From Cohaesibacter sp. ES.047 (GTDB lineage Bacteria; Pseudomonadota; Alphaproteobacteria; Rhizobiales; Cohaesibacteraceae), in the NCBI RefSeq assembly GCF_900215505.1, contig NZ_LT907844.1:1770501-1834500 (forward strand): DNA of 64,000 nt, written 5' to 3'. A program made the position numbers and the translations under genes. The notes beneath the pieces are model-generated. The model was given only the letters and a program-made list of their open reading frames with translations, searched no databases and had not been told where the DNA came from. Positions 1 to 64,000 of this stretch are shown one piece after another. Position 1 is the stretch's first letter. Every line of letters starts with the position of its first letter.

Positions 1-392
1 ATGGGGCGCAGCACTGCATAAAGGCGGGGGCGGTGGGCGGCGGCAATGCCAATGGGAACGCCGATGGCCATGCAGACGGCGCAGGAGGTGAGCACGAGGG
101 TCAGGCTCTCGGTGGTTTCCCGCCAATATCCCTGATTGAGGATGAAGAGAAAGCCCAGACCGACAAGCAGGCAGGTTTTCCAGTTTCGTTGCAGCAGCCA
201 CGCGATGCCGACAAAGATTGCGATGACGACCAGCGGATGCGGGGTATGAAGCGCCCATAAAACGCCGTCAATCGTGCTTTCCAGAATAAGACTGAGGATG
301 TCGAGCGCGCTCTCGGCGTGCGTGCGAATCCATTCGAAAAGGGCGCTCGCCAGATCTCCGACGGGCAGTTTGTGCTCATAGAGCCAATCCAC
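1..392 (-). CDS. choW: choline/glycine betaine ABC transporter permease, 5' part only
   Basis: Reading leftwards from a GTG at 392 (GAGGAAAG lies just upstream) the frame opens with VDWLYEHKLPVGDLASALF and runs off the left edge of the window, about 130 codons. Hydrophobic segments (LVVIAIFVGIAWLL, CLLVGLGFLFIL, LVLTSCAVCMAIGVPIGIAAA) match the start of the ProW/ChoW/OpuAB inner-membrane permease family. It lies downstream of and in line with the periplasmic binding protein gene choX, the usual choX-choW-choV order of alphaproteobacteria. It would form the membrane channel for choline import that feeds the divergent betBA enzymes. The 3' end and the ATPase gene are outside the window. Confidence 0.85.
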   Translation of the reverse strand, partial: MDWLYEHKLPVGDLASALFEWIRTHAESALDILSLILESTIDGVLWALHTPHPLVVIAIFVGIAWLLQRNWKTCLLVGLGFLFILNQGYWRETTESLTLVLTSCAVCMAIGVPIGIAAAHRPRLYAVLRP

Positions 393-490
393 AACTAGCT
401 TTCCTCATTTGCGGAACCATCAAGGCAGGTGCCTTGGTCCCTGATAATGCGATTGGCCCCGCCGGGGGCGAGGCCAATGTGATCGTTCGT

Positions 491-1411
491 TCAGAGACCC
501 AGAGCCGATTTGGCGGCTGGCAGGGCGGCTTCACCGTCCTTGGTGGTCACGCCATCAAGCCAGGTTTCCAGAACCTCCGGATTCTTCTTGAGCCATGCAG
601 CGGCGGCATCTTCAGCCTTTTCACCGTCGTCGAGGATAGCTCCCATGATCTCGTTTTCCATTGCGAGTGAGAATTCCAGATTGTTCAGCAGTTTGCCAAC
701 ATTCGGGCATTCTTTCACATAGCCTTTGCGCACATTGGTATAAACCGTTGCGCCGCCGAAGTCAGGGCCAAAGAAATCATCCCCACCGCTCAGATAGGTC
801 AGATCGAAATTGGCGTTCATCGGATGCGGTTCCCAGCCGAGGAAGACAATCGGCTTGTCCCGCTTGCTGAGGCGTTCAACCTGACTGAGCATACCCTGCT
901 CGGAGCTCTCGCGCACCTTGAAATCTTTGAGGCCAAAGGCATCTTTTTCGATCATGTCCATGATCAGGCGGTTGCCATCGTTGCCCGGCTCGATGCCGTA
1001 GATGACGCCCTTGAGTTCGTCTTCATGCTCTGCAATGGCACCAAAGCTATCAATGCCGAGCTTTGCACCGGCCGCGTTGGTTGCCAGCGTATATTTGGCG
1101 CCGTGAAGGTTAGCGCGCAAAGTTTCGACGGTGCCTTTTTCGCGATAAGGCTTGATGTCGGCCTCCATGGTCGGCATCCAGTTGCCGAGGAAGACATCCA
1201 CATCGCCTTCCTCAAGCGAGATGTAAGTAACGGGAACAGAGAGCACGCGGGTGTTGGTCTTGTAACCAATTGCGCCAAGAACGGTTGTCGTAGCTGCGGT
1301 GGTGGCCGTGATGTCTGTCCAGCCGACGTCGGAGAAGGTGACGGTCGAGCAGTCCGCCAAGGCTGCACCGGTGGTCAGGGCGAAGATGGAAGCGGCGACG
1401 GTCAGTTTCAT
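491..1411 (-). CDS. choX: choline ABC transporter periplasmic substrate-binding protein
   Basis: A 306-residue OpuAC-type solute-binding protein. Residues 1-19 (MKLTVAASIFALTTGAALA) form a signal peptide with AXA cleavage, followed by DCSTVTFSDVGW and the FLGNWMPTM segment typical of the choline/betaine binders, with tryptophans for the aromatic cage. It captures choline in the periplasm for the ChoW/ChoV permease. The frame could be extended to 1471, but that start lies inside the operator palindrome and lacks a signal peptide, so the Met at 1411 is chosen; GAGAGAGA precedes it. It is divergent from betI and shares its control region. Exact ligand (choline against betaine) is inferred from context. 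Confidence 0.9.
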   Translation of the reverse strand: MKLTVAASIFALTTGAALADCSTVTFSDVGWTDITATTAATTTVLGAIGYKTNTRVLSVPVTYISLEEGDVDVFLGNWMPTMEADIKPYREKGTVETLRANLHGAKYTLATNAAGAKLGIDSFGAIAEHEDELKGVIYGIEPGNDGNRLIMDMIEKDAFGLKDFKVRESSEQGMLSQVERLSKRDKPIVFLGWEPHPMNANFDLTYLSGGDDFFGPDFGGATVYTNVRKGYVKECPNVGKLLNNLEFSLAMENEIMGAILDDGEKAEDAAAAWLKKNPEVLETWLDGVTTKDGEAALPAAKSALGL

Positions 1412-1448
1412 TTCGATCTCTCTTTCCAATCTGTAGGTAAGGTTTTTA

Positions 1449-1478
1449 ATATTTATTGATTGACTGATCAATAAATAT
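1449..1478. promoter_or_regulatory. BetI-type operator, perfect 12-bp inverted repeat
   Basis: ATATTTATTGAT, six spacer bases (TGACTG), then ATCAATAAATAT form a perfect 12+12 inverted repeat between choX and betI. The core ATTGATTGAC..ATCAAT resembles known choline-responsive BetI operators. It sits 38 bases upstream of the choX start and 44 upstream of betI, so one BetI-bound site could repress both divergent units until choline is present. The sequence shows the symmetry; repression by BetI is inferred from the family. Confidence 0.8.
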
Positions 1479-1522
1479 CAGGATAAATCCATTTTGCAAC
1501 CCGCATTGCAGGAAAATCAAGC

Positions 1523-2170
1523 TTGGTCAGAAAATCGGAACAGGAAAGACGCGAAGAGTTGATCGCAGCCACCATTCGTGAGGTGGCGGCCGTGGGCTCG
1601 TTGAATGTAACGACCAGCCAGATCGCCAAGAGCGCCGGCGTGTCTGCAGGTCTCGCCTTTCACTACTTCAAGGACAAGGACAGCCTGTTTCTGGCTGCCA
1701 TGCGCGATATTCTGACACGGTATGGTTCCGATGTTCGAGCCGCGCTTGGCCGGTCGCAGGGCCCGCAAGCACGACTTGAGGCAATCGTACACTCCAGCTT
1801 CAACAACCGCAACTTCACGCGCGAGGCGATTGCGTCCTGGCTGATTTTCTACACATTGGCGCTCAAATCACCGGTGGCGCAACGCCTGCTCTATGTCTAT
1901 CAGCGGCGTCTGCACAGCAATCTGGTGTTTAATCTGCGCGGCCTGATCGGCGGGCGGTCGCCGGATGTTGCACGCCGTGTGGCCGGTCTGATTGACGGGC
2001 TTTACCTACGCTATGCGCTTGATGAGACGACGAATGCGGGCCACGAGGCCGCAGACCATGTGCTCAGAGCCATCGCGGCCGAATGCACTGAAGTGCGTGA
2101 GAATGATGAAATTTCCATCGATGAGGCTGACCCAAGCCCGATGGACCCCTTTGCCAAACCCCAGGAGTAG
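1523..2170 (+). CDS. betI: BetI, TetR-family choline-responsive repressor
   Basis: A 215-residue TetR-family regulator. The N-terminal HTH is at residues 10-55 (SLNVTTSQIAKSAGVSAGLAFHYF, with KDKDSLFLAAM following) and the remainder is the all-helical BetI ligand domain, including AIASWLIFYTLALKSP. The start is a TTG at 1523 with AGGAAAA upstream; no better ATG fits the conserved N-terminus. The stop codon is followed directly by betB at 2171, so the two are co-transcribed. It should repress its own operon and probably choXW through the 1449-1478 palindrome. The last 20 residues are an acidic tail not typical of the family core. Confidence 0.92.
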   Translation: MVRKSEQERREELIAATIREVAAVGSLNVTTSQIAKSAGVSAGLAFHYFKDKDSLFLAAMRDILTRYGSDVRAALGRSQGPQARLEAIVHSSFNNRNFTREAIASWLIFYTLALKSPVAQRLLYVYQRRLHSNLVFNLRGLIGGRSPDVARRVAGLIDGLYLRYALDETTNAGHEAADHVLRAIAAECTEVRENDEISIDEADPSPMDPFAKPQE

Positions 2171-3637
2171 ATGCCCATGACGACGGCATATCAGCCGCTC
2201 GCAAGCCATTTTGTGAACGGGCAGTATATTGATGATGAAAGCGGACCGGACATTCCCGTGATCTATCCGGCGACCGGTGCCGTGTTTGCGACGGTGCACA
2301 GCGCGACGCCCAAGATTGTGGGTCAGGCGATTGCATCGGCTGAACGCGCCCAGAAGGAATGGGCCGAGCGATCCGGTGTGGAACGGGGACGGGTGCTGCT
2401 GCGTGCAGCCCAGATCCTGCGCGAGAGAAACCGAGAGTTGTCCGAACTTGAAACCCATGATACGGGCAAGCCCCTGTCCGAGACACTCGTTGCTGATGCG
2501 ACGTCCGGTGCGGATGCGCTGGAGTATTTCGGCGGTCTTGCAGCGACATTGACCGGCGAGCAGATCCCGATTGCGGGCGGAGACTTTGTTTATACGCGCC
2601 GCGAGCCTTTGGGCGTGTGCGTCGGGATCGGGGCGTGGAACTATCCCATCCAGATCGCATCCTGGAAGGCCGCGCCTGCTCTGGCGTGCGGCAATGCCAT
2701 GATTTTCAAACCCTCGGAAGTCACGCCGCTATCAGCGCTCAAGCTTGCCGAGATCCTTGTTGAGGCGGGCGCTCCGGCCGGTCTGTTCAATGTTGTACAG
2801 GGTTATGGCGACGTGGGCGCTGCGCTGGTATCCGATCCGCGCGTCGACAAGGTGTCCCTGACAGGATCCGTGCCAACGGGCCAGAAAGTCTACGCCAGTG
2901 CCGCAGGCGGTCTCAAGCATGCCACTATGGAGTTGGGTGGCAAATCGCCGATTGTCATTTTCGATGATGCGGATTTCGACAATGCGGTGTCAGCGGCCAT
3001 CAACGGTAATTTCTATTCAACCGGTCAGATCTGCTCGAACGGAACCCGCGTGTTTGTTCAGTCCGGGCTTCATGATGCTTTCCTTGATCGCCTGACCGAG
3101 CGGATGAAAGATGCCGTGATCGGCAATCCCATGGATGAGGCGACGACAATCGGGCCGATGGTCTCGGATAAGCAGCGCCAGATTGTGCTGGGCTATATCG
3201 AAAAGGGTCAAGCCGAAGGCGCAAAGCTCGTTGCCGGTGGTCACGCAATCAAAGGCGAGGGCTTTTACATCGAGCCAACGGTCTTTGCCGGTGTGACCGA
3301 CGAGATGACCATCGCCCGGGAAGAAATCTTCGGGCCGGTCATGTCCGTTCTGTCCTTTGAGGATGAAGACGAAGCCGTCCGGCGCGCCAACGATACGCGC
3401 TTCGGTCTGGCCGCCGGGGTCTTTACCCGCGATCTCGCCCGTGCCCATCGCGTTGCGAGCCGGTTCGAAGCGGGCACTTGCTACATCAATACCTATAATC
3501 TTACGCCGGTTGAGGCTCCGTTTGGCGGGGTCAAGAATTCCGGCGTGGGAAGAGAAAATTCCAAGGCTGCTATAGACCACTATAGCCAACTCAAGTCCGT
3601 TTATGTGTGTTTGGGCGATACGGAGGCGCCATTCTAA
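2171..3637 (+). CDS. betB: betaine aldehyde dehydrogenase
   Basis: A 488-residue NAD(P)-dependent aldehyde dehydrogenase that oxidises betaine aldehyde to glycine betaine in the cytosol. Seen directly: the cofactor region [24 protein letters not shown], the KPSE motif, the catalytic glutamate in MELGGKSP (about residue 254) and the catalytic cysteine in GQICSNGTR (about residue 288). Length is normal for BetB. It begins at the base after the betI stop and its TAA overlaps the betA ATG by one base (TAATG), indicating translational coupling. It works with BetA to make the osmoprotectant from imported choline. No betC (choline sulfatase) lies between the genes, unlike in some rhizobia. Confidence 0.95.
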
Positions 3638-5292
3638 TGCGAGCTGATTATATTATTATTGGGTCCGGATCTGCCGGCAGCGCCACCGCTTATCGTCTTG
3701 CCGAGGCGGGAAAGTCCGTCATTGTCATCGAACAGGGCGGCACTGACATCGGGCCGTTCATCCAGATGCCTGCCGCGCTCTCCTATCCCATGAACATGCC
3801 GATCTATGACTGGGGTTATGCCAGTGAACCCGAGCCGCACCTTGATGGCCGCAGCATTGTCACGCCGCGCGGCAAGGTCGTTGGTGGCACCTCCTCGATC
3901 AACGGCATGGTCTATGTGCGCGGCCACGCTCGCGATTATGATCACTGGGATGAAAACGGCGCAACCGGCTGGTCCTATGCCGATGTTCTGCCCTATTTCA
4001 AGCGGATGGAGAACTGGCATTCGGGTGGTCATGGCGGCGATCCTGAGTGGCGCGGCAAGGATGGCCCGCTGCATATCACGCGCGGCCCGCGCAATAGCCC
4101 GCTCGTCAAGGCCTTTGAAGAGGCCGGACGTCAGGCGGGCTACGAGATGACACCGGATTATAACGGCGAGAAACAAGAGGGCTTTGGCCCGCTTGAAGCC
4201 ACCATCTGGAAAGGGGACCGCTGGTCCACCGTCAAGGCCTATCTCAAGCCTGCGATCAAGGCTGGTCGCTGCGAGTTGGTGAAGGCCTTTGCCCAGAAGA
4301 TTGTCATCAAGGACGGCAAGGCAACCGGTGTTGAAGTGGTGCGCAAGGGCAAGGTGGAGGTCATCGAGGCCAATGCGGAAGTCATCGTTGCGGCCTCCTC
4401 GATCAATTCGCCCAAGCTGTTGATGCTGTCGGGCATCGGCCCTGCTGATGAACTCAAGGGCCACGGCATTGATGTGATTGCGGATCGCCCCGGCGTTGGC
4501 AAGAATTTGCAGGATCATCTGGAGCTTTACATCCAGCAGGCCTGCACCCAGCCGATCACCCTTTTCAAATACTGGAACCTCTTCGGCAAGGGACTGATCG
4601 GGGCTCAGTGGCTGTTCACCCGCAAGGGGCTTGGGGCGTCGAACCAGTTTGAAAGCGGTGCCTTCGTGCGCTCTGCTGCTGGTGTTGAATATCCCGATAT
4701 CCAGTTCCACTTCCTTCCCATCGCCGTACGCTATGATGGGCAGGTGGCGGCCGAGGGACACGGTTTCCAAGCCCATGTCGGACCGATGCGGTCGAAATCC
4801 CGCGGCGAGGTGACGTTGCGGTCAGCAGATCCGAGGGAAGCGCCGAAGATCCTCTTCAACTATATGGCGCACGAGGATGACTGGCGCGACTTCCGCATTT
4901 GCATCGAGCTGACCCGCGAGATCTTTGGGCAGTCGGCCTTTGATCCTTATCGCGGCAAGGAAATCCAGCCCGGTAGCCATGTGACGACGGAAGAGGCTCT
5001 GAATGCCTTCATCCGCGACAATGTGGAAAGCGCCTATCATCCTTGCGGGACCTGCAAGATGGGCGCAAAGGATGACCCGATGGCGGTGGTTGATCCAGAT
5101 CTCAAGGTGATTGGTGTCGAGGGCCTGCGCGTCGCCGACAGCTCGATCTTCCCGCGCATCAACAATGGCAACCTCAATGGCCCCTCGATCCTCGTGGGCG
5201 AGAAGGCTGCCGACCACATCCTCGGCACCATGCTGCCCCGCGATGAATCCCAACCCTGGATGCACCCCGACTGGCAGACCAGCCAGCGCTAG
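3637..5292 (+). CDS. betA: choline dehydrogenase
   Basis: A 551-residue GMC-family FAD flavoprotein that oxidises choline to betaine aldehyde, usually membrane-associated and feeding electrons to the respiratory chain. Seen: the N-terminal Rossmann motif [20 protein letters not shown], the GMC signature around [18 protein letters not shown], and the C-terminal active-site histidine region [13 protein letters not shown] with NNGNLNGPS. The start is the ATG at 3637, overlapping the betB stop and preceded by GGAGG; an upstream in-frame ATG at 3607 lies inside betB and is not favoured. It is the last gene of betIBA and is followed by a hairpin. Confidence 0.95.
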
Positions 5293-5305
5293 GGCTATCA
5301 AAACA

Positions 5306-5331
5306 ATCAGAGGCCATCCATGGCCTCTGAT
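5306..5331 (+). terminator. hairpin after betIBA, probable terminator
   Basis: A perfect 12-bp inverted repeat (ATCAGAGGCCAT and its complement, two central bases) begins 14 bases after the betA stop. It is followed by CCTCTTTGG rather than a clean T run, so it is a likely but not strong intrinsic terminator. The position at the end of the operon supports this role. Confidence 0.55.
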
Positions 5332-5373
5332 CCTCTTTGGCTCAGCTCAGTGCCTGATTAGCTTCGGGAGGCC

Positions 5374-5469
5374 CTTGTAAAGCTGCGCGATGCGGTCCGC
5401 GATCCCAAGAAATATCCCGAACAGGCAAAGACGCAGGTATTGGCTTATACCAAGGGCGTGAAGTTCTGA
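5374..5469 (+). pseudogene. C-terminal remnant of an unidentified host gene
   Basis: A reading frame ending in TGA at 5469 encodes LVKLRDAVRDPKKYPEQ..., ending YTKGVKF, 31 residues of well-formed protein-like sequence. There is no start codon or ribosome site, and an in-frame TAG lies at 5359-5361. It reads as the last part of a host gene whose upstream portion was lost next to the insertion element that starts about 10 bases further on. The parent family is not recognised. Confidence 0.5.
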
Positions 5470-5529
5470 CTCTTTAGGGATTCCATTTTTAGCACTGGCG
5501 TGATTCAACATGGCAAAGGAGATTTTGCC

Positions 5530-6051
5530 ATGTCTGCCGCTTTGATTCTTAGCGATGCTTTTGACGCCGATAGTTTGCGCCGTCTTGCCAAAGGATGCCG
5601 CAATGCCAAACAGGGCCGCCGCCTACTGGCCATTGCGGCTGTCTATGACGGCATGAACCGTGCTGATGCCGCCAAAGTCGGCGGTATGGACCGCCAGACT
5701 TTGCGAGATTGGGTTCTTCGCTTCAATGAGCAAGGCACCGATGGTCTTGTCGACATCAAAGCAACCGGCGCTCCCATGCGCTTGAGCCCAGAACAGCTCG
5801 AAGAGTTTGTTGCTATCGTTGAAACCGGTCCTGATCCTGAGAAGGACGGCGTCTCTGTCTGGCGTAGCCAGGATCTGGTGCGTGTGATCCAAGAGCGGTT
5901 TGGGGTCTCCTACAAGGAACGTGGAGTACGGGATCTTTTGCGCCGCATGGGGTATGTGCGCATATCTGGTCGACCTCAACATCCAGAACAAAAGCCTGAA
6001 GTCATTGATGCTTTCAAAAAAACTTCTCCGCAACGTTGGCAGCGCATGTAG
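5530..6051 (+). CDS. IS630 transposase, N-terminal frame
   Basis: This frame encodes about 173 residues from ATG 5530 (MSAALILSDAFDADSL). It holds the paired helix-turn-helix DNA-binding region (RADAAKVGGMDRQTLRDWVLRFNEQGTDGL and YKERGVRDLLRRMGYV). At 6016-6022 (AAAAAAA) a -1 shift would continue as FKKNFSATLAAH, the family's usual sequence, into the DDE frame. Without the shift it ends shortly after in a non-family tail (KTSPQRWQRM). An ATG at 5500 also exists in frame but adds residues not typical of the family. Confidence 0.8.
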   Translation: MSAALILSDAFDADSLRRLAKGCRNAKQGRRLLAIAAVYDGMNRADAAKVGGMDRQTLRDWVLRFNEQGTDGLVDIKATGAPMRLSPEQLEEFVAIVETGPDPEKDGVSVWRSQDLVRVIQERFGVSYKERGVRDLLRRMGYVRISGRPQHPEQKPEVIDAFKKTSPQRWQRM

Positions 6052-6620
6052 GCCATTTGCCAAAGAACAAGCCCATCGAGATTTGGTGGCAAGATGAGGC
6101 TAGGCTTGGTCAGAAGAATGGACTGGCCCGACTATGGGCAAAAAAGGGAACCAGACCACGTCTGCCAGCCGATCAGCGATATAAAAATGCCTATCTGTTC
6201 GGTGCAATATGTCCAGCGCGTGGCGTTGGCGCGGGATTGATGATGCCTTTTGCAAATACACAGGCCATGCAAATGCACCTCGAAGAAGTCTCAAGGACAG
6301 TGGCGCGCGGCGCTCATGCCGTGGTGCTGATGGATCGTGCCGGATGGCATACGACAAGCAGACTCAACGTGCCCAAGAATATCACCATCCTCCTGTTGCC
6401 TTCCAAATCACCGGAACTGAACCCAGTTGAGAATATTTGGCAGTATCTGCGCGGTACCTTCCTGTCCAATCGGGTCTTCGAAGACTATGCCGCCATTCTT
6501 GATGCTGGTTGCCAAGCATGGAAGAGCCTCTCCGCCAACCCAACCATCATCCATTCAATAGGTATGAGAAAATGGGCTCAATGTAGGTTTTCACACGGTA
6601 CTGCCATAATCCGGTATTAG
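6036..6620 (+). CDS. IS630 transposase, catalytic DDE frame
   Basis: The second frame carries the RNase-H-like catalytic core: first acidic position in IWWQDEARLGQ, second in VVLMDRAGWHTT, and the glutamate in SPELNPVENIWQYL. It is in the -1 frame relative to the N-terminal ORF and is most likely expressed as a fusion through slippage at the A7 run (6016-6022) rather than from its own ATG at 6036. All three catalytic positions are present, so the element may be active. The C-terminus (HGTAIIRY) runs past the usual MRKWA end. Confidence 0.8.
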   Translation: MAAHVGHLPKNKPIEIWWQDEARLGQKNGLARLWAKKGTRPRLPADQRYKNAYLFGAICPARGVGAGLMMPFANTQAMQMHLEEVSRTVARGAHAVVLMDRAGWHTTSRLNVPKNITILLLPSKSPELNPVENIWQYLRGTFLSNRVFEDYAAILDAGCQAWKSLSANPTIIHSIGMRKWAQCRFSHGTAIIRY

Positions 6621-6702
6621 GCGGAATTATCCGGGAATTGCCGAAAACGTGTTTGAATTAAACGGGTTAAGAGAGATCGAAAGGTCATCTTGCCCGTTTT
6701 TG

Positions 6703-6724
6703 TTTTTCACGGGGTTTTGCCACA
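6703..6724 (+). repeat. left-end transposase-type binding site of prophage 1
   Basis: TTTTTCACGGGGTTTTGCCA starts a 22-bp element that matches, in inverted orientation, the right-end site at 45881-45902 with one mismatch over 21 bases. The TTTCAC half resembles the YGTTTCAY part of the MuA consensus. Only one good copy is seen at this end; a partial copy in the opposite direction (TGGCAAAATC) lies near 6887. Confidence 0.55.
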
Positions 6725-6902
6725 AAAACGGTTTAGCGGGTGTTTTCTTGATCTGGGATGAGGAACTTTCAACTGTCTTCAATTGCGCTTCGAAGACTGT
6801 TTTAGGCGCGCCTTAAATCGCAGAAATCAGCCTTTGAGAAGCTTTTGTGCGACCGCTCCAACCTTTGCATAATCGGGGCTGAAAGCTGGCAAAATCTAAA
6901 AT

Positions 6903-7033
6903 GAACTTGGAACAACGCTTCCAAGTTGAAAAAGATGCAGCTTGGATTTTAGGAAAATCACGGAAAATCAATATCTTGCCTGTTCCAAGTTAGACAAACT
7001 GCATGCAAAGTGTAGCGGTTCGAACTTGGAACA
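6903..7033. repeat. two inverted pairs of an AACTTGGAACA word
   Basis: AACTTGGAA (6904-6912) and TTCCAAGTT (6919-6927) form a perfect 9-bp pair with a 6-base spacer. TGTTCCAAGTT (6981-6991) and AACTTGGAACA (7023-7033) form a perfect 11-bp pair with a 31-base spacer. Four copies of one word in 130 bases of non-coding DNA near the prophage end suggest a protein-binding array, for example a transposition enhancer or operator. Confidence 0.55.
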
Positions 7034-7050
7034 GGCTGAGCCTCGTTTCC

Positions 7051-7404
7051 CTATTGTTGGGCTTGGCCTTTTTCGGCGTCCATTTCGCCGAGCTCGCCCA
7101 GGATTAGGCGGCTAATCTCATTGAAATGCTTCATCTTGAGATCAGATAGGCCGGAAATGTTGAGGCGGAAATAAATATGTTGCCACAAGAGGTTAGCGTC
7201 TTGCTGTTTCGCAGCGGCTAAACTATGGATTGCGGTGTCTAGGCGGTGGTAGTCGAAAGCTCGCATTGGTATCCAAGCTGGCAAGCGGTTATTTAGGAAC
7301 AACAGCATTGCTGCGCCTAAAACTATCTTTGCCCAGTTTCTTTCCACTGTTGGAAAGGAAACTTTGCTGGATAACAGGCCTCGTAAATAAGTGGCGTCAT
7401 TCAT
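7051..7404 (-). CDS. hypothetical protein at prophage 1 left end
   Basis: A 117-residue protein (MNDATYLRGLLSSKVSFPTVERNW...) on the reverse strand between the left end and the repressor gene. GAGG lies upstream of the ATG at 7404. It has a mildly hydrophobic stretch (KIVLGAAMLLFLNNRL), then charged helical sequence, and an acidic C-terminus. I do not recognise a family. Its position, expressed in the same direction as the repressor and next to the phage end, is typical of lysogeny-expressed cargo genes, so a role in the lysogen (for example exclusion) is possible but unproven. Confidence 0.55.
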   Translation of the reverse strand: MNDATYLRGLLSSKVSFPTVERNWAKIVLGAAMLLFLNNRLPAWIPMRAFDYHRLDTAIHSLAAAKQQDANLLWQHIYFRLNISGLSDLKMKHFNEISRLILGELGEMDAEKGQAQQ

Positions 7405-7475
7405 TCAATTGGAACCTCATCGAAACCCGCGGGCGGCGGGCGTACTTGTTACGATAAGGCGGTTAGGTCGCCGAA

Positions 7476-7502
7476 GGGGAGATGTTGGTAGCATCTCTCC
7501 CC
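7476..7502 (-). terminator. hairpin between repressor and left-end gene
   Basis: GGGGAGATG and CATCTCTCCCC pair around a 7-base loop with a two-base bulge. It lies downstream of the reverse-strand repressor gene. There is no T run on either side, so it may be a weak or factor-dependent terminator or an mRNA end. Confidence 0.25.
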
Positions 7503-7548
7503 GCCAACTTTAGGCTGTGTTAGGTTGCGAGGCAACTGGCAGATCTGC

Positions 7549-8010
7549 CTAAAGTACCGCGAGTTTCAAAAGATCGCGGCATCTTTCTTTAAGCTGAGTT
7601 CGCATCTCTTCAGGCGGGTATTTGCCCTTGTCCTCTGCGATCTTGCGATAGCATTCCATATAAACCAGCCAAAGCTTTTCCGGGCCTATTTTCACCCGTC
7701 GATTTTGAGCTTGGAATTCTGCGACCGTCACAACAACTGCTTCCATCAATTCAGCGTCTAGCGGCTTGACGGGTATTTCATCCAAATAGATCTCACCTTC
7801 ACCGGTGAACAACCAATGCAGGCTCACGTTGGTAGCGCGTCTTATCTTTTCGATCGCCTCGGCATCTGGCGAGCGAGTCCCCCTCTCATAGTTGGTATAG
7901 GAATCGAACTTGATCCCCACTCGTTCGCTGAATTCCACACGCGTCTCGTTCCCACGCAAGAAGGTAAGCCTTTGTGAAAAGGGTGTTTTTGGCTTTGGAG
8001 GTCTACCCAT
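7549..8010 (-). CDS. XRE-family helix-turn-helix repressor of prophage 1
   Basis: A 153-residue protein with an N-terminal XRE/Cro-CI domain (residues about 12-70: FSQRLTFLRGNETRVEFSERVGIKFDSYTNYERGTRSPDAEAI, then VSLHWLFTGEG, the usual end of phage CI N-domains). The C-terminal half is helical and shows no S24 protease motif, so induction would not be by RecA-stimulated self-cleavage. It is divergent from the Ner-like gene, the position of the Mu c repressor. It probably keeps the prophage silent through the operators between 8011 and 8160. Confidence 0.75.
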   Translation of the reverse strand: MGRPPKPKTPFSQRLTFLRGNETRVEFSERVGIKFDSYTNYERGTRSPDAEAIEKIRRATNVSLHWLFTGEGEIYLDEIPVKPLDAELMEAVVVTVAEFQAQNRRVKIGPEKLWLVYMECYRKIAEDKGKYPPEEMRTQLKERCRDLLKLAVL

Positions 8011-8019
8011 ATTTTAAAA

Positions 8020-8139
8020 AGGTACAAATACAATCATATTCGATTGATTAAAGTTTGTTTTGTACCTATACTCCACTTAGTTAAATAACCCAACTTAGGT
8101 CAAAAAAGACAATCGCGAGGCTCCACCCTTTTGATTGTC
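8020..8139. promoter_or_regulatory. divergent early control region with two inverted repeats
   Basis: Between the repressor and ner, AGGTACAAA (8020-8028) pairs with TTTGTACCT (8059-8067), and GACAATC (8108-8114) pairs with GATTGTC (8133-8139). The first pair lies next to the repressor start and the second next to ner, so they are candidate operators for the repressor and Ner. The AT-rich spacer could hold the promoters; no single -35/-10 pair stands out. Confidence 0.5.
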
Positions 8140-8159
8140 ACAACTTCGAAGGTGTGTTC

Positions 8160-8501
8160 ATGACACGTCCACCCAAGAAGGACAAGGCTCCCGCCGATAT
8201 CCTTCATTTGCTGCGGAAAATGCAACTGTCCTATGCGGCGGTGGACCGCATGTTCAGCCTCTCGAAAGGAAGCGCCGTTCATGCCGCCCGCACTGCTCAT
8301 GAGCCCGGTGAAAAGGCTATTTCCGAAGTGCTGGGCCTTCCTGCCAATCGCATTTGGCCAAGTCGCTACGATCCGCAGACGGGTGAACGTCTGAAACCAC
8401 AGCCCTCGTCGAACAATAAGCCCAAGCGCGTTCTGCGTCACCGGCAAATCGACAAGCCTCTCTCCTCATGTGGACAGTCAAAAGGCGGAGAGGCAGCGTG
8501 A
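8160..8501 (+). CDS. ner: Ner-like early regulator
   Basis: A 113-residue protein with a Ner/Nlp-type DNA-binding domain: DILHLLRKMQLSYAAVDRMFSL, KGSAVHAAR, then EPGEKAISEVLGLPANRIWPSRYDPQTGER, the family's usual closing motif. In Mu, Ner represses the repressor and early promoters after lytic growth begins. The ATG at 8160 with AAGG at 8149-8152 is preferred over the GTG at 8154. The C-terminal 35 residues are basic and extend past the Mu Ner length. Confidence 0.8.
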   Translation: MTRPPKKDKAPADILHLLRKMQLSYAAVDRMFSLSKGSAVHAARTAHEPGEKAISEVLGLPANRIWPSRYDPQTGERLKPQPSSNNKPKRVLRHRQIDKPLSSCGQSKGGEAA

Positions 8502-8707
8502 AAACCCTTCTCGTAAATCCGTGCCCGTTCTTCTTGGCAAATGCGCGATCACAGCCGCTCTCGGCCTTCACTTTCGTGTCCCTGAAGGGTGCGCCGGTCG
8601 TCCGTGATCGCCGTTTCATTCCAGCGCATTTCCCATGCCGCGCCAAGGCCAAAAGTCACTTTCGAAATAGACAGCTTTCAGTTTGCGTAAAGGAGCCCAG
8701 ATCATGA
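8498..8707 (+). CDS. small basic hypothetical protein
   Basis: A 69-residue frame starting at the GTG overlapping the ner stop (GTGA) and ending in a TGA overlapping the next gene's ATG (ATGA). The double overlap and the GGAG upstream support translation. The sequence is arginine-rich with two cysteines and no recognised domain. The amino acid composition is a little unusual, so a non-coding interpretation remains possible. Confidence 0.4.
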   Translation: MKTLLVNPCPFFLANARSQPLSAFTFVSLKGAPVVRDRRFIPAHFPCRAKAKSHFRNRQLSVCVKEPRS

Positions 8708-9051
8708 ACCGATTGAATGAGGACGAGCTTTATGAATTGTCCTTCCGCGTTTGTATTGCGGTGGTCAAAGAGAGTTTCAATCACATTCCAGTGGAGCGGA
8801 TTATTTCGCCGAACCATGGTGAGTTTGATGCCTATCTTGCCCGTCAGATCGTGTTGCACTTGTTGGTTCACGAGTTCGGCCTTGTGCGCACTCGGATCGG
8901 CAAGTTGATTGAAGTTCGCCGCACGGCCCTCAATGCCTCAATCAGAACCATTGATAACCGTCTCGACGATGAGGACTTCGCCGCGCAATATCGTCTATGG
9001 GCGAGCCGGGCAAAGGATCTTTATCTCGATAAACTGGCGGAGGCAGCGTGA
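8704..9051 (+). CDS. DnaA C-terminal-like helix-turn-helix protein
   Basis: A 115-residue protein. Residues 40-95 (YLARQIVLHLLVHEFGLVRTRIGKLIEVRRTALNASIRTIDNRL) match the pattern of the DnaA domain IV DNA-binding helices: an AxYLAR-type helix, an IGK.. turn and a helix ending in a repeated-position IxxIxxR. It lacks the ATPase domain. Small phage proteins of this kind may modulate replication initiation. It is coupled by overlap to the genes on both sides. The similarity is by eye and the function is inference. Confidence 0.5.
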   Translation: MNRLNEDELYELSFRVCIAVVKESFNHIPVERIISPNHGEFDAYLARQIVLHLLVHEFGLVRTRIGKLIEVRRTALNASIRTIDNRLDDEDFAAQYRLWASRAKDLYLDKLAEAA

Positions 9052-9908
9052 TGTCTGATTTCAAGACGCTGGTAATCGCCGATATCGTTGTTCCTGAACG
9101 CCTGCGTATGGTCGACGACGATCACGCATTGGCTATTCAGGCTTCCATTGTCCAGCATGGTCAGTTCAATCCGATCACCGTGCGGATTACGCCCAATGGC
9201 GAGCGCCCCTATACGCTGGTGGCTGGTGCGCATCGATATCGCGCGGTCGAACTTCTTGGCGAAGGCGAAGAGATCGACGCCCTTGTTGTGAAGGCGGACA
9301 AAGACGAGGCGATCATCCTCGAGATCGAAGAAAACCTCTTCCGCAATGATCTGTCAGTCATGGACCGGGCCATCTTCGTCGAAACATATCGTGAAGCATG
9401 GGAAAAGGTGCACGGCGTCATCAATCCAAAAGGCGGTCGTCCAAAAAACTCCGACAAGTTGTCGGAGTTTTCTGAAAGCCCTGTTGGCTTGTTGGAAGCA
9501 GAAGCCCAAAAGGGATTTTCGGCTGTTTGTGCTGATCGATTGGGGGTTTCGTCAAGGTCAATCGAGAGACTAAGCAAGATCTCGCAAAAACTTCCTAAGT
9601 CGGTGCGCAAAGCCATTGCAAACAGCCCGATTGCCGACAATCAGAGCCAGCTTTTGAAACTGGCGAAAATACCTCCTGAGAAACTGAAAAAGTTTCCCCG
9701 TGCCTTCAAAGAAACAAGTGATTTTGTAAAGTCTTTGGAGGCTCTTGAGCCACCCGCGCCAAAACCAGATCCGGTCATGCAACAACTCTCAGCGCTTATC
9801 GGTGCATGGGAGAGGGCAAAACCGGAGGCGCGGGCAAAGTTTTTGTCCCATGCGGCACTGATCGCAAGCCCTGCTGACAACCCCCAAGAGGGGCACATGT
9901 CATCATGA
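9051..9908 (+). CDS. ParB/Spo0J-like nuclease-domain protein
   Basis: A 285-residue protein with an N-terminal ParB domain: PERLRMVDDDHALAIQASIVQHGQFNPITV, AGAHRYRAVELL (the GxxRxxA box) and EENLFRNDLSVMDRA. A helical central section resembling the ParB HTH (FSAVCADRLGVSSRSIERL) follows, then a proline-rich linker and tail. ParB-like proteins are common early genes of alphaproteobacterial Mu-like phages; the role is unsettled and could be DNA binding or CTP-dependent clamping on phage DNA. The start is the ATG at 9051, overlapping the previous stop (TGATG). Confidence 0.8.
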   Translation: MSDFKTLVIADIVVPERLRMVDDDHALAIQASIVQHGQFNPITVRITPNGERPYTLVAGAHRYRAVELLGEGEEIDALVVKADKDEAIILEIEENLFRNDLSVMDRAIFVETYREAWEKVHGVINPKGGRPKNSDKLSEFSESPVGLLEAEAQKGFSAVCADRLGVSSRSIERLSKISQKLPKSVRKAIANSPIADNQSQLLKLAKIPPEKLKKFPRAFKETSDFVKSLEALEPPAPKPDPVMQQLSALIGAWERAKPEARAKFLSHAALIASPADNPQEGHMSS

Positions 9909-10369
9909 GCAAGGACTGTCCCGATCAACTAGATTTTTTCAAAAAGCCGGTATTTGAAACGCGCTTCAAAGACGGGCCAGTCGACCTAGACCGGTTCCGT
10001 GCACGTATCAAGCGGGCCATGTCGCAGGCGATCCGTGAGAGCGGCTATGATCGCCGGACAATTGCTTTGCGCATGGCCCAGCATCTTGGCCTTGAAAAGC
10101 TTAGCAAGACCACTCTGGACGCTTATACGGCAGAGAGCAAAGAGACCCACGACATTAGCCTTGTGCGCTTTGCCGCCTTCGTGCGGGCAACCGATGCCAC
10201 TTGGCTTTGGGATTTGATCTTGTCTCAGGATGGATTGACCATTCTTGAGGGTGAAGAGCCTCGCCTCGCTGAAATAGCCCGCCTCCAACAAGAACGCAAA
10301 AGCATCAATGCAGAGCTGCGCAAATTGCAGGTTCGCCCGGTGCAAATTGGGGACTGGAGAGCCAAGTGA
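9905..10369 (+). CDS. conserved protein immediately upstream of MuA
   Basis: A 154-residue protein whose ATG overlaps the ParB stop. The core (RAMSQAIRESGYDRRTIALRMAQHLGLEKLSKTTLDAYTAESKETHDISLVRFAAFVRAT) has the same layout as the protein at 47808-48266 in prophage 2, which also directly precedes MuA. The central part looks like a helix-turn-helix and the end is a coiled coil (ARLQQERKSINAELRKL). It is likely a DNA-binding partner of transposition or early control, but no function is established. Confidence 0.65.
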   Translation: MSKDCPDQLDFFKKPVFETRFKDGPVDLDRFRARIKRAMSQAIRESGYDRRTIALRMAQHLGLEKLSKTTLDAYTAESKETHDISLVRFAAFVRATDATWLWDLILSQDGLTILEGEEPRLAEIARLQQERKSINAELRKLQVRPVQIGDWRAK

Positions 10370-12289
10370 CGCAGAAATTCTTTACCGCCGCCGAGATAGC
10401 CGAAATGCACGGATCCAGTCTGCGCTACATTAATCAACTTGCCGCACGGCAGGGATGGCGCAAACAAACTGGAAAGGCGCAAAAACGTGCCGGTCGCGGT
10501 GGTGGGTGGGAATACCATTTGGACCTGTTGCCTGAGATTGTTCGCACTCGTTTGGCGGTGAGTTCTGAACCAGTTGAAAAGCCCAAAGATCGAAACGAGT
10601 CGTGGCAGCATTTTGAAGGGCTTTCGAAAGCCCGAAAAGAAGCCTGTGAACGCCGTTTGAAAGTGGTCGATGCCGTCGACCAGCTGATCAAAGGGGGCAT
10701 GACCGAGACCGCAGCCACATCATATGCAGCCAACAAGTTCAGCGTTGCGCAGAAGCGTGAGGGCATGGCGTAATAAGACTGCGAATGTGGAACGGTCTGA
10801 CCGACTGCCTGCCTTGGCTGACGGCTATAAGCCAACCGCTCAATTTTCAGAGTGCCATCCTGATGCATGGGCCGCGCTAAAGAGCGATTATTTGCGCCCA
10901 GAGAAGCCTTCTTTCTCAGCCTGCTATCGCCGCATAAAAGACGCCGCTCCTGCTCATGGATGGGAGCCAATTCCAAACGCGCAAAGCCTTCGCCGTCGCC
11001 TCAAAGATGAAGTGTCAGAAGCCGTTGTCACTCTGGCACGCAAGGGCCGTGAGAAGGCAAAGACGCTTTACCCGGCACAACGGCGAGATCGGTCCGGACT
11101 ACATGCCATGCAAGCGGTCAATATGGACGGACACCGGTTCGATGTTTTCGTCAAGATGGGTGAGAATGAGGGGCCAGTCCGCGTTCACTTGATCGCTCTA
11201 CAAGACCTCTATTCAGGCAAAATGGTTGCATGGCGATTGTCCCAATCTGAAAGCAAAGACGTGGTTCGTCTTGTTATCGGCGATATGGTCGAGCGGCATG
11301 GAATACCTGACAAGATTTTGCTCGATAACGGTCGCGCCTTTGCTTCCAAATGGATCAGCGGCGGGACGCCTAATCGATACCGGTTCAAGGTTCGGGATGA
11401 AGATCCTCAAGGCCTGCTAACAGCACTTGGCGTTGAGGTGGTTTGGGCAACGCCATATTCGGGGCAGTCCAAACCGATTGAACGTGCTTTTCGCGATCTC
11501 TGTGACGACATTTCCAAGCATCCGTTTTGCGCTGGTGCCTATACAGGCAATCGACCAGAAGCAAAGCCCGAGAACTATGGCGACCGTGCCGTTCCCTTCC
11601 AAGATTTTGCCGTTCATGTCGAGCGAATGATTGCAGAACATAACTCCCGGATCGGCCGCGAGAGCGGAAACGCCAAAGGCAGGAGTTTCGACCAGACATT
11701 CAGTGAGAGTCTTGCCGAACCGACCACTTTGATCAAGTGGCCTACGAACGCGCAGCGCGCACTCTGGCTTATGGCTGGTGAGCGTATCCGCGCCCAAAAG
11801 GGTTCGGGCGAAATCCATCTGTTTGGCAACCGTTACTGGTCGCGCGAATTGAACGCTCATGCTGGCCAGCCGGTCACGGTTCGCTTTGATCCCGATCAGC
11901 TAACAAAGCCGATGCACGTCTATGACCACAAAGACCGTCTGATCTGCGTTGCCGAATGCATCGCTGATACCGGCTTCTTTGATAGTCAAGCTGCCCGTGA
12001 TCATGCCGCCAAGCGTAATGCACTGATGAAAAACATTCGCGAGGGCAAGAAGCTGCACGCTGAGCTTTCGCCTGAAACGTTGGCCGATTTGTACGGCTCA
12101 CAAAAGACAATTCCCACCCCTGAGGCAGAGCCGCCCCGCTTCAAACAGTTGGCGGTTGGCAATGGCTTAAGTGTGCCCGCTGAGCGGGTTGAATGGGATG
12201 CTGAAAACGAAGCCGCTTTCTCCAAAGCCATAAACGCCTTGGAAGGGAACGTTCTGGAATTTCCCGAGAATGGGAAGAGTGGTCGCTAG
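10366..12289 (+). pseudogene. MuA-type transposase interrupted by a frameshift
   Basis: The first frame (GTG 10366, stop 10773) encodes the MuA N-terminal winged helix ending GRGGGWEYHLDLLPE and a following helical region. The second frame (open from about 10724 to 12289) carries the rest, from SVRAWRNKTANVERSDRLPAL to the C-terminus. All DDE positions are visible: VNMDGHRFDVFV, LLDNGRAFASKW and SKPIERAFRD. The natural join is near 10753, where AQK in frame one should lead to SVRAW in the +1 frame. Prophage 2 has this gene in one frame (739 residues). It is either a real inactivating deletion or insertion, a sequencing error, or less likely programmed shifting. Confidence 0.8.
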
Positions 12290-12302
12290 TTTTGCGTTGA
12301 CC

Positions 12303-12329
12303 AAAAAAATAGGGCGGGAAGACCCGCCC
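12303..12329 (-). terminator. intrinsic terminator facing the reverse strand
   Basis: GGGCGGG (12312-12318), loop AAGA, CCCGCCC (12323-12329) is followed on the reverse strand by T7 (A run at 12303-12309). In the forward direction it is followed by AAAAA only. It would stop antisense transcription coming from MuB towards MuA, while forward early transcription passes. Confidence 0.6.
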
Positions 12330-12356
12330 AAAAAGTAAAAGACAAAGGGAATATAG

Positions 12357-13379
12357 ATGACACAGACGCAAACCGCAAGGGACTGGGAACTCCCAACAAG
12401 TGCTCCAGAGATCGACGGCAATAGCCCCGGTCGCAGTTCCGCTGATCTTGATGAATGGAAGACCCTTGTAAGGAAGGTTTTCGATATCGCGCCCCAGAAA
12501 AACTGGACGAAAAGCGATGTTGCTCGCCGGATCGATATGGCGATGGGAACCTTTAGCCAATGGTATTCGGGCAAGTACACGGGACGGCTGGATACCAATA
12601 ACGCCAAAGTTCGGAAATGGCTGTCCTCGATAGAGGAAATGGACGAACTGGCGTTGACGGTGCCGACAGGGCCGGACTTCGTGTTCACGCCAACGGCGCG
12701 TGAGATCATCGGAGCATTGCAGTTCGCCCAGCTCATGCCTGATTTTGTGACGGTTACCGCCGCCGCTGGAACTGGCAAAACGGCGGCTTGCCTTCACTAT
12801 GCTCGCACTCGCCCTAACGTTTGGATGGTGACCGCTTCTCCGCACACAAAGACTGTCCACGGCATGCTTGTGGAGTTGGCGACGGAGCTTGATATCATCC
12901 AGCACAACCCCGCGAGACTTGTTCGGGCCATCGGTTCCCGACTGAAAAAATCGGGAGGCGGAACCCTGCTGATTGTGGACGAGGCTCAGAACCTTGTCGA
13001 CGATGCCATCAATCAGCTCAGGCACTTTGTCGACAACTATCAATGCGGCCTCGCTCTGGTCGGCAACGATGAGATTTACACCCGCTTTGCAAAGCGTACC
13101 GACGGGCCATCCTTTGCGCAGCTCAAGCGCCGCATTGGCAAGCGAGTTCGTAAGAGCGAGCCCATGGCTGAGGACATTGAAATGATCTTGGACGGTTGGG
13201 GTGTCACTGATCCCGATGTTCGTCGGGTGCTTGTCGGGATTGGTCGAAAAGAGGGTGCGCTTGGGCAGATCGACAAAACCCTGAAACTCGCAACCATGAC
13301 CGCGAATGGCGAAGGCAAGCCTGTGACGGCTGAGTTAGTCAAGCGCGCTTGGGCCAATCGTGATGTGGAGGGCCTTTGA
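12357..13379 (+). CDS. MuB-type transposition target ATPase
   Basis: A 340-residue protein. The N-terminal HTH (about residues 42-70, WTKSDVARRIDMAMGTFSQWYSGKY) is followed by an AAA+ domain with Walker A AAAGTGKT (about residue 144) and Walker B TLLIVDEAQN (about residue 204). In Mu, MuB filaments capture target DNA and stimulate MuA, and give target immunity. The length is near MuB's 312. ATG 12357 follows an AAAGGGAAT ribosome site. Confidence 0.88.
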   Translation: MTQTQTARDWELPTSAPEIDGNSPGRSSADLDEWKTLVRKVFDIAPQKNWTKSDVARRIDMAMGTFSQWYSGKYTGRLDTNNAKVRKWLSSIEEMDELALTVPTGPDFVFTPTAREIIGALQFAQLMPDFVTVTAAAGTGKTAACLHYARTRPNVWMVTASPHTKTVHGMLVELATELDIIQHNPARLVRAIGSRLKKSGGGTLLIVDEAQNLVDDAINQLRHFVDNYQCGLALVGNDEIYTRFAKRTDGPSFAQLKRRIGKRVRKSEPMAEDIEMILDGWGVTDPDVRRVLVGIGRKEGALGQIDKTLKLATMTANGEGKPVTAELVKRAWANRDVEGL

Positions 13380-13380
13380 T

Positions 13381-13707
13381 ATGCCCGCTGCTTTGAAAAG
13401 GACCTCACCCGTCACGTTTGAAATCGGCCAGATCCGCGGATTGGTCGCAGAAAACACCAATGAGCATGGGTTCTATTTGACCGTTGACCGGTCGAGGATC
13501 CTGCGTGACAGGCTGGAAGTCATTAGCCGTGCAGTTGCCAACATGGAACGGGAGTTGGCGGTCCACCGTATCGCAGAACAAGACGCCGCTGCGGCGGGCG
13601 TTCTCGACGACTTCATTTGTGAATTGCTTGAGGAGGCTGTCGGCGAGGATGAAATCGACACCTGCAATATCGTTTTTCCGAGCTTTGAGAAAGGAAGACA
13701 GTCATGA
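13381..13707 (+). CDS. hypothetical early phage protein
   Basis: A 108-residue protein from ATG 13381 (GGAGGGC upstream) to a stop overlapping the next gene. The N-terminus includes IRGLVAENTNEHGFYLTVDRSRILRDRLEVISRAVANMEREL, predicted helical, and the C-terminus is acidic. I do not recognise a family. It lies in the early replication operon and is co-transcribed with MuB and the DUF3164 gene. Confidence 0.6.
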   Translation: MPAALKRTSPVTFEIGQIRGLVAENTNEHGFYLTVDRSRILRDRLEVISRAVANMERELAVHRIAEQDAAAAGVLDDFICELLEEAVGEDEIDTCNIVFPSFEKGRQS

Positions 13708-14327
13708 CGGATCAAATCCAGATACCCGAAGGTTTCATGCTGAACGCCAAGGGAGACCTTGTCCACGAAAGCAATATCAGAGCGCAGCATTTGCTCGAAG
13801 ATGAACTGGTGAACAAGCTCATAGAAAGAGCCAAACCACTAAACGAAGCACTCTCTTCATTTCGGGAGAACGCGATCAGCGAGATTGATGGGTTTGTTGA
13901 TTTGCTGGTGAGCAGTTATGGCGACAAAAAAAGGGGGGGCAGAAAAGGGAATGTGACGCTCACCAGCTTTGATGGTTCCAAGCGAATTGAGTTGGTCGTT
14001 GCTGAAACGATTGGCTTCGGGCCTGAGCTGATTGCAGCAAGAGAGCTGATTGAGGAATGTTTGCGCGAGTGGACGGAGAACGCCAATCCGCAGCTCATGA
14101 CGATCGTTGAACGAGCGTTTCGCCTTAACAAGAAAGGCGAAATTACAGTTTCAAACGTGATGGAGCTGCATCAGTACGAGTTCACAGATGAGCGGTGGAG
14201 AAAGGCCATGCGGGCTATCAACGATTCCACGCGAGCCACCAGTACGAAACGCTATGTCCGGATATCCGAACGCCGGAACCAAGATGAGAAATTCTCCTCA
14301 ATTCCTCTTGATGCCGTAAATGCGTGA
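13704..14327 (+). CDS. DUF3164-family early phage protein
   Basis: A 207-residue protein starting IPEGFMLNAKGDLV, the signature opening of DUF3164, with GGRKGNVTLTSFDG in the middle. It is closely matched by the gene at 52480-53103 in prophage 2, also 207 residues, with IPDGYMENAKGALV and GGKKGNVTLNSYDG. The family is common in Mu-like phages beside MuB; the function is unknown, with some annotations suggesting a relation to host nuclease inhibition by position only. Confidence 0.85.
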   Translation: MTDQIQIPEGFMLNAKGDLVHESNIRAQHLLEDELVNKLIERAKPLNEALSSFRENAISEIDGFVDLLVSSYGDKKRGGRKGNVTLTSFDGSKRIELVVAETIGFGPELIAARELIEECLREWTENANPQLMTIVERAFRLNKKGEITVSNVMELHQYEFTDERWRKAMRAINDSTRATSTKRYVRISERRNQDEKFSSIPLDAVNA

Positions 14328-14333
14328 GGTGAA

Positions 14334-14582
14334 ATGATGGAACCCAATTTAGAACAAATGGCAGGCGACGAGATGACCCGCATCGTCGCTGACGGTGTGA
14401 AAGGGATTGTCGATCGGGCTGACGGTGCGACCGAGCAGGCGGTTTTGCTGCAATTGGTTTGTACCACCGCTTTGTTTGGTCTTTCCGAAACGCTTACACC
14501 GGCGATGGTTGCGAATTGGCTTCGAGGCTTATCGGGGACATTCGACCGGTTGAGCGCCGTTCAAAGAGGGGAGCTCAACTGA
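14334..14582 (+). CDS. small hypothetical phage protein
   Basis: An 82-residue mostly helical protein (GDEMTRIVADGVKGIVDRADGATEQAVLLQL...) preceded by GAGGTGAA. No recognised domain. It is coupled to the next gene (stop TGA overlaps ATG 14582). Two adjacent ATG codons (14334, 14337) are both possible. Confidence 0.6.
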   Translation: MMEPNLEQMAGDEMTRIVADGVKGIVDRADGATEQAVLLQLVCTTALFGLSETLTPAMVANWLRGLSGTFDRLSAVQRGELN

Positions 14583-14830
14583 TGCCTCTCCTGACTGAAT
14601 TGCAAATCAACTGTCTCAAGATCATGCAGCGCAGAAATGTCGCTTGTGGCGCTGAAACGTGCAGCCGTGTCTCGACCATAGCTTGGGAGCTGGGCAAGAC
14701 CACCAAGCAGGCAACTGACTGCCTGTCTCGGCTGAATAGAAAGGAATTGGTGAAACGTACAGGTGTCGGGCTTTGGAGCCTGACTTCTCAAGGGCTGCAA
14801 TACAAAATCGATTTGCCACCGGGTGAATGA
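14582..14830 (+). CDS. small winged-helix protein
   Basis: An 82-residue protein with the order helix, STIAWELGKTTKQATDCLSRLNRKELVKRT, then a beta wing GLWSLTSQGL, as in MarR/IclR-like winged helices. Prophage 2 carries a counterpart at 53115-53348 in the same position ahead of gemA. Likely a DNA-binding regulator; the target is unknown. The frame extends upstream but ATG 14582 is coupled to the previous stop. Confidence 0.6.
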   Translation: MPLLTELQINCLKIMQRRNVACGAETCSRVSTIAWELGKTTKQATDCLSRLNRKELVKRTGVGLWSLTSQGLQYKIDLPPGE

Positions 14831-14831
14831 A

Positions 14832-15023
14832 ATGAATGCCAGACGGGAAACTCAGTCAAATGACCTTTTCGTCTGGCAAGCGCGTGCCGAAATCGAGGCA
14901 CAGCGAGCGGCGCTTCAAACCCGCATTGAAAAGCAATCGAAACACTCTCACAAGCGTGTCGCTCTGGTCACTCGCATTCAGGATTTGACGACGCAGCTTT
15001 TGGAATTGGAGACAAAACGATGA
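14832..15023 (+). CDS. small coiled-coil protein upstream of gemA
   Basis: A 63-residue charged helix (FVWQARAEIEAQRAALQTRIEKQSKHSHKRVALVTRIQDLTTQLLELETKR) ending in overlap with the gemA start. A GTG at 14823 would give three more residues. No family is recognised. Confidence 0.5.
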   Translation: MNARRETQSNDLFVWQARAEIEAQRAALQTRIEKQSKHSHKRVALVTRIQDLTTQLLELETKR

Positions 15024-15649
15024 GTGCAATTCCAGCAATCCACGTCGGGCTCAAGCAGTTGGGCATTGCCGAAGAAGACGCACGCGATCTCTATCAGCGA
15101 CAGACCGGAAAACGCTCTTTGAAGGTCATGACCTCAAAGCAGCATGAGGCGGTCTTGGGCGAGCTGCGTAGAATGGGATTTTCCAAGACCAACGGGAAGA
15201 AAAAGCTGGAAGGCAAATTTGCTCCCAAGCTTCAAGCGCTCTGGATTGCCGCTTGGAATTTGGGGATTGTCCGCGATCGCAAAGACAGCGCCTTGTTGGC
15301 ATTTGTAAAGCGGCAGACCGGGATCGATCACACGCGCTTTCTACAATATCCTGAAGACGCCACGAAGGCGATCGAAGCGCTCAAGAGCTGGATGCGGCGG
15401 GAGGCTGGTGTTGAATGGAACGTCGAACGTTGGATGCCCGACCATATGCAAGATGCTCGGTACCAAGTCGCTATTGCTCAGGCCAGCATTCTTGCAAATA
15501 GGACCGATGGCATCTCAACAGCAAAAGGCATCCTGATCATCAATTGCGCATCCCTTTTTGGTCATAGCGATCTTGATGCCTTCGAGGCGTCTGACTGGAT
15601 CGAACTGCAAAACCTTCTGGGCAAGCTGGTCCGTAGGGAGACACCATGA
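15020..15649 (+). CDS. gemA: GemA/gp16-family regulatory protein
   Basis: A 209-residue protein. The first 140 residues match the gp16/GemA family (IHVGLKQLGIAEEDARDLYQRQTGKRSLKVMTSKQHEAVLGELRRMGF, then LQALWIAAWNLGIV). In Mu, GemA alters host gene expression and DNA supercoiling. The last 60 residues go beyond the 137-residue prophage 2 homologue. ATG overlaps the previous stop and its own stop overlaps the Mor-like gene. Confidence 0.8.
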   Translation: MSAIPAIHVGLKQLGIAEEDARDLYQRQTGKRSLKVMTSKQHEAVLGELRRMGFSKTNGKKKLEGKFAPKLQALWIAAWNLGIVRDRKDSALLAFVKRQTGIDHTRFLQYPEDATKAIEALKSWMRREAGVEWNVERWMPDHMQDARYQVAIAQASILANRTDGISTAKGILIINCASLFGHSDLDAFEASDWIELQNLLGKLVRRETP

Positions 15650-16059
15650 GCAGCTCGCTTCCTATCGTATTGCAAGAGATTGCCGATATCACGGGTGACG
15701 CCATGGATGCGATCGAGCTCGCACAGAACTATGGTGGAAGCCGTGTTCAGATCCCCGCGTATGTTCAGCCTGAGGGACATTGGTTGACTGACCTGGTTGG
15801 CTTGAAAAAGGCCAAACAGATATGCGACTTCTATCGCGTGATAACGCCAGAGGGGCGTTCTATTGGCTACTACATGGATGTGCCGCTCGGCTTGAAGTCT
15901 CGGCATGAGATTATTCGCAAGCGCATTGACAGCTTGCTGGCAGAAGGCCGCTCGCACGATGTGATTGCTCGCGAGGTTGGCGTCTCTCGATTGACTGTGC
16001 TAAGAAGATCGAAGGAAAAACCACCCGACCGTGGTCAAATGGATTTGTTCAGTCATTGA
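15646..16059 (+). CDS. mor: Mor/C-family transcription activator
   Basis: A 137-residue protein with the Mor-family layout: helical dimerisation region, AIELAQNYGGSRVQIPAYV (the ..YGG..VYIP motif) and a C-terminal HTH (IIRKRIDSLLAEGRSHDVIAREVGVSRLTVLRR). In Mu, Mor activates middle and C activates late promoters; here only one such gene is seen, so it may serve the late promoters directly. It ends just before the terminator/late element at 16060. Confidence 0.8.
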   Translation: MSSSLPIVLQEIADITGDAMDAIELAQNYGGSRVQIPAYVQPEGHWLTDLVGLKKAKQICDFYRVITPEGRSIGYYMDVPLGLKSRHEIIRKRIDSLLAEGRSHDVIAREVGVSRLTVLRRSKEKPPDRGQMDLFSH

Positions 16060-16088
16060 GCTGGTAACATTTGTTACCGGCTTTTTTG
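16060..16088 (+). terminator. intrinsic terminator overlapping late element 1
   Basis: GCTGGTAAC (16060-16068), loop ATTT, GTTACCGGC (16073-16081) and T6 form a good intrinsic terminator one base after the mor stop codon. The same bases include a perfect dyad GGTAAC-N4-GTTACC and the word ATTTGTTACCGGCT (16069-16082), shared with three other intergenic sites of this prophage. It may both end the early operon and bind the late activator for the lysis cassette. Confidence 0.7.
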
Positions 16089-16133
16089 TTGCCTTGTTGG
16101 CGCATTCTAGGTGCATCAACAGAGGTAACCTGC

Positions 16134-16733
16134 ATGCACAATCCTCCCTTCAATTCGACATCGATGCGCGAGCTTTCAAGCGTCAATCCGCTGTTGGCTG
16201 CAATCACCCTTCGCGCCGCACAGATTTGCGAGCAGCCCTTTCAGGTGACCAACGGTATTCGGTCACTTGAGGATCAAGTCAGAAACCTAGAGCGAGGCGC
16301 GTCCAAAACGCTGGCGTCCACTCATCTGATTGGCATTGCCGACGATCTACATGCGACGTCACCGGATGGGGCTGAGATCCTTTGGGAGCCCCTAAGTCTC
16401 TATCAGACTATCCAAATCTCCATGAAACAGGCGGCATCGGAATTTGGTGTGAAGCTGAAATGGGGTGGCGATTGGGGCTGGGACAGCGTTCATTTCCAAC
16501 TCTCTACAAGCAAATACGGTCCTTCACTTGGGCTGAGTGGACAGGCCGTTGTTAATTGCCAGCGGCTTCTCAACCTCGTGTCTCCTGAACCTTTGGAAGT
16601 GGATGGCCATTTTGGCCAGATCACAGACAAGGCCGTCAGGGGTTTTCAGGCAAGCGTGAAGCTGCCCGTCACCGGCATTGTCAATTATCCCACCCTGAAA
16701 AAATTGATCCCGGCTTTTGAAAGGAGCCTCTAA
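16134..16733 (+). CDS. endolysin: M15 peptidase with C-terminal peptidoglycan-binding domain
   Basis: A 199-residue protein. Residues 20-125 show the M15 (VanY/L-Ala-D-Glu endopeptidase) pattern: FQVTNGIRSLEDQVRNL, the zinc-ligand region STHLIGIADDL, and WGGDWGWDSVHFQL. Residues 138-199 form a PG_binding_1 repeat (VNCQRLL...VDGHFGQITDKAVRGFQ). It should cut peptide cross-links during lysis. ATG 16134 has AGAGG nine bases upstream; the upstream in-frame ATG lies in the terminator. No signal peptide, so it needs the holin next door. Confidence 0.82.
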   Translation: MHNPPFNSTSMRELSSVNPLLAAITLRAAQICEQPFQVTNGIRSLEDQVRNLERGASKTLASTHLIGIADDLHATSPDGAEILWEPLSLYQTIQISMKQAASEFGVKLKWGGDWGWDSVHFQLSTSKYGPSLGLSGQAVVNCQRLLNLVSPEPLEVDGHFGQITDKAVRGFQASVKLPVTGIVNYPTLKKLIPAFERSL

Positions 16734-16930
16734 TGAACGACGTCAAACCCGCATTTGCATCCAAGATCAACTGGACCGCTATTCTCGGTGCCGCAGCCGG
16801 TCTTGGGACCGTATTTGGTCTCGATATTGATCCTGCTTTGCAGGCTAAAATCGTCGCGACAACCTCAGCCGTTTCGTCTGCTGCGATTGTGGTCTGGCGG
16901 ACTTGGTACACCAGCAAAAAAGTGGGCTAG
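16733..16930 (+). CDS. putative holin
   Basis: A 65-residue protein with two hydrophobic stretches (WTAILGAAAGLGTVFGL and ATTSAVSSAAIVVWRTWY) and a short basic tail (TSKKVG), the layout of class II holins. ATG overlaps the endolysin stop (TAATG). It would permeabilise the inner membrane to release the endolysin. Confidence 0.65.
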   Translation: MNDVKPAFASKINWTAILGAAAGLGTVFGLDIDPALQAKIVATTSAVSSAAIVVWRTWYTSKKVG

Positions 16931-17196
16931 TGGTCGCTTTCTTCAAAGTTCTTTGGGCTGCCCTTCAATTGATTGCGACGGGCGCGCGTTACGCGGCGAA
17001 GCAGGAAAGCAACAAGGCTGCTCAACAGAAGCTTTTGTTGAACTTGATCATTCGGATCACGGAGCAGATGAATGCGGCGATACAGGCGGGGCATGAATTT
17101 GATGCTGAGTTGCATGCCAATCCTGACGGGCTGCTCAATGATGACGGATACAAGCGGCAAGCCGACAGAATTCGAGATGGCCCTAGCCAGCATTAA
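16930..17196 (+). CDS. Rz-like inner-membrane spanin
   Basis: An 88-residue protein from the GTG at 16930, overlapping the holin stop. It has an N-terminal hydrophobic anchor (VVAFFKVLWAALQLIATGARYAA) followed by a helical, charged periplasmic segment. An out-of-frame lipoprotein gene (17093-17380) begins inside its 3' half, the hallmark of Rz/Rz1 pairs. It would bridge to the outer membrane to complete lysis. Confidence 0.6.
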   Translation: MVAFFKVLWAALQLIATGARYAAKQESNKAAQQKLLLNLIIRITEQMNAAIQAGHEFDAELHANPDGLLNDDGYKRQADRIRDGPSQH

Positions 17197-17380
17197 AACT
17201 CAAGAAAACAAGGACCGTCTGCCGTCTGTCATTTGCTCTGCCTTTGAGCCGCTGAGTTGGAGCGCAGAAGACACGAGGCAGACGGTTGTCGAGTTGAAAC
17301 GGCACAATAGAAAATGGCTTCGGGTCTGTGATCCGGAGAAATATGGAAAACTTGCGAGAGGGCAAGATGACAAAAGCTAA
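17093..17380 (+). CDS. Rz1-like outer-membrane lipoprotein spanin, overlapping Rz
   Basis: A 95-residue frame starting at ATG 17093 (GGCGGG upstream) inside the Rz-like gene. It opens MNLMLSCMPILTGCSMM, with an LTGC lipobox at Cys14, so it should be lipid-modified. The remainder is longer than classical Rz1 and not proline-rich (LKRHNRKWLRVCDPEKYG), matching the RZ1-like family of Mu-type phages. It overlaps the next gene by 14 bases. Confidence 0.65.
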   Translation: MNLMLSCMPILTGCSMMTDTSGKPTEFEMALASIKTQENKDRLPSVICSAFEPLSWSAEDTRQTVVELKRHNRKWLRVCDPEKYGKLARGQDDKS

Positions 17381-17945
17381 AATCTCCTTATTTGAAATCA
17401 TCAATTATCTTGCATGGGTTGCCTTGGTCATCCTTGTGTTTGTTCTCTATTTTGCTTGCTTCATGATGATCATGAGCAGAGCAGAGGCTGGCGAGGCCCC
17501 CAAAATCTATCCCGGTCCATATATCGCTTACGTGACCGAAGTTGGCGTTTATGATGGCGACACAATCAACGCAGAGATCCACACCGCGCCGGGACAAATC
17601 CTCATGACCGGCCTGCGGGTGGCCGGAGTTGATACCCCCGAGATCAGGCGATCAGGTTGCCGAACGGACGCCATGAAAGCCGATGAGTTGGCGCTTGGAC
17701 AGATCGCCAAAGCCTTTGTCGAAAAACGCTATCCGGTGGGAATGCAGTTTCGCGTTCGGGATCTTCAATTTGATAAATATGGTGGCCGCCATGTTGGCAT
17801 TGTCGAACGCGAAACCGCGACTGGTTGGCAACGGCTCGATGATGAGTTGTTGCGCGTTCGCCCGAGAATAGCCGATCCGTATGGGATCAATAAGCCGGGT
17901 AAAGACAGCCTCAGAAAATCCAAGAGCTGGTGTGAGGGGCAATAA
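17367..17945 (+). CDS. membrane-anchored thermonuclease-like (SNase) protein
   Basis: A 192-residue protein: N-terminal transmembrane helix (YLAWVALVILVFVLYFACFMMIM) then a staphylococcal-nuclease-like domain with VYDGDTINAEI (calcium-binding Asp), LRVAGVDTPEIR (catalytic Arg and Asp/Glu pair), and RDLQFDKYGGRHVGIV. Thermonucleases cleave DNA or RNA. A TM anchor would place the enzyme in the periplasm. In a lysis cassette this suggests host DNA clearance at lysis, or cutting of incoming DNA. ATG 17367 follows GAGAGGG. Confidence 0.75.
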   Translation: MTKAKISLFEIINYLAWVALVILVFVLYFACFMMIMSRAEAGEAPKIYPGPYIAYVTEVGVYDGDTINAEIHTAPGQILMTGLRVAGVDTPEIRRSGCRTDAMKADELALGQIAKAFVEKRYPVGMQFRVRDLQFDKYGGRHVGIVERETATGWQRLDDELLRVRPRIADPYGINKPGKDSLRKSKSWCEGQ

Positions 17946-18271
17946 TGACACTCCAAGAATTGTCATGGTCAATTGGGTCAGCCAGCGGCGCACTCAGCAT
18001 CTTTCTTGTTGCCTTCGCCATCTGGCGGCAACCGAGCAAAGACAACTCCGACAAACTGCATGAACAAGAGCAGGAAATACAGGGCTTGGAGCGGCGCGTT
18101 GGACGGGTTGAAACGCAGCTTGAACATGTGCCTTCCAAGGATGATTTCACGGCGTTGCAGCTTTCTCTTTCCGAACTGCGCGGCACGGTTTCCATGACTG
18201 AGGAAATTGTCAAAACGGTTCGCCGCACCACCCAAAATATCGACGATTGGCTTCGGGCCAAAGGGAGCTGA
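17945..18271 (+). CDS. DUF2730-type phage membrane coiled-coil protein
   Basis: A 108-residue protein with one N-terminal TM helix (GSASGALSIFLVAFAIW) and a long coiled coil (KLHEQEQEIQGLERRVGRVETQLEHV). This matches DUF2730-type proteins found between lysis and terminase genes of FluMu-like phages. Role unknown, perhaps linked to lysis timing. ATG overlaps the nuclease stop. Confidence 0.65.
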   Translation: MTLQELSWSIGSASGALSIFLVAFAIWRQPSKDNSDKLHEQEQEIQGLERRVGRVETQLEHVPSKDDFTALQLSLSELRGTVSMTEEIVKTVRRTTQNIDDWLRAKGS

Positions 18272-18274
18272 ATA

Positions 18275-18577
18275 ATGTCATCCTATGCTGATTTTTCCGA
18301 CTCCGTCTCTCGGTTGGTCATCCTCAAGGAGTTGGCCAATCAGGTCGACAATCGCGCCAATACGACCATTCTCGAAATGGTTCTTGAGCAATTCGGGCAG
18401 CCTTCTACAGCCGCCTATGTTCGGAACCAATTGCGCTATCTTGAGCAGACCGCACGAGCCGTCAAACTTGAAGACGTCGGGTCTGTGCTGGTGGCCGAAC
18501 TGACGCAGACGGGACAAGACCATGTTGACCGCAAGATCGCATTGGAGGGTGTGAGACGTCCACGCCTGGGGGAATAA
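18275..18577 (+). CDS. conserved FluMu gp26-like protein
   Basis: A 100-residue helical protein (RLVILKELANQVDNRANTTILEMVLEQFGQ, then VRNQLRYLEQTARAVKLEDV and VAELTQTGQDHVDRK). The pattern looks like an HTH protein with the winged part VLVAELTQTGQ. It sits just before the small terminase as in FluMu, where the family (VpaChn25_0724-like) has no known function. Confidence 0.6.
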   Translation: MSSYADFSDSVSRLVILKELANQVDNRANTTILEMVLEQFGQPSTAAYVRNQLRYLEQTARAVKLEDVGSVLVAELTQTGQDHVDRKIALEGVRRPRLGE

Positions 18578-18580
18578 CCC

Positions 18581-19171
18581 ATGGCTAGAAAAGGACGCGG
18601 GCGGCTCTCGTCGATTGATCTTTGGCCCGATGAGGCCGACTACCTGATTGAATGGGCCATCGAGGAGCTTGGAAAACATGACCGCACTCAGGTCGATATT
18701 CTTGCGGATCTCAATCAGAAAATCGACGAGCTAAACAGGTCCGGCGTATTGGATGAACCGCTTGAACCGGTGACCTCCAGTACCTTCAATCGCTACACTT
18801 TGAGATTGGCCCGCGAGCAGCGCCGGAAGCGCGAGAACCAGTTGATTATGAGTTCGTTGCACAAGGAACTCAATCCGCAAGATGCGGCCAAGCAAGATCA
18901 AGTCCTTATCGAGTTTCTCAAAACGCTCACATTCGAAATTCTGACCAGCTCGGGTGAAGGCAAGCTAACGCCCAAAAACGCGTTGGAGCTGTCCAACGCC
19001 CTCAAGTCTGTCATGCAGGCGGAGAATGTTTCGAACCGTCTGCGCAAGGAGATGCAAAAGGACTTCGACGCCAAGACTGAAGAAATCATCGACAAAGCTT
19101 CCAAGTCGGCAGGGCTGTCTTCAGGTCAGGTCGCACAATTGCGCCGTGACTTCCTCGGCCTGAGAAAGTGA
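18581..19171 (+). CDS. DUF3486 protein, putative small terminase subunit
   Basis: A 196-residue protein opening with RGRLSSIDLWPDEADYLIEWAIEEL, the DUF3486/gp27 signature, then an HTH-like segment and a helical C-terminus. In Mu this gene product is implicated in packaging-site recognition together with gp28. It directly precedes the large terminase. Confidence 0.8.
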   Translation: MARKGRGRLSSIDLWPDEADYLIEWAIEELGKHDRTQVDILADLNQKIDELNRSGVLDEPLEPVTSSTFNRYTLRLAREQRRKRENQLIMSSLHKELNPQDAAKQDQVLIEFLKTLTFEILTSSGEGKLTPKNALELSNALKSVMQAENVSNRLRKEMQKDFDAKTEEIIDKASKSAGLSSGQVAQLRRDFLGLRK

Positions 19172-19175
19172 GCCA

Positions 19176-20870
19176 ATGCTGACCGAACAGCAAGATCCTG
19201 ATCGCGTTGCCGGTAATCCCGTCCTTGCCCGCGATGACAAGAACCTCTCTGACGACTTGCCGCGTGGCGCTGAAATTCCAAATGATCTGGATCCTTTTGC
19301 CGACGGGATTTTGATGGAGCATCAAAAGACTTGGCTTGAAGATGACAACGATCTCAAGATTTGCGAGAAGGGCCGACGCACGGGGATCACTTTTGCAGAA
19401 GCGCTCGACGATACGCTGATCGCAGCAGCCGACGTTGCCGCTGGCGGGCAAAATGTTTTTTATATAGGCGATACCAAAGACAAGGGCCGCGAGTTTATCG
19501 GCTATGTCGCCCATTTTGCGCGGACCGTGCAAAAGGAAATGGTCGATATCGAAGACGGTGTGTTTTTCGACATCGATGAGAATGGCAACAGCCGCGCCAT
19601 TGCCACTTATGTCATTCGCTTCAAATCCGGTTTTCGTGCCGAGGCTCTATCCTCCCGCCCCGCCAACATTCGCGGCCTTCAGGGTGTTGTCGTTATTGAC
19701 GAAGCAGCGTTCCACAACGATGTGCGTGAGGTCATTGATGCGGTCAACGCCCTGTTGATCTGGGGCGGCAAGATCCGAATAATCTCGACCCATAACGGGG
19801 TTCTGAATGCCTTTAATGAACTGATCCAAGAGGCCAAGGCAGAGCGCTCCAAGGGAAAGACCAACACCTGGTCAATTCACAAATATGCTTTTGCCGATGC
19901 CATCCGAAACGGGCTGTATAAACGTGTCTGTATGATCAAGGGCAAAGTCTGGAGCCAAGAGGCCGAGGACGAATGGGAAGCCAAGATCCGGGGCGCTTAT
20001 GGGTCACGCAAAGCGTCCATGCGTCAGGAGCTGGATGCGATTGCCGCCGAGAGCGAAGGGCAGGCTCTGAGCCGCGTGCAAATCGAGCATTGTATGGTCA
20101 AGGGCATCCCGGTTGTTCGTTGGGAGCAGCCGGACAATTTCCGGGATAAGCCCGACGCCTATCGCAAGGCCACGGTCGATGCGTTTTGCGAAACCCAACT
20201 CCTGCCACATCTGCAAAAGCTCGACCCATATTTGCGGCATGTGTTGGGGCAGGATTTTGCGCGCAAGGGCGATGCCTCTTGCATCGATATCAAATCAATC
20301 AATCGCGACCTGACCCGGCAAAGCCGCCTTGGTGTCGAGTTGCGCAATATCCCGTTCGAAGAACAGCGCGACATTGTTTACTTCATCGTTGACCGCTTGC
20401 CTCGCTTTTCTGGCGGTGCGTGGGATGCGACCGGCAACGGTGCTTATCTCGCAGAGAAGGCCGCTCAAAAATATGGATCAAATGCCGTTGAGGTTCATTT
20501 CTCTCAAAGCTGGTACAAGGAAAACACACCTGCCTATATCGAGTCCTTTGGATCGGTTCGATCGAACCTGCTTCCGGCCGACGAGGATATCGTCAAGGAC
20601 CATCAGGCGCTTGCCTATGTTGACGGCATCATCAAGGTGCCACAGGACTTTCGCTTTAAGGGAACCGACGGGCACATGCGGCACGGTGACTATGCGCTGG
20701 CATCGATGCTGGCCTATTGGGTGAGCTTTCAGGACATTGCGGAATATAGCTATCAGTCGGTCTCGTCATTGAGCGCTGAAGGGAAATTGCATTCTGACGA
20801 CGACGACAGCCCGAGGGGCACAATCTTCGGGCGGTCGTCTGTCTTTGGCAAAATGAGAGGGCTTTGGTAA
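19176..20870 (+). CDS. terminase large subunit (Mu gp28-like)
   Basis: A 564-residue packaging motor. ATPase features: the Walker A-like CEKGRRTGIT (about residue 65), the FYIGDTKDKGREFIG strand, and Walker B GVVVIDEAAF (about residue 172). The C-terminal nuclease region includes GQDFARKGDAS and DATGNGAYLAEKA. For Mu-like phages it packages by headful from the left end into flanking host DNA. Its TAA overlaps the portal ATG. Confidence 0.88.
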   Translation: MLTEQQDPDRVAGNPVLARDDKNLSDDLPRGAEIPNDLDPFADGILMEHQKTWLEDDNDLKICEKGRRTGITFAEALDDTLIAAADVAAGGQNVFYIGDTKDKGREFIGYVAHFARTVQKEMVDIEDGVFFDIDENGNSRAIATYVIRFKSGFRAEALSSRPANIRGLQGVVVIDEAAFHNDVREVIDAVNALLIWGGKIRIISTHNGVLNAFNELIQEAKAERSKGKTNTWSIHKYAFADAIRNGLYKRVCMIKGKVWSQEAEDEWEAKIRGAYGSRKASMRQELDAIAAESEGQALSRVQIEHCMVKGIPVVRWEQPDNFRDKPDAYRKATVDAFCETQLLPHLQKLDPYLRHVLGQDFARKGDASCIDIKSINRDLTRQSRLGVELRNIPFEEQRDIVYFIVDRLPRFSGGAWDATGNGAYLAEKAAQKYGSNAVEVHFSQSWYKENTPAYIESFGSVRSNLLPADEDIVKDHQALAYVDGIIKVPQDFRFKGTDGHMRHGDYALASMLAYWVSFQDIAEYSYQSVSSLSAEGKLHSDDDDSPRGTIFGRSSVFGKMRGLW

Positions 20871-22402
20871 TGGCGGAACAACAGGCGGTTATTTACGACC
20901 TCTATGGCAAGCCGATGCGCGTGGAGAAAAAGGCGCTGGCGAGCGACACGGTGCCGGTGCGCAATTTCACGTCAAAGTTCACAGAGAGCTTTTCGAGTGA
21001 GATTACGCCGCAAAGGCTCAAGCGCATTTTGGCCTCTGCCGCCAACGGACAGCCCGACGAGTTCCTCAAAATGGCGGAACTCATGGAAGAAGAGGACGCC
21101 CATTATGCGGCCGTTCTGGGAAGTCGCAAACGGGCTGTCAGCTCAATAGAGCCCGTCATTGAACATGGCGGGGAAGGTCCAAAGGCGTCTGAGATTGGCG
21201 CCGCGGTGGAGCAGCTCATCGAGCAACCCCAGTTCTATGACATGTTGGACGATGCACTCGACGCCTTGGGCAAGGGCTATGCTGTCATTGAACAGACTTG
21301 GAGCATCAATGGAAAGTATCTGATGCCGAGCGTGTTCACATGGCTTGATCCACGCTTGTTCATGTTTGCCAAAGAGCAGCGCAAGACCTTGCGGCTGAAG
21401 GTTGACGGCGACGTGGACGGCGAAGAATTGATGGCCGGAAAATTCATTGTCCATATGCCACGGCTAAAATCAGGATTGCAGATCCGCACCGGGCTCGCTC
21501 GCGTTGCCGCTTGGGCCTATATGCTGAAGTCGTTCACCTTGCGCGGTTGGGCTGGTTACAATGAAGTGTTCGGCATGCCGTTACGGATTGGCAAGTACGA
21601 CAAGGCGTCCAGCTATGAGGACCGGGCTACATTGTTGCGGGCGGTTGTTGGGATCGCCAATGACGCGGCGGGCATCATCGACAAGAATATGGATATCGAA
21701 TTCATTTCCAACCCGTCGCGAGGTGGCGACTCTGTCTTTGAAAAATTTGCTGAGTATCTCGACAAGCAAATCTCGAAGGGCGTCCTTGGCCAAACCATGA
21801 CGACCGATGATGGATCAAGCCTTGCGCAAGCCCAAGTGCACAATGAGGTGCGGATCGATATCCAGCAGTCCGACGCCCGGCAGCTTGCCGCTACGATCAA
21901 CCGCGATGTGATCCGTCCCTTTGTCGATATCAACTTTGGTCAGCAAGACCGTTATCCGAAATTCACGCTTCCGATCAGCGTGCCCGAAGACCTCAAGCTT
22001 ATGTCTGAGACGCTTGAGAATTTGGTGCCGCTTGGCCTTGAGGTTAGCATGGCAGAGGTCCGCGAACGGATCAGCTTTTCTGATCCCGACAAAAACGCCG
22101 TGCTTTTGAAGTCGCCGGGAAGCACCACGAAAGCGGAAAAGCTCAATCGCCAAGTGGCGCTGGCAAGGAAAAAACCTTCGATCGAGTTTGACGATATTGG
22201 CCTTGAGGAGCTTGATGCATGGGAAGAGCAGCTCGGCCCTATGATTGAGCCGATCCAATTGCTTGCAAAGAGCGCGGGGTCGAAAGAGGAATTTATCGCC
22301 GGGTTGGCCGAACTGGTGAGCACCATGGATGACGAAGCAATGTCTCAGGCGATTGTTGATGCGGGCCAGAAGGCGCACGCCTTTGGGGATGACAAAGGTT
22401 AG
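20870..22402 (+). CDS. portal protein (DUF935, Mu gp29-like)
   Basis: A 510-residue portal protein, the DNA entry channel at the capsid vertex. Typical DUF935 features are EITPQRLKRILASAANGQPDEFLKMAELMEEEDAHYAAVLGSRK and the GWAGYNEVFGMPLRIGKY motif. ATG 20870 overlaps the terminase stop. It has a homologue at 59964-61583 in prophage 2. Confidence 0.9.
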   Translation: MAEQQAVIYDLYGKPMRVEKKALASDTVPVRNFTSKFTESFSSEITPQRLKRILASAANGQPDEFLKMAELMEEEDAHYAAVLGSRKRAVSSIEPVIEHGGEGPKASEIGAAVEQLIEQPQFYDMLDDALDALGKGYAVIEQTWSINGKYLMPSVFTWLDPRLFMFAKEQRKTLRLKVDGDVDGEELMAGKFIVHMPRLKSGLQIRTGLARVAAWAYMLKSFTLRGWAGYNEVFGMPLRIGKYDKASSYEDRATLLRAVVGIANDAAGIIDKNMDIEFISNPSRGGDSVFEKFAEYLDKQISKGVLGQTMTTDDGSSLAQAQVHNEVRIDIQQSDARQLAATINRDVIRPFVDINFGQQDRYPKFTLPISVPEDLKLMSETLENLVPLGLEVSMAEVRERISFSDPDKNAVLLKSPGSTTKAEKLNRQVALARKKPSIEFDDIGLEELDAWEEQLGPMIEPIQLLAKSAGSKEEFIAGLAELVSTMDDEAMSQAIVDAGQKAHAFGDDKG

Positions 22403-22405
22403 GCT

Positions 22406-23590
22406 GTGGCAGATTTCAGGATCCGCAATGCACCTTCCAAGGAGGTGACCCGCTATCTAAGCGGCAAGGGCATCAAGCCCTCGTTTCATTGGCGAGATGT
22501 CAGTCCACGCGAGCATGCTTTCGCTTTCACCATCGCCAAGATGACCAAGTTGGATTTGTTGATCGACACACATGCGTCGCTCAACAAGGCTCTGACAGAC
22601 GGCACGCCGTTCAAGGCATGGGCAAAAGAGATTGCACCGCACCTTGCCAAAGAGGGGTGGTGGGGCAAAAAGGAGATGATCGATCCAAAGACTGGTGAGA
22701 CCATCATTGCGCAGTTGGGCAGCCCCCGAAGGCTTAAGACCATCTACTGGGCGAACACGCGCAGCGCACGCGCGGCGGGGCTTTGGGAACGTGCTCAACG
22801 CACCAAGAAAGCGTTGCCCTATTTTGCCTATCGGTTGGGGCCGTCTGAACGCCACCGCCCCCACCATGCGTCGAAGGCCGGTGTGATCCTGCCAGTCGAT
22901 GACCCGTTCTGGGATGCTTGGTTCCCACCGAACGGCTGGATGTGCAAATGCTGGATAGAGCAGATTACGCGTTACCGGGCTAACAAGCTTGGCGGCGAGA
23001 GTGAGCGACCGGAAATCGAGATGGTTGAGGAAACCAACCCGCGAACCGGTGAGACAGTCAGCATCCCGAAAGGTGTGTCATTCGGTTGGCATGGCAACCC
23101 CGGCAAGAACCGCGCTCAAACACTGGTCGATAATCTTAATCTGAAACTGGAGAATGCCGGGGCAATCACTCCGGCCTTGCCCAAAGCCATTATCAAGGAA
23201 TTTTGGCAATCAAGAGCGCCCGAGGCCTATAGCCAAATGTCAGAGCGCGTTCACTTGCCGGTGGCCTATGTGCCCAAATGGCAAGGCAAGCTTGATGGCA
23301 AGACACCTCTTGTTGTTGTTTCGTCCGATACCGTCTCAGTCAAGGTGGGCAAACACATGGCTGTTGAGGCAAGTGCGTTTGTCAACGTTCAGGACGTGTT
23401 GGAATTTGGTGAGGCCTATCAGAGAAAGGGACGACGAGACACGACGGTGTTTCATCGTGTTGATGGTGTATGGTGGGCAGTCGCTTTGCAGCGGTCCAAA
23501 GACGGATATTTCTATATCGCGACATTCTTCAGAACCAGCTCGGGCTATGTGCAGCGGTTTCGAGATAACCATGTGTTGATTGATTTTTAG
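22406..23590 (+). CDS. MuF-like minor head protein with a C-terminal toxin-like domain
   Basis: A 394-residue protein, GTG start. Residues about 20-250 are the Phage_Mu_F domain (TIAKMTKLDLLIDTHASLNKAL, LKTIYWANTRSARAAGLWERA, WDAWFPPNGWMCKCWIEQIT). Residues about 285-394 differ: VVSSDTVSVKVGKHMAVEASAF, then DTTVFHRVDGVWWAVALQRSKDGYFYIATFF, which resembles the PBECR/BECR-type nuclease domains fused to MuF proteins of many temperate phages. It would be carried in the virion and possibly delivered to or used in the host. The MuF part is firm; the toxin part is judged by eye. Confidence 0.8.
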   Translation: MADFRIRNAPSKEVTRYLSGKGIKPSFHWRDVSPREHAFAFTIAKMTKLDLLIDTHASLNKALTDGTPFKAWAKEIAPHLAKEGWWGKKEMIDPKTGETIIAQLGSPRRLKTIYWANTRSARAAGLWERAQRTKKALPYFAYRLGPSERHRPHHASKAGVILPVDDPFWDAWFPPNGWMCKCWIEQITRYRANKLGGESERPEIEMVEETNPRTGETVSIPKGVSFGWHGNPGKNRAQTLVDNLNLKLENAGAITPALPKAIIKEFWQSRAPEAYSQMSERVHLPVAYVPKWQGKLDGKTPLVVVSSDTVSVKVGKHMAVEASAFVNVQDVLEFGEAYQRKGRRDTTVFHRVDGVWWAVALQRSKDGYFYIATFFRTSSGYVQRFRDNHVLIDF

Positions 23591-23603
23591 GGCGATAGAG
23601 CTT

Positions 23604-23768
23604 ATGATTAGGGAACCGGTCGTACAGTGGCTCGTTGCCCTCGAATGGCAAGGCGGTCTGCCAACCGCATGCGACCGGGTTTCCTTTAAAATGAGTTTCG
23701 CCCAGATTAGCCCCCTGAGCGCCGACGCCCCTAAAATGGTATCGTCGGCCCGGTTGGACTTGGAATAG
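23604..23768 (+). CDS. small ORF directly after MuF, doubtful
   Basis: A 54-residue frame (MIREPVVQWLVALEWQGG...) starts 13 bases after the MuF stop without a clear ribosome site (GGCGATAGAG lies upstream). No domain is recognised. The 313 bases from here to the protease gene are otherwise non-coding apart from the terminator/late element at 23850. It is listed because a gene in this position could be an immunity partner of the MuF toxin-like domain; it may equally be non-coding. Confidence 0.25.
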   Translation: MIREPVVQWLVALEWQGGLPTACDRVSFKMSFAQISPLSADAPKMVSSARLDLE

Positions 23769-23849
23769 CTTTCGAAGGCCTTCAAAAGCCCTTCAAATTC
23801 GATTTCAACGGCATTCCTCCCCCTCCATTTGCAAATCGCGTCGGTTTGA

Positions 23850-23878
23850 GCCTGTAACATCTGTTACCGGCTTTTTTG
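23850..23878 (+). terminator. intrinsic terminator overlapping late element 2
   Basis: GCC-T-GTAAC (23850-23858), loop ATCT, GTTAC-C-GGC (23863-23871), then T6. The same segment holds ATCTGTTACCGGCT (23859-23872), identical but for one base to the element after mor. It closes the packaging/portal unit and precedes the protease/capsid unit, where Mu has its PI late promoter. Confidence 0.65.
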
Positions 23879-23903
23879 AGCTTTGGGCTGTCAGCATTCA
23901 GGC

Positions 23904-24914
23904 ATGAACCAGACAGCTCACATATTCCGCACGCATTGTGCCCTTCAGCTCGGTGCCGACGCACAAGTTCCCGAGTGGGTCGAAGTGATCCCGGCCGGGA
24001 CCATCACTGGCCGCGATGATCGTGTCTTTATCAATGATCGGCCTGAGCTGATTGTTGCCCAATTTGCAGCCGACGGCATCGACCTTATTTTTGATTACGA
24101 GCATTTGAGCGAGGTTGATCTTGAAGCCAAGAAACCTGTTCCGGCTGCTGGCTGGATCTCCGCTCTTGAAGAACGCAAGGGTGCCGTCTGGGCTCGGGTC
24201 GATTGGACGGCCAAAGCGCGTGAGATGATCGCGGCTCGTGAGTATCGATATTTTTCTCCGGCCTTGCTGCTCGACCAAGATGCCGTGCCCGGTGTTCAAG
24301 TTCATGTCGTTGGCCTCAGCTCTGCCGGACTGGTTCACAGTCCCTTCCTTCGTTCTGCTGCGCTTAACAGCAAACAACCCACCACTCCAAAACCCGAAAA
24401 CAGCGAGGTTGCCATGAAAGGTGACAAACGCGTCGCGCTTTGCCAAAAGCTCAAGCTTGCGGATGAAGCCTCCGACGACGCCGTGATCAGTGCCATTGCG
24501 GTGCTGCAAGCGGAAGCCGAGAAGGCTGCGCAGTTCGATCAATCGAACTTCGTTCCGAAGGCTGACTATGAGCAGGTCAAGTCTAAGCTCGATACTCTGC
24601 AAGCTGGTGAGGCGGACAAGCTCAAACTTGAAGCCGAAGCCGCAGTCGATGAAGCGATCAAGGATCAAAAGGTCGCTCCCGCATCCAAGGATTACCACCT
24701 TGAAGCATGCGCCACCCGCAAAGGGCTTGACCAGTTCAAAGCCTTGATGGGCACCACCGGCAAGCTTGCCATTACCCAGCAGACTGATCTCGACAAGAAG
24801 ACGCCCCAAGCGGGCAAGGTCGAAACTCTGTCTGTCAATCAGAAGCAGATCGCCAAACAGATGGGGCTTTCCGATAAAGCCTATCTCGATCGCCTCAATG
24901 ATAAGGAGGCTTGA
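23904..24914 (+). CDS. head maturation protease with internal scaffold (Mu I/Z-like)
   Basis: A 336-residue protein. The N-terminal half is the Mu I protease region (IPAGTITGRDDRVFINDRPELIVAQF, DLIFDYEHLSEVDLEAKKPVPAAGWISALE, YRYFSPALL); serines and histidines of the family lie here. The C-terminal half is a scaffold-like, charged helical region. ATG 23904 has no good ribosome site and lies only about 30 bases after the late element, so a very short leader or another start is possible. Followed in frame by a nested start at 24414. Confidence 0.82.
   Translation: MNQTAHIFRTHCALQLGADAQVPEWVEVIPAGTITGRDDRVFINDRPELIVAQFAADGIDLIFDYEHLSEVDLEAKKPVPAAGWISALEERKGAVWARVDWTAKAREMIAAREYRYFSPALLLDQDAVPGVQVHVVGLSSAGLVHSPFLRSAALNSKQPTTPKPENSEVAMKGDKRVALCQKLKLADEASDDAVISAIAVLQAEAEKAAQFDQSNFVPKADYEQVKSKLDTLQAGEADKLKLEAEAAVDEAIKDQKVAPASKDYHLEACATRKGLDQFKALMGTTGKLAITQQTDLDKKTPQAGKVETLSVNQKQIAKQMGLSDKAYLDRLNDKEA
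24414..24914 (+). CDS. internal-start scaffold protein (Mu Z-like), nested in protease gene
   Basis: An in-frame ATG at 24414 with GAGG at 24405-24408 would yield the last 166 residues of the protease gene (MKGDKRVALCQKLKLADEASDD...). In Mu the Z scaffold is made from an internal start of gene I in the same way. The segment is alpha-helical and acidic, as expected of a scaffold. Confidence 0.55.
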   Translation: MKGDKRVALCQKLKLADEASDDAVISAIAVLQAEAEKAAQFDQSNFVPKADYEQVKSKLDTLQAGEADKLKLEAEAAVDEAIKDQKVAPASKDYHLEACATRKGLDQFKALMGTTGKLAITQQTDLDKKTPQAGKVETLSVNQKQIAKQMGLSDKAYLDRLNDKEA

Positions 24915-24916
24915 TC

Positions 24917-25321
24917 ATGTCTGAGGCCAAAAAGGTTTCCCGGCGCAAGGGCGATGATTACGCCCACCCGGTTAAAGCGGCGGTCAGCATTGGTGGTGGT
25001 CGTTTGGTTGTCATCGACGGCACCGGCTTTGCGCAGGAAGGTCACGAAGCGGCTGGCCTGACCGTTGCCGGGTTGGCGCACTCAAGTGTCGACAATTCGA
25101 AAGGTGCCGATGGTGCCAAGACCGTCTCCACCATGCGCGGCAAGGAGCTTTATCGCTTCGAGAATGACGTCGCCGATCCGGTCACGCGTGCCCACCTTAA
25201 CGCGTCTTGCTACATCGTCGATAGCGAGACGGTTTCATCTTCATCCAACACAAGCGCTCGATCCGAGGCGGGAATTGTCCGCGATCTGGACGATACCGGC
25301 GTCTGGGTTGAATTCAACTAG
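24917..25321 (+). CDS. small capsid-associated protein, probable head decoration
   Basis: A 134-residue protein between scaffold and major capsid genes. Glycine/valine-rich beta-type sequence (AVSIGGGRLVVIDGTGFAQEG, then AAGLTVAGLAHSSVDN, and GTGV-like end GVWVEFN) resembles phage head-stabilising decoration proteins. ATG 24917 is favoured over the TTG at 24911. Confidence 0.6.
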   Translation: MSEAKKVSRRKGDDYAHPVKAAVSIGGGRLVVIDGTGFAQEGHEAAGLTVAGLAHSSVDNSKGADGAKTVSTMRGKELYRFENDVADPVTRAHLNASCYIVDSETVSSSSNTSARSEAGIVRDLDDTGVWVEFN

Positions 25322-25332
25322 GAACCTGAAAC

Positions 25333-26232
25333 ATGGAAATTACTGGTGTAAACCTGAGCGACCTCGGGACGGGCTTCAGTGCTGCCTACGAAGGCGGTTT
25401 CAGCGGCGTTAAGACGAGTTATGACAAAGTCGCCGATGTCGTGCCCTCGACTGGGTCCGAGAATACCTATGCTTGGCTCAAGGACTGGCCCGCTCTTCGT
25501 GAATGGATCGGTGATCGCAAGATCAAGCAGCTTGAAGGCGAGAGTTACCGTCTGGGCAACAAGAAATTCGAAAGCACTGTTGCGATCAATGCCGATGATA
25601 TCAACGATGACAAATACGGCATTTATACTCCGCGCTTCAAAGCGATGGGTATTGCGGCCGCGCAGTGGAAAGACCGCCTTGTCTGGCCACTAATGCCTTT
25701 GGGTTTTGAAGCCGTTTGTTTTGATGGTCAAAAATTCTTTGATGCTGACCATCCGGTGGGCAGTAAAGAAAATGGCAACTTCACCACCGTTTCAAATATG
25801 CAGGCAGGTACGGGCAATCCTTGGTTCCTGCTTGATACCAATCAGGCTTTGAAGCCTTTCATTCTTCAGATGCGCCAAGAGCCTGAATTCAACTCTCTGA
25901 CCGATGGCGATACGTCTGAGCGTGTCTTTATGCGCGATGAGTATCTCTATGGCGTCAAAGCCCGCGCCAATGGCGGGTTTGCGTTCTGGCAGACAGCTTT
26001 CGGCTCCAAGGCTGAATTGAATGCGGCGAATTATGAGGCTGCTCGCCTTGCTATGCTGTCCCTTGAAAATGATGAAGGCGATAAGCTGGGGGTTTTGCCA
26101 AATCTCTTGGTCGTTGGTCCATCCAATGAAGCGAAGGCGCGTGCGCTGATCGCCAAAGAGCGCCTTGCGAATGGCGAAGATAACGTTTGGTACAAATCCA
26201 TTGAGATCCTCGTCTCACCTTGGCTGAAATAG
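25333..26232 (+). CDS. major capsid protein (Mu gpT-like)
   Basis: A 299-residue protein matching the Mu T major head subunit: GFSAAYEGGFSGVKTSYDKVADVVPSTGSENTYAWLKDWPALREW, then INADDINDDKYGIY. HK97-type fold is expected. It is in the right place after protease/scaffold. Length agrees with the family (about 300). Confidence 0.9.
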   Translation: MEITGVNLSDLGTGFSAAYEGGFSGVKTSYDKVADVVPSTGSENTYAWLKDWPALREWIGDRKIKQLEGESYRLGNKKFESTVAINADDINDDKYGIYTPRFKAMGIAAAQWKDRLVWPLMPLGFEAVCFDGQKFFDADHPVGSKENGNFTTVSNMQAGTGNPWFLLDTNQALKPFILQMRQEPEFNSLTDGDTSERVFMRDEYLYGVKARANGGFAFWQTAFGSKAELNAANYEAARLAMLSLENDEGDKLGVLPNLLVVGPSNEAKARALIAKERLANGEDNVWYKSIEILVSPWLK

Positions 26233-26244
26233 GAGATCAAACAG

Positions 26245-26649
26245 ATGCCAATCAAACAGATCTCCATTGTCACCTCCCGCACGCATTGGCGTGCGGGGAT
26301 GCACTTTGTTCAGGGCAAGCCCAAGCTGCTTGATCTGGACAAGCTTTCCAAAGAGCAAATCAATCAGTTGAACGATGACCAAGAGCTGCTGGTTAAAGAG
26401 TTGGACGGGGTCGCCGAGCTGTCCAATGAACCATTGGCCCGACCGGAAAGTGTGGCCGAAGTGATCGCAGCCATTCAGGTGGCCGCGCTCAACATGCCAT
26501 CGGCTGACTTTACCAAGGCGGGCAAGCCTCGCGTTGATGAGCTTGAAAAGGCGCTCGGCTGGAAAGCTTCATCGGATGAGATCGAGGCGGCGCTTGATCA
26601 AATGACCGACGAGCAGAAGGCGCAACTGGCGGCTCTCATTCAAGGCTGA
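26245..26649 (+). CDS. FluMu gp35-like protein
   Basis: A 134-residue protein with a basic N-terminus (ISIVTSRTHWRAGMHFVQGKPKLLDLDKLSKEQ) followed by helices rich in Asp/Glu/Leu. This is the pattern of HI1506/gp35-related proteins just after the major capsid gene. The C-terminal repeat (LGWKASSDEIEAALDQMTDEQKAQL) looks like an SAP/LEM-like helix pair. Function unknown. Confidence 0.65.
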   Translation: MPIKQISIVTSRTHWRAGMHFVQGKPKLLDLDKLSKEQINQLNDDQELLVKELDGVAELSNEPLARPESVAEVIAAIQVAALNMPSADFTKAGKPRVDELEKALGWKASSDEIEAALDQMTDEQKAQLAALIQG

Positions 26650-26685
26650 TCAGTTCGCTATGGGTGCACTTCTCGTGCGCTTAAA

Positions 26686-26727
26686 TGGGAGGGTCGTTGC
26701 TGGTTTGGCCCTCCCACTTTTCCTTTT
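26686..26727 (+). terminator. hairpin and T-rich tract after capsid genes
   Basis: TGGGAGGG (26686-26693) pairs with CCCTCCCA (26709-26716) and is followed by CTTTTCCTTTT. A probable intrinsic terminator or processing site reducing expression after the abundantly needed capsid gene. Confidence 0.6.
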
Positions 26728-26739
26728 CAAAGGTGCTCC

Positions 26740-27153
26740 ATGTCCTATGCAAGTGTCGATGATTGGCTGCTCTATGAAGCCGCCCACAAAACCATTGCCG
26801 ATACCGATTATGACGGCGAGGCTGACAGGGACGTGATTGAAACCGCCTTGTCTCGTGCTTCAGCCGAGATGGACGGTTGGCTTGCAAGCCGAACCGATAC
26901 GCCAGTTACGGACCCAAAATCGGCACCTGTTCTGAAGCACCATTGCACGCTTATCGCGACATATCATCTGGCCAATACAGCCAACACGGTCACGGAAGAA
27001 ATCGAGACCCGTTACAAGGCTTCCCTTTCTTGGCTCAAGAGCGTGTCCGAAGGCAAAAGCAGTTTGCCCATGTCTCCCAATCTGTCCAGTTCTGGGGGCA
27101 ATGCGTCGGGCATTGGCGCGACCTTTGTTTTGCCCGAACGGATTTTCAAATGA
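26740..27153 (+). CDS. gp36-like protein (DUF1320)
   Basis: A 137-residue protein with the DUF1320 pattern (YASVDDWLLYEAA, then ETALSRASAEMDGWLASR and LIATYHLA). Such proteins act as head-tail adaptors in Mu-like phages. ATG 26740 follows AAAGG. The stop overlaps the next ATG. Confidence 0.8.
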   Translation: MSYASVDDWLLYEAAHKTIADTDYDGEADRDVIETALSRASAEMDGWLASRTDTPVTDPKSAPVLKHHCTLIATYHLANTANTVTEEIETRYKASLSWLKSVSEGKSSLPMSPNLSSSGGNASGIGATFVLPERIFK

Positions 27154-27650
27154 GCGGGATTGAGTTTCTGGCCTCACTGGATGCGACGCTGCCCCTGCGG
27201 GCCGCAAGCAAACTGGCCGCCTTGGATGAAGCTGAACTGCTCGATGCCGTCGGCGCGATCGGTGTTAGTCAATCGCAGCGCCGTATCAGCGACGAGCAGG
27301 CCGGGCCGAATGGCGAAGCTTGGCCCGCCCTTAATCCTGAATATGCCAAAGGCAAAAGAGGGGCTGGCGGCATCTTGGAAGGCGAGGGCGACCTAATCAC
27401 ATCAATGGATCACGTTGTCGGTTCTGGCGAGGTCAGTTGGGGTTCGCCTCTTGTTTATGCGGCCATTCATCATTTTGGCGGGGTGATCACGCCCAAGAAT
27501 GCCGAAAAGCTTGTTTTCCAGTTAGGCGGGCGAACCATCGTCGCAGATGCCGTCACCATCCCCGAACGGCCTTATCTCGGGATCAGCCAAGACAATGCCG
27601 CCGAGATTGAAGACACAGCCCTCATTTTTATTGCGGAGCCTTTTCAATGA
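27150..27650 (+). CDS. phage virion morphogenesis protein (tail completion, P2 gpS/Mu gpG-like)
   Basis: A 166-residue protein of the Phage_tail_S family: SQSQRRISDEQAGPNGEAWPAL, GGILEGEGDLITSMDHVV, YAAIHHFGGVITP and IPERPYLGIS. It helps finish the tail or join tail and head. Start ATG 27150 overlaps the stop of gp36. Prophage 2 has its own at 62955-63458. Confidence 0.85.
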   Translation: MSGIEFLASLDATLPLRAASKLAALDEAELLDAVGAIGVSQSQRRISDEQAGPNGEAWPALNPEYAKGKRGAGGILEGEGDLITSMDHVVGSGEVSWGSPLVYAAIHHFGGVITPKNAEKLVFQLGGRTIVADAVTIPERPYLGISQDNAAEIEDTALIFIAEPFQ

Positions 27651-28207
27651 GTGAATGGACTAAGCCAACCGGCTACAATGACGTACTGGCATCGATTGTT
27701 GCCCGGATCGAAACCTCGGGCATCTTCATGCAGGGTGCCAAGATCGAAATGGCTCCGGGAACCTTGACGGAAGGCTGGATAGCAAAAGCCAGTATTCCCA
27801 ATTCAGGTGCCGCGTTTGTGGCATTGGGAAAGCTGCTCTCGGTCAAGCGCCGGTCTGATGGCATGCAGGAGCATTTGTTGAACTTGGGCATATTTGCCGC
27901 CGCTCCTTATGGCGGCAGACTTGATCAGGCAAAGAGCCTCAATGATCTGGTGTTCAACCTTACCCGCCTTATTGAGGACAATCGCTTCGAGCTGGTTCAA
28001 GCCGGTAAACCGTCCGGCTTTTCCGGGCGCAATCTGTTTTCCCTTTCCCTTATGAAGAAGGGGTCGGCTCTTTGGGCGCTCGAGTGGAGGCAAAGTTTCA
28101 TGATGTTCGATCAAGATGGCCGGCAGCTCGGTGCTCCGGTTTCAAGCCAGCTTGGCCGCGAGACTGAATGGCCAACAAGTTCGGAGCTGGCCAATGTCAG
28201 CCCTTGA
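27647..28207 (+). CDS. gp37-like tail connector protein
   Basis: A 186-residue protein (YNDVLASIVARIETSGIFMQGAKIEMAP...) with central ...LLNLGIFAAAPYGGRLDQAKSLNDLVFNLTRLIEDNRF. Position and pattern fit FluMu gp37/DUF1834-like tail terminator proteins. ATG overlaps the previous stop; it overlaps the baseplate V gene by 14 bases. Confidence 0.65.
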   Translation: MSEWTKPTGYNDVLASIVARIETSGIFMQGAKIEMAPGTLTEGWIAKASIPNSGAAFVALGKLLSVKRRSDGMQEHLLNLGIFAAAPYGGRLDQAKSLNDLVFNLTRLIEDNRFELVQAGKPSGFSGRNLFSLSLMKKGSALWALEWRQSFMMFDQDGRQLGAPVSSQLGRETEWPTSSELANVSP

Positions 28208-28736
28208 TGCGCTGATTGATGAAATATCCGATCTGAAAGACTGGCGTGCTGAACAAGAACGCAAGTCCAACAACTACGTGCGCAAAGTCCGCATGAAGGA
28301 GCGCAAAGACGGCAAGGTCATCGTCGAAGACGGCTCGGGCTTTGTTAGCGGACCGGTAACCCAAGCCTCTATGACCTCAGGTGAGTGGACCATTGACGCC
28401 CCGGCTAATCCCGGTGCGCAAGGCTTTCTCATTTGCCCCGATGGTGAGACCGAGGGCGGCGCATTCTTTCCTTGCCTGCCAAACGACAATCATCCTCATG
28501 CCAGCACTGAACAAGGGACTTTGCGGCTCAAGGGTCCAGCCGGGGCCGAGATTGAAATTGCCGGTGGGGTGGCAACGCTGAAAGGCGTCAAGGTGGTCAT
28601 TGATCCCGAAACACATTTGGCCGGTAAAGGCGGACCAGCGGTCGCCCGCGTTGGCGATATGGTCGACGTAAAATTTGGATCTTCAAAGGGGCTTCACCCG
28701 ATCATTCAAGGCTCTTCAAAAGTCTTTGCCAACTGA
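28194..28736 (+). CDS. baseplate assembly protein V (spike)
   Basis: A 180-residue protein with the gpV/gp45 OB-fold-type start (LDALIDEISDLKDWRAEQERKSNNYVRKVRM) and the typical C-terminal beta region (GTLRLKGPAGAEIEIAGGVATLKG...VARVGDMVDV). It forms the central membrane-piercing spike. ATG 28194 with GGAG upstream is chosen; the frame is open further upstream. Confidence 0.82.
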   Translation: MSALDALIDEISDLKDWRAEQERKSNNYVRKVRMKERKDGKVIVEDGSGFVSGPVTQASMTSGEWTIDAPANPGAQGFLICPDGETEGGAFFPCLPNDNHPHASTEQGTLRLKGPAGAEIEIAGGVATLKGVKVVIDPETHLAGKGGPAVARVGDMVDVKFGSSKGLHPIIQGSSKVFAN

Positions 28737-28803
28737 TATCTGATACCGGCTTTAGCCAATCACGCTCGCGCATAGTTGAGGCGACTTCAAACGCAACTCA
28801 ACT
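28733..28803 (+). promoter_or_regulatory. late element 3 and leader hairpin
   Basis: CTGATATCTGATACCGGCT (28733-28751) overlaps the last codons of baseplate V and is identical to the element before the sheath gene; its core ATCTGATACCGGCT matches elements 1 and 2. Twenty bases further on is CATAGT (a -10-like hexamer). AGTTGAG (28774-28780) and CTCAACT (28797-28803) form a leader hairpin. Probable late promoter for the baseplate/fibre unit. Confidence 0.55.
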
Positions 28804-28824
28804 GTTTCTCGAACGAGGTTTGTG

Positions 28825-29031
28825 ATGGCGACAAAAGCAAAAGATCCGGGCAAGAAAACCTACATTGTCCAGCAGCGCGGCCCGGTGCTTGATGATCAGA
28901 TCAAGGAAAAGGGCTCCGAGATTGAAGCCCACCCCAATCAAGTTACCTTTTTGTTGCTCAACGGCACTCTGACCGAAAAGCCTTCTGTCGCAGATAAAGC
29001 CAAAGCAACCGCAAAAACCGCTGAGAAATAG
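28825..29031 (+). CDS. small hypothetical protein between V and W
   Basis: A 68-residue lysine-rich protein (MATKAKDPGKKTYIVQQRGPVLDDQIKEKG..) with an Ala/Lys tail. CGAGG precedes the start. No family is recognised. It is the first gene after late element 3. Confidence 0.55.
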   Translation: MATKAKDPGKKTYIVQQRGPVLDDQIKEKGSEIEAHPNQVTFLLLNGTLTEKPSVADKAKATAKTAEK

Positions 29032-29039
29032 GGGGCGGT

Positions 29040-29408
29040 ATGTCGGGCTATGACGCACGAACAGGCAAGCCGCTCGAGGGCGACGCACGCATTGTGCAAT
29101 CCATCGGCCGACTGATTGTCACCAATGGCGATCTCGTCATGCGGCGCGATCTGGCTTGCGCCCTGCCTGATCTTATCGATGCCCCCGGAAATGACGTGGT
29201 GAGGATGCTCTATTGCGCGGCGGTTGCCACGGCTATTCATGAAGGGGAGAGCCGAGCAAATTTGCGAACCCTGAAGGTCGTTGCCCCTGACGAGGCAAGC
29301 GACTTGAACGCCGCTTTGTTGGTCGCAGACGGTCAGAGCGTTCTTGTCCTTGATGCGGTGAGCCTTGAGACAGGAAAGGCTCTTAACTTCGGTGAGCTGG
29401 TGTCATGA
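29040..29408 (+). CDS. baseplate protein W (gp25-like)
   Basis: A 122-residue GPW/gp25 family protein: DARIVQSIGRLIVTNGDLVMRRDLACALPDLIDAP, with the family's TP.GERVMRP-like motif replaced by TNGDLVMRRD. It is part of the baseplate wedge, next to J and I as in P2. Confidence 0.82.
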   Translation: MSGYDARTGKPLEGDARIVQSIGRLIVTNGDLVMRRDLACALPDLIDAPGNDVVRMLYCAAVATAIHEGESRANLRTLKVVAPDEASDLNAALLVADGQSVLVLDAVSLETGKALNFGELVS

Positions 29409-30274
29409 GCAAGTATGATGACCTGATTGATTTGAGCAAGCTTGGCCCGCCTAAGCTGGTGGACTTGTCCGGTTATGACGCTCAGCTCTCGGCCCTGATG
29501 GCGGCATACAAGCTACGATACCCGGATTTTGAAGACGAAACGGAATTTGAGCCGGTAAAGGCTCACTTTGGCGTTGATGCTTGGCTTGCAGACAATGTAC
29601 GCGACAGGATCAATGAAGCGGGCAAGGCAACGCTGCTCGCCAGCGCGGGCGGTTCAGACCTTGAGGTGATTGGTTGGAGCCGGAATGTTGAGCGCAAGGT
29701 CATTGATGAGGACGCGGGCATCTATGAGGATGACGATGACTTGCGCGAGCGCATTCACATGGCCCCGGAAAGCTGGTCGACGGCTGGGCCTCAAGGCGGA
29801 TATGAATTCTGGGCGGAAACGGTTGAGGCCGTCAAAGACGCACAAGCGATCAGCCCTTCACCGGCCGTGGTTGAAATCTATGTTGTCGGGCATGACACAT
29901 CAGTCCCGGCTACGGAAGGCTTGCTGGCAGACGTAACCGCTGCAATCTCGGCAGACAACCGCCGCCCGATCGCCGATCGTGTGAGCGTTCATAGCGCGGA
30001 CATCGTTCCTTATGATCTGGTTGCAACCATCAAGGTTCAATCCGGCCCCAGCCCTGACGTCATTCAAGCTGAAGCTGAAAAGGCGCTTGCCGCTTATCAG
30101 GAAAGCCGGGCCTATATCGGCAAAAGTCTGCCTGCGTCGGCACTCTATGCGGCTTTGACGGTCGCCGGTGCTGAAGAGGTTAGCTTGTCGCCAGCAGAAG
30201 GCGTTACCGTTACGCAAACACAGATTGCGCACTGCAATTCGGTGACGATCAATGTGGAGGTGATCAATGTATGA
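29405..30274 (+). CDS. baseplate assembly protein J
   Basis: A 289-residue protein of the baseplate J family: LLASAGGSDLEVIGWSRNVERKVID, EDDDDLRERIHMAPESWSTAGPQGGYEFWAETV and VVEIYVVGHD. It forms the outer wedge of the baseplate. Overlaps W and I by the usual 4 and 8 bases. Confidence 0.9.
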   Translation: MSKYDDLIDLSKLGPPKLVDLSGYDAQLSALMAAYKLRYPDFEDETEFEPVKAHFGVDAWLADNVRDRINEAGKATLLASAGGSDLEVIGWSRNVERKVIDEDAGIYEDDDDLRERIHMAPESWSTAGPQGGYEFWAETVEAVKDAQAISPSPAVVEIYVVGHDTSVPATEGLLADVTAAISADNRRPIADRVSVHSADIVPYDLVATIKVQSGPSPDVIQAEAEKALAAYQESRAYIGKSLPASALYAALTVAGAEEVSLSPAEGVTVTQTQIAHCNSVTINVEVINV

Positions 30275-31094
30275 CGCTTCCAAGCATTTGCCGCTTTATG
30301 CATCCGATCATGAATTGCGGGTGTCATCTGTCAGCTTTTTGATGGATGACATCGAGGCGGCGATCATTGCCCTGTCGAAAGAAAAGAACCCGGCTGAATG
30401 CCGCGCCGAGATCCTGCCTTGGCTTGCCTATGAAGCAAGTGCCGATTTTTGGGATCCTGCATGGTTCGAAGACACACGTCGAACGGTTATCGCTGCTCAA
30501 TGGGAAATCCACCGTCACAAGGGCACGCCTTACGCATTGAACTATGCGCTCGATATGGTCGGCCTTGAAAGCAATCTGGTTGAGTGGTGGCAGATGGAGC
30601 CACCCGGCGTCCCCGGTACGTTTGAGGTTACCGCTTGGTTGGCCAAGCCGGTTTATGATCGCGAGATTGATCATATCGAAAGACTGACCTCGATTGCGCA
30701 TCAAGCCATAACGCGCACCAAGCCTCTGTCCCGGCATTATAGCTTGCGTTTGGCTTTGCGTTCGTGGCTTTCAATCGTTCCTCACTCGGCTTTGCAGGAT
30801 CTTCAAAAGGTCAAGATCCTGCCACCCATGGCGACGGACCTCAGTAGCACCATGAAGATGGTGATGGCGGGCTGCGCCTCGACCGGTGAATTGGTCCGGA
30901 TCAAGCCAAAGCAGACCACCGCGATCTATGACGCCATGTCACTGGCCTTTGGAGGCTCGACATCGGTTGGCGAAGTGATCCGTCTTTATCCTCCAACAGC
31001 GTCCGGCCTTGAAAGCCAAGCGTCCTATCACCTTGCTATCGGGGTCCGCCCGGCCAACCCAATTGTGACCATCTTGCCGGAGGGGCATGCATGA
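30267..31094 (+). CDS. tail protein I
   Basis: A 275-residue tail protein I family member (LPWLAYEASADFWDPAWFEDTRRTVIAAQWEIHRHKGTPYALNYAL). The C-terminal 90 residues extend past P2 gpI and are beta-rich; they may contact the fibre. It follows J as in P2. Confidence 0.85.
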   Translation: MYDASKHLPLYASDHELRVSSVSFLMDDIEAAIIALSKEKNPAECRAEILPWLAYEASADFWDPAWFEDTRRTVIAAQWEIHRHKGTPYALNYALDMVGLESNLVEWWQMEPPGVPGTFEVTAWLAKPVYDREIDHIERLTSIAHQAITRTKPLSRHYSLRLALRSWLSIVPHSALQDLQKVKILPPMATDLSSTMKMVMAGCASTGELVRIKPKQTTAIYDAMSLAFGGSTSVGEVIRLYPPTASGLESQASYHLAIGVRPANPIVTILPEGHA

Positions 31095-32188
31095 CGACCT
31101 ACTCAACGCGCCTGACCAATGCCGGGGCGATTGCCCTCAATGAGGCAATCACCGGCGACACCGCCATCGCCTTGGATGTGCTGGCTGTTGGCGATGCCAA
31201 CGGCGCGGACTATGTGCCAGACGGCAGCGAGGCCGCCCTGATCAACGAACAATACCGCCTACCACTGGCCTCGATCATTCCTCATCCAGTTAATGCGGAT
31301 TGGTTGGTTCTGGAAGCCATTTTGCCGCCCGATGTTGGTGGCTGGTGGATCCGTGAGGTCGGGATCTATGATGACAATGGCGACCTGTTTGCCATCGCCA
31401 ATTTCCCACCAACATACAAGGCTGTGGCAGTCGACGGCGCAACGTCAAGCCTCACCATTCAGATTGTTCTTCAGGTGTCTGATAGCAATGCGCTGACCTT
31501 GTCAGTTGATGCACAGGAGGGCTATGCCACGCAGAGTTTTGTGGAGGCGGGGCTTAGCGGCAAGGCCGATAACGACCATACCCATGATGATCGTTATTAC
31601 ACAGAAACTGAGATAGACACCAAGCTGATAGCCAAAGCCCCAGCCTCTCATTCTCATGATAACCTTTACTATACTGAGGCCGAAATTGACGCCAAATTGG
31701 CGGGAAAGGCCGCGACCAGTCATACTCACGATGGTCGCTATTACACGGAAACAGAGATGGACAGCAAACTGGCCGGTAAAGCCGCCGCCAGTCATACTCA
31801 TCCTGTCGGACAGATCAGCGGCATCAATGGTAATTTCGATCTCGCCAATGGCCTCTTTGGTGGCAAATCACCAAGTGAGTTGACCGGAATATTTGCTTGG
31901 GTGTCTTTCAATGGTGCCTCTGGTGCTGTGCTGGGAAGCAGCGGTGTCAGTTCTGTCACCAAGAATGGCACAGGTGACTTCACAGTTAACTTCTCGGCTG
32001 CAGCGGCCTCTACGGGCTACGCAGTAGTGGCTCTTGCGGGCAGAACAGGCACAGATGGAAACATCAATGCTGCTTTGTGGCCCGGTTCTTCGAAGAGCAT
32101 GTGGGGTGTTCGCCTTTCCATCCAAGTTTCGTCAAACGCGGTTCGTGAAAACACCGCGATTGTCGACGTTCTGATTATTGGCGGGTGA
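31091..32188 (+). CDS. tail fibre protein 1
   Basis: A 365-residue fibre. The N-terminal 140 residues are the baseplate-binding domain (LAVGDANGADYVPD, ILPPDVGGWWIREVGIYDDNGDLFAIANFPPTYKA). Residues about 155-245 contain three to four repeats of the type SHTHDGRYYTETEMDSKLAGKAA, a histidine-rich triple-helical shaft. The C-terminal 110 residues form a beta tip typical of prophage fibres. It determines host adsorption. Paired with its own chaperone at 32190. Confidence 0.88.
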   Translation: MTTYSTRLTNAGAIALNEAITGDTAIALDVLAVGDANGADYVPDGSEAALINEQYRLPLASIIPHPVNADWLVLEAILPPDVGGWWIREVGIYDDNGDLFAIANFPPTYKAVAVDGATSSLTIQIVLQVSDSNALTLSVDAQEGYATQSFVEAGLSGKADNDHTHDDRYYTETEIDTKLIAKAPASHSHDNLYYTEAEIDAKLAGKAATSHTHDGRYYTETEMDSKLAGKAAASHTHPVGQISGINGNFDLANGLFGGKSPSELTGIFAWVSFNGASGAVLGSSGVSSVTKNGTGDFTVNFSAAAASTGYAVVALAGRTGTDGNINAALWPGSSKSMWGVRLSIQVSSNAVRENTAIVDVLIIGG

Positions 32189-32189
32189 T

Positions 32190-32648
32190 ATGACAGAAGA
32201 ATGCATCGTCTATAAAGACAACAATGGCCTGGCTCTTGTTATGCCCTCTGGTGAAGTGGCCGACGCCCTTAAGGATATTCCTACAGGTGCTACCCACCGG
32301 ACTCTGGCCATTGATAACCTGCCGGAGCACCCTATTGATATTTGGGGTGAGGCATATTTGGCTACAGGCCTCATGCCTGCATTGGGCGAGCATGTGCCGC
32401 TCATCCCCCTTGCTCCTATCACTCGAAAACAGATGATTGATGTGCTGATCGACCATAATTTGGACGAGGCGGTCGAGCCAGCTCTTGAAGCAATTGAAGA
32501 TGTTACGGAGCGCAAGAAAGCCCTCAATGCCTGGCAAAACGCCACTCAGTATGAGCCAGACCATGCGCTGATATTGCAAATGAAGACCACCCTCAATCTC
32601 ACCGACGAAGAATTTCAGACCATGTGGCGTGAAGCCATGGTGCTTTAA
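32190..32648 (+). CDS. tail fibre assembly protein 1
   Basis: A 152-residue fibre-assembly chaperone. The second half (APITRKQMIDVLIDHNLDEAVEPALEAI...ERKKALNAWQNA, then DEEFQTMWREAMVL) is strongly repeated in the chaperone at 33926-34360. The first half differs, presumably matched to its own fibre. ATG 32190 overlaps the fibre stop. Confidence 0.75.
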   Translation: MTEECIVYKDNNGLALVMPSGEVADALKDIPTGATHRTLAIDNLPEHPIDIWGEAYLATGLMPALGEHVPLIPLAPITRKQMIDVLIDHNLDEAVEPALEAIEDVTERKKALNAWQNATQYEPDHALILQMKTTLNLTDEEFQTMWREAMVL

Positions 32649-32657
32649 CGGAGCTGA

Positions 32658-33923
32658 ATGATGACTGCCGCAACTTACTATACCCGCCTCACCAATATCG
32701 GCTCCAATGCCCTCAGCGCGGCCATTACCGGTGGCGCTTCGGTTTCTCTGACCCATCTTGCTGTGGGAGACGCCGATGGTTCTAGCTATGATCCAGACGG
32801 AACGGAAACCAATCTGGTGCACGAGACACATCGGCTCAATATCACGTCTATCACGCCAGACGTTCAGAACCCGGCTTGGCTGATTGTCGAGGCAATTCTC
32901 CCGCCTGACGTGGGTGGGTGGTGGATCCGCGAGGCAGGCCTGTTTGACGCCAATGGGGCAATGTTCGCCATCGCCAAATATCCGCCAACCTACAAGGCCA
33001 TCCTTACGGATGGCACCGCCTCGACGCTCACGATCCAGATCGTCCTGCAGGTCACCAATACCGATAGCATTCAGTTGGTGGTCAACCCTCTTGACGGCTA
33101 CGCCTCCCAAAACTGGGTTATATCCTCCTATCCATGGGCCAACGAAGAAGAAGTGGTAGACGCGGCGATTGAAAAGAAGCTGGTGGATCCAAAACGTTTG
33201 GCAGCCGCATTGTCACAACTCTCCTTTGCAAGGCCTGAGGATTTAACGTCCTTGTCTGAGGCAATTGATCTTGCGTTGGAAGGCAAAGCAGCACGCAATC
33301 ATAACCATGCCGGGGTTTATGCGCTGGCAGCCCATAACCACGACGGTGCCTATGCGTCGATCAATCACGCTCATGATCTTCTATATGCCGCCAAAAGCCA
33401 TGGTCACCAGATCAGCGAAATCAGCGGCATCAATGGCATTTTCGATTTGGCAAATGGTTTGATCGATGGCCGGTTGCCGAGCCAATTAGGCGGGGGACCT
33501 GCCGCTTCGATTACGCACGAGATGGCCAATGGAGTTGACGGAGGCTGGCTTTACGCTGGCTCTTGGCAAGTGAGGCCCTACAACACGGAAGATGATCCAT
33601 TTGGATTGATCTCACTGGCCAACAACAGCTTCACGCCAGCAGCCGACCTGTATATGAGTGGATGGGCTTCTATCAACGATACCGCTCAGACCTCCTCGCG
33701 GGTTTTTTGTGTAACAGATAATGCGGTTGTTGCCGTTGGATCAGGCGGGCATTCCAACCCGACCTATTATTGCACCTCGCACACCTTTTTCTCCGCGAAG
33801 CTTACGGCAGGAAAAACCTATCGCATCGAGATGCGTGGGGCGGAAACCTCTGTTGGCTTCGGGGTTTCCATGGTGTTGGGGCAAACTGAGCTTTATTCTC
33901 AAATCGATTTCTGGAGGCGATAA
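32658..33923 (+). CDS. tail fibre protein 2 (tandem paralogue)
   Basis: A 421-residue fibre with the same N-terminal module as fibre 1 (LAVGDADGSSYDPDGTET, ILPPDVGGWWIREAGLFDANGAMFAIAKYPPTYKA) but a different shaft (NHNHAGVYALAAHNHDGAYASINHAHD) and an unrelated, larger tip (about residues 280-421). ISGINGIFDLANG repeats a word from fibre 1 (ISGINGNFDLANG), marking the module boundary. Same orientation as fibre 1, so not an invertible G-type switch. Confidence 0.85.
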   Translation: MMTAATYYTRLTNIGSNALSAAITGGASVSLTHLAVGDADGSSYDPDGTETNLVHETHRLNITSITPDVQNPAWLIVEAILPPDVGGWWIREAGLFDANGAMFAIAKYPPTYKAILTDGTASTLTIQIVLQVTNTDSIQLVVNPLDGYASQNWVISSYPWANEEEVVDAAIEKKLVDPKRLAAALSQLSFARPEDLTSLSEAIDLALEGKAARNHNHAGVYALAAHNHDGAYASINHAHDLLYAAKSHGHQISEISGINGIFDLANGLIDGRLPSQLGGGPAASITHEMANGVDGGWLYAGSWQVRPYNTEDDPFGLISLANNSFTPAADLYMSGWASINDTAQTSSRVFCVTDNAVVAVGSGGHSNPTYYCTSHTFFSAKLTAGKTYRIEMRGAETSVGFGVSMVLGQTELYSQIDFWRR

Positions 33924-33925
33924 AA

Positions 33926-34360
33926 ATGGTTGTTCTGATCAACGACGACCGCGTGATCCAACATGTTTGGAAGCATAAGACGATTAAGGATTTGGTAGAA
34001 ATCCTAAACGGCACTGAAGGCTTTTCGAAAGAGAACCTACTCGAGATGGATGGCGTGCCAGGTCAGATCGTCAATGAAGATGGGTCTTTGCGTAACCCTG
34101 CACCGGGGCCGGTGCGGCTCGCTCCTATCACCCGCAAGCAGTTGATTGATGTGCTGATCAACCATGAATTGGATGAGACGGTCGAGCCTGCTCTTGAGGC
34201 CATCGCAGATGGCAAAGAGCGCAAGAAAGCGCTGAATGCTTGGCGGAACGCATCGATCTACAAGCCGGATCATGATCTTATCGGGCATATGAAGGCAGCT
34301 CTTGATCTTACCGAGGACCAATTCGCAGCCATGTGGCGAGAAGCCATGGTGCTTGAATAG
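33926..34360 (+). CDS. tail fibre assembly protein 2 (tandem paralogue)
   Basis: A 144-residue chaperone related over its C-terminal 80 residues to the protein at 32190-32648 (APITRKQLIDVLINHELDETVEPALEAI). The first 60 residues (INDDRVIQHVWKHKTIKDLVEILNG) differ. It sits directly after fibre 2. Confidence 0.75.
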   Translation: MVVLINDDRVIQHVWKHKTIKDLVEILNGTEGFSKENLLEMDGVPGQIVNEDGSLRNPAPGPVRLAPITRKQLIDVLINHELDETVEPALEAIADGKERKKALNAWRNASIYKPDHDLIGHMKAALDLTEDQFAAMWREAMVLE

Positions 34361-34383
34361 GGAGCAAAAACTCATCCCTTTAC

Positions 34384-34402
34384 CTGATATCTGATACCGG
34401 CT
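34384..34402 (+). promoter_or_regulatory. late element 4, upstream of sheath
   Basis: CTGATATCTGATACCGGCT is identical to element 3 over 19 bases and shares the ATNTGWTACCGGCT core with elements 1 and 2. It contains a direct repeat CTGATA at 7-base spacing. A candidate -10, TTAACT (34423-34428), lies 20 bases on, which would place the transcript start near 34435, inside the following inverted repeat. Confidence 0.55.
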
Positions 34403-34410
34403 CACGGTCT

Positions 34411-34452
34411 CGCTCCTTGCGGTTAACTGGATGTAGTTAACCGCAAGGAGCG
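34411..34452 (+). promoter_or_regulatory. 18-bp perfect hairpin covering the sheath ribosome site
   Basis: Arms 34411-34428 and 34435-34452 are perfectly complementary with a six-base loop. The right arm contains AAGGAG (34445-34450), the Shine-Dalgarno for the sheath ATG at 34458, so in an RNA that carries both arms the ribosome site is fully paired. A transcript starting inside the loop would lack the left arm and be free to translate. Confidence 0.75.
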
Positions 34453-34457
34453 AAAGC

Positions 34458-35681
34458 ATGACGACGAATTATGGTCATGGCGTCTATTCCTATGACAAGA
34501 CGTCAGCCCCGCCTCAAATCACAGTCGGTGAAAGCGGCGAAATCGCTATCACCGGCACGGCCCCCGATGCCGTTGCCGAAGACTGGCCTCTCGATATTCC
34601 TGTCGATATCAATGGCGATATCACCAAAGCTGCAAGCTTGGGTGCAACCGGCACTCTGCCTATCGCTCTGCAACAGATTTGGCGGCAGTATGGCAAGCAA
34701 TCGGGCCGTATTGCGGTTATCCGCGTTGAGAAAATCGAAGACACAGCACAACAGACAAGCGCGGTTCTGGGCAGTGAGATCGACAAGACTGGCGTCTATG
34801 CCATCCTCAAATGTCAGTCGTTGCTTGGCTTCGAGCCTGACCTCCTGATCGCTCCCGGTTTCGCCACGGTGCCAACCGAAGGGGACGTGACGCCAGTTGC
34901 TGGTGCATTGTCTGCGATCGCAGAAAAGATCCGGAGCTTTGTCTATCTGGATACGACCAACGGAATGCTCGCCGAAGCCCATCAAAGCCGCGCTTTGGTC
35001 GGCTATGACAACGCGATGCTGGTGCACAATTTCACGAAAGAGTGGGATAGCGCAGTTGATGCTCATGTCGCCGTTCCCGGATCTATCTTTGCGGCTGCGA
35101 TGCAGTCCAAATATGATCTTGAAAAAGGGTTCTGGTGGTCTGCGTCGAACAAGCCGGGCAACCTTGATGGGCTGTCCCAGCAGATCCAATATCGCCGGGG
35201 TGACAAAGGATCAGAGGCCAACCTGCTGAACGCCGATCAGATCTCCACGATCATTCGCGATAAGGGCGAATACAAGCTCTGGGGTTCTCATACGCTTGAT
35301 GACGCCCAGCTTCTTGGCGGCACCATTGTCGGTCGCCGTGTGTCCTACAAGGTGTATGACGCCCTTGACGATGGCCTGCACCCTTACATTGATCAGCCAA
35401 CGAGCCTGCAAGCGATTGAGGATATCTCCGCTTCGGCCCGCGAGTTCTTGCGCACGCTGGCCTCAAAGGGCGCTCTGATCGGATACGAATTTGAGCTGCC
35501 GATCGGCCTCAACACGATCTCCCAAATTCAGGCAGGTCTGTTCATCTATCGCTTGAAATGGGTGGAAGCTGGCCCGATGCGCGAAATTCAGATCTGGGGT
35601 GTTCGCACGCCCGATCTCTATGCGGAGTTCCTTGATCAGGCGTCCGCCCTTTCATACTTCCGCGAAACGGTCGCGGGCTAA
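34458..35681 (+). CDS. tail sheath protein (FI-like)
   Basis: A 407-residue contractile tail sheath subunit. Family features: HGVYSYDKTSAPPQITVGESGEIAITGTAPDA near the N-terminus, FEPDLLIAPGFA, the AAAMQ..DLEKGFWWSASNK segment, and the C-terminal FIYRLKWVEAGPMREIQIWGVRTPDLYAEFLDQA. Second to the capsid as the most abundant tail product. Translation start lies behind the 18-bp hairpin. Confidence 0.92.
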   Translation: MTTNYGHGVYSYDKTSAPPQITVGESGEIAITGTAPDAVAEDWPLDIPVDINGDITKAASLGATGTLPIALQQIWRQYGKQSGRIAVIRVEKIEDTAQQTSAVLGSEIDKTGVYAILKCQSLLGFEPDLLIAPGFATVPTEGDVTPVAGALSAIAEKIRSFVYLDTTNGMLAEAHQSRALVGYDNAMLVHNFTKEWDSAVDAHVAVPGSIFAAAMQSKYDLEKGFWWSASNKPGNLDGLSQQIQYRRGDKGSEANLLNADQISTIIRDKGEYKLWGSHTLDDAQLLGGTIVGRRVSYKVYDALDDGLHPYIDQPTSLQAIEDISASAREFLRTLASKGALIGYEFELPIGLNTISQIQAGLFIYRLKWVEAGPMREIQIWGVRTPDLYAEFLDQASALSYFRETVAG

Positions 35682-35693
35682 GGAGCTTCAATC

Positions 35694-36203
35694 ATGGCAA
35701 TGGAAAAGATTAGCGCGCTCGATGGCTTCACCCTTTGGATTGGTGACGCGGACTATGGTGGGACGGTGACCGGGATCACGTTGCCCGGTCTACCGCGCCG
35801 CATTGAGGGACGGCGCACTGGCGGCCGCCGTGGTGTCTTGGGCGTCAAGCTTGGCCTTGAAGAAGCCAAGGCAACAATCAAGACAAAGGGGGTCTCGCAA
35901 AGTCTGATTGATGCGGTCAGCTCTGGTAAAATTGACGGCACCCGCCTGTTTGCCCGAGGCAATCTTGACGATCAGCAAGGCGGCTACACATCGGTTGTCT
36001 ACGAGCTACAGGGCCGATGCACCAACCCGGACAAAATCTCGGAAGAATGGACCGATGACGATGTCGAGGGTGAACTTGAATTCTGGCTTGTCTATTGGCG
36101 CAAAGACGTTGCGGGGGAGCGCAAGCTCGAGGTCGATCTACTCAATGACACCATCTATCCGGACGAGGCAAACGACGCCCGTCGCGCCAACCTTGGCCGC
36201 TAA
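35694..36203 (+). CDS. tail tube protein (FII-like)
   Basis: A 169-residue inner tube protein (LDGFTLWIGDADYGGTVTGITLPGLPRRIEGRRTGG, RGVLGVKLGLEEAKATIKTKG) of the P2 FII family. AGGAG precedes the start; ATG 35700 in frame is an alternative. Follows the sheath gene as usual. Confidence 0.88.
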   Translation: MAMEKISALDGFTLWIGDADYGGTVTGITLPGLPRRIEGRRTGGRRGVLGVKLGLEEAKATIKTKGVSQSLIDAVSSGKIDGTRLFARGNLDDQQGGYTSVVYELQGRCTNPDKISEEWTDDDVEGELEFWLVYWRKDVAGERKLEVDLLNDTIYPDEANDARRANLGR

Positions 36204-36214
36204 TGATGCCTCCT

Positions 36215-36241
36215 GAGCGGGCGTCTTTGAGTTGCCCGCTC
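36215..36241 (+). terminator. hairpin after tube gene
   Basis: GAGCGGGC (36215-36222) pairs with GCCCGCTC (36234-36241), followed by TCGCCTTTCTCTT. Probably a partial terminator that lowers expression of the later tail genes. Confidence 0.5.
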
Positions 36242-36279
36242 TCGCCTTTCTCTTAATCAGCAACGAAAGACACCCTGTC

Positions 36280-36630
36280 ATGAAACAGCAAATTGTCACC
36301 CTGCCTCAGCCGATCAAACTCAATGGTCAGGATCAGGACAAAGTCACCATTGTGCGCGAGCCTATTGGGCGCGAAATGGGCCAATACACGGCTTTTGATC
36401 TGATGGAAGGCAATATCAAGGCGCTTGCCTATGTGCTGCCCAAAGTCACCAATCCTCCCTTGGCTCGCAATATGGTCCTCGACATGAGCGCCTCCAACCA
36501 GATGGCCTTGATTGCGGGGTTCAACCGTTTTTTCGATGGGATGGACGTGGATGGCTGTGTCGAGACGGTGGATACGGCTCAGACCGAGACGACGATCCCG
36601 GCGACGAAGACTTCGACCAAGCCTTCATAG
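36280..36630 (+). CDS. tail assembly chaperone E
   Basis: A 116-residue protein of the Mu/P2 gpE family (MKQQIVTLPQPIKLNGQDQDKVTIVREPIGREMGQYTAFDL...). It is followed in the -1 frame by a second reading frame, and contains the heptamer T TTT TTC at 36528-36534 in the right register for a programmed -1 shift. The chaperones coat the tape measure during tail assembly. ATG 36280 has only a weak ribosome site. Confidence 0.8.
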   Translation: MKQQIVTLPQPIKLNGQDQDKVTIVREPIGREMGQYTAFDLMEGNIKALAYVLPKVTNPPLARNMVLDMSASNQMALIAGFNRFFDGMDVDGCVETVDTAQTETTIPATKTSTKPS

Positions 36631-36809
36631 ATCCTCCCAAAAAACCGGAGGACATGAACCAGATCCGGTATGAAGTCTCGGCCGCCTTTCAATGGTCCCC
36701 CGACTATATCGACGGTTTGGACTGGAGCCGCATATATGGCCACTGGATCGACGCACGGGAGATCCTGCTAGAGCGAGAAAAGGCATTGAGGAAAAGTGAG
36801 CAATCTTAA
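36535..36809 (+). CDS. E' extension, made by -1 frameshift
   Basis: From the slippery heptamer at 36528-36534 the -1 frame is open without a stop to 36809. It reads acidic sequence (DDDPGDEDFDQAFIDPPKKPED) then MNQIRYEVSAAFQWSPDYI..WSRIYGHWIDAREILLEREKAL. This matches the E/E' frameshift pair known from P2 and Mu. It also holds an ATG (36654) that could give a free 51-residue product. The stop lies just past the tape measure GTG at 36796. Confidence 0.75.
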
Positions 36810-39201
36810 TGCATCAATGACGCTCTCCATTCGGGATAAATGGTCCCGTGGGGCAAAGCGGTTCCAGAAAGACATGAAGGGTCTGGAAAGCTCGTCGCGC
36901 CGGTTGCGCGGCGAGTTCAAAGGCGTTTCGAACGACACTCGAAAGATGGCTCAAGCCAGTTCGGACGCCGCCCGTAAGCAGCTCAAGCTCATTTCGAATT
37001 TCAAGCAGACGCAAAAGACGCTGGCTTCGACCAGGAGCGAGTTCGATCGCGCCAAATCAGAAGTGGCCCGGCTCAAAGAGCAAATGCAGGCGATTGGTCC
37101 TCCGGTCAAAGGCTTGGAGCAAAGGCTGAACAAAGCCAACGCCACGCTAAGCCGAACCAAGGACAAATTCAGGTCGGCCGCCCAAGCCTCTCATGCCGCA
37201 AAGAACGGTTTGCGAGAAGCGGGGATTGAGGCGAAACAACTTGCCGCCACTGAAAAGCGGCTGTCTTCCAGCCTTGATAAAGCAACGCAGGATTTGCGCG
37301 AACAGGCGGCCGCCACGCGCAAGCTCGAGGGCGAGTACCAAAGGCTTGAGCACCGCAAACGTGCCATTGCAAAGCTGACCGATCGGGAGCGAAACCGACG
37401 AAACGATCGTGCCATGCTGGGCGGAAAGATTGCCATAGCGGGGGTTAGTTCCATGATTGCCGGGCGGCAAGTGGCGCGACCTGTGGTGTCGTCAGCCAAC
37501 CAGTTTGGCAACTTCGAAGAAGCCATGGACAGCGTGGCGGCCGTTGCGCGGATCAAACAGAATAGTGGCGATTACAAAGAGCTGTTTAATCTGGCTCGCG
37601 AGCTTGGCGCGACCACCAGCTATAGCGCCATTGAAGCCGCTCAAGGCATGAACTTTCTTGCCATGGCGGGTATGGACAAAGCATCTATCAAAGCCGCTAT
37701 GGCTGATGTGCTCAATCTGGCCAAAGCCACCAAGACGGATCTTGCCGCCACGGCTGATATCTCATCCAATATTCTATCAGGCTTCGGGCTGGCCCCTGAA
37801 GAAATGAACCGGGTTGCCAACGTCCTGACCGCGACCACAACGCGGGCCAATGTTGATTTGACCATGCTGGGCGAGAGCATGAAATATGCCGCCCCTATCG
37901 CCAAGCAATTGGGCGTGAGCCTTGAAGAGACCGCCGCCATGGCCGGTCTTTTGGGGAACGTGGGTATTCAAGGCTCAATGGCCGGTACCAGCTTGCGCAC
38001 GATCTACACCCGTCTTGCTGCCCCGAACAAGCGGGCGCGGTCTGCGCTCAAAGCCTTGAAGGTTGAAACGAAGGATCTGAAAGGCAACCTTCTGCCTGTG
38101 CCTGATTTGCTTTTGAAGATCGCCAAAGCCAGCGAGGGTATGGGATCGGGCAAGCGTGCCGAAATGTTTAAAGACATTGTCGGGGCGGAAGCCGGATCTG
38201 CCTTTGCCTCGCTCCTTGATGAGCAGGGATTTGAGGTCTTTGAAAAACTCTTGAAGGATCTGAAGAACGTCAAAGGGGAAGCCGCCCGCGTCGCCACTGA
38301 AATGGGCGACAACTGGATGGGTGATAAAAAGGCGCTCGGTTCGGCTATGGCTGAGATTGCCTTGATCTTTGGCGAGTCCCTCAACCCGGCTTTGCGCGAG
38401 GCAACCCAATGGATCACAAAGCAAACACGCGCCTTCGGTGAATGGCTCAAAGCCCACCCAAAACTGACCAGAGCAATCGCTTTCACTGTGGCCGCCCTTG
38501 CTGGCTTGCTGGTCGTGGGTGGAGGGTTCTTGACCTTCATGGGCACTTCCATCGCCCTGTTGGCTGGGTTGCGGTTTGGCCTCTTTATGCTTGGCTTGAA
38601 GGCCAAAACCGGTGCCGGAGCAATCGGTTTGGTTGGCACCGCATTGAAAGCATTGGCCCCGATCAGGTGGGCGGCCTTGTTGCCTGTTGCTGGTCTTGCC
38701 AGCGTGGTTAGCAGCATAGTCTCGATCATAGGCGGGATCGGTGCTGGTTTGGTTACGGCGACGGCTCCGGTTTGGGGTATCATCGCGGCATTGGTCGCAG
38801 CCGTCGCTGGTTTTGCCTTGGCGATCTATAATTATTGGGTGCCGATTTCGGAATTTGTCGGTGGGTTTGCTGACGTCATTGGCGATGCTTTGTCGTCAAT
38901 GGTTGCCATGTCGCGCACCGTCAAGCGCCACGCAGCAAGCGCCGCCCTTGCGACCAGTATCGCGGCCGCTCCAATGGCGGCGACGGCCGCGCCATCGATA
39001 TTGCCTTCTCTGGCGGCCGCAGAAGCCACCGCCGCAGGCAAGACCGATAGAAAGATAGAGCTCAATGTATCGGTTCCGATCGGCTCTATCACGGCAAGCG
39101 ACCCCAACATCGAGGCCCGTGTTCAGCAAGCCATTCACGCCGGTGTTGAAGAGGCCGTTGAACGGGCTTTGGCCCGCCTCTCTGACCGGCTCGGAGACTG
39201 A
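36796..39201 (+). CDS. tail tape measure protein
   Basis: An 801-residue protein setting tail length. Residues 40-210 are a coiled coil (QTQKTLASTRSEFDRAKSEVARLKEQMQ..). Residues 240-470 match the TP901-type core (GATTSYSAIEAAQGMNFLAMAGM, LGVSLEETAAMAGLLGNVGIQGSMAGTSLRTIYTRLA). Several hydrophobic stretches follow (LAGLLVVGGGFLTFMG..., WAALLPVAGLASVVSSIV). The start is GTG 36796, overlapping the E' end. Its ALA-rich C-terminus ends EAVERALARLSDRLGD. Confidence 0.9.
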   Translation: MSNLNASMTLSIRDKWSRGAKRFQKDMKGLESSSRRLRGEFKGVSNDTRKMAQASSDAARKQLKLISNFKQTQKTLASTRSEFDRAKSEVARLKEQMQAIGPPVKGLEQRLNKANATLSRTKDKFRSAAQASHAAKNGLREAGIEAKQLAATEKRLSSSLDKATQDLREQAAATRKLEGEYQRLEHRKRAIAKLTDRERNRRNDRAMLGGKIAIAGVSSMIAGRQVARPVVSSANQFGNFEEAMDSVAAVARIKQNSGDYKELFNLARELGATTSYSAIEAAQGMNFLAMAGMDKASIKAAMADVLNLAKATKTDLAATADISSNILSGFGLAPEEMNRVANVLTATTTRANVDLTMLGESMKYAAPIAKQLGVSLEETAAMAGLLGNVGIQGSMAGTSLRTIYTRLAAPNKRARSALKALKVETKDLKGNLLPVPDLLLKIAKASEGMGSGKRAEMFKDIVGAEAGSAFASLLDEQGFEVFEKLLKDLKNVKGEAARVATEMGDNWMGDKKALGSAMAEIALIFGESLNPALREATQWITKQTRAFGEWLKAHPKLTRAIAFTVAALAGLLVVGGGFLTFMGTSIALLAGLRFGLFMLGLKAKTGAGAIGLVGTALKALAPIRWAALLPVAGLASVVSSIVSIIGGIGAGLVTATAPVWGIIAALVAAVAGFALAIYNYWVPISEFVGGFADVIGDALSSMVAMSRTVKRHAASAALATSIAAAPMAATAAPSILPSLAAAEATAAGKTDRKIELNVSVPIGSITASDPNIEARVQQAIHAGVEEAVERALARLSDRLGD

Positions 39202-39203
39202 TT

Positions 39204-39605
39204 ATGAGACCACTTGCAGCCCTTGGTATGTTTGTTTTTGCCCCTGACATTGGATCATTCGAGCAGCTTGAACGGCAATGGCAGTTCACTTGGGCAAAGC
39301 CTGATCCGATCGGCTCAGCCCCGCTTAAACAATGGACTGGCCCCGGTGACCAGACCATTCACATTCGCGGTGGGATCTGGCCAGAAATTCAGCCCGCAGG
39401 CACATGGAAGATTGAAGCCCTTGCTGAACAGGCAGGCCGGGGAAAGCCGCTTAGCTTCGTGCTTGGCAATGGCATGGTTCTTGGCCGTTGGTGCGTTGAA
39501 AGCATCTCGAAGAAGGAAAGCGAGTTCCTTTCTCATCTGCCTGCGGCCATCGAGTTCGAAATCCAGATGAGCAAAAGCACGGGAGGTGGGCAATGGCCAT
39601 TCTAG
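39204..39605 (+). CDS. tail protein U
   Basis: A 133-residue protein of the P2 gpU family (LAALGMFVFAPDIGSFEQLERQWQFTW, PGDQTIHIRGGIWPE). It is a tail completion or baseplate hub component. The stop overlaps the tail X start by 13 bases. Confidence 0.85.
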   Translation: MRPLAALGMFVFAPDIGSFEQLERQWQFTWAKPDPIGSAPLKQWTGPGDQTIHIRGGIWPEIQPAGTWKIEALAEQAGRGKPLSFVLGNGMVLGRWCVESISKKESEFLSHLPAAIEFEIQMSKSTGGGQWPF

Positions 39606-39829
39606 TTCGCGCTCATGACGGCGAGCTGCTCGAGGAGCTGATCATGCGCCACTATGGCCGCCAGTCGGTGACGCTTGTTGAGCTGGTTCGGTCGCACGTC
39701 AAGAACCGCCCTTTGAACCGGCCTAACAGCCCGATCGCGCTTGATATGACTATCGAGGTTTGGTGCCCCGATGCGCCGTTGAGTGAGACGCCGAACATCA
39801 CGCCATTCAGTCAAAGTCTGGATGATTGA
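39593..39829 (+). CDS. tail protein X
   Basis: A 78-residue LysM-like protein of the P2 gpX family (VRAHDGELLEELIMRHYGRQ...VELVRSHVKNRPLNRPNSPIALDMTIEVW). Placed between U and D as in P2. Confidence 0.82.
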   Translation: MAILVRAHDGELLEELIMRHYGRQSVTLVELVRSHVKNRPLNRPNSPIALDMTIEVWCPDAPLSETPNITPFSQSLDD

Positions 39830-39831
39830 GC

Positions 39832-40821
39832 ATGAACCTTTATGCCTCCATCGCCGGGAGAAATATCAGCTCCTATTTGACCAACCTTCTGGGGCAAGGC
39901 CGCTTGATGGATCTGACCATCACGGATGAAGTGAGCGGCAAGGCTGATAAAGCTTCTTTGACTGTGGTGCGTGACGGCACGATGCAGCCGCCGCCTGAGC
40001 AGTCAGAATTGGTTTTTGCGTTGCCCGATCGGGCGGGCATGTTGCGGCCAATGGGCACCTACTATTCCGACGCGCCAAAGACTTCGGGTGCCAAGTCATC
40101 AGGCCACAAAATGAGCCTGTCCGGTACCACAGCGAACATGGCGAACAAGCTCAAGGAAAAGCGCACGGACAGCTACGACCAGAAGACTGTGAAAGACGTT
40201 GTTGGCAAGGTCGCTGGGCGGCAAGGCCTCGCCCCTGTTGTCAGCAAGGCCCTTGGCTCGATGAAGATCCCCCACAAGGATCAGGTCAATGTCAGTGACA
40301 TGCACTTCCTCAAGACATGGGCGGCCGATCTGGGGGCATTCTTCAAGATCAAAGATGGCAAGATCTTCTTTCTGGAGAACGGCAGCGCCAAGACCGCAAG
40401 CGGCGCTCCAATGTTACCGGTGAGCTGCATCGGGACCGAGATAATCTCCTATTCATGGTCTGGCGGCAAACGCGAAAAGTACAAATCCGCCAAGGCGGCT
40501 TGGCACGATCAAGCCAAATCAGAACGCATGTTTGAGACGGCTGGATCAGGCACGCCAGAGCTTTCTTTGACCAAGACTTATGCGAGCAAGGAGGAAGCCA
40601 AAAAGGCGGCGGCCTCAGCGTTGAAAGAGGCAAGCGTCAAGGATGACAAATGCACGATAACGGTGCCCGGTGACGCAAGCCTGAGAGCAGGCGGCGAGTA
40701 TATTATCCCGCCGTTCATTCAGCCCGAATTGTCCGGCTCTTGGTTCATCGCCAAGGCCATTCACAAAGTGAGTAAATCAAGCGGGTATCTGACCACGCTT
40801 TCATTGGAGAGAAAGAGATGA
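39832..40821 (+). CDS. tail hub protein D (late control D family)
   Basis: A 329-residue protein of the gpD family: LTNLLGQGRLMDLTITDEVSGKADKASLTV, then MGTYYSDAPKTSGAKSSGHKMSLSGTTANM and DMHFLKTWAADLGAFFKIKDGKIFF. It forms the baseplate hub. ATG 39832 overlaps the X stop region; a TTG at 39826 is less likely. Confidence 0.88.
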   Translation: MNLYASIAGRNISSYLTNLLGQGRLMDLTITDEVSGKADKASLTVVRDGTMQPPPEQSELVFALPDRAGMLRPMGTYYSDAPKTSGAKSSGHKMSLSGTTANMANKLKEKRTDSYDQKTVKDVVGKVAGRQGLAPVVSKALGSMKIPHKDQVNVSDMHFLKTWAADLGAFFKIKDGKIFFLENGSAKTASGAPMLPVSCIGTEIISYSWSGGKREKYKSAKAAWHDQAKSERMFETAGSGTPELSLTKTYASKEEAKKAAASALKEASVKDDKCTITVPGDASLRAGGEYIIPPFIQPELSGSWFIAKAIHKVSKSSGYLTTLSLERKR

Positions 40822-40964
40822 TGAAGCGCAGCAAAACTGCCGAAGCAAGGATGAGCGAAGCGGCTTTGACCATAATGATTGTCGCGCTGCTTCTTGTCTG
40901 CTCGATCCTGATCGGCGTGGGCTGGTCGGCCCTCCAGTTCATTCAATGGGTGGGCTGGGTTTGA
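40818..40964 (+). CDS. small single-TM protein after gpD
   Basis: A 48-residue protein: basic N-terminus (MMKRSKTAEARMSEAAL) then one transmembrane helix (TIMIVALLLVCSILIGVGWSALQFI). ATG overlaps the gpD stop and GAAAGAG precedes it. Too short for family assignment; small membrane proteins in late operons may act in lysis or exclusion. Confidence 0.55.
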   Translation: MMKRSKTAEARMSEAALTIMIVALLLVCSILIGVGWSALQFIQWVGWV

Positions 40965-41135
40965 TGGGCCAAAGGATCAAATAGCAGGCGAGAGATTAAG
41001 AGCGTTGACGCGCTCGAAAACACGGGGCCTAGATTGGCGTCAAAACCCCGCCGATGAAACAAAAGCATAACACCGCTCTCGCCAGCTCTGCCCACGCGGA
41101 ATGAGCAGCGAGATCAAGTTATGTGAGTCTTCTTA

Positions 41136-41336
41136 ATGGAGTCTATCCGTTGTAGTGCCTGTCAGGCATTGCTGTTTAAAACCGAAGAAAAGGCCATCTC
41201 CGGCCGGATTGAAATCAAGTGTCGGAGATGCCGAACAATCAATCATTTGAGGCCAGCAGAGCCCGAAACTGATTGCCTAGAGCAACCAGCTATCGGAGAA
41301 AAATCTTGTGGCTCTATGTCCCACTCGAAACCCTGA
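41136..41336 (+). CDS. com: Com-like zinc-finger translational regulator
   Basis: A 66-residue protein with two CxxC pairs (IRCSACQALLF at residues 5-9 and IKCRRCRTINH at 28-32), the Mu Com pattern. In Mu, Com binds the mom mRNA and melts a hairpin hiding its start. Here the stop overlaps the start of a DNA methyltransferase by 29 bases, so Com could act on that gene instead of mom. C-terminal residues after 40 differ from Mu Com. Confidence 0.78.
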   Translation: MESIRCSACQALLFKTEEKAISGRIEIKCRRCRTINHLRPAEPETDCLEQPAIGEKSCGSMSHSKP

Positions 41337-42229
41337 AATCAATCCCTTCAACGGTCTTTCCCTCTGCTCCGGATTTGGAGGTTTGGAACTCGGCCTGCAT
41401 GTCGCACAACCCGAATATCGAACTGTGTGTTATGTCGAGCAAGAAGCTTTTGCAGCGGCCACCCTCGTGGCACGGATGGAAGATCAGGCCTTGGATCACG
41501 CGCCTGTCTGGTCCAATGTTAAGTCCTTCGACGGCCGCCCGTGGCGTGGCAAAGTTCATATCCTCACTGCAGGATATCCATGTCAGCCTTTCTCAGCCTC
41601 CGGCCTTCAAAAAGGAAAGAAAGACCCCCGCCACCTTTGGCCAGAAGTGGCCCGCATTATCAGAGAATGTAGCCCCGAATGGGTCTTCTGCGAAAATGTC
41701 GAAGGACATTTGGACCGTGGATTTGACGAAGTTGCCCTCGAGCTACAAAGCATGGGCTTTACAGTCAAAGCAGGCTTGTTCTCGGCGGCTGAAGTTGGTG
41801 CGTCCCACCTCCGGCGCCGGCTCTTCATTCTGGCCCACGCCAACAACTGCGCCGAACGGCAACCGGGCCGAGTTTCGGATGTGCAGGGAGAAGGGGTTGC
41901 GGATTGTTCCGGCAATCGATCAAGCTGGCTCTCAGATTGGGATAGTCAACTCTGCTCGCATCTGGACAACTCTTTGGATCCTGACACAAGCTCTGGGCAT
42001 GGTCCCGAACGGATCGAGCCACTTCCCATATTCGCGCCAGCTCCATGTGACTTTGAGACCTGGAAGCGGATCCTCACCCGGCGAGAGGACCTACAACCTG
42101 AATTTTTCGGACTGGATGATGGGTTGGCCAATCGGATGGAGCGAACCAGGGCAGCCGGTAACGGAGTGGTCAGCTTGGCTGCTGCATATGCGTATGTCTC
42201 TCTCCGAGCTGCTTTCGAGGGTTGATTGA
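41273..42229 (+). other. long open frame overlapping the methyltransferase gene
   Basis: The +1 frame (TTG at 41273) is open for 318 codons over the whole methyltransferase gene. Its end reads LNFSDWMMGWPIGWSEPG, similar to a (L)NP..EWLMGWP.GWT signature seen at the ends of some phage DNA methylase-related proteins, and FWPTPTTAPNGNRAE upstream recalls their WPTPTA.D element. The same bases encode the true motif X in the main frame. It may be a dual-coding region, a past frameshift, or coincidence. Confidence 0.3.
41308..42225 (+). CDS. C5-cytosine DNA methyltransferase linked to Com
   Basis: A 305-residue enzyme starting at GTG 41308 (CGGAG ten bases upstream). Motifs: I SLCSGFGGLELGL, IV GYPCQPFSASG with the catalytic Cys, VI CENVEGH, VIII HLRRRLFIL, X GNGVVSLAAAYAY. 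It transfers methyl from S-adenosylmethionine to cytosine C5 and in this place would protect phage DNA from restriction. AGAGCC (41258) and GGCTCT (41310) could pair to cover the start region, a possible Com target. A second frame is open across the same DNA. See findings. Confidence 0.85.
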   Translation: MALCPTRNPEINPFNGLSLCSGFGGLELGLHVAQPEYRTVCYVEQEAFAAATLVARMEDQALDHAPVWSNVKSFDGRPWRGKVHILTAGYPCQPFSASGLQKGKKDPRHLWPEVARIIRECSPEWVFCENVEGHLDRGFDEVALELQSMGFTVKAGLFSAAEVGASHLRRRLFILAHANNCAERQPGRVSDVQGEGVADCSGNRSSWLSDWDSQLCSHLDNSLDPDTSSGHGPERIEPLPIFAPAPCDFETWKRILTRREDLQPEFFGLDDGLANRMERTRAAGNGVVSLAAAYAYVSLRAAFEG

Positions 42230-42450
42230 TAGGCGCTTCAAGATCGGTTCGGAGGGGCTTCGAGCCGGTCGCTCTGCTTTAGCGAAAGGGTGGTTAACCT
42301 CGCTGAGGAGCTTCAATTGGCCTTCAAAAGTAGTTTAGTGCTCAGTGAAAGGCATTTTACCGCGAGCTTTAATAAGCGGCCCTCGCCGATTTTCAATTAT
42401 GATTTTAGCCTTTGCTCGCCAAATTGATAGTAATGCGCATTCTAAGAAAA

Positions 42451-43224
42451 TCAGTAGTCATACCAAACTTCATATTCTCGAGAGGTAGCCGCCGAACGTG
42501 CGCCCTTGCTTAAGTTGCAACTTGAGCAAGTCAATTGTAGGTTGGTTATGCAGTTCATCCCTCCATGTGCCAATGGAATAATATGGTCATAGTGGATCTG
42601 CGACTGTTGGCTGAACAGCTTAGTGAGGTCCGTCTGACAGAGTACGCATCGCCCCTTGTCTCTATGAAACACGGCATTCTCTGCCCATTTTGGGATTGAA
42701 GCTCGAATTAGGTGACCTGCGTCGTTGAATGCTTCTGGCACGAACGATGGAGCTGTTTCCAAGACGTAGCTTCTTACCATATGTCCAAATGCAGACATCG
42801 TTCCGCGATTTGAGAACAACACGTAAAAAACCTGCTTCGATATTGTCTCACACAGCTCGGTAATTAGGTCTTCTTGCTGTAGAGCGTCCAGATACTCGTA
42901 ACCGTCGAATCGGCCAAACTTCGAAGGGGTAATTGATGAGTAGTCAAAGCTATTTGACTGGAGTAGATAATCGACCCAGTATTCACCTGGACTGCGCTCG
43001 GCAATTTCGGCGTCCTCAAAGATCACGCTTGAAATGAGCTCTTCCACGAAGGCATGAAAACAGGTCCACTTGGAATACCTTTGCGCTAGAGCGGCTGACG
43101 ACATATCACCGAATATGTCCTCGATATTCCGAAGGTATCTGTCAGGGTGCCGTGTCACGCCGTCAACCATCTGGCAAATGAAGTAGAGATCGGTAGTCGA
43201 TACCAACTGGAGCTGTGAAACCAA
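42451..43224 (-). CDS. HNH endonuclease domain protein
   Basis: A 257-residue protein on the reverse strand. The C-terminal 75 residues form an HNH module: FHRDKGRCVLCQTDL, HYDHIIPLAHGGMNCITNLQLTCSSCNLSKGAR (zinc-binding CxxC pairs and the His-Asp-His core). The N-terminal 170 residues are of no known family (HAFVEELISSVIFEDAEIAER...). Lower GC and opposite orientation mark it as cargo. It may be a restriction or anti-phage nuclease; no partner methylase is proven. Confidence 0.75.
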   Translation of the reverse strand: MVSQLQLVSTTDLYFICQMVDGVTRHPDRYLRNIEDIFGDMSSAALAQRYSKWTCFHAFVEELISSVIFEDAEIAERSPGEYWVDYLLQSNSFDYSSITPSKFGRFDGYEYLDALQQEDLITELCETISKQVFYVLFSNRGTMSAFGHMVRSYVLETAPSFVPEAFNDAGHLIRASIPKWAENAVFHRDKGRCVLCQTDLTKLFSQQSQIHYDHIIPLAHGGMNCITNLQLTCSSCNLSKGARSAATSREYEVWYDY

Positions 43225-43726
43225 GTGCTTAAGCCTCCGCTGCGGCCTGAGTTAGCAAAAAAAATCGCCAATACAGTTGTGCAAATCAAATGTTACATAT
43301 TCAATCGTGGAAGAAAACTACGGTTGGGCTGTGCTTAAGCCGCTGCCTGTTTGAATCGCCGTTTAGGGAATGCAGTACGGCTGTCGGGCCGAACGCTCAA
43401 GGCAAGGAGAGGTGCTGCAGCTGCACACTGCTGATCCATCCGGTGACCCAGTCTAGTTGCAGCAATGGGCTCAACTCTACTCATGTATCGCAAAATTATT
43501 GGGCCTAGAGGGCCAAACCTAATTTCAAGAGACGACACATTGCGGCCGCTCTATCCACCCACGGTAAACGTCCGGTCGCAGCCCTAGGCGGACATGCCTC
43601 AAATTCGACTTATGCACTGCGCTAACCCGAAATGGATCGCCAAGGCTTCCACTTACCGGTCGTTTTATCATATGAATGTTGTATGCGTGGCGCTAGACAG
43701 TTTTACGCACTCAAGGAGAAGACTAT
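43225..43726. other. 500-base intergenic segment between HNH and methyltransferase genes
   Basis: No credible gene. Short frames are present but without ribosome sites or protein-like composition. AAGGAGA at 43714-43720 is the ribosome site of the next gene. The segment probably carries the promoters of the two divergent cargo genes and remnants of earlier insertions. Confidence 0.5.
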
Positions 43727-44935
43727 ATGCTTAAATCGCTTGAACTCTTTGCAGGTGCAGGCGGTCTTGTTCTAGGCACTGAACTGTCAGGTTTTCGTGC
43801 TGTTGCCGCCGTTGAGCACAACCGTTGGGCATGCGAGACGCTGATGGACAACGCAACGCGTGAATACCCGCTTGTGCGAAATCTTCGAGTGGTCCAAAGC
43901 GATGTACGCGAATTCGATCTGGCTTCCATCCCCGAAGACATCGACCTAGTTTCCGGAGGCCCTCCATGTCAGCCATTTTCAATGGGTGGCCGTGCACGAG
44001 GTTTCAACGATGATCGGGACATGTTCTCGGCATTTGCAAGGATAGTCGCAGAGACGAAACCTCGAGCCTTTATTATTGAGAACGTTCGCGGTTTGACTCG
44101 ACCAGCCTTTGAGAACTATGTCTCATATATCGAGCTCCGTATGAGTATGCCCGAAGTGTTGCAGCGCCCTGGGGAGCTATGGCCTGACCATATGCGGCGA
44201 CTAGAACGTGAGCGAACCTCCACTGGCGACAAGGGTATCCAGTATTCCGTGCTGAGGGAGCTTTTCGACGCTGCAGACTTTGGAGCACCACAGCGTCGGC
44301 ATCGCGTATTCTTCGTAGGGTTTCGCCAAGATCAGAATGTTCACTGGAGTTTCCCTGAAGTCACGCACTCTCAAGATGGACTTATCTATGATCAGTGGGT
44401 TAGCGGGGAATATTGGGAACGGCATGGCATTTCAAGGAAGGAACGTGGGACTGTCCCCGATCGTCTTGTTAAACGAGTTGAGGCACTTCGCGGTCGAAAC
44501 GATCATATTGGCGCGCCTTGGAGAACAGTTCGAGATGCACTGCGAACTCTACCTGAACCGCACAAGGATGGCAGCGATACGCTAGGTATTGCAAACCATC
44601 GGTTTCAGCCAGGTGCACGACCGTATCCGGGCCATACTGGGTCTCCCCTTGATGCTCCCTCAAAAGCATTGAAGGCTGGAGATCATGGAGTTCCTGGAGG
44701 GGAGAACATGTTGGTTCGCCCCGATGGTTCCTGTCGTTATTTCACCGTTCGTGAAGCAGCTCGAATTCAGGGTTTCCCTGATGGATATGTCTTCCATGGA
44801 GCGTGGTCCGAAACCATGCGGCAGCTTGGGAATGCGGTGCCTGTCATGCTCGCCCAAGCGATTGCGTCTTCCGTTGCGGAGCGACTTCTCGAGGCCGATG
44901 TAGAGACGCTGTCTAAATGCCAGAGGATGCACTGA
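43727..44935 (+). CDS. C5-cytosine methyltransferase of an Eco29kI-type R-M system
   Basis: A 402-residue C5 methyltransferase. Motif I ELFAGAGGLVLG, IV GGPPCQPFSMGGR with the catalytic Cys, VI FIIENVRGL, VIII GAPQRRHRVFFVGF, IX-X ..QGFPDGYVF..MRQLGNAVPVMLAQAI. The target domain lies about residues 220-330. Its TGA overlaps the nuclease ATG (TGATG), giving coupled expression so that modification accompanies cutting. AAGGAG lies 9 bases upstream. The recognition sequence CCGCGG is inferred from the nuclease family. Confidence 0.9.
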   Translation: MLKSLELFAGAGGLVLGTELSGFRAVAAVEHNRWACETLMDNATREYPLVRNLRVVQSDVREFDLASIPEDIDLVSGGPPCQPFSMGGRARGFNDDRDMFSAFARIVAETKPRAFIIENVRGLTRPAFENYVSYIELRMSMPEVLQRPGELWPDHMRRLERERTSTGDKGIQYSVLRELFDAADFGAPQRRHRVFFVGFRQDQNVHWSFPEVTHSQDGLIYDQWVSGEYWERHGISRKERGTVPDRLVKRVEALRGRNDHIGAPWRTVRDALRTLPEPHKDGSDTLGIANHRFQPGARPYPGHTGSPLDAPSKALKAGDHGVPGGENMLVRPDGSCRYFTVREAARIQGFPDGYVFHGAWSETMRQLGNAVPVMLAQAIASSVAERLLEADVETLSKCQRMH

Positions 44936-45594
44936 TGGCGCAGGAGGAATCAGTAACTAGAGAGTTTGAACCTTTCGACCCACTCGCTCGTACGAACCTC
45001 GCCGCATCAGCGGCAGAAGCTCTTTTGGATACCGCGCCTGAACCGCTTAACACCTTGGTGCCCTTTTGGGGGGCAGGCGTTTACGCGATCTACTATACTG
45101 GAGACTTTCCGGCATACAGCTGGATCGCGAAGTCCAACGACAATGGTAGGTGGCTCGCGCCTCTTTATGTGGGCAAGGCTATTCCAAGTGGAGGTCGCAA
45201 AGGTAGTTCAGGACTTGAACCCCCGCGTGGAAAGTACCTGTTCAATCGGTTGAACCAACATGCCGAAAGTGTCAGGGCGGCGGAAAACCTAAATATCGAG
45301 CATTTCCATGCTCGATTCCTTGTAGTTGTTGATATTTTTATCCCTCTCATCGAGAATCTGATGATTTCACGTTTTGCTCCTATCTGGAACAATCCTGTGG
45401 ATGGCTTCGGAAATCACGATCCAGGTGCAGGGAGACGAAAAGGAATGCGCCCGCGTTGGGATGTCCTACATCCCGGTCGGCGATGGGCAGACTTATGCGG
45501 TCAACGCCCAGAGACGCAGGAAAGCATCGCTAGGGAAGTCGAGGCATTGCTCTCAGCTCGTGCAGTGCCTGATCAAAGAATGATTCAACCGTAG
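44935..45594 (+). CDS. Eco29kI-family GIY-YIG restriction endonuclease
   Basis: A 219-residue type II restriction enzyme. Active-site pattern: GVYAIYYTGDF and LYVGKAIPSGGRKG (GIY-YIG), RLNQHAESV (His), PLIENLMISRFAPIWN (Glu, Asn), then DGFGNHDPGAGRR and LHPGRRWA as in Eco29kI, which cuts CCGCGG. Start ATG 44935 overlaps the methyltransferase stop; an in-frame ATG at 44917 is inside that gene. AGAGGA precedes the start. Located in the right end of prophage 1, so the lysogen gains restriction of competing phages. Confidence 0.88.
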   Translation: MAQEESVTREFEPFDPLARTNLAASAAEALLDTAPEPLNTLVPFWGAGVYAIYYTGDFPAYSWIAKSNDNGRWLAPLYVGKAIPSGGRKGSSGLEPPRGKYLFNRLNQHAESVRAAENLNIEHFHARFLVVVDIFIPLIENLMISRFAPIWNNPVDGFGNHDPGAGRRKGMRPRWDVLHPGRRWADLCGQRPETQESIAREVEALLSARAVPDQRMIQP

Positions 45595-45754
45595 TGTGCC
45601 GCTTAAAGAAATTTCCTGTTTAGTACGACGTCAAGTGTACAAAACCAGCGCTATCGAGCAGGAGTTGCTCCTAACTTTTAGCAATTGATCTGTAGTTTGC
45701 TCTGAATGACGACAAGAGCTATGGTGACTTGCGCATCATTGCTGTCCGTTTGGC

Positions 45755-45789
45755 GCAGTGAGCAGTGAGCAGTGAGCAGTGAGCAGTGA
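45755..45789 (+). repeat. five tandem copies of GCAGTGA
   Basis: GCAGTGA is repeated five times in tandem without change (35 bases), followed by GGGGAGTGAG. Seven-base repeats like this can vary in copy number by slippage. It lies 90 bases inside the right terminus of prophage 1. Confidence 0.9.
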
Positions 45790-45880
45790 GGGGAGTGAGA
45801 CTCCCGAAGCTCAAAAGGTCCTCAAATGACCTTCTAGACCCCTTCAAATCGGTTTCTTGATTTGTTTCTGATTTTGAGAA

Positions 45881-45928
45881 GTGGCAAAACCGCGTGAAAA
45901 AATTGGCAAAACCGCGCGAAACGCTACA
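45881..45928 (-). repeat. right end of prophage 1: terminal TGTAG and two tandem 22-bp sites
   Basis: Read inward from 45928 on the reverse strand: TGTAG, then CGTTTCGCGCGGTTTTGCCA.., then TTTTTCACGCGGTTTTGCCA... The two 22-bp units differ mainly in the first bases. Mu has the same order: five terminal bases, R1 at 6-27, R2 at 28-49. Flanking GTGAA (45929-45933) would be the target copy, but its partner at the left end was not found. Confidence 0.65.
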
Positions 45929-45965
45929 GTGAAAAAAATGGCAAAATGTGGGGGGACCTGTCATA

Positions 45966-46096
45966 TTGCACAGACAAAAATCCCGCGAGTTGACAGCAGG
46001 TGATTGAATTTTATTGTTAATTTAGAATTTTGTGAAAATCGCGTCTTTGCACAAGAATGAGCGAATGATCGTGAGAACGACCATTTTCTTTGCACA
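45966..46096 (+). repeat. three spaced TTGCACA sites at prophage 2 left end
   Basis: TTGCACA occurs at 45966, 46047 and 46090, all in the same direction. Spacing from second to third (43 bases) is close to that of Mu L2-L3, and the first lies a few bases from the proposed terminus as L1 does. Candidate transposase sites; extended context (CTTTGCACAA in the last two) is only partly conserved. Confidence 0.4.
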
Positions 46097-46146
46097 ATCG
46101 TTCGGAAATGTTCAGCCGACGATCAAAAGAACCGTGATGCATTCTT

Positions 46147-46854
46147 TCAACGAGCGAAATGGTGGCCGCACCAGACGACTTTGCCGATCAATTGGAAGCC
46201 TTCAAGCTCATCTTTTCTAATGGTCTCCTTGGGAAACAAGGGGCTTTGATTGAGGCTAATGACTTCAATATCGCCTGAAATGGTTTTTCGCAGCCACTTG
46301 ATCCTTGCTTCTCCATTAAGAACGAAAGCGAAGATGCCGTCGCTAAGCGTCTGCTTTCTTTGATCAACCATTACCAAGTCGCCATCGCTAATTTGCGGCT
46401 CCATGCTTTCGCCGTTGGCAGACATGATGAGAAGCCCTTCTGCGGTAGAACGTCCCAAGCGTCGACGCAAGAATTCTGGGGTAAAAGGGATGTGGTCCAG
46501 AACCTCAGCCTTGCCTTGATTCCAGAAGCCATTACCTGCGCTTAGCGAGGCATCATAGCGTGGTATTCCAACGTAATCGGTCAGTTTCTGCGTTTGGTGC
46601 TCACCGGGATGGACTGGATCTACACCTTCTATGAGCCATTCAATTGTAACATTAAATAGGCGCGCAATCCTCAAGGCCTTGTCTGCGCTAGGCATTCCAT
46701 CTTCTAAATAATTTCTAAGCGCCCCTACTGAGATACCGCATTTATCGGCAAATTCAGCTCGGCTCATGTCTCCCATGAGCTTTTTTAAGCGTTCCGAGAA
46801 TGTGCCATTGTTCATTTTTAGCAGCAGTGGCTCGAAAGCCATCCTTTTTCCCAC
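46147..46854 (-). CDS. S24-type repressor of prophage 2
   Basis: A 235-residue repressor. Residues 18-75 are an XRE HTH (FSERLKKLMGDMSRAEFADKCGISVGALRNYLEDG). The C-terminal half is a LexA/CI-like S24 domain with the catalytic serine in GESMEPQISDGDLVMVD and the lysine in NGEARIKWLRK; SAGNG may lie at the cleavage site. It should be inactivated by RecA after DNA damage, unlike the repressor of prophage 1. The start is uncertain: GTG 46854, ATG 46842, or the later Met of MNNGTFSERL. Confidence 0.85.
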   Translation of the reverse strand: MGKRMAFEPLLLKMNNGTFSERLKKLMGDMSRAEFADKCGISVGALRNYLEDGMPSADKALRIARLFNVTIEWLIEGVDPVHPGEHQTQKLTDYVGIPRYDASLSAGNGFWNQGKAEVLDHIPFTPEFLRRRLGRSTAEGLLIMSANGESMEPQISDGDLVMVDQRKQTLSDGIFAFVLNGEARIKWLRKTISGDIEVISLNQSPLFPKETIRKDELEGFQLIGKVVWCGHHFAR

Positions 46855-46912
46855 ATGACATGGCTTTATTAAACCATTGATTTAGCGGTATGAAACCTAA
46901 TTGCACTTGAAA

Positions 46913-46964
46913 TTTAGCCAAATAAAACAATGGCCAGCTATATAAAGCTTTACTACTGGCTAAA
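46913..46964. promoter_or_regulatory. operator-like inverted repeat in the divergent control region of prophage 2
   Basis: TTTAGCCA (46913-46920) and TGGCTAAA (46957-46964) form an inverted pair 36 bases apart, in the AT-rich region between the repressor and ner. A TTTAGCGG word at 46881 may be a third site. They are probably the repressor/Ner operators. Confidence 0.5.
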
Positions 46965-47033
46965 TATAGCTCATTCTGTCTTCATTCGTTAATCACAGCA
47001 GGCAGCCACTAAGGCTAACTGCAAGGTTCAGAA

Positions 47034-47063
47034 AAAAGCGGCCTGTTACAGCAGCCCGCTTTT
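47034..47063 (+). terminator. leader hairpin before ner of prophage 2
   Basis: AAAAGCGG (47034-47041) pairs with CCGCTTTT (47056-47063), followed by CACGAGGAGA with the ribosome site of ner. T4 ends the second arm. It could be an attenuator in the early leader. Confidence 0.35.
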
Positions 47064-47077
47064 CACGAGGAGACATT

Positions 47078-47380
47078 ATGCCGAAGCGTAAGTGGGACAA
47101 GTATGCAATCAAAGCCGAGCTTCACCGCCAGGGCATGACCTTCACCGAGCTTGCCGCTCGGCACGGATGTCATCGCACCAATATTAGCGTGGCGCTGGAT
47201 CGCCCCAACTCCACCGGCGAGAAAGCCATTTCTGAAGCCATCGGCGTACCTGCCGAAGAGCTATGGCCTGACCGTTACCCCAAGTCTGCAACGTCTCATC
47301 GAATTTACGATAGCAGACGACACGGCCCTTGTACCAGTCAGAAGTTTGCAACTGGCGCTGACAATGAGTGTGCGGCATGA
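47078..47380 (+). CDS. ner: Ner-like early regulator of prophage 2
   Basis: A 100-residue protein with the Ner/Nlp HTH: DKYAIKAELHRQGMTFTELAARHGCHRTNISVALDRPNSTGEKAISEAIGVPAEELWPDRY. Strong GAGGAGA ribosome site. Divergent from the S24 repressor. The last 30 residues are unlike Mu Ner. Confidence 0.85.
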   Translation: MPKRKWDKYAIKAELHRQGMTFTELAARHGCHRTNISVALDRPNSTGEKAISEAIGVPAEELWPDRYPKSATSHRIYDSRRHGPCTSQKFATGADNECAA

Positions 47381-47586
47381 GCCGGGCGGTGTCAGAGCGA
47401 CTGTTTGATGCTGACAAGTGGGTCGCAGCCCTGTCGCGCTTCTATCACTGCTTTGATTATTGGCCTGATCAAAATGGTCTACGCGATCTGGCAGGATTGA
47501 TTTCCCTTGTTTGCTTTCAAGCCTTTCTTGCCTTGTGCTGCTGGATCGCCAGCGGCTGGGTCATCGTCTGGAGATTGAGCGAATGA
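47377..47586 (+). CDS. small membrane protein in early region
   Basis: A 69-residue protein, ATG overlapping the ner stop. The first 40 residues are soluble (SERLFDADKWVAALSRFYHCFDYWPDQNGLRDL) and the rest is one TM helix (ISLVCFQAFLALCCWIASGWVIVW). No family recognised. Early membrane proteins of temperate phages often act in superinfection exclusion; not shown here. Confidence 0.5.
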   Translation: MSRAVSERLFDADKWVAALSRFYHCFDYWPDQNGLRDLAGLISLVCFQAFLALCCWIASGWVIVWRLSE

Positions 47587-47792
47587 CCTCTGAAGTCATG
47601 CGGGACTTCCATTCCCTCTTTTGGAGTACGCGCGATGGTGTTCGCCTCAAGAATTGGGCGCTATCTGGCAAAGGAGCATTGAGGATCGACCTCGAGATCA
47701 CCGGTGCTCATGAACTGGGGGACTTGGTTGGACAGCTGAAGTCCATCGAAGCCGTCCAAGCCCAAAGCAAACCTCCTAAATCGAAACGCTAA
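47583..47792 (+). CDS. small hypothetical early protein
   Basis: A 69-residue protein (MTSEVMRDFHSLFWSTRDGVRLKNWALSGKGALRIDLEITGAHELGDLVGQLKSIEAVQ...). ATG overlaps the previous stop. No known domain. Confidence 0.5.
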   Translation: MTSEVMRDFHSLFWSTRDGVRLKNWALSGKGALRIDLEITGAHELGDLVGQLKSIEAVQAQSKPPKSKR

Positions 47793-47807
47793 AGGTCCAT
47801 CTTCCAC

Positions 47808-48266
47808 ATGGCAAAAGCTCACGGCGACAAGATGACTGGTGATCTTTTGAGTTGGGAACCACCCAAGGTGGCTCCCCGCTTTGAGGAAACGCGCGTCCGG
47901 GCTTCGTCTCTCGCTCGGAAGGTCTGTCGTGTTCTGGCCGAAGCTCTCAAAGAGGATGGAAGAAGCCGCGAGGACATTGCTGCTCAGCTTTCCGCATTCC
48001 TGGGCGAGGAAATAAGCCGGGACAGCATTGATGCCTGGACCTCGGAAGCCCGCGAGAACAACAACATCTCGACCTATCGCTTTTTTGCCCTCGCCCGAAT
48101 TCTTGGCAGCGCCGAAATGCTCAACGAACTACTCACCGATACCCACATGATTGTCGTCGACCAGAAGTATCAACCCCTCATCGAGCGCGAGCTGGCTCTC
48201 GAGAAGAAAGAAGCTCTGGAACAGTTCATCGCCAGTCGCGACAAGGAATGGAGGCTGAGCAAATGA
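47808..48266 (+). CDS. conserved protein immediately upstream of MuA, prophage 2
   Basis: A 152-residue protein with the same plan as that at 9905-10369: KVCRVLAEALKEDGRSREDIAAQLSAFLGEEISRDSIDAWTSEARENNNISTYRFFALARIL, then a coiled-coil end. Its TGA overlaps the MuA ATG. Conservation in both phages implies a role close to the transposase. Confidence 0.65.
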   Translation: MAKAHGDKMTGDLLSWEPPKVAPRFEETRVRASSLARKVCRVLAEALKEDGRSREDIAAQLSAFLGEEISRDSIDAWTSEARENNNISTYRFFALARILGSAEMLNELLTDTHMIVVDQKYQPLIERELALEKKEALEQFIASRDKEWRLSK

Positions 48267-50482
48267 CTGCTATCTCCGTCGCTGATAATGGCATCTTGCG
48301 GGAGTGGTATACAGCTCGCGAACTGGCAGAGCTGAAACTAACGGGATTACCACAGAGTGATCGCAAATCGCTCATTCGATTTGCTGAGCGCCATGATTGG
48401 CAATCCACCTCCTTGGCTCGCAAGCGGTCGGGGCGTGGCGGCGGCTGGGAATATCACATAGACTTGTTGCCAGAGGCCGCACGGTCTGAACTGCAGAAAC
48501 GCATTACTCTTGAGCGACACAAGGCGGACAACTCCCTTGTGCAAAGTAAGAGGGCTATTGCGGTTCAGAACCAGCAAGCGTTTAACGCCCGTCAACGTGT
48601 CATGATGGAAGCGCGAGCCGCACTTCTCGTCGAAATCGAACGTCGCTCCATCATCAGTGGCCTGTCTCGACGGAAAGCCATCCTGCAGTTTCTTGAAGAT
48701 CTCAATCTCTATCGGGCTGGTTTGCCAACCAGCGACGAACACTCCAAAGACAAAACAGATTATGCAGCCCTAAGTGAAGCTGTAGAACTTGCTGCAGAGC
48801 GCCGGAACAGCCTGTCGCTTCGCTCTGTCTATGGCTGGTTCTCAGCTCGCGACGAAGGCGGGGTGACAGCTCTGGCTCCCCAGATCAAAAAGAAGACCAA
48901 GTCGCTTGCAGAAGTTGAATGGTTTGGGGAGTTTCTGAAATTCTATGCTCGTCCCTCCAAGCCTTCCATTGCTCAGGCGTTGGGTGACTATATCGAGACG
49001 CTTGAAGACAAGAGCTTTGCCCCATCATACAAGCAGGTTCGCACCGCTCTGTGCAAGCTGGGCAATGTGGATCGTGTCCGGGGCCGCGAAGGCGCTTTGA
49101 CCATAAAAGCCCGTATGGCTTATGTCAGCAGGTCAACCGAAGGCCTGATGCCGACTTCCATCTACACCGCCGATGGCAAGACCTTTGATGCTGAAGTCGC
49201 GCACTTGCTGACCGGCCAACCCTTCCGGCCCGAAATCACCTCCGTGCTTGATGTCTTTACCCGCAGATGCGTTGGCTTCTCGGTGAGCCTCAAAGAGAAT
49301 GTCATTGCGGTCTCGGATGCCTTGCGTCGTGCCAGCGTGGAACATGGCATTCCTGCCATTTTCTATGTCGATAACGGCCCTGGCTACAGGAACAAGACCT
49401 TTGATGCCGATGCTACCGGCATGATGGGACGCCTCGGTATCTCCAAGATGCATTCCATCGCCTACAATTCGCAGGCGCGCGGGATCATTGAGCGCTTCCA
49501 CGGCAGCGTCTGGAATCCACTAGCCAAGAGTTATGTCACCTATGTCGGTCGCGACATGGACAAGGAGGCTCGCAAAAAAGCCTTTGATGTCACTCGGCGC
49601 GAAGTGAAGGAATTTGGCAGAAGCCGTATCCTCATCGAATGGGATGCGTTTCTGGCCGATTGCGAGAAGGCCGTCGAGCAATATAACGACAAGCCTCATT
49701 CAGAGTTGCCCAAGATTGCCGACCCAATCACCGGCAAAAAGAGGCATATGTCGCCCAATGAATTCTGGCATGCTCAAACAGCCAAGGGCTTCGAGCCGGT
49801 TTCTGTGCAGCCTTACGAAATCGACGATCTATTCCGTCCTCACGAGATCCGAACGGCCCGTCGCTGCCTGATCGAATGGAACACAAATAAATACTTCCAT
49901 CAGGATCTGGAACAGTACCATGGCGACAAGGTGATCGTTGCTTATGACATCAAGGATGCCAGCAAGCTTTGGGTTCGCGAGATTGATGAAGTTGATGGCG
50001 AGCTGTTGCCGGGACGCTTGATCTGTGTCGCCGAGTTTGCAGGCAACGAGGAACGCTATGTTTCGGTATCCTATGAGCAAACCGCAATCGAGAAACGCGC
50101 TCGCGCCCAGAAACGTCGTCTTTCTGACAAGATGGACAAGGTCGAAGACCAACTGCGTTCGGACCTTATGCTGGAGCTCAATCCAGCCGAAAATATCAAT
50201 GTGTTGGATGGCCTTTCCAGCATTGAGCATGAGCCAGAACCAGTCGTCGAACTGATCAAGCCACAGTCCTCGGTCTCTACTGAGCCAGCCAGGCCGCGCA
50301 AGCGGATCTTTGGCTCGGATGAAGAGCTGGCTTCCTGGGTGATCGAGCACCCTGAGGATTTAACCCCATCACGCAAAAAGGTGCTGAGTGGATGTCTCCA
50401 GCGCAGCACCTCTTTGGAACTGTTCCGCTTGAAAGGTGTCGATGTGGAAGCCCTTCGCAACGTCCTCCGCACCGCTGCCTGA
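48263..50482 (+). CDS. MuA-type DDE transposase, intact
   Basis: A 739-residue transposase. N-terminal Mu-type winged helix (WYTARELAELKLTGLPQSDRK..HDWQSTSLARKRSGRGGGWEYHIDLLPE), HTH segment, then the rve core with Asp in YTADGKTFDAEV, Asp in FYVDNGPGYRNKT and Glu in ARGIIERFHGSVW, and a basic C-terminal region that should contact MuB. It drives replicative transposition. ATG 48263 overlaps the upstream stop. Intact unlike prophage 1. Confidence 0.92.
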   Translation: MTAISVADNGILREWYTARELAELKLTGLPQSDRKSLIRFAERHDWQSTSLARKRSGRGGGWEYHIDLLPEAARSELQKRITLERHKADNSLVQSKRAIAVQNQQAFNARQRVMMEARAALLVEIERRSIISGLSRRKAILQFLEDLNLYRAGLPTSDEHSKDKTDYAALSEAVELAAERRNSLSLRSVYGWFSARDEGGVTALAPQIKKKTKSLAEVEWFGEFLKFYARPSKPSIAQALGDYIETLEDKSFAPSYKQVRTALCKLGNVDRVRGREGALTIKARMAYVSRSTEGLMPTSIYTADGKTFDAEVAHLLTGQPFRPEITSVLDVFTRRCVGFSVSLKENVIAVSDALRRASVEHGIPAIFYVDNGPGYRNKTFDADATGMMGRLGISKMHSIAYNSQARGIIERFHGSVWNPLAKSYVTYVGRDMDKEARKKAFDVTRREVKEFGRSRILIEWDAFLADCEKAVEQYNDKPHSELPKIADPITGKKRHMSPNEFWHAQTAKGFEPVSVQPYEIDDLFRPHEIRTARRCLIEWNTNKYFHQDLEQYHGDKVIVAYDIKDASKLWVREIDEVDGELLPGRLICVAEFAGNEERYVSVSYEQTAIEKRARAQKRRLSDKMDKVEDQLRSDLMLELNPAENINVLDGLSSIEHEPEPVVELIKPQSSVSTEPARPRKRIFGSDEELASWVIEHPEDLTPSRKKVLSGCLQRSTSLELFRLKGVDVEALRNVLRTAA

Positions 50483-50511
50483 TAGCAAAAACTTGAATAG
50501 GAGAATACTAG

Positions 50512-51279
50512 ATGCGGAATGTCTTTGTCGAGACCAGCAATGTCTCGCGGTTCCTTTCAGCCCTCGACAGGCTCAGCCAGCGGGGAGCTGAAGAAGCCTG
50601 CCTGGTGGTGGTCGACGGTGCGCCTGGTCTTGGCAAAACCACGACATTGAAGCATTGGGTGGCCCAGACCGGGAGTGTCTATCTTCGTGCCAAAAAGGAA
50701 TGGACGCCCAACTGGTTCATGACCGAGTTGCTGGAAAGTCTGCGGGTGACGCCACCTCACGCCTTCCAAAAGAAATACAAGCTGGCCCTTGAAGAGTTGG
50801 CCAGCCGACAGGCTTCTGCCCAGATGGCCAACCGAACCTTCGGGCTGGTTATCGATGAGGCCGATCACGTATCGAGCAAGTCCCCCATTCTGGAAACCAT
50901 CCGAGATATTTCCGACATGATCGAATTGCCCACCATTCTGGTCGGTATGGGCAAGGTGAATGACAATCTCAAACGCTTCCCACAGGTCTCCTCCCGCGTT
51001 TCCCAGAAGGTGCGCTTCGAGAATTGTTCTGAGGATGATGTGTCAGCTTTGATCAGTGGGCGCTGTGAGGTGCCGGTTGCTTCTGACCTGGTCAAGTTCA
51101 CCCTCAAGGCATCCGGTGGCTATAACCGGGAGATCTTAGAGGCCATCGCCAATATCGAACGCTTCGGGTTGCGCAATGAACCGGATGAGGCTGGTCTGAC
51201 CATGGCCGACATGGCTGGCGAGACCTTGCTCATTGATCGTCAGCGCAACCAGCCCATCACCATTCCGGAGGTGTTGTGA
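50512..51279 (+). CDS. MuB-like AAA ATPase (short form)
   Basis: A 255-residue AAA protein: Walker A VVDGAPGLGKTTTL (about residue 42), Walker B FGLVIDEAD (about 117). It lacks the N-terminal HTH present in the prophage 1 protein. It follows MuA and precedes regulatory genes, so it should select target DNA. Preceded by AATAGGAGA. Confidence 0.85.
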   Translation: MRNVFVETSNVSRFLSALDRLSQRGAEEACLVVVDGAPGLGKTTTLKHWVAQTGSVYLRAKKEWTPNWFMTELLESLRVTPPHAFQKKYKLALEELASRQASAQMANRTFGLVIDEADHVSSKSPILETIRDISDMIELPTILVGMGKVNDNLKRFPQVSSRVSQKVRFENCSEDDVSALISGRCEVPVASDLVKFTLKASGGYNREILEAIANIERFGLRNEPDEAGLTMADMAGETLLIDRQRNQPITIPEVL

Positions 51280-51869
51280 TGGCTGTCGGGGACCTTTCAA
51301 ATGCCGTTCTCGCCCGCTTGTCTGATGGTCAGTGCCACACGGTTGACCATCTGGATTATGCGCTTGTCGATTTCCAGCGGCGCGAGATTGTCAAATGTGC
51401 AGGCCGCTTGATCATGCGCGGTCTGTTGGAACGCGTCGAGATTGGTTGCTATCAGCTCACCGAGGATGGCAAGCGCATTGTTGCCACCGGCGAGACGATT
51501 TCCTCTGGACCCTATCGCCCGGATCAGGGCTACTGCCGCAAGCCTCGGGATACCATGCGCCAGCGAGCGTGGACCGCCATGCGCATGTCCGGGACTTTCA
51601 CTATTGGCGACATTGCCATGGCCGCAGCATCGGGAAGTGAAGTCACCCCAGAGCAGAATTTGCAGAAGTATTTCCGGGCACTGAAGCTGGCCGGTTATCT
51701 CATTGAACTGCCGATCCGCGCCAAGGGAACAGCCCTCACATCCAACGGCTTCAAGCGGTTTCGGCTGATGCGGGATACAGGCCCTACAGCGCCGGTGTTT
51801 CGGGCGAACAAGGGCTGCCTGTTTGATCACAATCTCGGTGATCGCGGAGAGGAAGTGTCATGTCACTGA
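51279..51869 (+). CDS. winged-helix regulatory protein, prophage 2
   Basis: A 196-residue protein with two winged-helix-like halves: residues 5-75 (VLARLSDGQCHTVDHLDYALVDFQRREIVKCAGRLIMRGLLERVE..YQLTEDGKRI) and 90-160 (AWTAMRMSGTFTIGDIAMAAASG...LQKYFRALKLAGYLIEL). Seen after MuB in other alphaproteobacterial Mu-like phages. Role unknown, probably DNA binding. Confidence 0.6.
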   Translation: MAVGDLSNAVLARLSDGQCHTVDHLDYALVDFQRREIVKCAGRLIMRGLLERVEIGCYQLTEDGKRIVATGETISSGPYRPDQGYCRKPRDTMRQRAWTAMRMSGTFTIGDIAMAAASGSEVTPEQNLQKYFRALKLAGYLIELPIRAKGTALTSNGFKRFRLMRDTGPTAPVFRANKGCLFDHNLGDRGEEVSCH

Positions 51870-52204
51870 CAGCAAAGATCCTCCTTGAAGAAAGAGTGAG
51901 ACTGCTTGGCTCGAAGAAAGCTGTGGCCGATGAGTTGGAGGTCAGCCGCACCCAGATCAGCCTCTATCTGTCCGGCAAATATGAGCAAGCCGGTGGCCGG
52001 GTTGATCGGCTGGAGGCCAAGGTCATCGCCACCTATAGCAATCGGATCCTCTGTCCTCATTTGGGGTGCGATATCACTCAGACCAGTTGCCGCGAGTGTC
52101 GCACTGGTCCGATGCCGATGTCTGACCCGGTTCAGCTCAAACACTGGATTGCCTGCAAATCCTGTCCTCTCAATCTCACCAAGCAGGAGAGTGCCGCATG
52201 TTGA
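51860..52204 (+). CDS. XRE-like HTH protein with cysteine cluster
   Basis: A 114-residue protein: residues 5-40 an HTH (VRLLGSKKAVADELEVSRTQISLYLSGKY) then a putative zinc region with CPHLGC, CREC and CKSCP. It overlaps both neighbours. Likely a small regulator of early phage genes; no exact family known to me. Confidence 0.6.
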   Translation: MSLTAKILLEERVRLLGSKKAVADELEVSRTQISLYLSGKYEQAGGRVDRLEAKVIATYSNRILCPHLGCDITQTSCRECRTGPMPMSDPVQLKHWIACKSCPLNLTKQESAAC

Positions 52205-52449
52205 GCGAAACCTTGCTTGCGATGCAGGACTGGTTTGTCGGGACCTATAACAATGACGGCTTCTCGCCAGCAGCGGCCCAGCGCTTTGCTGATCTGCTTC
52301 ATGCGCAGTCCCAAAAGGCCAAACGGCTGGAAGCAGCGCTTCTGGCTCGGACCATTCCACTCACCAGAGAGCAGCTTGACGACCCCAAAATCGCGCTCTT
52401 CCCCACCTGGCCGGAAATGGCACGAAACCACCAAAAGAACGAAGGGTGA
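52198..52449 (+). CDS. small hypothetical early protein
   Basis: An 83-residue protein (MLSETLLAMQDWFVGTYNNDGFSPAAAQRFADLLHAQSQKAKRLEAALL...). ATG overlaps the previous stop. No family recognised. Confidence 0.55.
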   Translation: MLSETLLAMQDWFVGTYNNDGFSPAAAQRFADLLHAQSQKAKRLEAALLARTIPLTREQLDDPKIALFPTWPEMARNHQKNEG

Positions 52450-52479
52450 ATCTCACCCGCATTTGAAGGAAACCGAACC

Positions 52480-53103
52480 ATGACAGAGCAAGTGAAGACA
52501 ATCCCGGACGGCTATATGGAGAATGCCAAAGGTGCCCTGGTTCCCATCCAGACCGTCAAACCCGAACATATCGAGGAAGATGCGTTGGTGCGCGATCTGA
52601 TGGCCGAAGCGGAGGATCTCAATTCCAGACTGGCAGCCTTCAAGCAAAGAGCGTTGGGCAACGTGGAAGCCTTCCGAGAACTGATCGCCGAGAAATACGG
52701 AGCCAAGCGTGGCGGCAAAAAGGGCAATGTCACCCTCAACAGCTATGACGGCTCGCTCCAGTTGGTAGTAGCCATCTCCGAGAGCATTTCCTTTGGGCCA
52801 GAACTGGAAGCCGCCAAGGCCCTGATTGACGAATGCATCCATGACTGGAGCAAAGACGCCAATGCCAATTTGCGGGCACTGGTCGACGATGCCTTCCAGG
52901 TCGACAAACAGGGCAAGATCTCCACTGGTCGTGTCCTCGGACTGCGCCGCCTCAATATCGAAGATGAGAAATGGCTCAAGGCCATGGAGGCCATTTCCGA
53001 TGCTCTGCGCGTCACCGGCTCCAAGAGCTACTTCCGAGCCTACAAGCGACAGCAGGGAAGCGAAGAGCGCAGTCCTGTTTCTCTCGATATCGCCAGCGCG
53101 TGA
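52480..53103 (+). CDS. DUF3164-family early phage protein, prophage 2
   Basis: A 207-residue counterpart of 13704-14327: IPDGYMENAKGALV start, KRGGKKGNVTLNSYDGSLQLVVAISESISFGPELEAAKALI core and a basic end. The most alike early protein between the two prophages. Confidence 0.85.
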   Translation: MTEQVKTIPDGYMENAKGALVPIQTVKPEHIEEDALVRDLMAEAEDLNSRLAAFKQRALGNVEAFRELIAEKYGAKRGGKKGNVTLNSYDGSLQLVVAISESISFGPELEAAKALIDECIHDWSKDANANLRALVDDAFQVDKQGKISTGRVLGLRRLNIEDEKWLKAMEAISDALRVTGSKSYFRAYKRQQGSEERSPVSLDIASA

Positions 53104-53114
53104 AGGAGGGAGGG

Positions 53115-53348
53115 ATGACCAGGCTCACCGATGCTCAAAGAAAGGTGCTGCACGCCCTGCAGCATCTCATCGAACCCGAAGCTGAAAGGCATTTGGCCTC
53201 GACCTCAGCTATTGCCCGACGCGCCGGGCTTGGTGGTGTCTTCACCAGGAACGCCCTTCATCGCCTACGCAACAAGGGGCTGGTCTGTCAGCCCTGCACG
53301 GGTGAGTGGAGCCTGACCGTCGATGGAGGGCAGTATGGCTCTGCATAG
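53115..53348 (+). CDS. small winged-helix protein, prophage 2
   Basis: A 77-residue protein (LTDAQRKVLHALQHLI..STSAIARRAGLGGVFTRNALHRLRNKGLVCQPC..WSLTVDG) matching the prophage 1 protein at 14582-14830 in plan and place. GGAGGGAGGG ribosome site. Overlaps the gemA gene. Confidence 0.6.
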   Translation: MTRLTDAQRKVLHALQHLIEPEAERHLASTSAIARRAGLGGVFTRNALHRLRNKGLVCQPCTGEWSLTVDGGQYGSA

Positions 53349-53748
53349 TTCGGCAGCACTTGCGAAAATTCATATTGCAAAGAAGGATCTGGGGCTGGAC
53401 GAGACCACCTACCGCTCGCTGCTGATGCGGATTACCGGCAAAGACAGTGCAGGCCAGATGTCCGAACCCCAACGCGAATCCGTCCTCGCAGAAATGCGTC
53501 GCCTTGGCTGGAAACCGAAGTCGGGGGGCAAGCACCGTCCGACCTCTTCTAAGCCCTATGTTCGGCTCATGTATGCCATCGCCAAAAACATCGACAAGAC
53601 TGGCTACTGGAAGCTGCCTTACAAAGATGCCCTGCGGGCCTTTGTCAAAGCGGAAACCGGCATCGACAATCCGGAATGGTTGACCTTCGAGCAGGCCAGC
53701 CCGGTGATTGAAGCCCTCAAGACGATAGAGCGGAGGGTGGGAAGATGA
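53335..53748 (+). CDS. gemA: GemA/gp16-family regulatory protein, prophage 2
   Basis: A 137-residue protein: ALAKIHIAKKDLGLDETTYRSLLMRITGKDSAGQMSEPQRESVLAEMRRLGW, then VRLMYAIAKNIDKTGYW. Standard gp16 length, unlike the longer protein of prophage 1. ATG 53335 with GGAGGG is chosen over 53323. Confidence 0.82.
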   Translation: MALHSSAALAKIHIAKKDLGLDETTYRSLLMRITGKDSAGQMSEPQRESVLAEMRRLGWKPKSGGKHRPTSSKPYVRLMYAIAKNIDKTGYWKLPYKDALRAFVKAETGIDNPEWLTFEQASPVIEALKTIERRVGR

Positions 53749-53750
53749 GG

Positions 53751-54080
53751 TTATTGAGAAGTCCCAAGCTTGTGCTTCCCAACATATTTTTCGGTAGCGG
53801 AGCAAAGCACCTTTTTCTGCAGGTCGCTCGCCTTCTCAAGGCTCATTTTGGCAACCATGACCTGACCATCCAACTGGGCGAGCACGTCGCTTTCCCTTCC
53901 TTCAAAATAGTGAGCGACAAAGGACATCATCGCATCTGCATCAACCGCTATGCTGCATTCTTCCTGAATGGCAACAGTTTTTGCCAGAGCAGACATCTCT
54001 GTAAAAAAGGTCAAGTCGTCCATCTGCGCAAATGCGCTGGTCGGAATGACAATAACGAGAGCGGCAAGCCATTTTTTCAT
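53751..54080 (-). CDS. small secreted protein A, reverse cargo gene
   Basis: A 109-residue protein with a Sec signal peptide (MKKWLAALVIVIPTSAFA) and about 90 mature residues containing two cysteines (EECSIAV and VLCSAT) that may form a disulfide. GAGG precedes the ATG at 54080. It is on the opposite strand to the surrounding phage genes, three bases after gemA, and lies tail to head with a second secreted protein gene. No family recognised. Expressed probably from the lysogen. Confidence 0.65.
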   Translation of the reverse strand: MKKWLAALVIVIPTSAFAQMDDLTFFTEMSALAKTVAIQEECSIAVDADAMMSFVAHYFEGRESDVLAQLDGQVMVAKMSLEKASDLQKKVLCSATEKYVGKHKLGTSQ

Positions 54081-54113
54081 GATAAAAATCCTCAAACTGA
54101 AGGGAGGGTTGAG

Positions 54114-54437
54114 CTAGCGACAGGCTGCCATGCCAATAGATTGAACGCCGCCAGCCTTGTAGGCCGCGTCATCATATATGGTGATGGTCTTGAGATCTTT
54201 CGGGGCACCGACATCTGGGAAAAGCATGCAGAGATACTCGGCATATCCATCTTTGCGGGTGCCGTCAGACGCCATCGTGACGTGCATGGCATTGACAACA
54301 GGATCTTTCCATCGTGCATCTATGACCTTCTTTTCGGATTTGATCAGTTTAAGTGCATCTTGCTGCCATTGAGCCAGCTCGGCTGCCTGCGTAGATGTGC
54401 TCAAAATCAATGCTGCGAGAATCAAAGCGATGCGCAT
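54114..54437 (-). CDS. small secreted protein B, reverse cargo gene
   Basis: A 107-residue protein with a signal peptide (MRIALILAALILSTSTQA) and a mature part with two cysteines (EYLCMLFP and AACR end). GGAAAG is upstream. It likely leads a two-gene unit with protein A. Mature sequence (WKDPVVNAMHVTMASDGTRKDGYAEYLC) resembles small periplasmic proteins but no family is recognised. Confidence 0.65.
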   Translation of the reverse strand: MRIALILAALILSTSTQAAELAQWQQDALKLIKSEKKVIDARWKDPVVNAMHVTMASDGTRKDGYAEYLCMLFPDVGAPKDLKTITIYDDAAYKAGGVQSIGMAACR

Positions 54438-54526
54438 GGTGTTCTTTCCTACTCTTACAATCAGTGGAGGAACTTAACGCTAGCCATTCGCCAATTGTCA
54501 ATGCCGCCCGTTGTCGGGAGGACCAT

Positions 54527-54787
54527 ATGAACAAGCCTTTGCCCGCTGATTTCGTGACGGATCATGCGCTCGTCCGCTATCTCGAACGCGTCCTTGAGAT
54601 CGATCTTGATGGGGTTCGCCAGCAGATCGCGGACGAGACTGCGACGGCCATTGCCTCCGGGGCCGTTTCCATGCGCAAGAATGGCCTGCGCTACATCTTC
54701 AAGGGCGGGAAGGTCATCACCATTTTGCTGACATCCAACGAAATGGAGCGCATCAGGCGGCTTCGGACAGGAGAGAGCCATGACTGA
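54527..54787 (+). CDS. conserved small phage protein upstream of mor
   Basis: An 86-residue protein (DHALVRYLERVLEIDLDGVRQQIADETATAIASGAVSMRKNGLRYIFKGGKVITILL) with a mixed helix/strand end similar to small toxin-like or regulatory folds seen in phages and plasmids. GGGAGGACC ribosome site. Overlaps mor by 8 bases. Function unknown. Confidence 0.6.
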   Translation: MNKPLPADFVTDHALVRYLERVLEIDLDGVRQQIADETATAIASGAVSMRKNGLRYIFKGGKVITILLTSNEMERIRRLRTGESHD

Positions 54788-55178
54788 GCTTCTGACCGAG
54801 GATATGGGAATGATCGCGGATATTGTTGGGCGCGAGGTGGTTGATGAGCTGATGACCAAGCTGCCTGGCATCGAGATCAAAGTGCCTCTTCACTGGACCG
54901 AAGACAACCCGCTCTCGCGCCTTGATCGCGAGACCGCCGACCTGCTGATCCATCAGTTCCCCGGCGACAAATTCTATGTGCCAACCCGTCTGCGCAAAGC
55001 CGACAATCGGGCCGAAGCCCTGCGCCTGCACAAAGAGGGTTTCGGCTCAATCGAGATTGCCCTCGAACTGCGTATATCAGAACGCTATGTGCGCATGCTG
55101 CTGGCGGGCAAAGCCCTGCCAAGCCGTGTCGATGAGCGACAGATGGATATTGAGGATTTTCTGAGGCGAGTGGGGTGA
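54780..55178 (+). CDS. mor: Mor-family transcription activator, prophage 2
   Basis: A 132-residue Mor/C-like protein: PLSRLDRETADLLIHQFPGDKFYVPTRLRK (the dimer region with FYVP motif) and HTH EALRLHKEGFGSIEIALELRISERYVRMLLAG. It should switch on the lysis and head genes that begin at 55972. Confidence 0.82.
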   Translation: MTELLTEDMGMIADIVGREVVDELMTKLPGIEIKVPLHWTEDNPLSRLDRETADLLIHQFPGDKFYVPTRLRKADNRAEALRLHKEGFGSIEIALELRISERYVRMLLAGKALPSRVDERQMDIEDFLRRVG

Positions 55179-55382
55179 TCAGAACAAATGACGGCTCTGA
55201 GCCCATTTTGCATATTTTTGCAAGACGCATCAACGGCAGCTTTCTGCACGAGGTTTTATATCCTAGCCTAAGATACACTTTTATGGGGCGCATCTTAAAA
55301 TTAGCTGTTCGATAAAGAAGGGTCTTAGTGTCAGGGCAAAGGGAATAATTCGAAGGACTGGTGCTCCCACATATATGAAAGG

Positions 55383-55640
55383 TCAGGCTTCTCGTTGTCG
55401 CCTAGCAATCTTAGCCAATATCCCTAGAACAACAGAGCCAAGCACCATATAGAAACCCCTTGTGACCATTTCGCCCGTTGTTGCGCCATATCGGTGGTCA
55501 TAGAACGCTTGGATTTGCGCTAAGGCCTGCGGGTCATCAATCGGCAGTTTAGAGCCAAGCCAAAAACCCATGCCCAAAGAAAGCATTCCAATCACAAACC
55601 CTATCCAAGCGAGCACTGAACCAATACGAGCAAAAAACAT
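55383..55640 (-). CDS. two-TM membrane protein, reverse cargo gene
   Basis: An 85-residue protein from ATG 55640 with two hydrophobic helices (IGSVLAWIGFVIGMLSLGMGFWLG and FYMVLGSVVLGILAKIA) joined by a periplasmic loop, and a basic end RRQREA. GAGAAG upstream. Reverse to the phage genes, between mor and lysis. Similar places in other phages carry exclusion genes; not shown. Confidence 0.55.
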   Translation of the reverse strand: MFFARIGSVLAWIGFVIGMLSLGMGFWLGSKLPIDDPQALAQIQAFYDHRYGATTGEMVTRGFYMVLGSVVLGILAKIARRQREA

Positions 55641-55971
55641 AATCTTCTCAATTATTGTAATAACGTGATGTCTACAGTAACATATCAAAAAGAGAGTGCG
55701 AATACTACATTACAACCAAAACAATAATCAACTTCCACTTTTTGCAAAAGTCATGACTTTTGCAATGGTACTCAGAGCAGAGAATAATAAGCTTAACATG
55801 GTCCCACAAGCGGGCATTGGCGTAGCTGCAACGAAAGCCCGCTTCGTCCGCAGAGTGTGAATTCGAGACGATCCTACCAAATAGCTTTCCCCAGGAACAC
55901 TTCCGGCGCTTCCCGTAATTTAAAAGCAGACAGTTGTCTCAAAATTCGTCCCGAATTTCACGAGGCCAGTC
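55641..55971. promoter_or_regulatory. late control region upstream of lysis genes, prophage 2
   Basis: Non-coding. It holds a 24-bp perfect palindrome (55742-55765, TTGCAAAAGTCA and complement), a hairpin AAGCGGGC/GCCCGCTT (55808-55815, 55837-55844), and AGACAGTTGTCT (55928-55939), a perfect 12-bp palindrome also found in 58015-58030. It divides a reverse cargo gene from the lysis gene and should contain the Mor-dependent promoter. Confidence 0.5.
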
Positions 55972-57186
55972 ATGTCTGTTGTAGCCCAGTTGCGTCGAGG
56001 CGGTGGCGAAGTCACCGATATCTCAGCCACCATTGAAGCCTTTGCCAGTCGTATCGGCTGTGAAGTCACCGTCCTTCGTGCCATTCTGGAGGTGGAAAGC
56101 GGTGGTGATGATTATGATGATCAGGGTCGCCTGATCATTCTCCCCGAAAAGCATGTCTTTAATCGCCAATTGCCAAAGAGCTTGCGCAAGAAGGCTTTGA
56201 GCTTGCACCTGTCTACAAGCAAATGGTCTCGTGCAAATTACAAAGGCCTTGGCGGCAAGGGATCCGATCAACGCTGGAACCTGATGGAAAGGTGGGTTCG
56301 GCTTGATGAGGAAGCCGCGCTCAAGTCAGCCTCCTATGCATCGTTTCAGGGAATGGGGTTTAATCACCGTCTTTGCGGCTATGCCACTGTTTCCGAGTAT
56401 GTGCTGTCGCTGGCTCAATCCAGTACCCATTGCGTTGAAGCCTTCCTGTCCTTTCTTGAGTATTCCGGCCTTGCCGACGCGTTGCGCGAGAAGGATTGGG
56501 AGGGGATTGCCCGCCGTTACAATGGCTCTGGTCAGGTGGCCCATTATGCCAGCCTGATGCGCAAGGCCTATGCTCGCCTTGGTGGATCAGAAGATGGCAG
56601 GAAGAGCAAACCATCTTCGCGCTTTGCCATGCTCCGCCTCGGGTCATCGGGCTATATGGTCAAGGCCCTGCAGGAGCGTCTCTGTGACCTCGGTTATCAC
56701 GTCAAGGTGGATAGCGATTTCGGTCCGGCTACTCGCCGTGCTGTTGTCGCGTTCCAGGTCGATCATGGCCTGAAGACAGACGGCCTGGTCGGCCCCAAGA
56801 CACAGGCCGCTCTTGACGTCGCCGTACCGATCAACCAGCAACTCGGCAATGGCCGGAATGGTCTGACGGTCAAATACCTTCGCAAATCCGGCTCTGACAC
56901 CGTTAGAAAGGCCGATTGGCTAACGCGGCTTGGTGGTGCTGTTCTGGGCACAGGCACGCTTGCCGGTGGCCTCGATGGCGCTGATCCTGGCGGCCTGCTT
57001 GATGGTCTGGGGCAAATGACTGCGACCTTGCAGTCCCTCCGGGCACAGCTTTCGCCGATCTTTTCTTTGATCGCGGACAACAAGTGGATGGCCTTTGGCC
57101 TCATTGGTCTCGCCATCCTCTTTATCGCTCATCAGATCAAACAGCGCCGTCTGATGGACGCTCAGAACTGGAGGCATGTGGGATGA
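55972..57186 (+). CDS. N-acetylmuramidase endolysin with PG-binding domain and C-terminal TM anchor
   Basis: A 404-residue lysis enzyme. Residues 15-205: DUF3380-type muramidase (VTVLRAILEVESGGDDYDDQGRLIILPEKHVFNR, with the catalytic Glu in VESGG; then YASFQGMGFNH). Residues 225-285: PG_binding_1 (MVKALQERLCDLGYHVKVDSDFGPATRRAVVAFQ). Residues 375-393: TM helix (WMAFGLIGLAILFIAHQI). The C-terminal anchor is unusual for an endolysin and suggests held, membrane-bound enzyme. Confidence 0.82.
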   Translation: MSVVAQLRRGGGEVTDISATIEAFASRIGCEVTVLRAILEVESGGDDYDDQGRLIILPEKHVFNRQLPKSLRKKALSLHLSTSKWSRANYKGLGGKGSDQRWNLMERWVRLDEEAALKSASYASFQGMGFNHRLCGYATVSEYVLSLAQSSTHCVEAFLSFLEYSGLADALREKDWEGIARRYNGSGQVAHYASLMRKAYARLGGSEDGRKSKPSSRFAMLRLGSSGYMVKALQERLCDLGYHVKVDSDFGPATRRAVVAFQVDHGLKTDGLVGPKTQAALDVAVPINQQLGNGRNGLTVKYLRKSGSDTVRKADWLTRLGGAVLGTGTLAGGLDGADPGGLLDGLGQMTATLQSLRAQLSPIFSLIADNKWMAFGLIGLAILFIAHQIKQRRLMDAQNWRHVG

Positions 57187-57608
57187 TTGGATGGATCGTC
57201 AAACTTGGCACCAAGCTGCTTTCTCTTCTCGGCATCGATCTTGTTGACCGGGTGTTGTCCTTTTTTGAGCGTCAGGCCGATAGCTTGACCGAACGCACCA
57301 AGATCGGCGCAAAGGTTACAATCGAAGAAATCAGGGCGGATGTCGCAACCCGCAATGCCGCGCGCGATATCGTCATTGCGGAACAGGGCTGGTGGTTGAC
57401 GGCCATGATCCGTCCGCTCTTTGCCTATCCCACCATTGCCTACTATGGCGCGGTGATTGCCGACAGCCTGTTTCACTTCAAATGGGACGTGGCGAAGTTG
57501 CCCGATCCGATAGGGGATTGGGCCGGTTGGATCGTTGGCGCTTATTTCCTCACCCGACCAATTGAGAAGGGTATCCGCTCCTATCTCTTTAACAAAGGAA
57601 AGTCCTGA
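57183..57608 (+). CDS. holin of the 3TM type
   Basis: A 141-residue protein with an amphipathic start, a helical stretch and hydrophobic segments (WWLTAMIRPLFAYPTIAYYGAVIADSLF and WAGWIVGAYFLTRPI), the holin_3TMs pattern. ATG overlaps the endolysin stop. It should release or activate the muramidase. Confidence 0.7.
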   Translation: MIGWIVKLGTKLLSLLGIDLVDRVLSFFERQADSLTERTKIGAKVTIEEIRADVATRNAARDIVIAEQGWWLTAMIRPLFAYPTIAYYGAVIADSLFHFKWDVAKLPDPIGDWAGWIVGAYFLTRPIEKGIRSYLFNKGKS

Positions 57609-57814
57609 TGTCCGAGGAAATCCATGCGCAGCTGGGAGAGATCAAGGGGCTTCTGAAAGGGATCGACGGCAAAGTCAATGGCCTTGATCACCGCCTCGAA
57701 AAGCAGGATGAGCGCCTTCGCCTGGTCGAGAGGCGCTCCATCACCAATTCGGTCATCACCTCCGGCGTGATCTCGATCGGTCTGGCCTTCATCAAAGACA
57801 AGATCGGGATGTGA
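57608..57814 (+). CDS. small coiled-coil membrane protein
   Basis: A 68-residue protein: heptad region (IHAQLGEIKGLLKGIDGKVNGLDHRLEKQDERLRLVERR), then a TM helix (ITSGVISIGLAFI). It has the place of DUF2730 in prophage 1 but the reverse domain order. ATG overlaps the previous stop (TGATG). Confidence 0.6.
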   Translation: MSEEIHAQLGEIKGLLKGIDGKVNGLDHRLEKQDERLRLVERRSITNSVITSGVISIGLAFIKDKIGM

Positions 57815-57823
57815 TATCCGGCC

Positions 57824-58324
57824 ATGGCGCATAAAGACGAAAAAAGGACCGATGCCCGCAGGGCCTATATCCGGGAGCAACAAGCCATCCCGGTCATTGC
57901 CTTGTCTATTGGCGTCTCTGAGGCCACCGTGCGCCGCTGGAAGCGGGACGCCAAACAGAGCGGCGATAACTGGGATGTGGCGCGGGCCGCGCACATGATG
58001 GCGGGAGAAGGTCTGGAGACAGTTGTCTCCGGAGTTGTCGAACAGTTCGTCACCCTGTTCAAGGCCACCATAGAGCAATTGCAGGATGACGGCGACCTGT
58101 CGCCCGAAGAGCGGGTCAAGGCCATGGCCAGTCTTTCCGATGCCTTCAACAAGATGGTTGCCAGCGCCGGTCGTGTCGCGCCGAAGATTTCTGAGCTGGG
58201 TGTCGCCAATGATGTCTTGCAGCGACAGGCCGAGTTCATCCGCGAGTTCTATCCCCAGCATGCCGCAGCCTTTCTGGAGATCCTTGAACCCTTCGGGGAG
58301 CGACTAGTGGAGGTCTATGGATGA
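57824..58324 (+). CDS. DUF1804 protein, small terminase subunit
   Basis: A 166-residue protein matching DUF1804: KRTDARRAYIREQQAIPVIALSIGVSEATVRRWKRDAKQSGDNWDVARAAHMMAG. N-terminal HTH with DNA-recognition, then helical oligomer region. Overlaps the large terminase start. Confidence 0.82.
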   Translation: MAHKDEKRTDARRAYIREQQAIPVIALSIGVSEATVRRWKRDAKQSGDNWDVARAAHMMAGEGLETVVSGVVEQFVTLFKATIEQLQDDGDLSPEERVKAMASLSDAFNKMVASAGRVAPKISELGVANDVLQRQAEFIREFYPQHAAAFLEILEPFGERLVEVYG

Positions 58325-59967
58325 GCACGCCAAAGGTGCAAAAGCAGCTCAAATCAAGGGAGTTCCTCGACGGCCTCTCCGAGATGGCGGAAGCCTTCCG
58401 CCTGAAGATCGAGCTGGAAGTTGAAGCCTTCCCGATTGACCCCAAGCTGCGGGCCGAGCGGCTCAAAAAGGTGCAGGATCCGGAGACCGGTTATCGCTTC
58501 TTTGCCGAGACCTATTTCCCGCATTATCTGACCTCGGCCCCGTCGCTGCTGCATGAGCATCTCTATGACAATTTGCCCATGCTGGTCGCCACCAGGGAAG
58601 GGCAGAAGAAACTGGTCATCGCGCCACGCGGCTCGGCCAAATCCACCCATATCAGCCTGATCTTCCCGCTCTGGTGCATTGTGCGAGGCCTCAAGCATTA
58701 TATCGTCCTGATCATGGATGCGTTTGAGCAGGCCGCTGTCATGCTCGAAGCCCTGAAAGCCGAGCTTGAGGTCAATCCTCGCCTCAAATATGACTTCCCC
58801 GATGTCTTCGGGCAGGGCCGTGTCTGGCGTGAGGGCGATATCATCACCCGCAACAATGTGAAGGTGGAGGGCTTCGGCACCGGCAAGAAGATCCGAGGCC
58901 GCCGCCATGGCCCGTATCGCCCGGATCTGGCCATCCTAGATGATATCGAGAATGACGAGAATGTCGCCAGCCCCAAACAGCGCGACAAACTGGAAAGCTG
59001 GATCGCCAAGGCTGTCCTCAAGCTTGGCCCGACCGATGGCTCCATGGATGTGCTCTATGCGGGCACCGTGTTGCATTTTGATGCGGTGATTGTTCGTTAT
59101 GCCAAGAAGCCGGGCTGGGGCGTCACCGAGTTCCGCGCCGTCCTTGAATGGCCTAACGATATGGCGCGGTGGGACGAGTGGGAAGAGATCTATCTCAATG
59201 AGGGGGAACCGGAGGCCGACGCCTTCTATTCGGCCAATAAGGCCGCGATGGACAAGGGTGCAGAGCTCAACTGGCCTGCCAATCATACGCTGATCTATCT
59301 GATGAAAGAGCGGGCCGGTGATCATGCCGCCTTTGAATCCGAGTATCAGAACAAGCCGCTTGCGCTCGACAATCCCTTTCAGAGCATCACCTGGTGGGTG
59401 CGGGTCAATCGGGACTGGCTGTTCTTCGGCGCTGTTGATCCGTCCCTTGGTAAGAACAATCGCAATCGCGACCCGTCTGCCATCCTTGTTGGAGCCTATG
59501 ACAAAGAGAGCACCATTCTCGATATTGTCGAAGCCTCCATTCGCCGACGCGTGCCCGATCTCATCATTGATGACATTATTGCCATGCAACGGGAATACCA
59601 CTGCCAGATGTGGTTTGCCGAGGTGGTCCAGTTCCAGGAGTTCCTGCGCACCGAACTGATGAAGCGGGCGGCAAAAGCCGGTCTTGCCCTGCCTGCCTAT
59701 CCGGTCACGCCGATCATTGACAAGAACTTGCGCATCGAGCGGCTGCAGATCCCGATCTCGGACGGCACCATCCGCCTTCACAAGAGCCAGCAGACCCTCA
59801 TTGATCAGCTCCAGCAATGGCCCATGGCCGACCATGATGACGGGCCGGACTGCCTTGAGATGCTCTGGAAGCATGCCATCGAAATGGCCGCTACCACCCT
59901 GACCGCCACCTCTATCACCACCGCTGCCCCAATCAGTCAGGGCGCGTTAGGAGGCTATCGATTATGA
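58321..59967 (+). CDS. terminase large subunit, prophage 2
   Basis: A 548-residue packaging ATPase-nuclease: Walker A VIAPRGSAKST (about residue 100), Walker B DLAILDDIEND (about 202), and the nuclease part with FGAVDPSLGK and DGPDCLEML. A different terminase class from prophage 1 (gp17-type). Overlaps neighbours at both ends. Confidence 0.88.
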   Translation: MSTPKVQKQLKSREFLDGLSEMAEAFRLKIELEVEAFPIDPKLRAERLKKVQDPETGYRFFAETYFPHYLTSAPSLLHEHLYDNLPMLVATREGQKKLVIAPRGSAKSTHISLIFPLWCIVRGLKHYIVLIMDAFEQAAVMLEALKAELEVNPRLKYDFPDVFGQGRVWREGDIITRNNVKVEGFGTGKKIRGRRHGPYRPDLAILDDIENDENVASPKQRDKLESWIAKAVLKLGPTDGSMDVLYAGTVLHFDAVIVRYAKKPGWGVTEFRAVLEWPNDMARWDEWEEIYLNEGEPEADAFYSANKAAMDKGAELNWPANHTLIYLMKERAGDHAAFESEYQNKPLALDNPFQSITWWVRVNRDWLFFGAVDPSLGKNNRNRDPSAILVGAYDKESTILDIVEASIRRRVPDLIIDDIIAMQREYHCQMWFAEVVQFQEFLRTELMKRAAKAGLALPAYPVTPIIDKNLRIERLQIPISDGTIRLHKSQQTLIDQLQQWPMADHDDGPDCLEMLWKHAIEMAATTLTATSITTAAPISQGALGGYRL

Positions 59968-61583
59968 GCCGCAAATCCCGCCGAAACCGTGCTCGCCGCC
60001 GTGCCGTCCAGCAAGTGGCGCAACAGACTTCACAACAGGCCACACAGGCAAAGTTGCCCAAACAGGGTGGCCAGCTGATCGCCACGGCGCAGAATGACAT
60101 CACCGTCCCCTTTTATTCGGACATCCTTGTGCCGCAGGATACGACCATCAAGGAAAAGGGGCCACACAAGGGCCTCAAGCTCTATGACGAGGTCATGAAG
60201 GATGGTCGGGCCAAGGCCACACTTAGTAAGCGCTACAGCAAGATCACCCGGCGCGAATGGATGGTGGAGGCGGCAAGCGAGGATACAAAGGATATCGAGG
60301 CCAGGGACGGCATGGAGGAGATCCTCAATGCCCTGCCGTTTGACGCCATTTGCAAGGAACTCTCCAAAGCCATTCTTAAGGGCTTTGCCATCTCGGAAAT
60401 CGTCTGGGGCCGCAATGTGGACGGGCATGTGGTGCCGGAGAGGATCAAGACCCACGACCCAAGCCGCTTTGTCTTTGACAAGGACTGGAACCCGCGTCTT
60501 CTGGTGCCAGAGAATTCCATCGACGGGATCAAGCTGCCCGTTCGCAAGTTCATTGTCCATCGGTTCGATGCCGAAGGAAACAATCCTTACGGCATGGGGC
60601 TCGGCTCCGTCCTTTTCTGGCATGTGCTGTTCAAGCGCGAGGGCGTTTCCTTCTGGATGAAGTTCCTCGACAAGTTTGCCGCTCCCATTCCGTTCGGCAA
60701 ATATGCGGTCGGCACCCCCAAGAAAGAACAGGACCAGTTGCTCAACTCACTGATGGCGATGGTTCAGCAGGGCGCGCTTGTTGCCCCCATTGGCACAGAG
60801 GTCAGCTTTCTGGAAGCAGCCCGCTCAGGCAATGCCTCCTATGAGGAATGGTGCCGGTTCTGGGATGAGCAGACCTCCGAGGTGGTTCTGGGCAGCACCC
60901 TGTCGACCAGCCTCAAGGGGCAAGGGTCTCGCGCTGCGTCTCAAACCCATGCAGAAGAAACCGACAGCATTATCGATGATGATTGCGACCAGCTTTCCGA
61001 TACGCTCAACCCGACCCTCATCAAATGGATCTCAGAGCAGAACTGGCCCGATGCCAACCCGCCGACCGTGTGGCGTCCGCGCCCTCGCAACGAAAGTGAA
61101 GAGGAAGACCAGAAGGCAAAACGGGCCACTCGACAGCAGTCAGAAATCCGCTCTCTTGATGCTGCCCGCAAACAGGGCTTTGAACCCAAGGATGTCCAGG
61201 ACTGGCTCTCCTCTGTCTTCGACGTTGAAATGGTGCCGGTCGAGCTGACCACACCTCAACCGGCAGAGCCAGAGGACAACGCGACATTTGCTGATGATGA
61301 CAGCCCGATTGCTCATCTGATTGATCAGTTGGAAGAGCTGGCGGGACCGCAGCAACAAGCATGGCTCGATCATATCCAGGAACGCCTGTCGAAAGTGTCC
61401 AGCTTCTCGGAGGCCTCTCAGGCCTTGCTGGAGCTGTCTGGCGAACTGGAGATCGATCCAATGGGCCGGGTGATGGGCAACGCCATCGCCCTTTCTGAGA
61501 TCACGGGCCGATCCGATGTCTTTGACGAGACGGGCATCTATCCTTCCGGGGCGCGTGGCTCAAAAAAAAAGACCAAAATCTAG
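59964..61583 (+). CDS. portal protein (DUF935), prophage 2
   Basis: A 539-residue portal protein: TLSKRYSKITRREWMVEAAS, KAILKGFAISEIVWGRNVDGHVVPERIKTHDPSRFVFD, then NPYGMGLGSVLFWHVLFKREG and GSTLSTSLKGQG. The end is a lysine-rich SKKKTKI coded by an A9 run (61562-61570). A -1 slip there would read into the MuF frame. Confidence 0.88.
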   Translation: MSRKSRRNRARRRAVQQVAQQTSQQATQAKLPKQGGQLIATAQNDITVPFYSDILVPQDTTIKEKGPHKGLKLYDEVMKDGRAKATLSKRYSKITRREWMVEAASEDTKDIEARDGMEEILNALPFDAICKELSKAILKGFAISEIVWGRNVDGHVVPERIKTHDPSRFVFDKDWNPRLLVPENSIDGIKLPVRKFIVHRFDAEGNNPYGMGLGSVLFWHVLFKREGVSFWMKFLDKFAAPIPFGKYAVGTPKKEQDQLLNSLMAMVQQGALVAPIGTEVSFLEAARSGNASYEEWCRFWDEQTSEVVLGSTLSTSLKGQGSRAASQTHAEETDSIIDDDCDQLSDTLNPTLIKWISEQNWPDANPPTVWRPRPRNESEEEDQKAKRATRQQSEIRSLDAARKQGFEPKDVQDWLSSVFDVEMVPVELTTPQPAEPEDNATFADDDSPIAHLIDQLEELAGPQQQAWLDHIQERLSKVSSFSEASQALLELSGELEIDPMGRVMGNAIALSEITGRSDVFDETGIYPSGARGSKKKTKI

Positions 61584-61639
61584 CTGCCTTTGCCGACATA
61601 GGGCCGTTTGAAGAGGCTCTGGACTTCCATCGCCAGAAG

Positions 61640-62851
61640 GTGCGTCTTCCGACCCGCGCCTGGTCCGATTTGCTCCATCATGGTCATGACCGGGCCTTTG
61701 TCGTGGCCGGGGCACAGAAGGATGCCATGCTGGAAGACTTCCAGATGGCCATTGATGACGCCATCGCAAAGGGCATGCCGCTCAAGGGATGGCTCGACAA
61801 GGATGATACCTATCATCCCGGCTTTCTTGATCGCTTTGACGAGATCGTCAAAAAGCACGGCTGGGATTACAAGGGCGGACGCAACTGGCGTGCCCGCGTC
61901 ATCTATGAGACCAATCTCAAAACCGCCTATGCTGCCGGTCGCTACAAGCAGATGACCGATCCGGCCACGCTTAAGGCCTTTCCTTACTGGCAGTATAAGC
62001 ATGCCTGGGAACGCATTCCGCTTCATCCGCGCGAAGAGCATGAAGCGTGGGATGGGCTGATCCTTCCGGCTGATGATCCATGGTGGCAGACCTATTACCC
62101 GCCCAATGGCTGGAAATGCGGCTGTGGCGTGCGGCCAGTCAGTCGGGCAAAGCTCAAACGCGTTGGTAAGGAAGGCCCCGATACCGCCCCTTCCATCCAG
62201 TACCAACAGAAACTGGATCCCGGCACAGGTGACCCAATCGACTATCCCGCTGGCGTCGATATGGGATGGGCCTATGCCCCAGGCCGGACATGGGCAGATG
62301 GACTGGTGCCAAGGGAACTGCAAAGATCAGCAGGCAGGCAAATGGAATTGCCGGAAATGAACAATCTGCCCGCCCTATCAGGTGGTTCCAAGCCTGTGAT
62401 GGCTCCACTTCTTCCTACTGGTCAAACACACGAATATTATGTGTCACAGTTCCTAGAGGCTTTTGATGCTGATCTTGATGAAGAAAAGAGCTTTCGGGAC
62501 AAGGCGGGCAATATTGTTATTCTCAGCAGGAAACTATTCCAAAGGGCGGACGGTTCCAGCAAACTGAACAGCACCCGTGCTCCCGCCCTTAAGCAGCTCG
62601 CCGAAGCCATCATGGATCCAGATGAAATCTGGGTTGACTGGGAATGGCATGATGTGAGGAAGGAATGGATACTGAAGCGCCGTTATCTGCGCTCAGCTCC
62701 CAATCTTGCCGGGTTGCTTGTGTTCGAATGGTCCCAGCATGGCTGGTCAGCGACCACAGCCTACAATGCAGCACGTGGTCGCAAGCTCAAACCAAACCAC
62801 AATCAAATCAACAGCTGGCGACGGGGCCATTTGTTATGGCAGCGCAAATAA
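61640..62851 (+). CDS. MuF-like minor head protein with C-terminal PBECR2-like nuclease domain
   Basis: 403 residues from GTG 61640, but conserved sequence continues upstream in frame without a stop or a start codon (LAAFADIGPFEEALDFHRQK before VRLPTRAW), so the true start is not this GTG or lies in the portal frame via slippage. Residues 1-220 are Mu F (ETNLKTAYAAGRYKQMTDP, WWQTYYPPNGWKCGCGVR). Residues 285-403: KQLAEAIMDPDEIWVDWEW, KRRYLRSAPNLAGLLVFEWSQHGWSATTAYN, matching PBECR2-type RNase-like toxins fused to MuF. Confidence 0.8.
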   Translation: MRLPTRAWSDLLHHGHDRAFVVAGAQKDAMLEDFQMAIDDAIAKGMPLKGWLDKDDTYHPGFLDRFDEIVKKHGWDYKGGRNWRARVIYETNLKTAYAAGRYKQMTDPATLKAFPYWQYKHAWERIPLHPREEHEAWDGLILPADDPWWQTYYPPNGWKCGCGVRPVSRAKLKRVGKEGPDTAPSIQYQQKLDPGTGDPIDYPAGVDMGWAYAPGRTWADGLVPRELQRSAGRQMELPEMNNLPALSGGSKPVMAPLLPTGQTHEYYVSQFLEAFDADLDEEKSFRDKAGNIVILSRKLFQRADGSSKLNSTRAPALKQLAEAIMDPDEIWVDWEWHDVRKEWILKRRYLRSAPNLAGLLVFEWSQHGWSATTAYNAARGRKLKPNHNQINSWRRGHLLWQRK

Positions 62852-62879
62852 AAATGGCAGCCGGTGCGAACTGCCATTT
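62852..62879 (+). terminator. hairpin after MuF of prophage 2
   Basis: AAATGGCAG (62852-62860) and CTGCCATTT (62871-62879) pair around a 10-base loop immediately after the MuF stop. No T run follows. May lower downstream expression. Confidence 0.4.
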
Positions 62880-62954
62880 GCGCAATCGAGTGGAGACACG
62901 CACCTGTCCCCGATTGCATCAATGTAAATATAGCACCCCTGGAGGGCTTTTTAA

Positions 62955-63458
62955 ATGCCATTCCTCAGTTTCAGATATGACTATGCCTCCGCAGATCAGG
63001 AGATCCGCCGTCTGATCGACAAGATCGAAGACAAGGCCGCTATTCATCGTGTCATCGGCATGGCGCTCTATGATCAGACCATGGACCGGTTCGAGCGTGA
63101 AGAGAGCCCGGATGGCAACAAATGGGCACCGCTCGCCCCACTTACCCTCTCTAACCGCCGCCAGCCCAGGGGCATCTTGCGCGACAGCGGTGAGTTGATG
63201 CGCTCCATCCATTTTGAAGCCTCATCCTCCCGCACGGAGGTCGGCACCAATCTCAACCATCCAAAGGTCTGGGTCATGCAGCGCGGCGCAACGATCAAGC
63301 CGCGCCGGTTCAACTCCCTGCGCATCCCTGTCTCACGCGGGGCTGAAGGCTATGTCTTCAGCAAGGGCGTGAAGATCCCCGCACGGCCTTATATCGGTAT
63401 CGGACGGCAGGATGAAGAGGTGATCCGGGAGGAGCTGGAGGGGTATTTTGGGGACTGA
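62955..63458 (+). CDS. phage virion morphogenesis protein, prophage 2
   Basis: A 167-residue Phage_tail_S-type protein: ALYDQTMDRFEREESPDGNKWAPLAPLTLSNRR, GILRDSGELMRSIHFEA, IPARPYIGIGRQDEEVI. GGAGGG ribosome site. Same function as 27150-27650, here placed directly after MuF. Confidence 0.85.
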   Translation: MPFLSFRYDYASADQEIRRLIDKIEDKAAIHRVIGMALYDQTMDRFEREESPDGNKWAPLAPLTLSNRRQPRGILRDSGELMRSIHFEASSSRTEVGTNLNHPKVWVMQRGATIKPRRFNSLRIPVSRGAEGYVFSKGVKIPARPYIGIGRQDEEVIREELEGYFGD

Positions 63459-63602
63459 TGATATGGTCGGAACGGCCCAGAGCCGCCGTTCGCCAAGACC
63501 CTCTCACCAAAAGCCAGCGTCCCCAAAGCAGGCATACGTGGCTGTGCTCCGGTTCAGGCTTCTTCGAAAAGCCAGCAAGCAAGTCGAGGCGTTTCAATGT
63601 TC

Positions 63603-64000
63603 TTAATAAGGCAGTTTTAAAACGAAATGAAAGAGATTCCAAAACTTGCTTTCACCCGAATAGACCCGTCCTTCGAACCATTCAGCCGCTTTATAAACGG
63701 CATTGAAGCCCGCTCGTTCGTAGATGATATTGGCTTCATCAAAGCTGATGCATTTTGCTATTGGACTCGCTGCCCAATCATCATCTAGGCCCAATAGGGT
63801 CACGTAAATGGTGCCGTTATCATTCAATAGGGATTTTAAGCGACCGAGGAACTCCTCGAGGGAATAGGTGATATGGTGAGAAACGAGAGATGCAACGATA
63901 AGATCGTAGCGCTGAGTTGTGGTAAAATCTTCAAATCTGCTTTGAATGAAATTGATCTCTTTGTCTGAAGCCAATTCTTCAAAAACCACAGGATCAATTG
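63603..64000 (-). CDS. class I SAM-dependent methyltransferase, 3' part only
   Basis: A reverse-strand frame running off the right edge. It reads IDPVVFEELASDKEINFIQSRFEDFTTTQRYDLIVASLVSHHI, the motif II-IV region of class I methyltransferases (the GxGxG motif would be outside), then LKSLLNDNGTIYVTLL. The substrate is probably a small molecule or protein rather than DNA, as no NPPY/PCQ motif is visible. Reverse-strand position among forward head genes marks it as cargo. Confidence 0.7.
   Translation of the reverse strand, partial: IDPVVFEELASDKEINFIQSRFEDFTTTQRYDLIVASLVSHHITYSLEEFLGRLKSLLNDNGTIYVTLLGLDDDWAASPIAKCISFDEANIIYERAGFNAVYKAAEWFEGRVYSGESKFWNLFHFVLKLPY

What the first reader, a model, noticed from the sequence alone, without database searches (positions are those of the whole stretch)
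34384..34460. Perfect 18-bp hairpin buries the sheath ribosome site, with a late promoter candidate inside it
Arms 34411-34428 and 34435-34452 match perfectly and the right arm includes the only Shine-Dalgarno (34445-34450) of the tail sheath gene. Late element 4 at 34384-34402, with a -10-like TTAACT at 34423, would start mRNA near 34435, leaving out the left arm. Read-through mRNA from fibres would be silent, late mRNA translatable. This is the logic known for some T4 early/late mRNAs, but I know of no such case for a Mu-like sheath. The fold is seen; the timing is inference.
Basis: partly seen in the sequence, partly recalled or inferred. Interest (0 to 1): 0.75.

Follow-up and report, generated by a model that had tools for sequence, protein, structure and literature searches.

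The report
Late promoter inside ribosome-site-masking hairpin
In a Mu-like prophage, the promoter of the tail-sheath gene sits inside a hairpin so that only RNA started at that promoter should be translated, and related phages (probably including Mu at one promoter) appear to use the same trick, mostly at lysis genes.

Summary
In detail: 34410-34428 pairs perfectly with 34435-34453, fold z -6.7, single copy, and the right arm holds the sheath SD. The reading is largely supported. A homologue of the late activator C lies at 15646-16059; its operator type recurs before lysis, head, baseplate and sheath genes and predicts a start at 34433-34436, in the loop. The closest sheath relative (78% identity) keeps operator, -10, start-in-loop and stem with diverged arms: 5 compensatory pairs, none broken, on a hand-set alignment. 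In 20 sequence clusters of regions behind C genes (window included; 16 precede cell-wall-lytic genes), promoter DNA pairs with the leader beyond shuffles (mean z -1.75, 9 of 20 individually), centred on the predicted start. Control gene starts do not (99 starts, mean z -0.08). At Mu PI, whose start I deduced from published oligonucleotides, it is seen too (p 0.04); Plys shows no excess. The I-protease promoter puts the AUG at the predicted +1 in 6 of 6 phages. The logic is that of T4 gene e; the C-dependent setting and its spread seem new. No transcript end or translation was measured.

The parts
34383..34400 (+). late element E4: degenerate C-type operator (centre 34391/34392) of the sheath promoter
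   Evidence: CCTGATATCTGATACCGG; 12 of 16 to GGTRACA-NN-TGTYRCCGG, a score that chance sites also reach; identical 19-mer at 28733
34410..34428 (+). left arm of the hairpin = promoter spacer and -10; expected in read-through RNA only
34423..34428 (+). -10-like TTAACT (weak, by eye)
   Evidence: spacing to the operator matches the other late promoters (by eye)
34433..34436 (+). predicted transcription start (loop / first base of right arm)
   Evidence: operator centre +43 to +45, the offset of the AUG in 6 of 6 I-protease promoters and close to the Mu lys start worked out by eye from the published oligonucleotide
34435..34453 (+). right arm of the hairpin = mRNA leader
34445..34450 (+). Shine-Dalgarno AAGGAG of the sheath gene, inside the right arm
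34458..35681 (+). tail sheath gene
   Evidence: phrog_23 E 1e-56; Phage_sheath_1 1.2e-6, just below the Pfam cut-off
15646..16059 (+). late transcription activator, C homologue
   Evidence: phrog_836 E 1e-17; no Pfam match; directly after GemA
16063..16080 (+). late element E1 (operator before the lysis gene; also a terminator-like hairpin)
   Evidence: GGTAACATTTGTTACCGG, 16 of 16; terminator-like 16058-16083
16134..16733 (+). lysis gene (M15 peptidase + PG_binding_1) behind E1
   Evidence: phrog_465 endolysin on the longer frame
23853..23870 (+). late element E2 before the head protease
   Evidence: 15 of 16
23904..24914 (+). Mu-like I protease; ATG 43 nt from the E2 centre, so probably leaderless
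   Evidence: PF10123 E 1.2e-48; offsets
28732..28749 (+). late element E3 before the baseplate genes (degenerate, 12 of 16)
   Evidence: ACTGATATCTGATACCGG
28774..28803 (+). E3 hairpin core: AGTTGAG 28774-28780 / CTCAACT 28797-28803, around the predicted start 28783
   Evidence: z -4.1 for promoter-leader pairing; but RBS masking within shuffle range

Best explanation
The 34383-34457 stretch is the C-dependent late promoter of the sheath/tube/tape-measure genes, built so that its own DNA (spacer and -10) is the left arm of an RNA hairpin whose right arm is the leader with the Shine-Dalgarno. RNA that starts at this promoter begins in the loop, has no left arm and is open to ribosomes. RNA that reads through from the fibre genes carries both arms, folds, and is predicted to be almost untranslatable at the sheath start. 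Shown by sequence: hairpin, SD in the arm, C homologue, shared operators, compensatory change, placement around the predicted start. Inferred: the start site itself, C binding, and silencing of read-through RNA. The same construction is inferred for many C-dependent lysis promoters of alphaproteobacterial Mu-like prophages, where it would stop lysis genes being made from the C transcript.
For: Hairpin far beyond chance and single copy. C homologue and four operator-like elements in the window; C homologues in 6 of 6 related phages searched. The nearest relative keeps operator, -10, start-in-loop and stem: 13 pairs unchanged, 5 changed on both sides, 1 on one side, 1 inserted pair, 0 broken (hand-set alignment, two bulges in the relative). 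The third phage with an operator directly before the sheath (G397) also folds its RBS with promoter DNA (p 0.047). Promoter-leader pairing energy: window E4 z -6.5, G219 E4 z -4.6, window E3 z -4.1. Survey behind C genes: 22 of 23 negative, Stouffer -8.3; 20 sequence clusters without any start call, 17 of 20 negative, Stouffer -7.8; in 12 of 20 at most 1 of 19 other promoters pairs better with that leader than its own. The genes behind these leaders are mostly unrelated wall hydrolases (muramidase, amidase, GH108, M15, CHAP, Hydrolase_2), so the design is not simply inherited with one gene. Enclosing-pair profile peaks at +45 to +51 from the operator centre, where the start is predicted at +44. 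Opening the RBS costs more in read-through than in late RNA at 20 of 21 sites, and more than with shuffled promoters at 19 of 21 (p 2e-5). Control of 99 gene starts: mean z -0.08, the sheath itself the strongest. Mu PI, whose start I deduced from published oligonucleotides placed by S1 mapping, shows it.
Against: No 5' end, C binding or translation was measured. The E4 and E3 elements score only 12 of 16; five other sites of the 30-kb stretch score 12 as well, so they rest on their shared 19-mer, spacing and position. The -10 is weak. At Mu Plys and G219 E3 the promoter does not pair with the leader more than shuffles do; for window E3 and G397 E4 the RBS masking itself is within the shuffle range. 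In 11 of 20 clusters pairing alone is not significant. Mean unpaired probability of the RBS in the lysis set is only marginally below shuffled promoters (p 0.049), and for window E4 by that measure 18 of 200 shuffles are as low (G219 E4 2, G397 E4 54, Mu PI 22), although opening energy is clear. Stem-end mismatches show no G-T over A-C excess (8 versus 9), so no signature that the sense RNA is selected. I had seen the sequences by eye before the tests were set up, and several loci share ancestry. G219 has a terminator-like sequence (by eye) before the element, which lowers the need for such a lock.
Confidence: 0.74

Rival explanations
1. The inverted repeat works as DNA: a palindrome over -10 and +1 that helps open-complex formation (for example by extruding) or binds a second regulator; masking of the RBS is a by-product.
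For: The repeat is centred just past the predicted start in the average over 22 sites. Mu C acts at the isomerisation step at Plys, PI and PP (abstract and passages of PMC4461284). No G-T over A-C bias at stem ends.
Against: Arm sequences differ between phage groups, which does not suit one protein site. The RBS is masked more than chance. In the window and G219 the arm covers exactly the SD. Bulges and wobble pairs occur (G219).
Confidence: 0.13
2. Both arms are in the late mRNA (start upstream of 34410) and the hairpin is a translational lock opened by a protein or by translation of an upstream gene, like Mu mom/Com.
For: Mu mom is controlled that way (abstract of PMC6483171). The E4 operator and -10 are weak, so the start is not certain.
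Against: Operator-to-start spacing taken from six I-protease genes and from Mu puts the start in the loop. No sigma-70-like promoter on the + strand in 33400-36200. A Com-like protein was not looked for.
Confidence: 0.07
3. The hairpin is a transcription-termination, pausing or RNase III processing signal for the fibre mRNA.
For: A long stable stem at an operon boundary; a 20-bp stem could be a substrate for RNase III (general knowledge).
Against: No T run follows and the terminator scans do not list it. It contains the next gene's SD, and over the surveyed sites the fold keeps its place relative to the operator. Processing in addition to masking is not excluded.
Confidence: 0.05
4. A recent palindromic insertion or template-switch artefact without function.
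For: The arms are perfect in the window copy, and such repeats can arise by template switching (general knowledge).
Against: The relative keeps the stem with 5 compensatory pairs. Single copy in the genome. Similar structures at other C promoters.
Confidence: 0.01

Closest known systems
T4 gene e (also soc, 49, I-TevI) read-through silencing hairpins (PMC3014915, section 29 read)
   Same: SD or AUG held in a helix; for e the 5' strand is encoded in the late-promoter region, and RNA started at the late promoters lacks that strand and is translated (100-fold effect for e).
   Different: T4 uses the gp55 late sigma factor and TATAAATA; here a C-type activator with a dyad operator. Here it is inferred for a structural gene and for many lysis genes of Mu-like phages, and is not tested by experiment.
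Phage Mu C-dependent late promoters Plys, PI, PP, Pmom (PMC4461284: abstract, Introduction, Methods and passages seen)
   Same: C homologue beside the lysis gene, operator about 44 nt upstream of the start, non-consensus -10; promoters before lysis and head-protease genes.
   Different: The four named Mu promoters include none for the sheath gene L, which overlaps the gene before it. The word hairpin does not occur in that paper's text. Mu PI shows the hairpin in my analysis, Plys not beyond chance.
Bacillus subtilis sigG leader hairpin (PMC5942855, abstract and outline only)
   Same: Conserved leader hairpin occludes the RBS and lowers premature expression.
   Different: The abstract places the hairpin in the sigG leader itself (up to 4-fold), not split by the transcription start.
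Mu mom translation-inhibition structure opened by Com (PMC6483171, abstract and outline only)
   Same: RNA structure blocks translation of a late Mu gene.
   Different: Relieved by an RNA-binding protein, not by where the RNA starts.

Membership tests
T4 gene e-type read-through silencing hairpin | SD and/or AUG sequestered in a stable helix in the long transcript | tested here: met
   by prediction: opening 26.1 versus 4.2 kcal/mol; fold
T4 gene e-type read-through silencing hairpin | a late promoter overlaps the 5' strand, so late RNA lacks it | tested here: inconclusive
   start predicted in the loop from operator spacing; not mapped
T4 gene e-type read-through silencing hairpin | T4-type late promoter TATAAATA (gp55) | tested here: not met
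   no such octamer in 34384-34460 (read); a C-type element instead. So 'works like', not 'is one'
T4 gene e-type read-through silencing hairpin | measured loss of translation from long RNA | not testable with these tools
   needs reporter fusions
Mu C-dependent late promoter | phage encodes a C homologue | tested here: met
   phrog_836; relatives by sequence and profile
Mu C-dependent late promoter | dyad operator about 44 nt upstream of the start | tested here: inconclusive
   16 of 16 consensus bases at E1, 15 of 16 at E2, but only 12 of 16 at E3 and at the sheath element E4; start not mapped
Mu C-dependent late promoter | C binding and C-dependent transcription | not testable with these tools
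   needs footprint or run-off
Intrinsic terminator | GC-rich stem followed by a T run | tested here: not met
   stem followed by AAGCATGACG; not listed
Rfam family | match at gathering score | tested here: not met
   0 matches in 15000-36000
Mu mom/Com lock | Com-like RNA-binding protein | not tested
   no search was made

The most novel reading that the evidence does not exclude
Mu-like phages as a class tie translation of late genes to where the RNA starts: each C-dependent late promoter is built either inside an RBS-masking hairpin or exactly at an AUG (leaderless), so read-through RNA is silent at lysis, head and tail genes, Mu PI included. This would be a second, independently evolved and far more widespread use of the T4 lysozyme logic.
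Probability: 0.42. Interest if true: 0.8.

Novelty: new variant of a known kind. Interest (0 to 1): 0.68.

Why it matters
If true, a promoter's DNA serves twice: as RNA polymerase site and as a built-in antisense arm against its own gene's ribosome site. It would explain how temperate transposable phages, whose lysis gene follows the activator gene in one transcription direction, avoid lysis from read-through. It makes a directly testable prediction for Mu PI, a promoter long mapped, and gives a search rule (operator + 44 nt = loop) for finding late promoters and start sites in unstudied Mu-like prophages.

Tried and rejected
Terminator (no T run), repeat element (single copy) and Rfam RNA (0 matches) were considered and dropped. 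A test for RNA-level selection through G-T versus A-C mismatches gave nothing: one search found 0 versus 3 inside stems and one search found 8 versus 9 at stem ends. The first accessibility measure (mean unpaired probability) separated read-through from late RNA (p 0.0004) but hardly from shuffled promoters (p 0.049). I then used opening energy; the opening energies were all zero because the constraint was not applied. Promoter-leader pairing was not beyond shuffles at Mu Plys (two runs), G219 E3, the window's own E1 (p 0.17), and for L122, L127, L130, L145, L146, L149, L152, L154, L162, L098 and L118 (the window's E1): 11 of 20 clusters with p above 0.05.

Rows dropped before counts: searches gave loci for only part of their matches (30 at most each); matches without a locus were not examined. 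Of 54 C loci given, two were dropped because the C frame did not read through; of the 52 left, 23 went into the test, one being an exact duplicate and 28 having no exact ACA-NN-TGT operator. Some of those 28 show hairpins by eye (L134, L135, L142, L143) and were not counted. Searches left out L147 as near-copy of L146; the accessibility tests use the 14 regions with an ATG start and a leader of 15-60 nt. The start codons chosen automatically are doubtful for L122, L130, L145, L149 and L154; one search repeats the test without start codons. L154's 'operator' lies inside the C gene and is probably not real; it was kept. MAFFT misaligned the left arms, so the pair count uses an alignment that I set by hand around the stem, which favours pairing. 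Of the 20 proteins behind surveyed operators that I identified, 16 have wall-hydrolase or peptidoglycan-binding domains; L122 matches a baseplate/fibre family and L145, L149, L152 match nothing, so 'lysis' is not shown for those four; L095 and L147 were not searched.

In the control of 99 gene starts (four phages) the targets were not removed; 4 of 99 have z below -3: the sheath, the G388 lysis start, an internal ATG of the G400 sheath gene called in error, and one other gene of G388. Gammaproteobacterial and other named phages show leader hairpins by eye in some (Pasteurella phage Pmp9, Vibrio phage ZX4290) and none obvious in others (for example L240, L241, L242, L245); their starts are unknown and they are not in the statistics.

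Full report
OBSERVATION. The hairpin is as described, slightly longer: 34410-34428 pairs with 34435-34453 without mismatch, loop GGATGT. The 117-nt fold has -50.6 kcal/mol against -28.2 +- 3.3 in shuffles, z -6.7, 0 of 200. It is listed first of the 11 close inverted repeats of the 64-kb window, the others being shorter or less well paired. Its arm has no other copy in the window, and the genome search finds only this place. The right arm contains AAGGAG 34445-34450; the sheath ATG is 34458. No intrinsic terminator is predicted at it, and Rfam has no match in 15000-36000.

SETTING. The window holds a Mu-like prophage: GemA, then a homologue of the late activator C (15646-16059, phrog_836, E 1e-17), lysis gene, gp27, I protease, gpT capsid, baseplate, two fibre modules, then sheath, tube and tape measure. 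After the C gene stands the dyad GGTAACATTTGTTACCGG (E1, 16 of 16 consensus bases). A near-identical dyad precedes the I protease (E2, 15 of 16). A degenerate form precedes the baseplate genes and the sheath (E3, E4, sharing 19 identical bases, 12 of 16 each; five other places in the 30-kb stretch also score 12). C homologues were found in 6 of 6 related phages, and in each a dyad of the same type follows the C stop codon.

WHERE TRANSCRIPTION SHOULD START. At the I-protease promoter, the AUG lies 43, 44, 45, 44, 44 and 45 nt from the dyad centre in 6 of 6 phages where this promoter was found (all six proteins match PF10123; in G219 this promoter was not found, its prophage being split over two contigs). 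So tight a spacing suggests AUG at +1, a leaderless mRNA. In Mu, the published lys oligonucleotide, made with 20 nt beyond the start (S1-mapped, by the legend), puts the start 44-46 nt from the centre of its C site (sequence; counted by eye). For the sheath promoter this gives 34433-34436, in the loop. The hexamer at the expected -10 place is TTAACT, a weak one.

COMPARATIVE TEST AT THE SHEATH. Seven phages with a close sheath (50% identity or more, window included) were compared. Three have a C-type operator directly before the sheath: the window, G219 (78% identity) and G397 (Roseibium, 52%). Four have none there by the scan (L003/G398, L025/G399, L026/G400, L086/G388), and no comparable hairpin by fold and eye. 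G219 keeps the whole layout with different letters: operator, TCTAAT, start in the loop, SD in the right arm. Structure-guided counting gives 13 unchanged pairs, 5 changed on both sides, 1 wobble change, 1 inserted pair and 0 broken; the relative has two bulges. The left-arm alignment was set by hand, since MAFFT did not align it. In G397 the fold is less regular; promoter-leader pairing is at p 0.047, and its RBS masking is within the shuffle range.

IS IT SPECIAL TO THE SHEATH? No. I aligned seven C proteins and found C homologues in 37 of 397 genomes of the order and 18 of 385 of the class. After looking at the regions behind these genes by eye, I set up a test on those with an exact ACA-NN-TGT operator: does promoter DNA (-32 to -1) pair with the leader more than its own dinucleotide shuffles? 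22 of 23 regions lean that way. With sequence clustering and no start-codon choice, 17 of 20 do, mean z -1.75, Stouffer -7.8, and 9 of 20 reach p 0.05 on their own (window and G219 lysis promoters are among the 20, the window's own at p 0.18). As a second control, leaders were offered the other 19 promoters: in 12 of 20 at most one paired better than the own one. These loci are partly related by descent (L116 and L117 have nearly the same arms), so the combined score is not an exact probability. The genes behind are mostly lytic and of unrelated families (muramidase, amidase, GH108, M15 peptidase, CHAP, Hydrolase_2): 16 of the 20 searched, plus the window's own; four are not shown to be lytic. 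All 9 significant clusters precede such a gene. The mean number of pairs enclosing each position rises to 15 at +49 from the operator centre against 9 in shuffles (z about 5), just after the predicted start (22 sites). Examples are CTTTGCAAAC/GTTTGCAAAG, CGTTCGAACA/TGTTCGAACG and GATCCCCA/TGGGGATC. As a control, 99 gene starts of four of the phages with a mock start 28 nt upstream give mean z -0.08; the strongest of the 99 is the sheath itself (-6.8), the second the G388 lysis gene, and two further ones below -3 are not C promoters.

DOES IT MASK THE RIBOSOME SITE? Opening the stretch -16 to +3 of the start codon costs 26.1 kcal/mol in read-through and 4.2 in late RNA at the window's sheath, and 23.8 and 4.1 in G219. 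Over 21 sites the means are 13.7 (read-through), 5.5 (late) and 8.9 (read-through with shuffled promoter). Read-through exceeds late RNA at 20 of 21 and the shuffled promoter at 19 of 21 (p 2e-5); for the 14 lysis-side sites alone p 1e-4. Exceptions are G219 E3 and Mu Plys; window E3 and G397 E4 are within the shuffle range. A cruder measure, mean unpaired probability, was only marginal against shuffles for the lysis set (p 0.049), and for window E4 18 of 200 shuffles were as low.

MU. At PI the start deduced from the published oligonucleotide lies at the end of CTGCTCA, which pairs with TGAGCAG next to the SD of gene I. Pairing z is -2.3 (p 0.04) and the opening cost 14.8 versus 2.2 (0 of 60 shuffles as high). 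At Plys, GCCATCA and TGATGGC (start codon) can pair, but not beyond chance. PP lies inside gene 43 and was not tested.

MECHANISM. Shown: structure, operator set, compensatory change, position. Inferred: C binds and starts RNA in the loop; read-through RNA is silent. At lysis genes the point is plain, since the C transcript would run straight into them. At the sheath the upstream promoter E3 is itself of the late type, so the gain would be promoter-specific rather than early/late control; I cannot say why the sheath has the strongest lock. E1 is also a terminator-like sequence (E2 is not listed as one), so read-through is opposed twice there. A DNA-level role of the palindrome (opening of the promoter) is not excluded: stem ends show no G-T over A-C excess, and C acts on isomerisation in Mu (PMC4461284, abstract and passages).

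KNOWN AND NEW. T4 genes e, soc, 49 and I-TevI have such structures, with a 100-fold effect for e (PMC3014915, passages and section 29 read). The B. subtilis sigG leader and Mu mom are relatives in logic (abstracts and outlines only). Searches for a Mu-like case found nothing: 'Mu-like + late promoter + hairpin + Shine-Dalgarno' 0 papers, 'Mu-like + prophage + late promoter + Rhizobi' 0; two wider searches list 7 different papers, of which I opened one (the T4 review) and saw the rest only as listings. The library lacks most subscription journals, so the original Mu promoter papers were not seen. I rate it a new variant of a known kind.

Noticed in passing
23853-23906; G388, G397, G398, G399, G400 prophages: The I-protease (head) promoter puts the AUG 43-45 nt from the operator centre in 6 of 6 phages, which suggests a leaderless late mRNA.
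   Followed up: partly
16058-16083: The C operator E1 is also a terminator-like hairpin with a T run, so activator site and terminator of the C transcript seem to be one sequence; by eye the same form with a T run follows C in 4 of the 6 related phages (G219, G388, G398, G399; not G397, G400).
   Followed up: partly
31091-34360: Two fibre-plus-small-gene modules in tandem: a 127-nt stretch in the front part of the fibre genes and the 240-nt ends of the small genes are 75-76% identical, as if the module had been duplicated.
   Followed up: no
L238:1320-1402 and L244:1209-1287: Pasteurella phage Pmp9 (13-bp perfect stem) and Vibrio phage ZX4290 (14-pair stem) have leader hairpins within a few bases of the next gene's start codon right after the C-like gene; starts unknown.
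   Followed up: partly
L092, about 7290-7345 (- strand): In G219 a terminator-like sequence (GACCCGGAGC..GGGTTTTTT, by eye) precedes the sheath promoter; none is seen there in the window.
   Followed up: no
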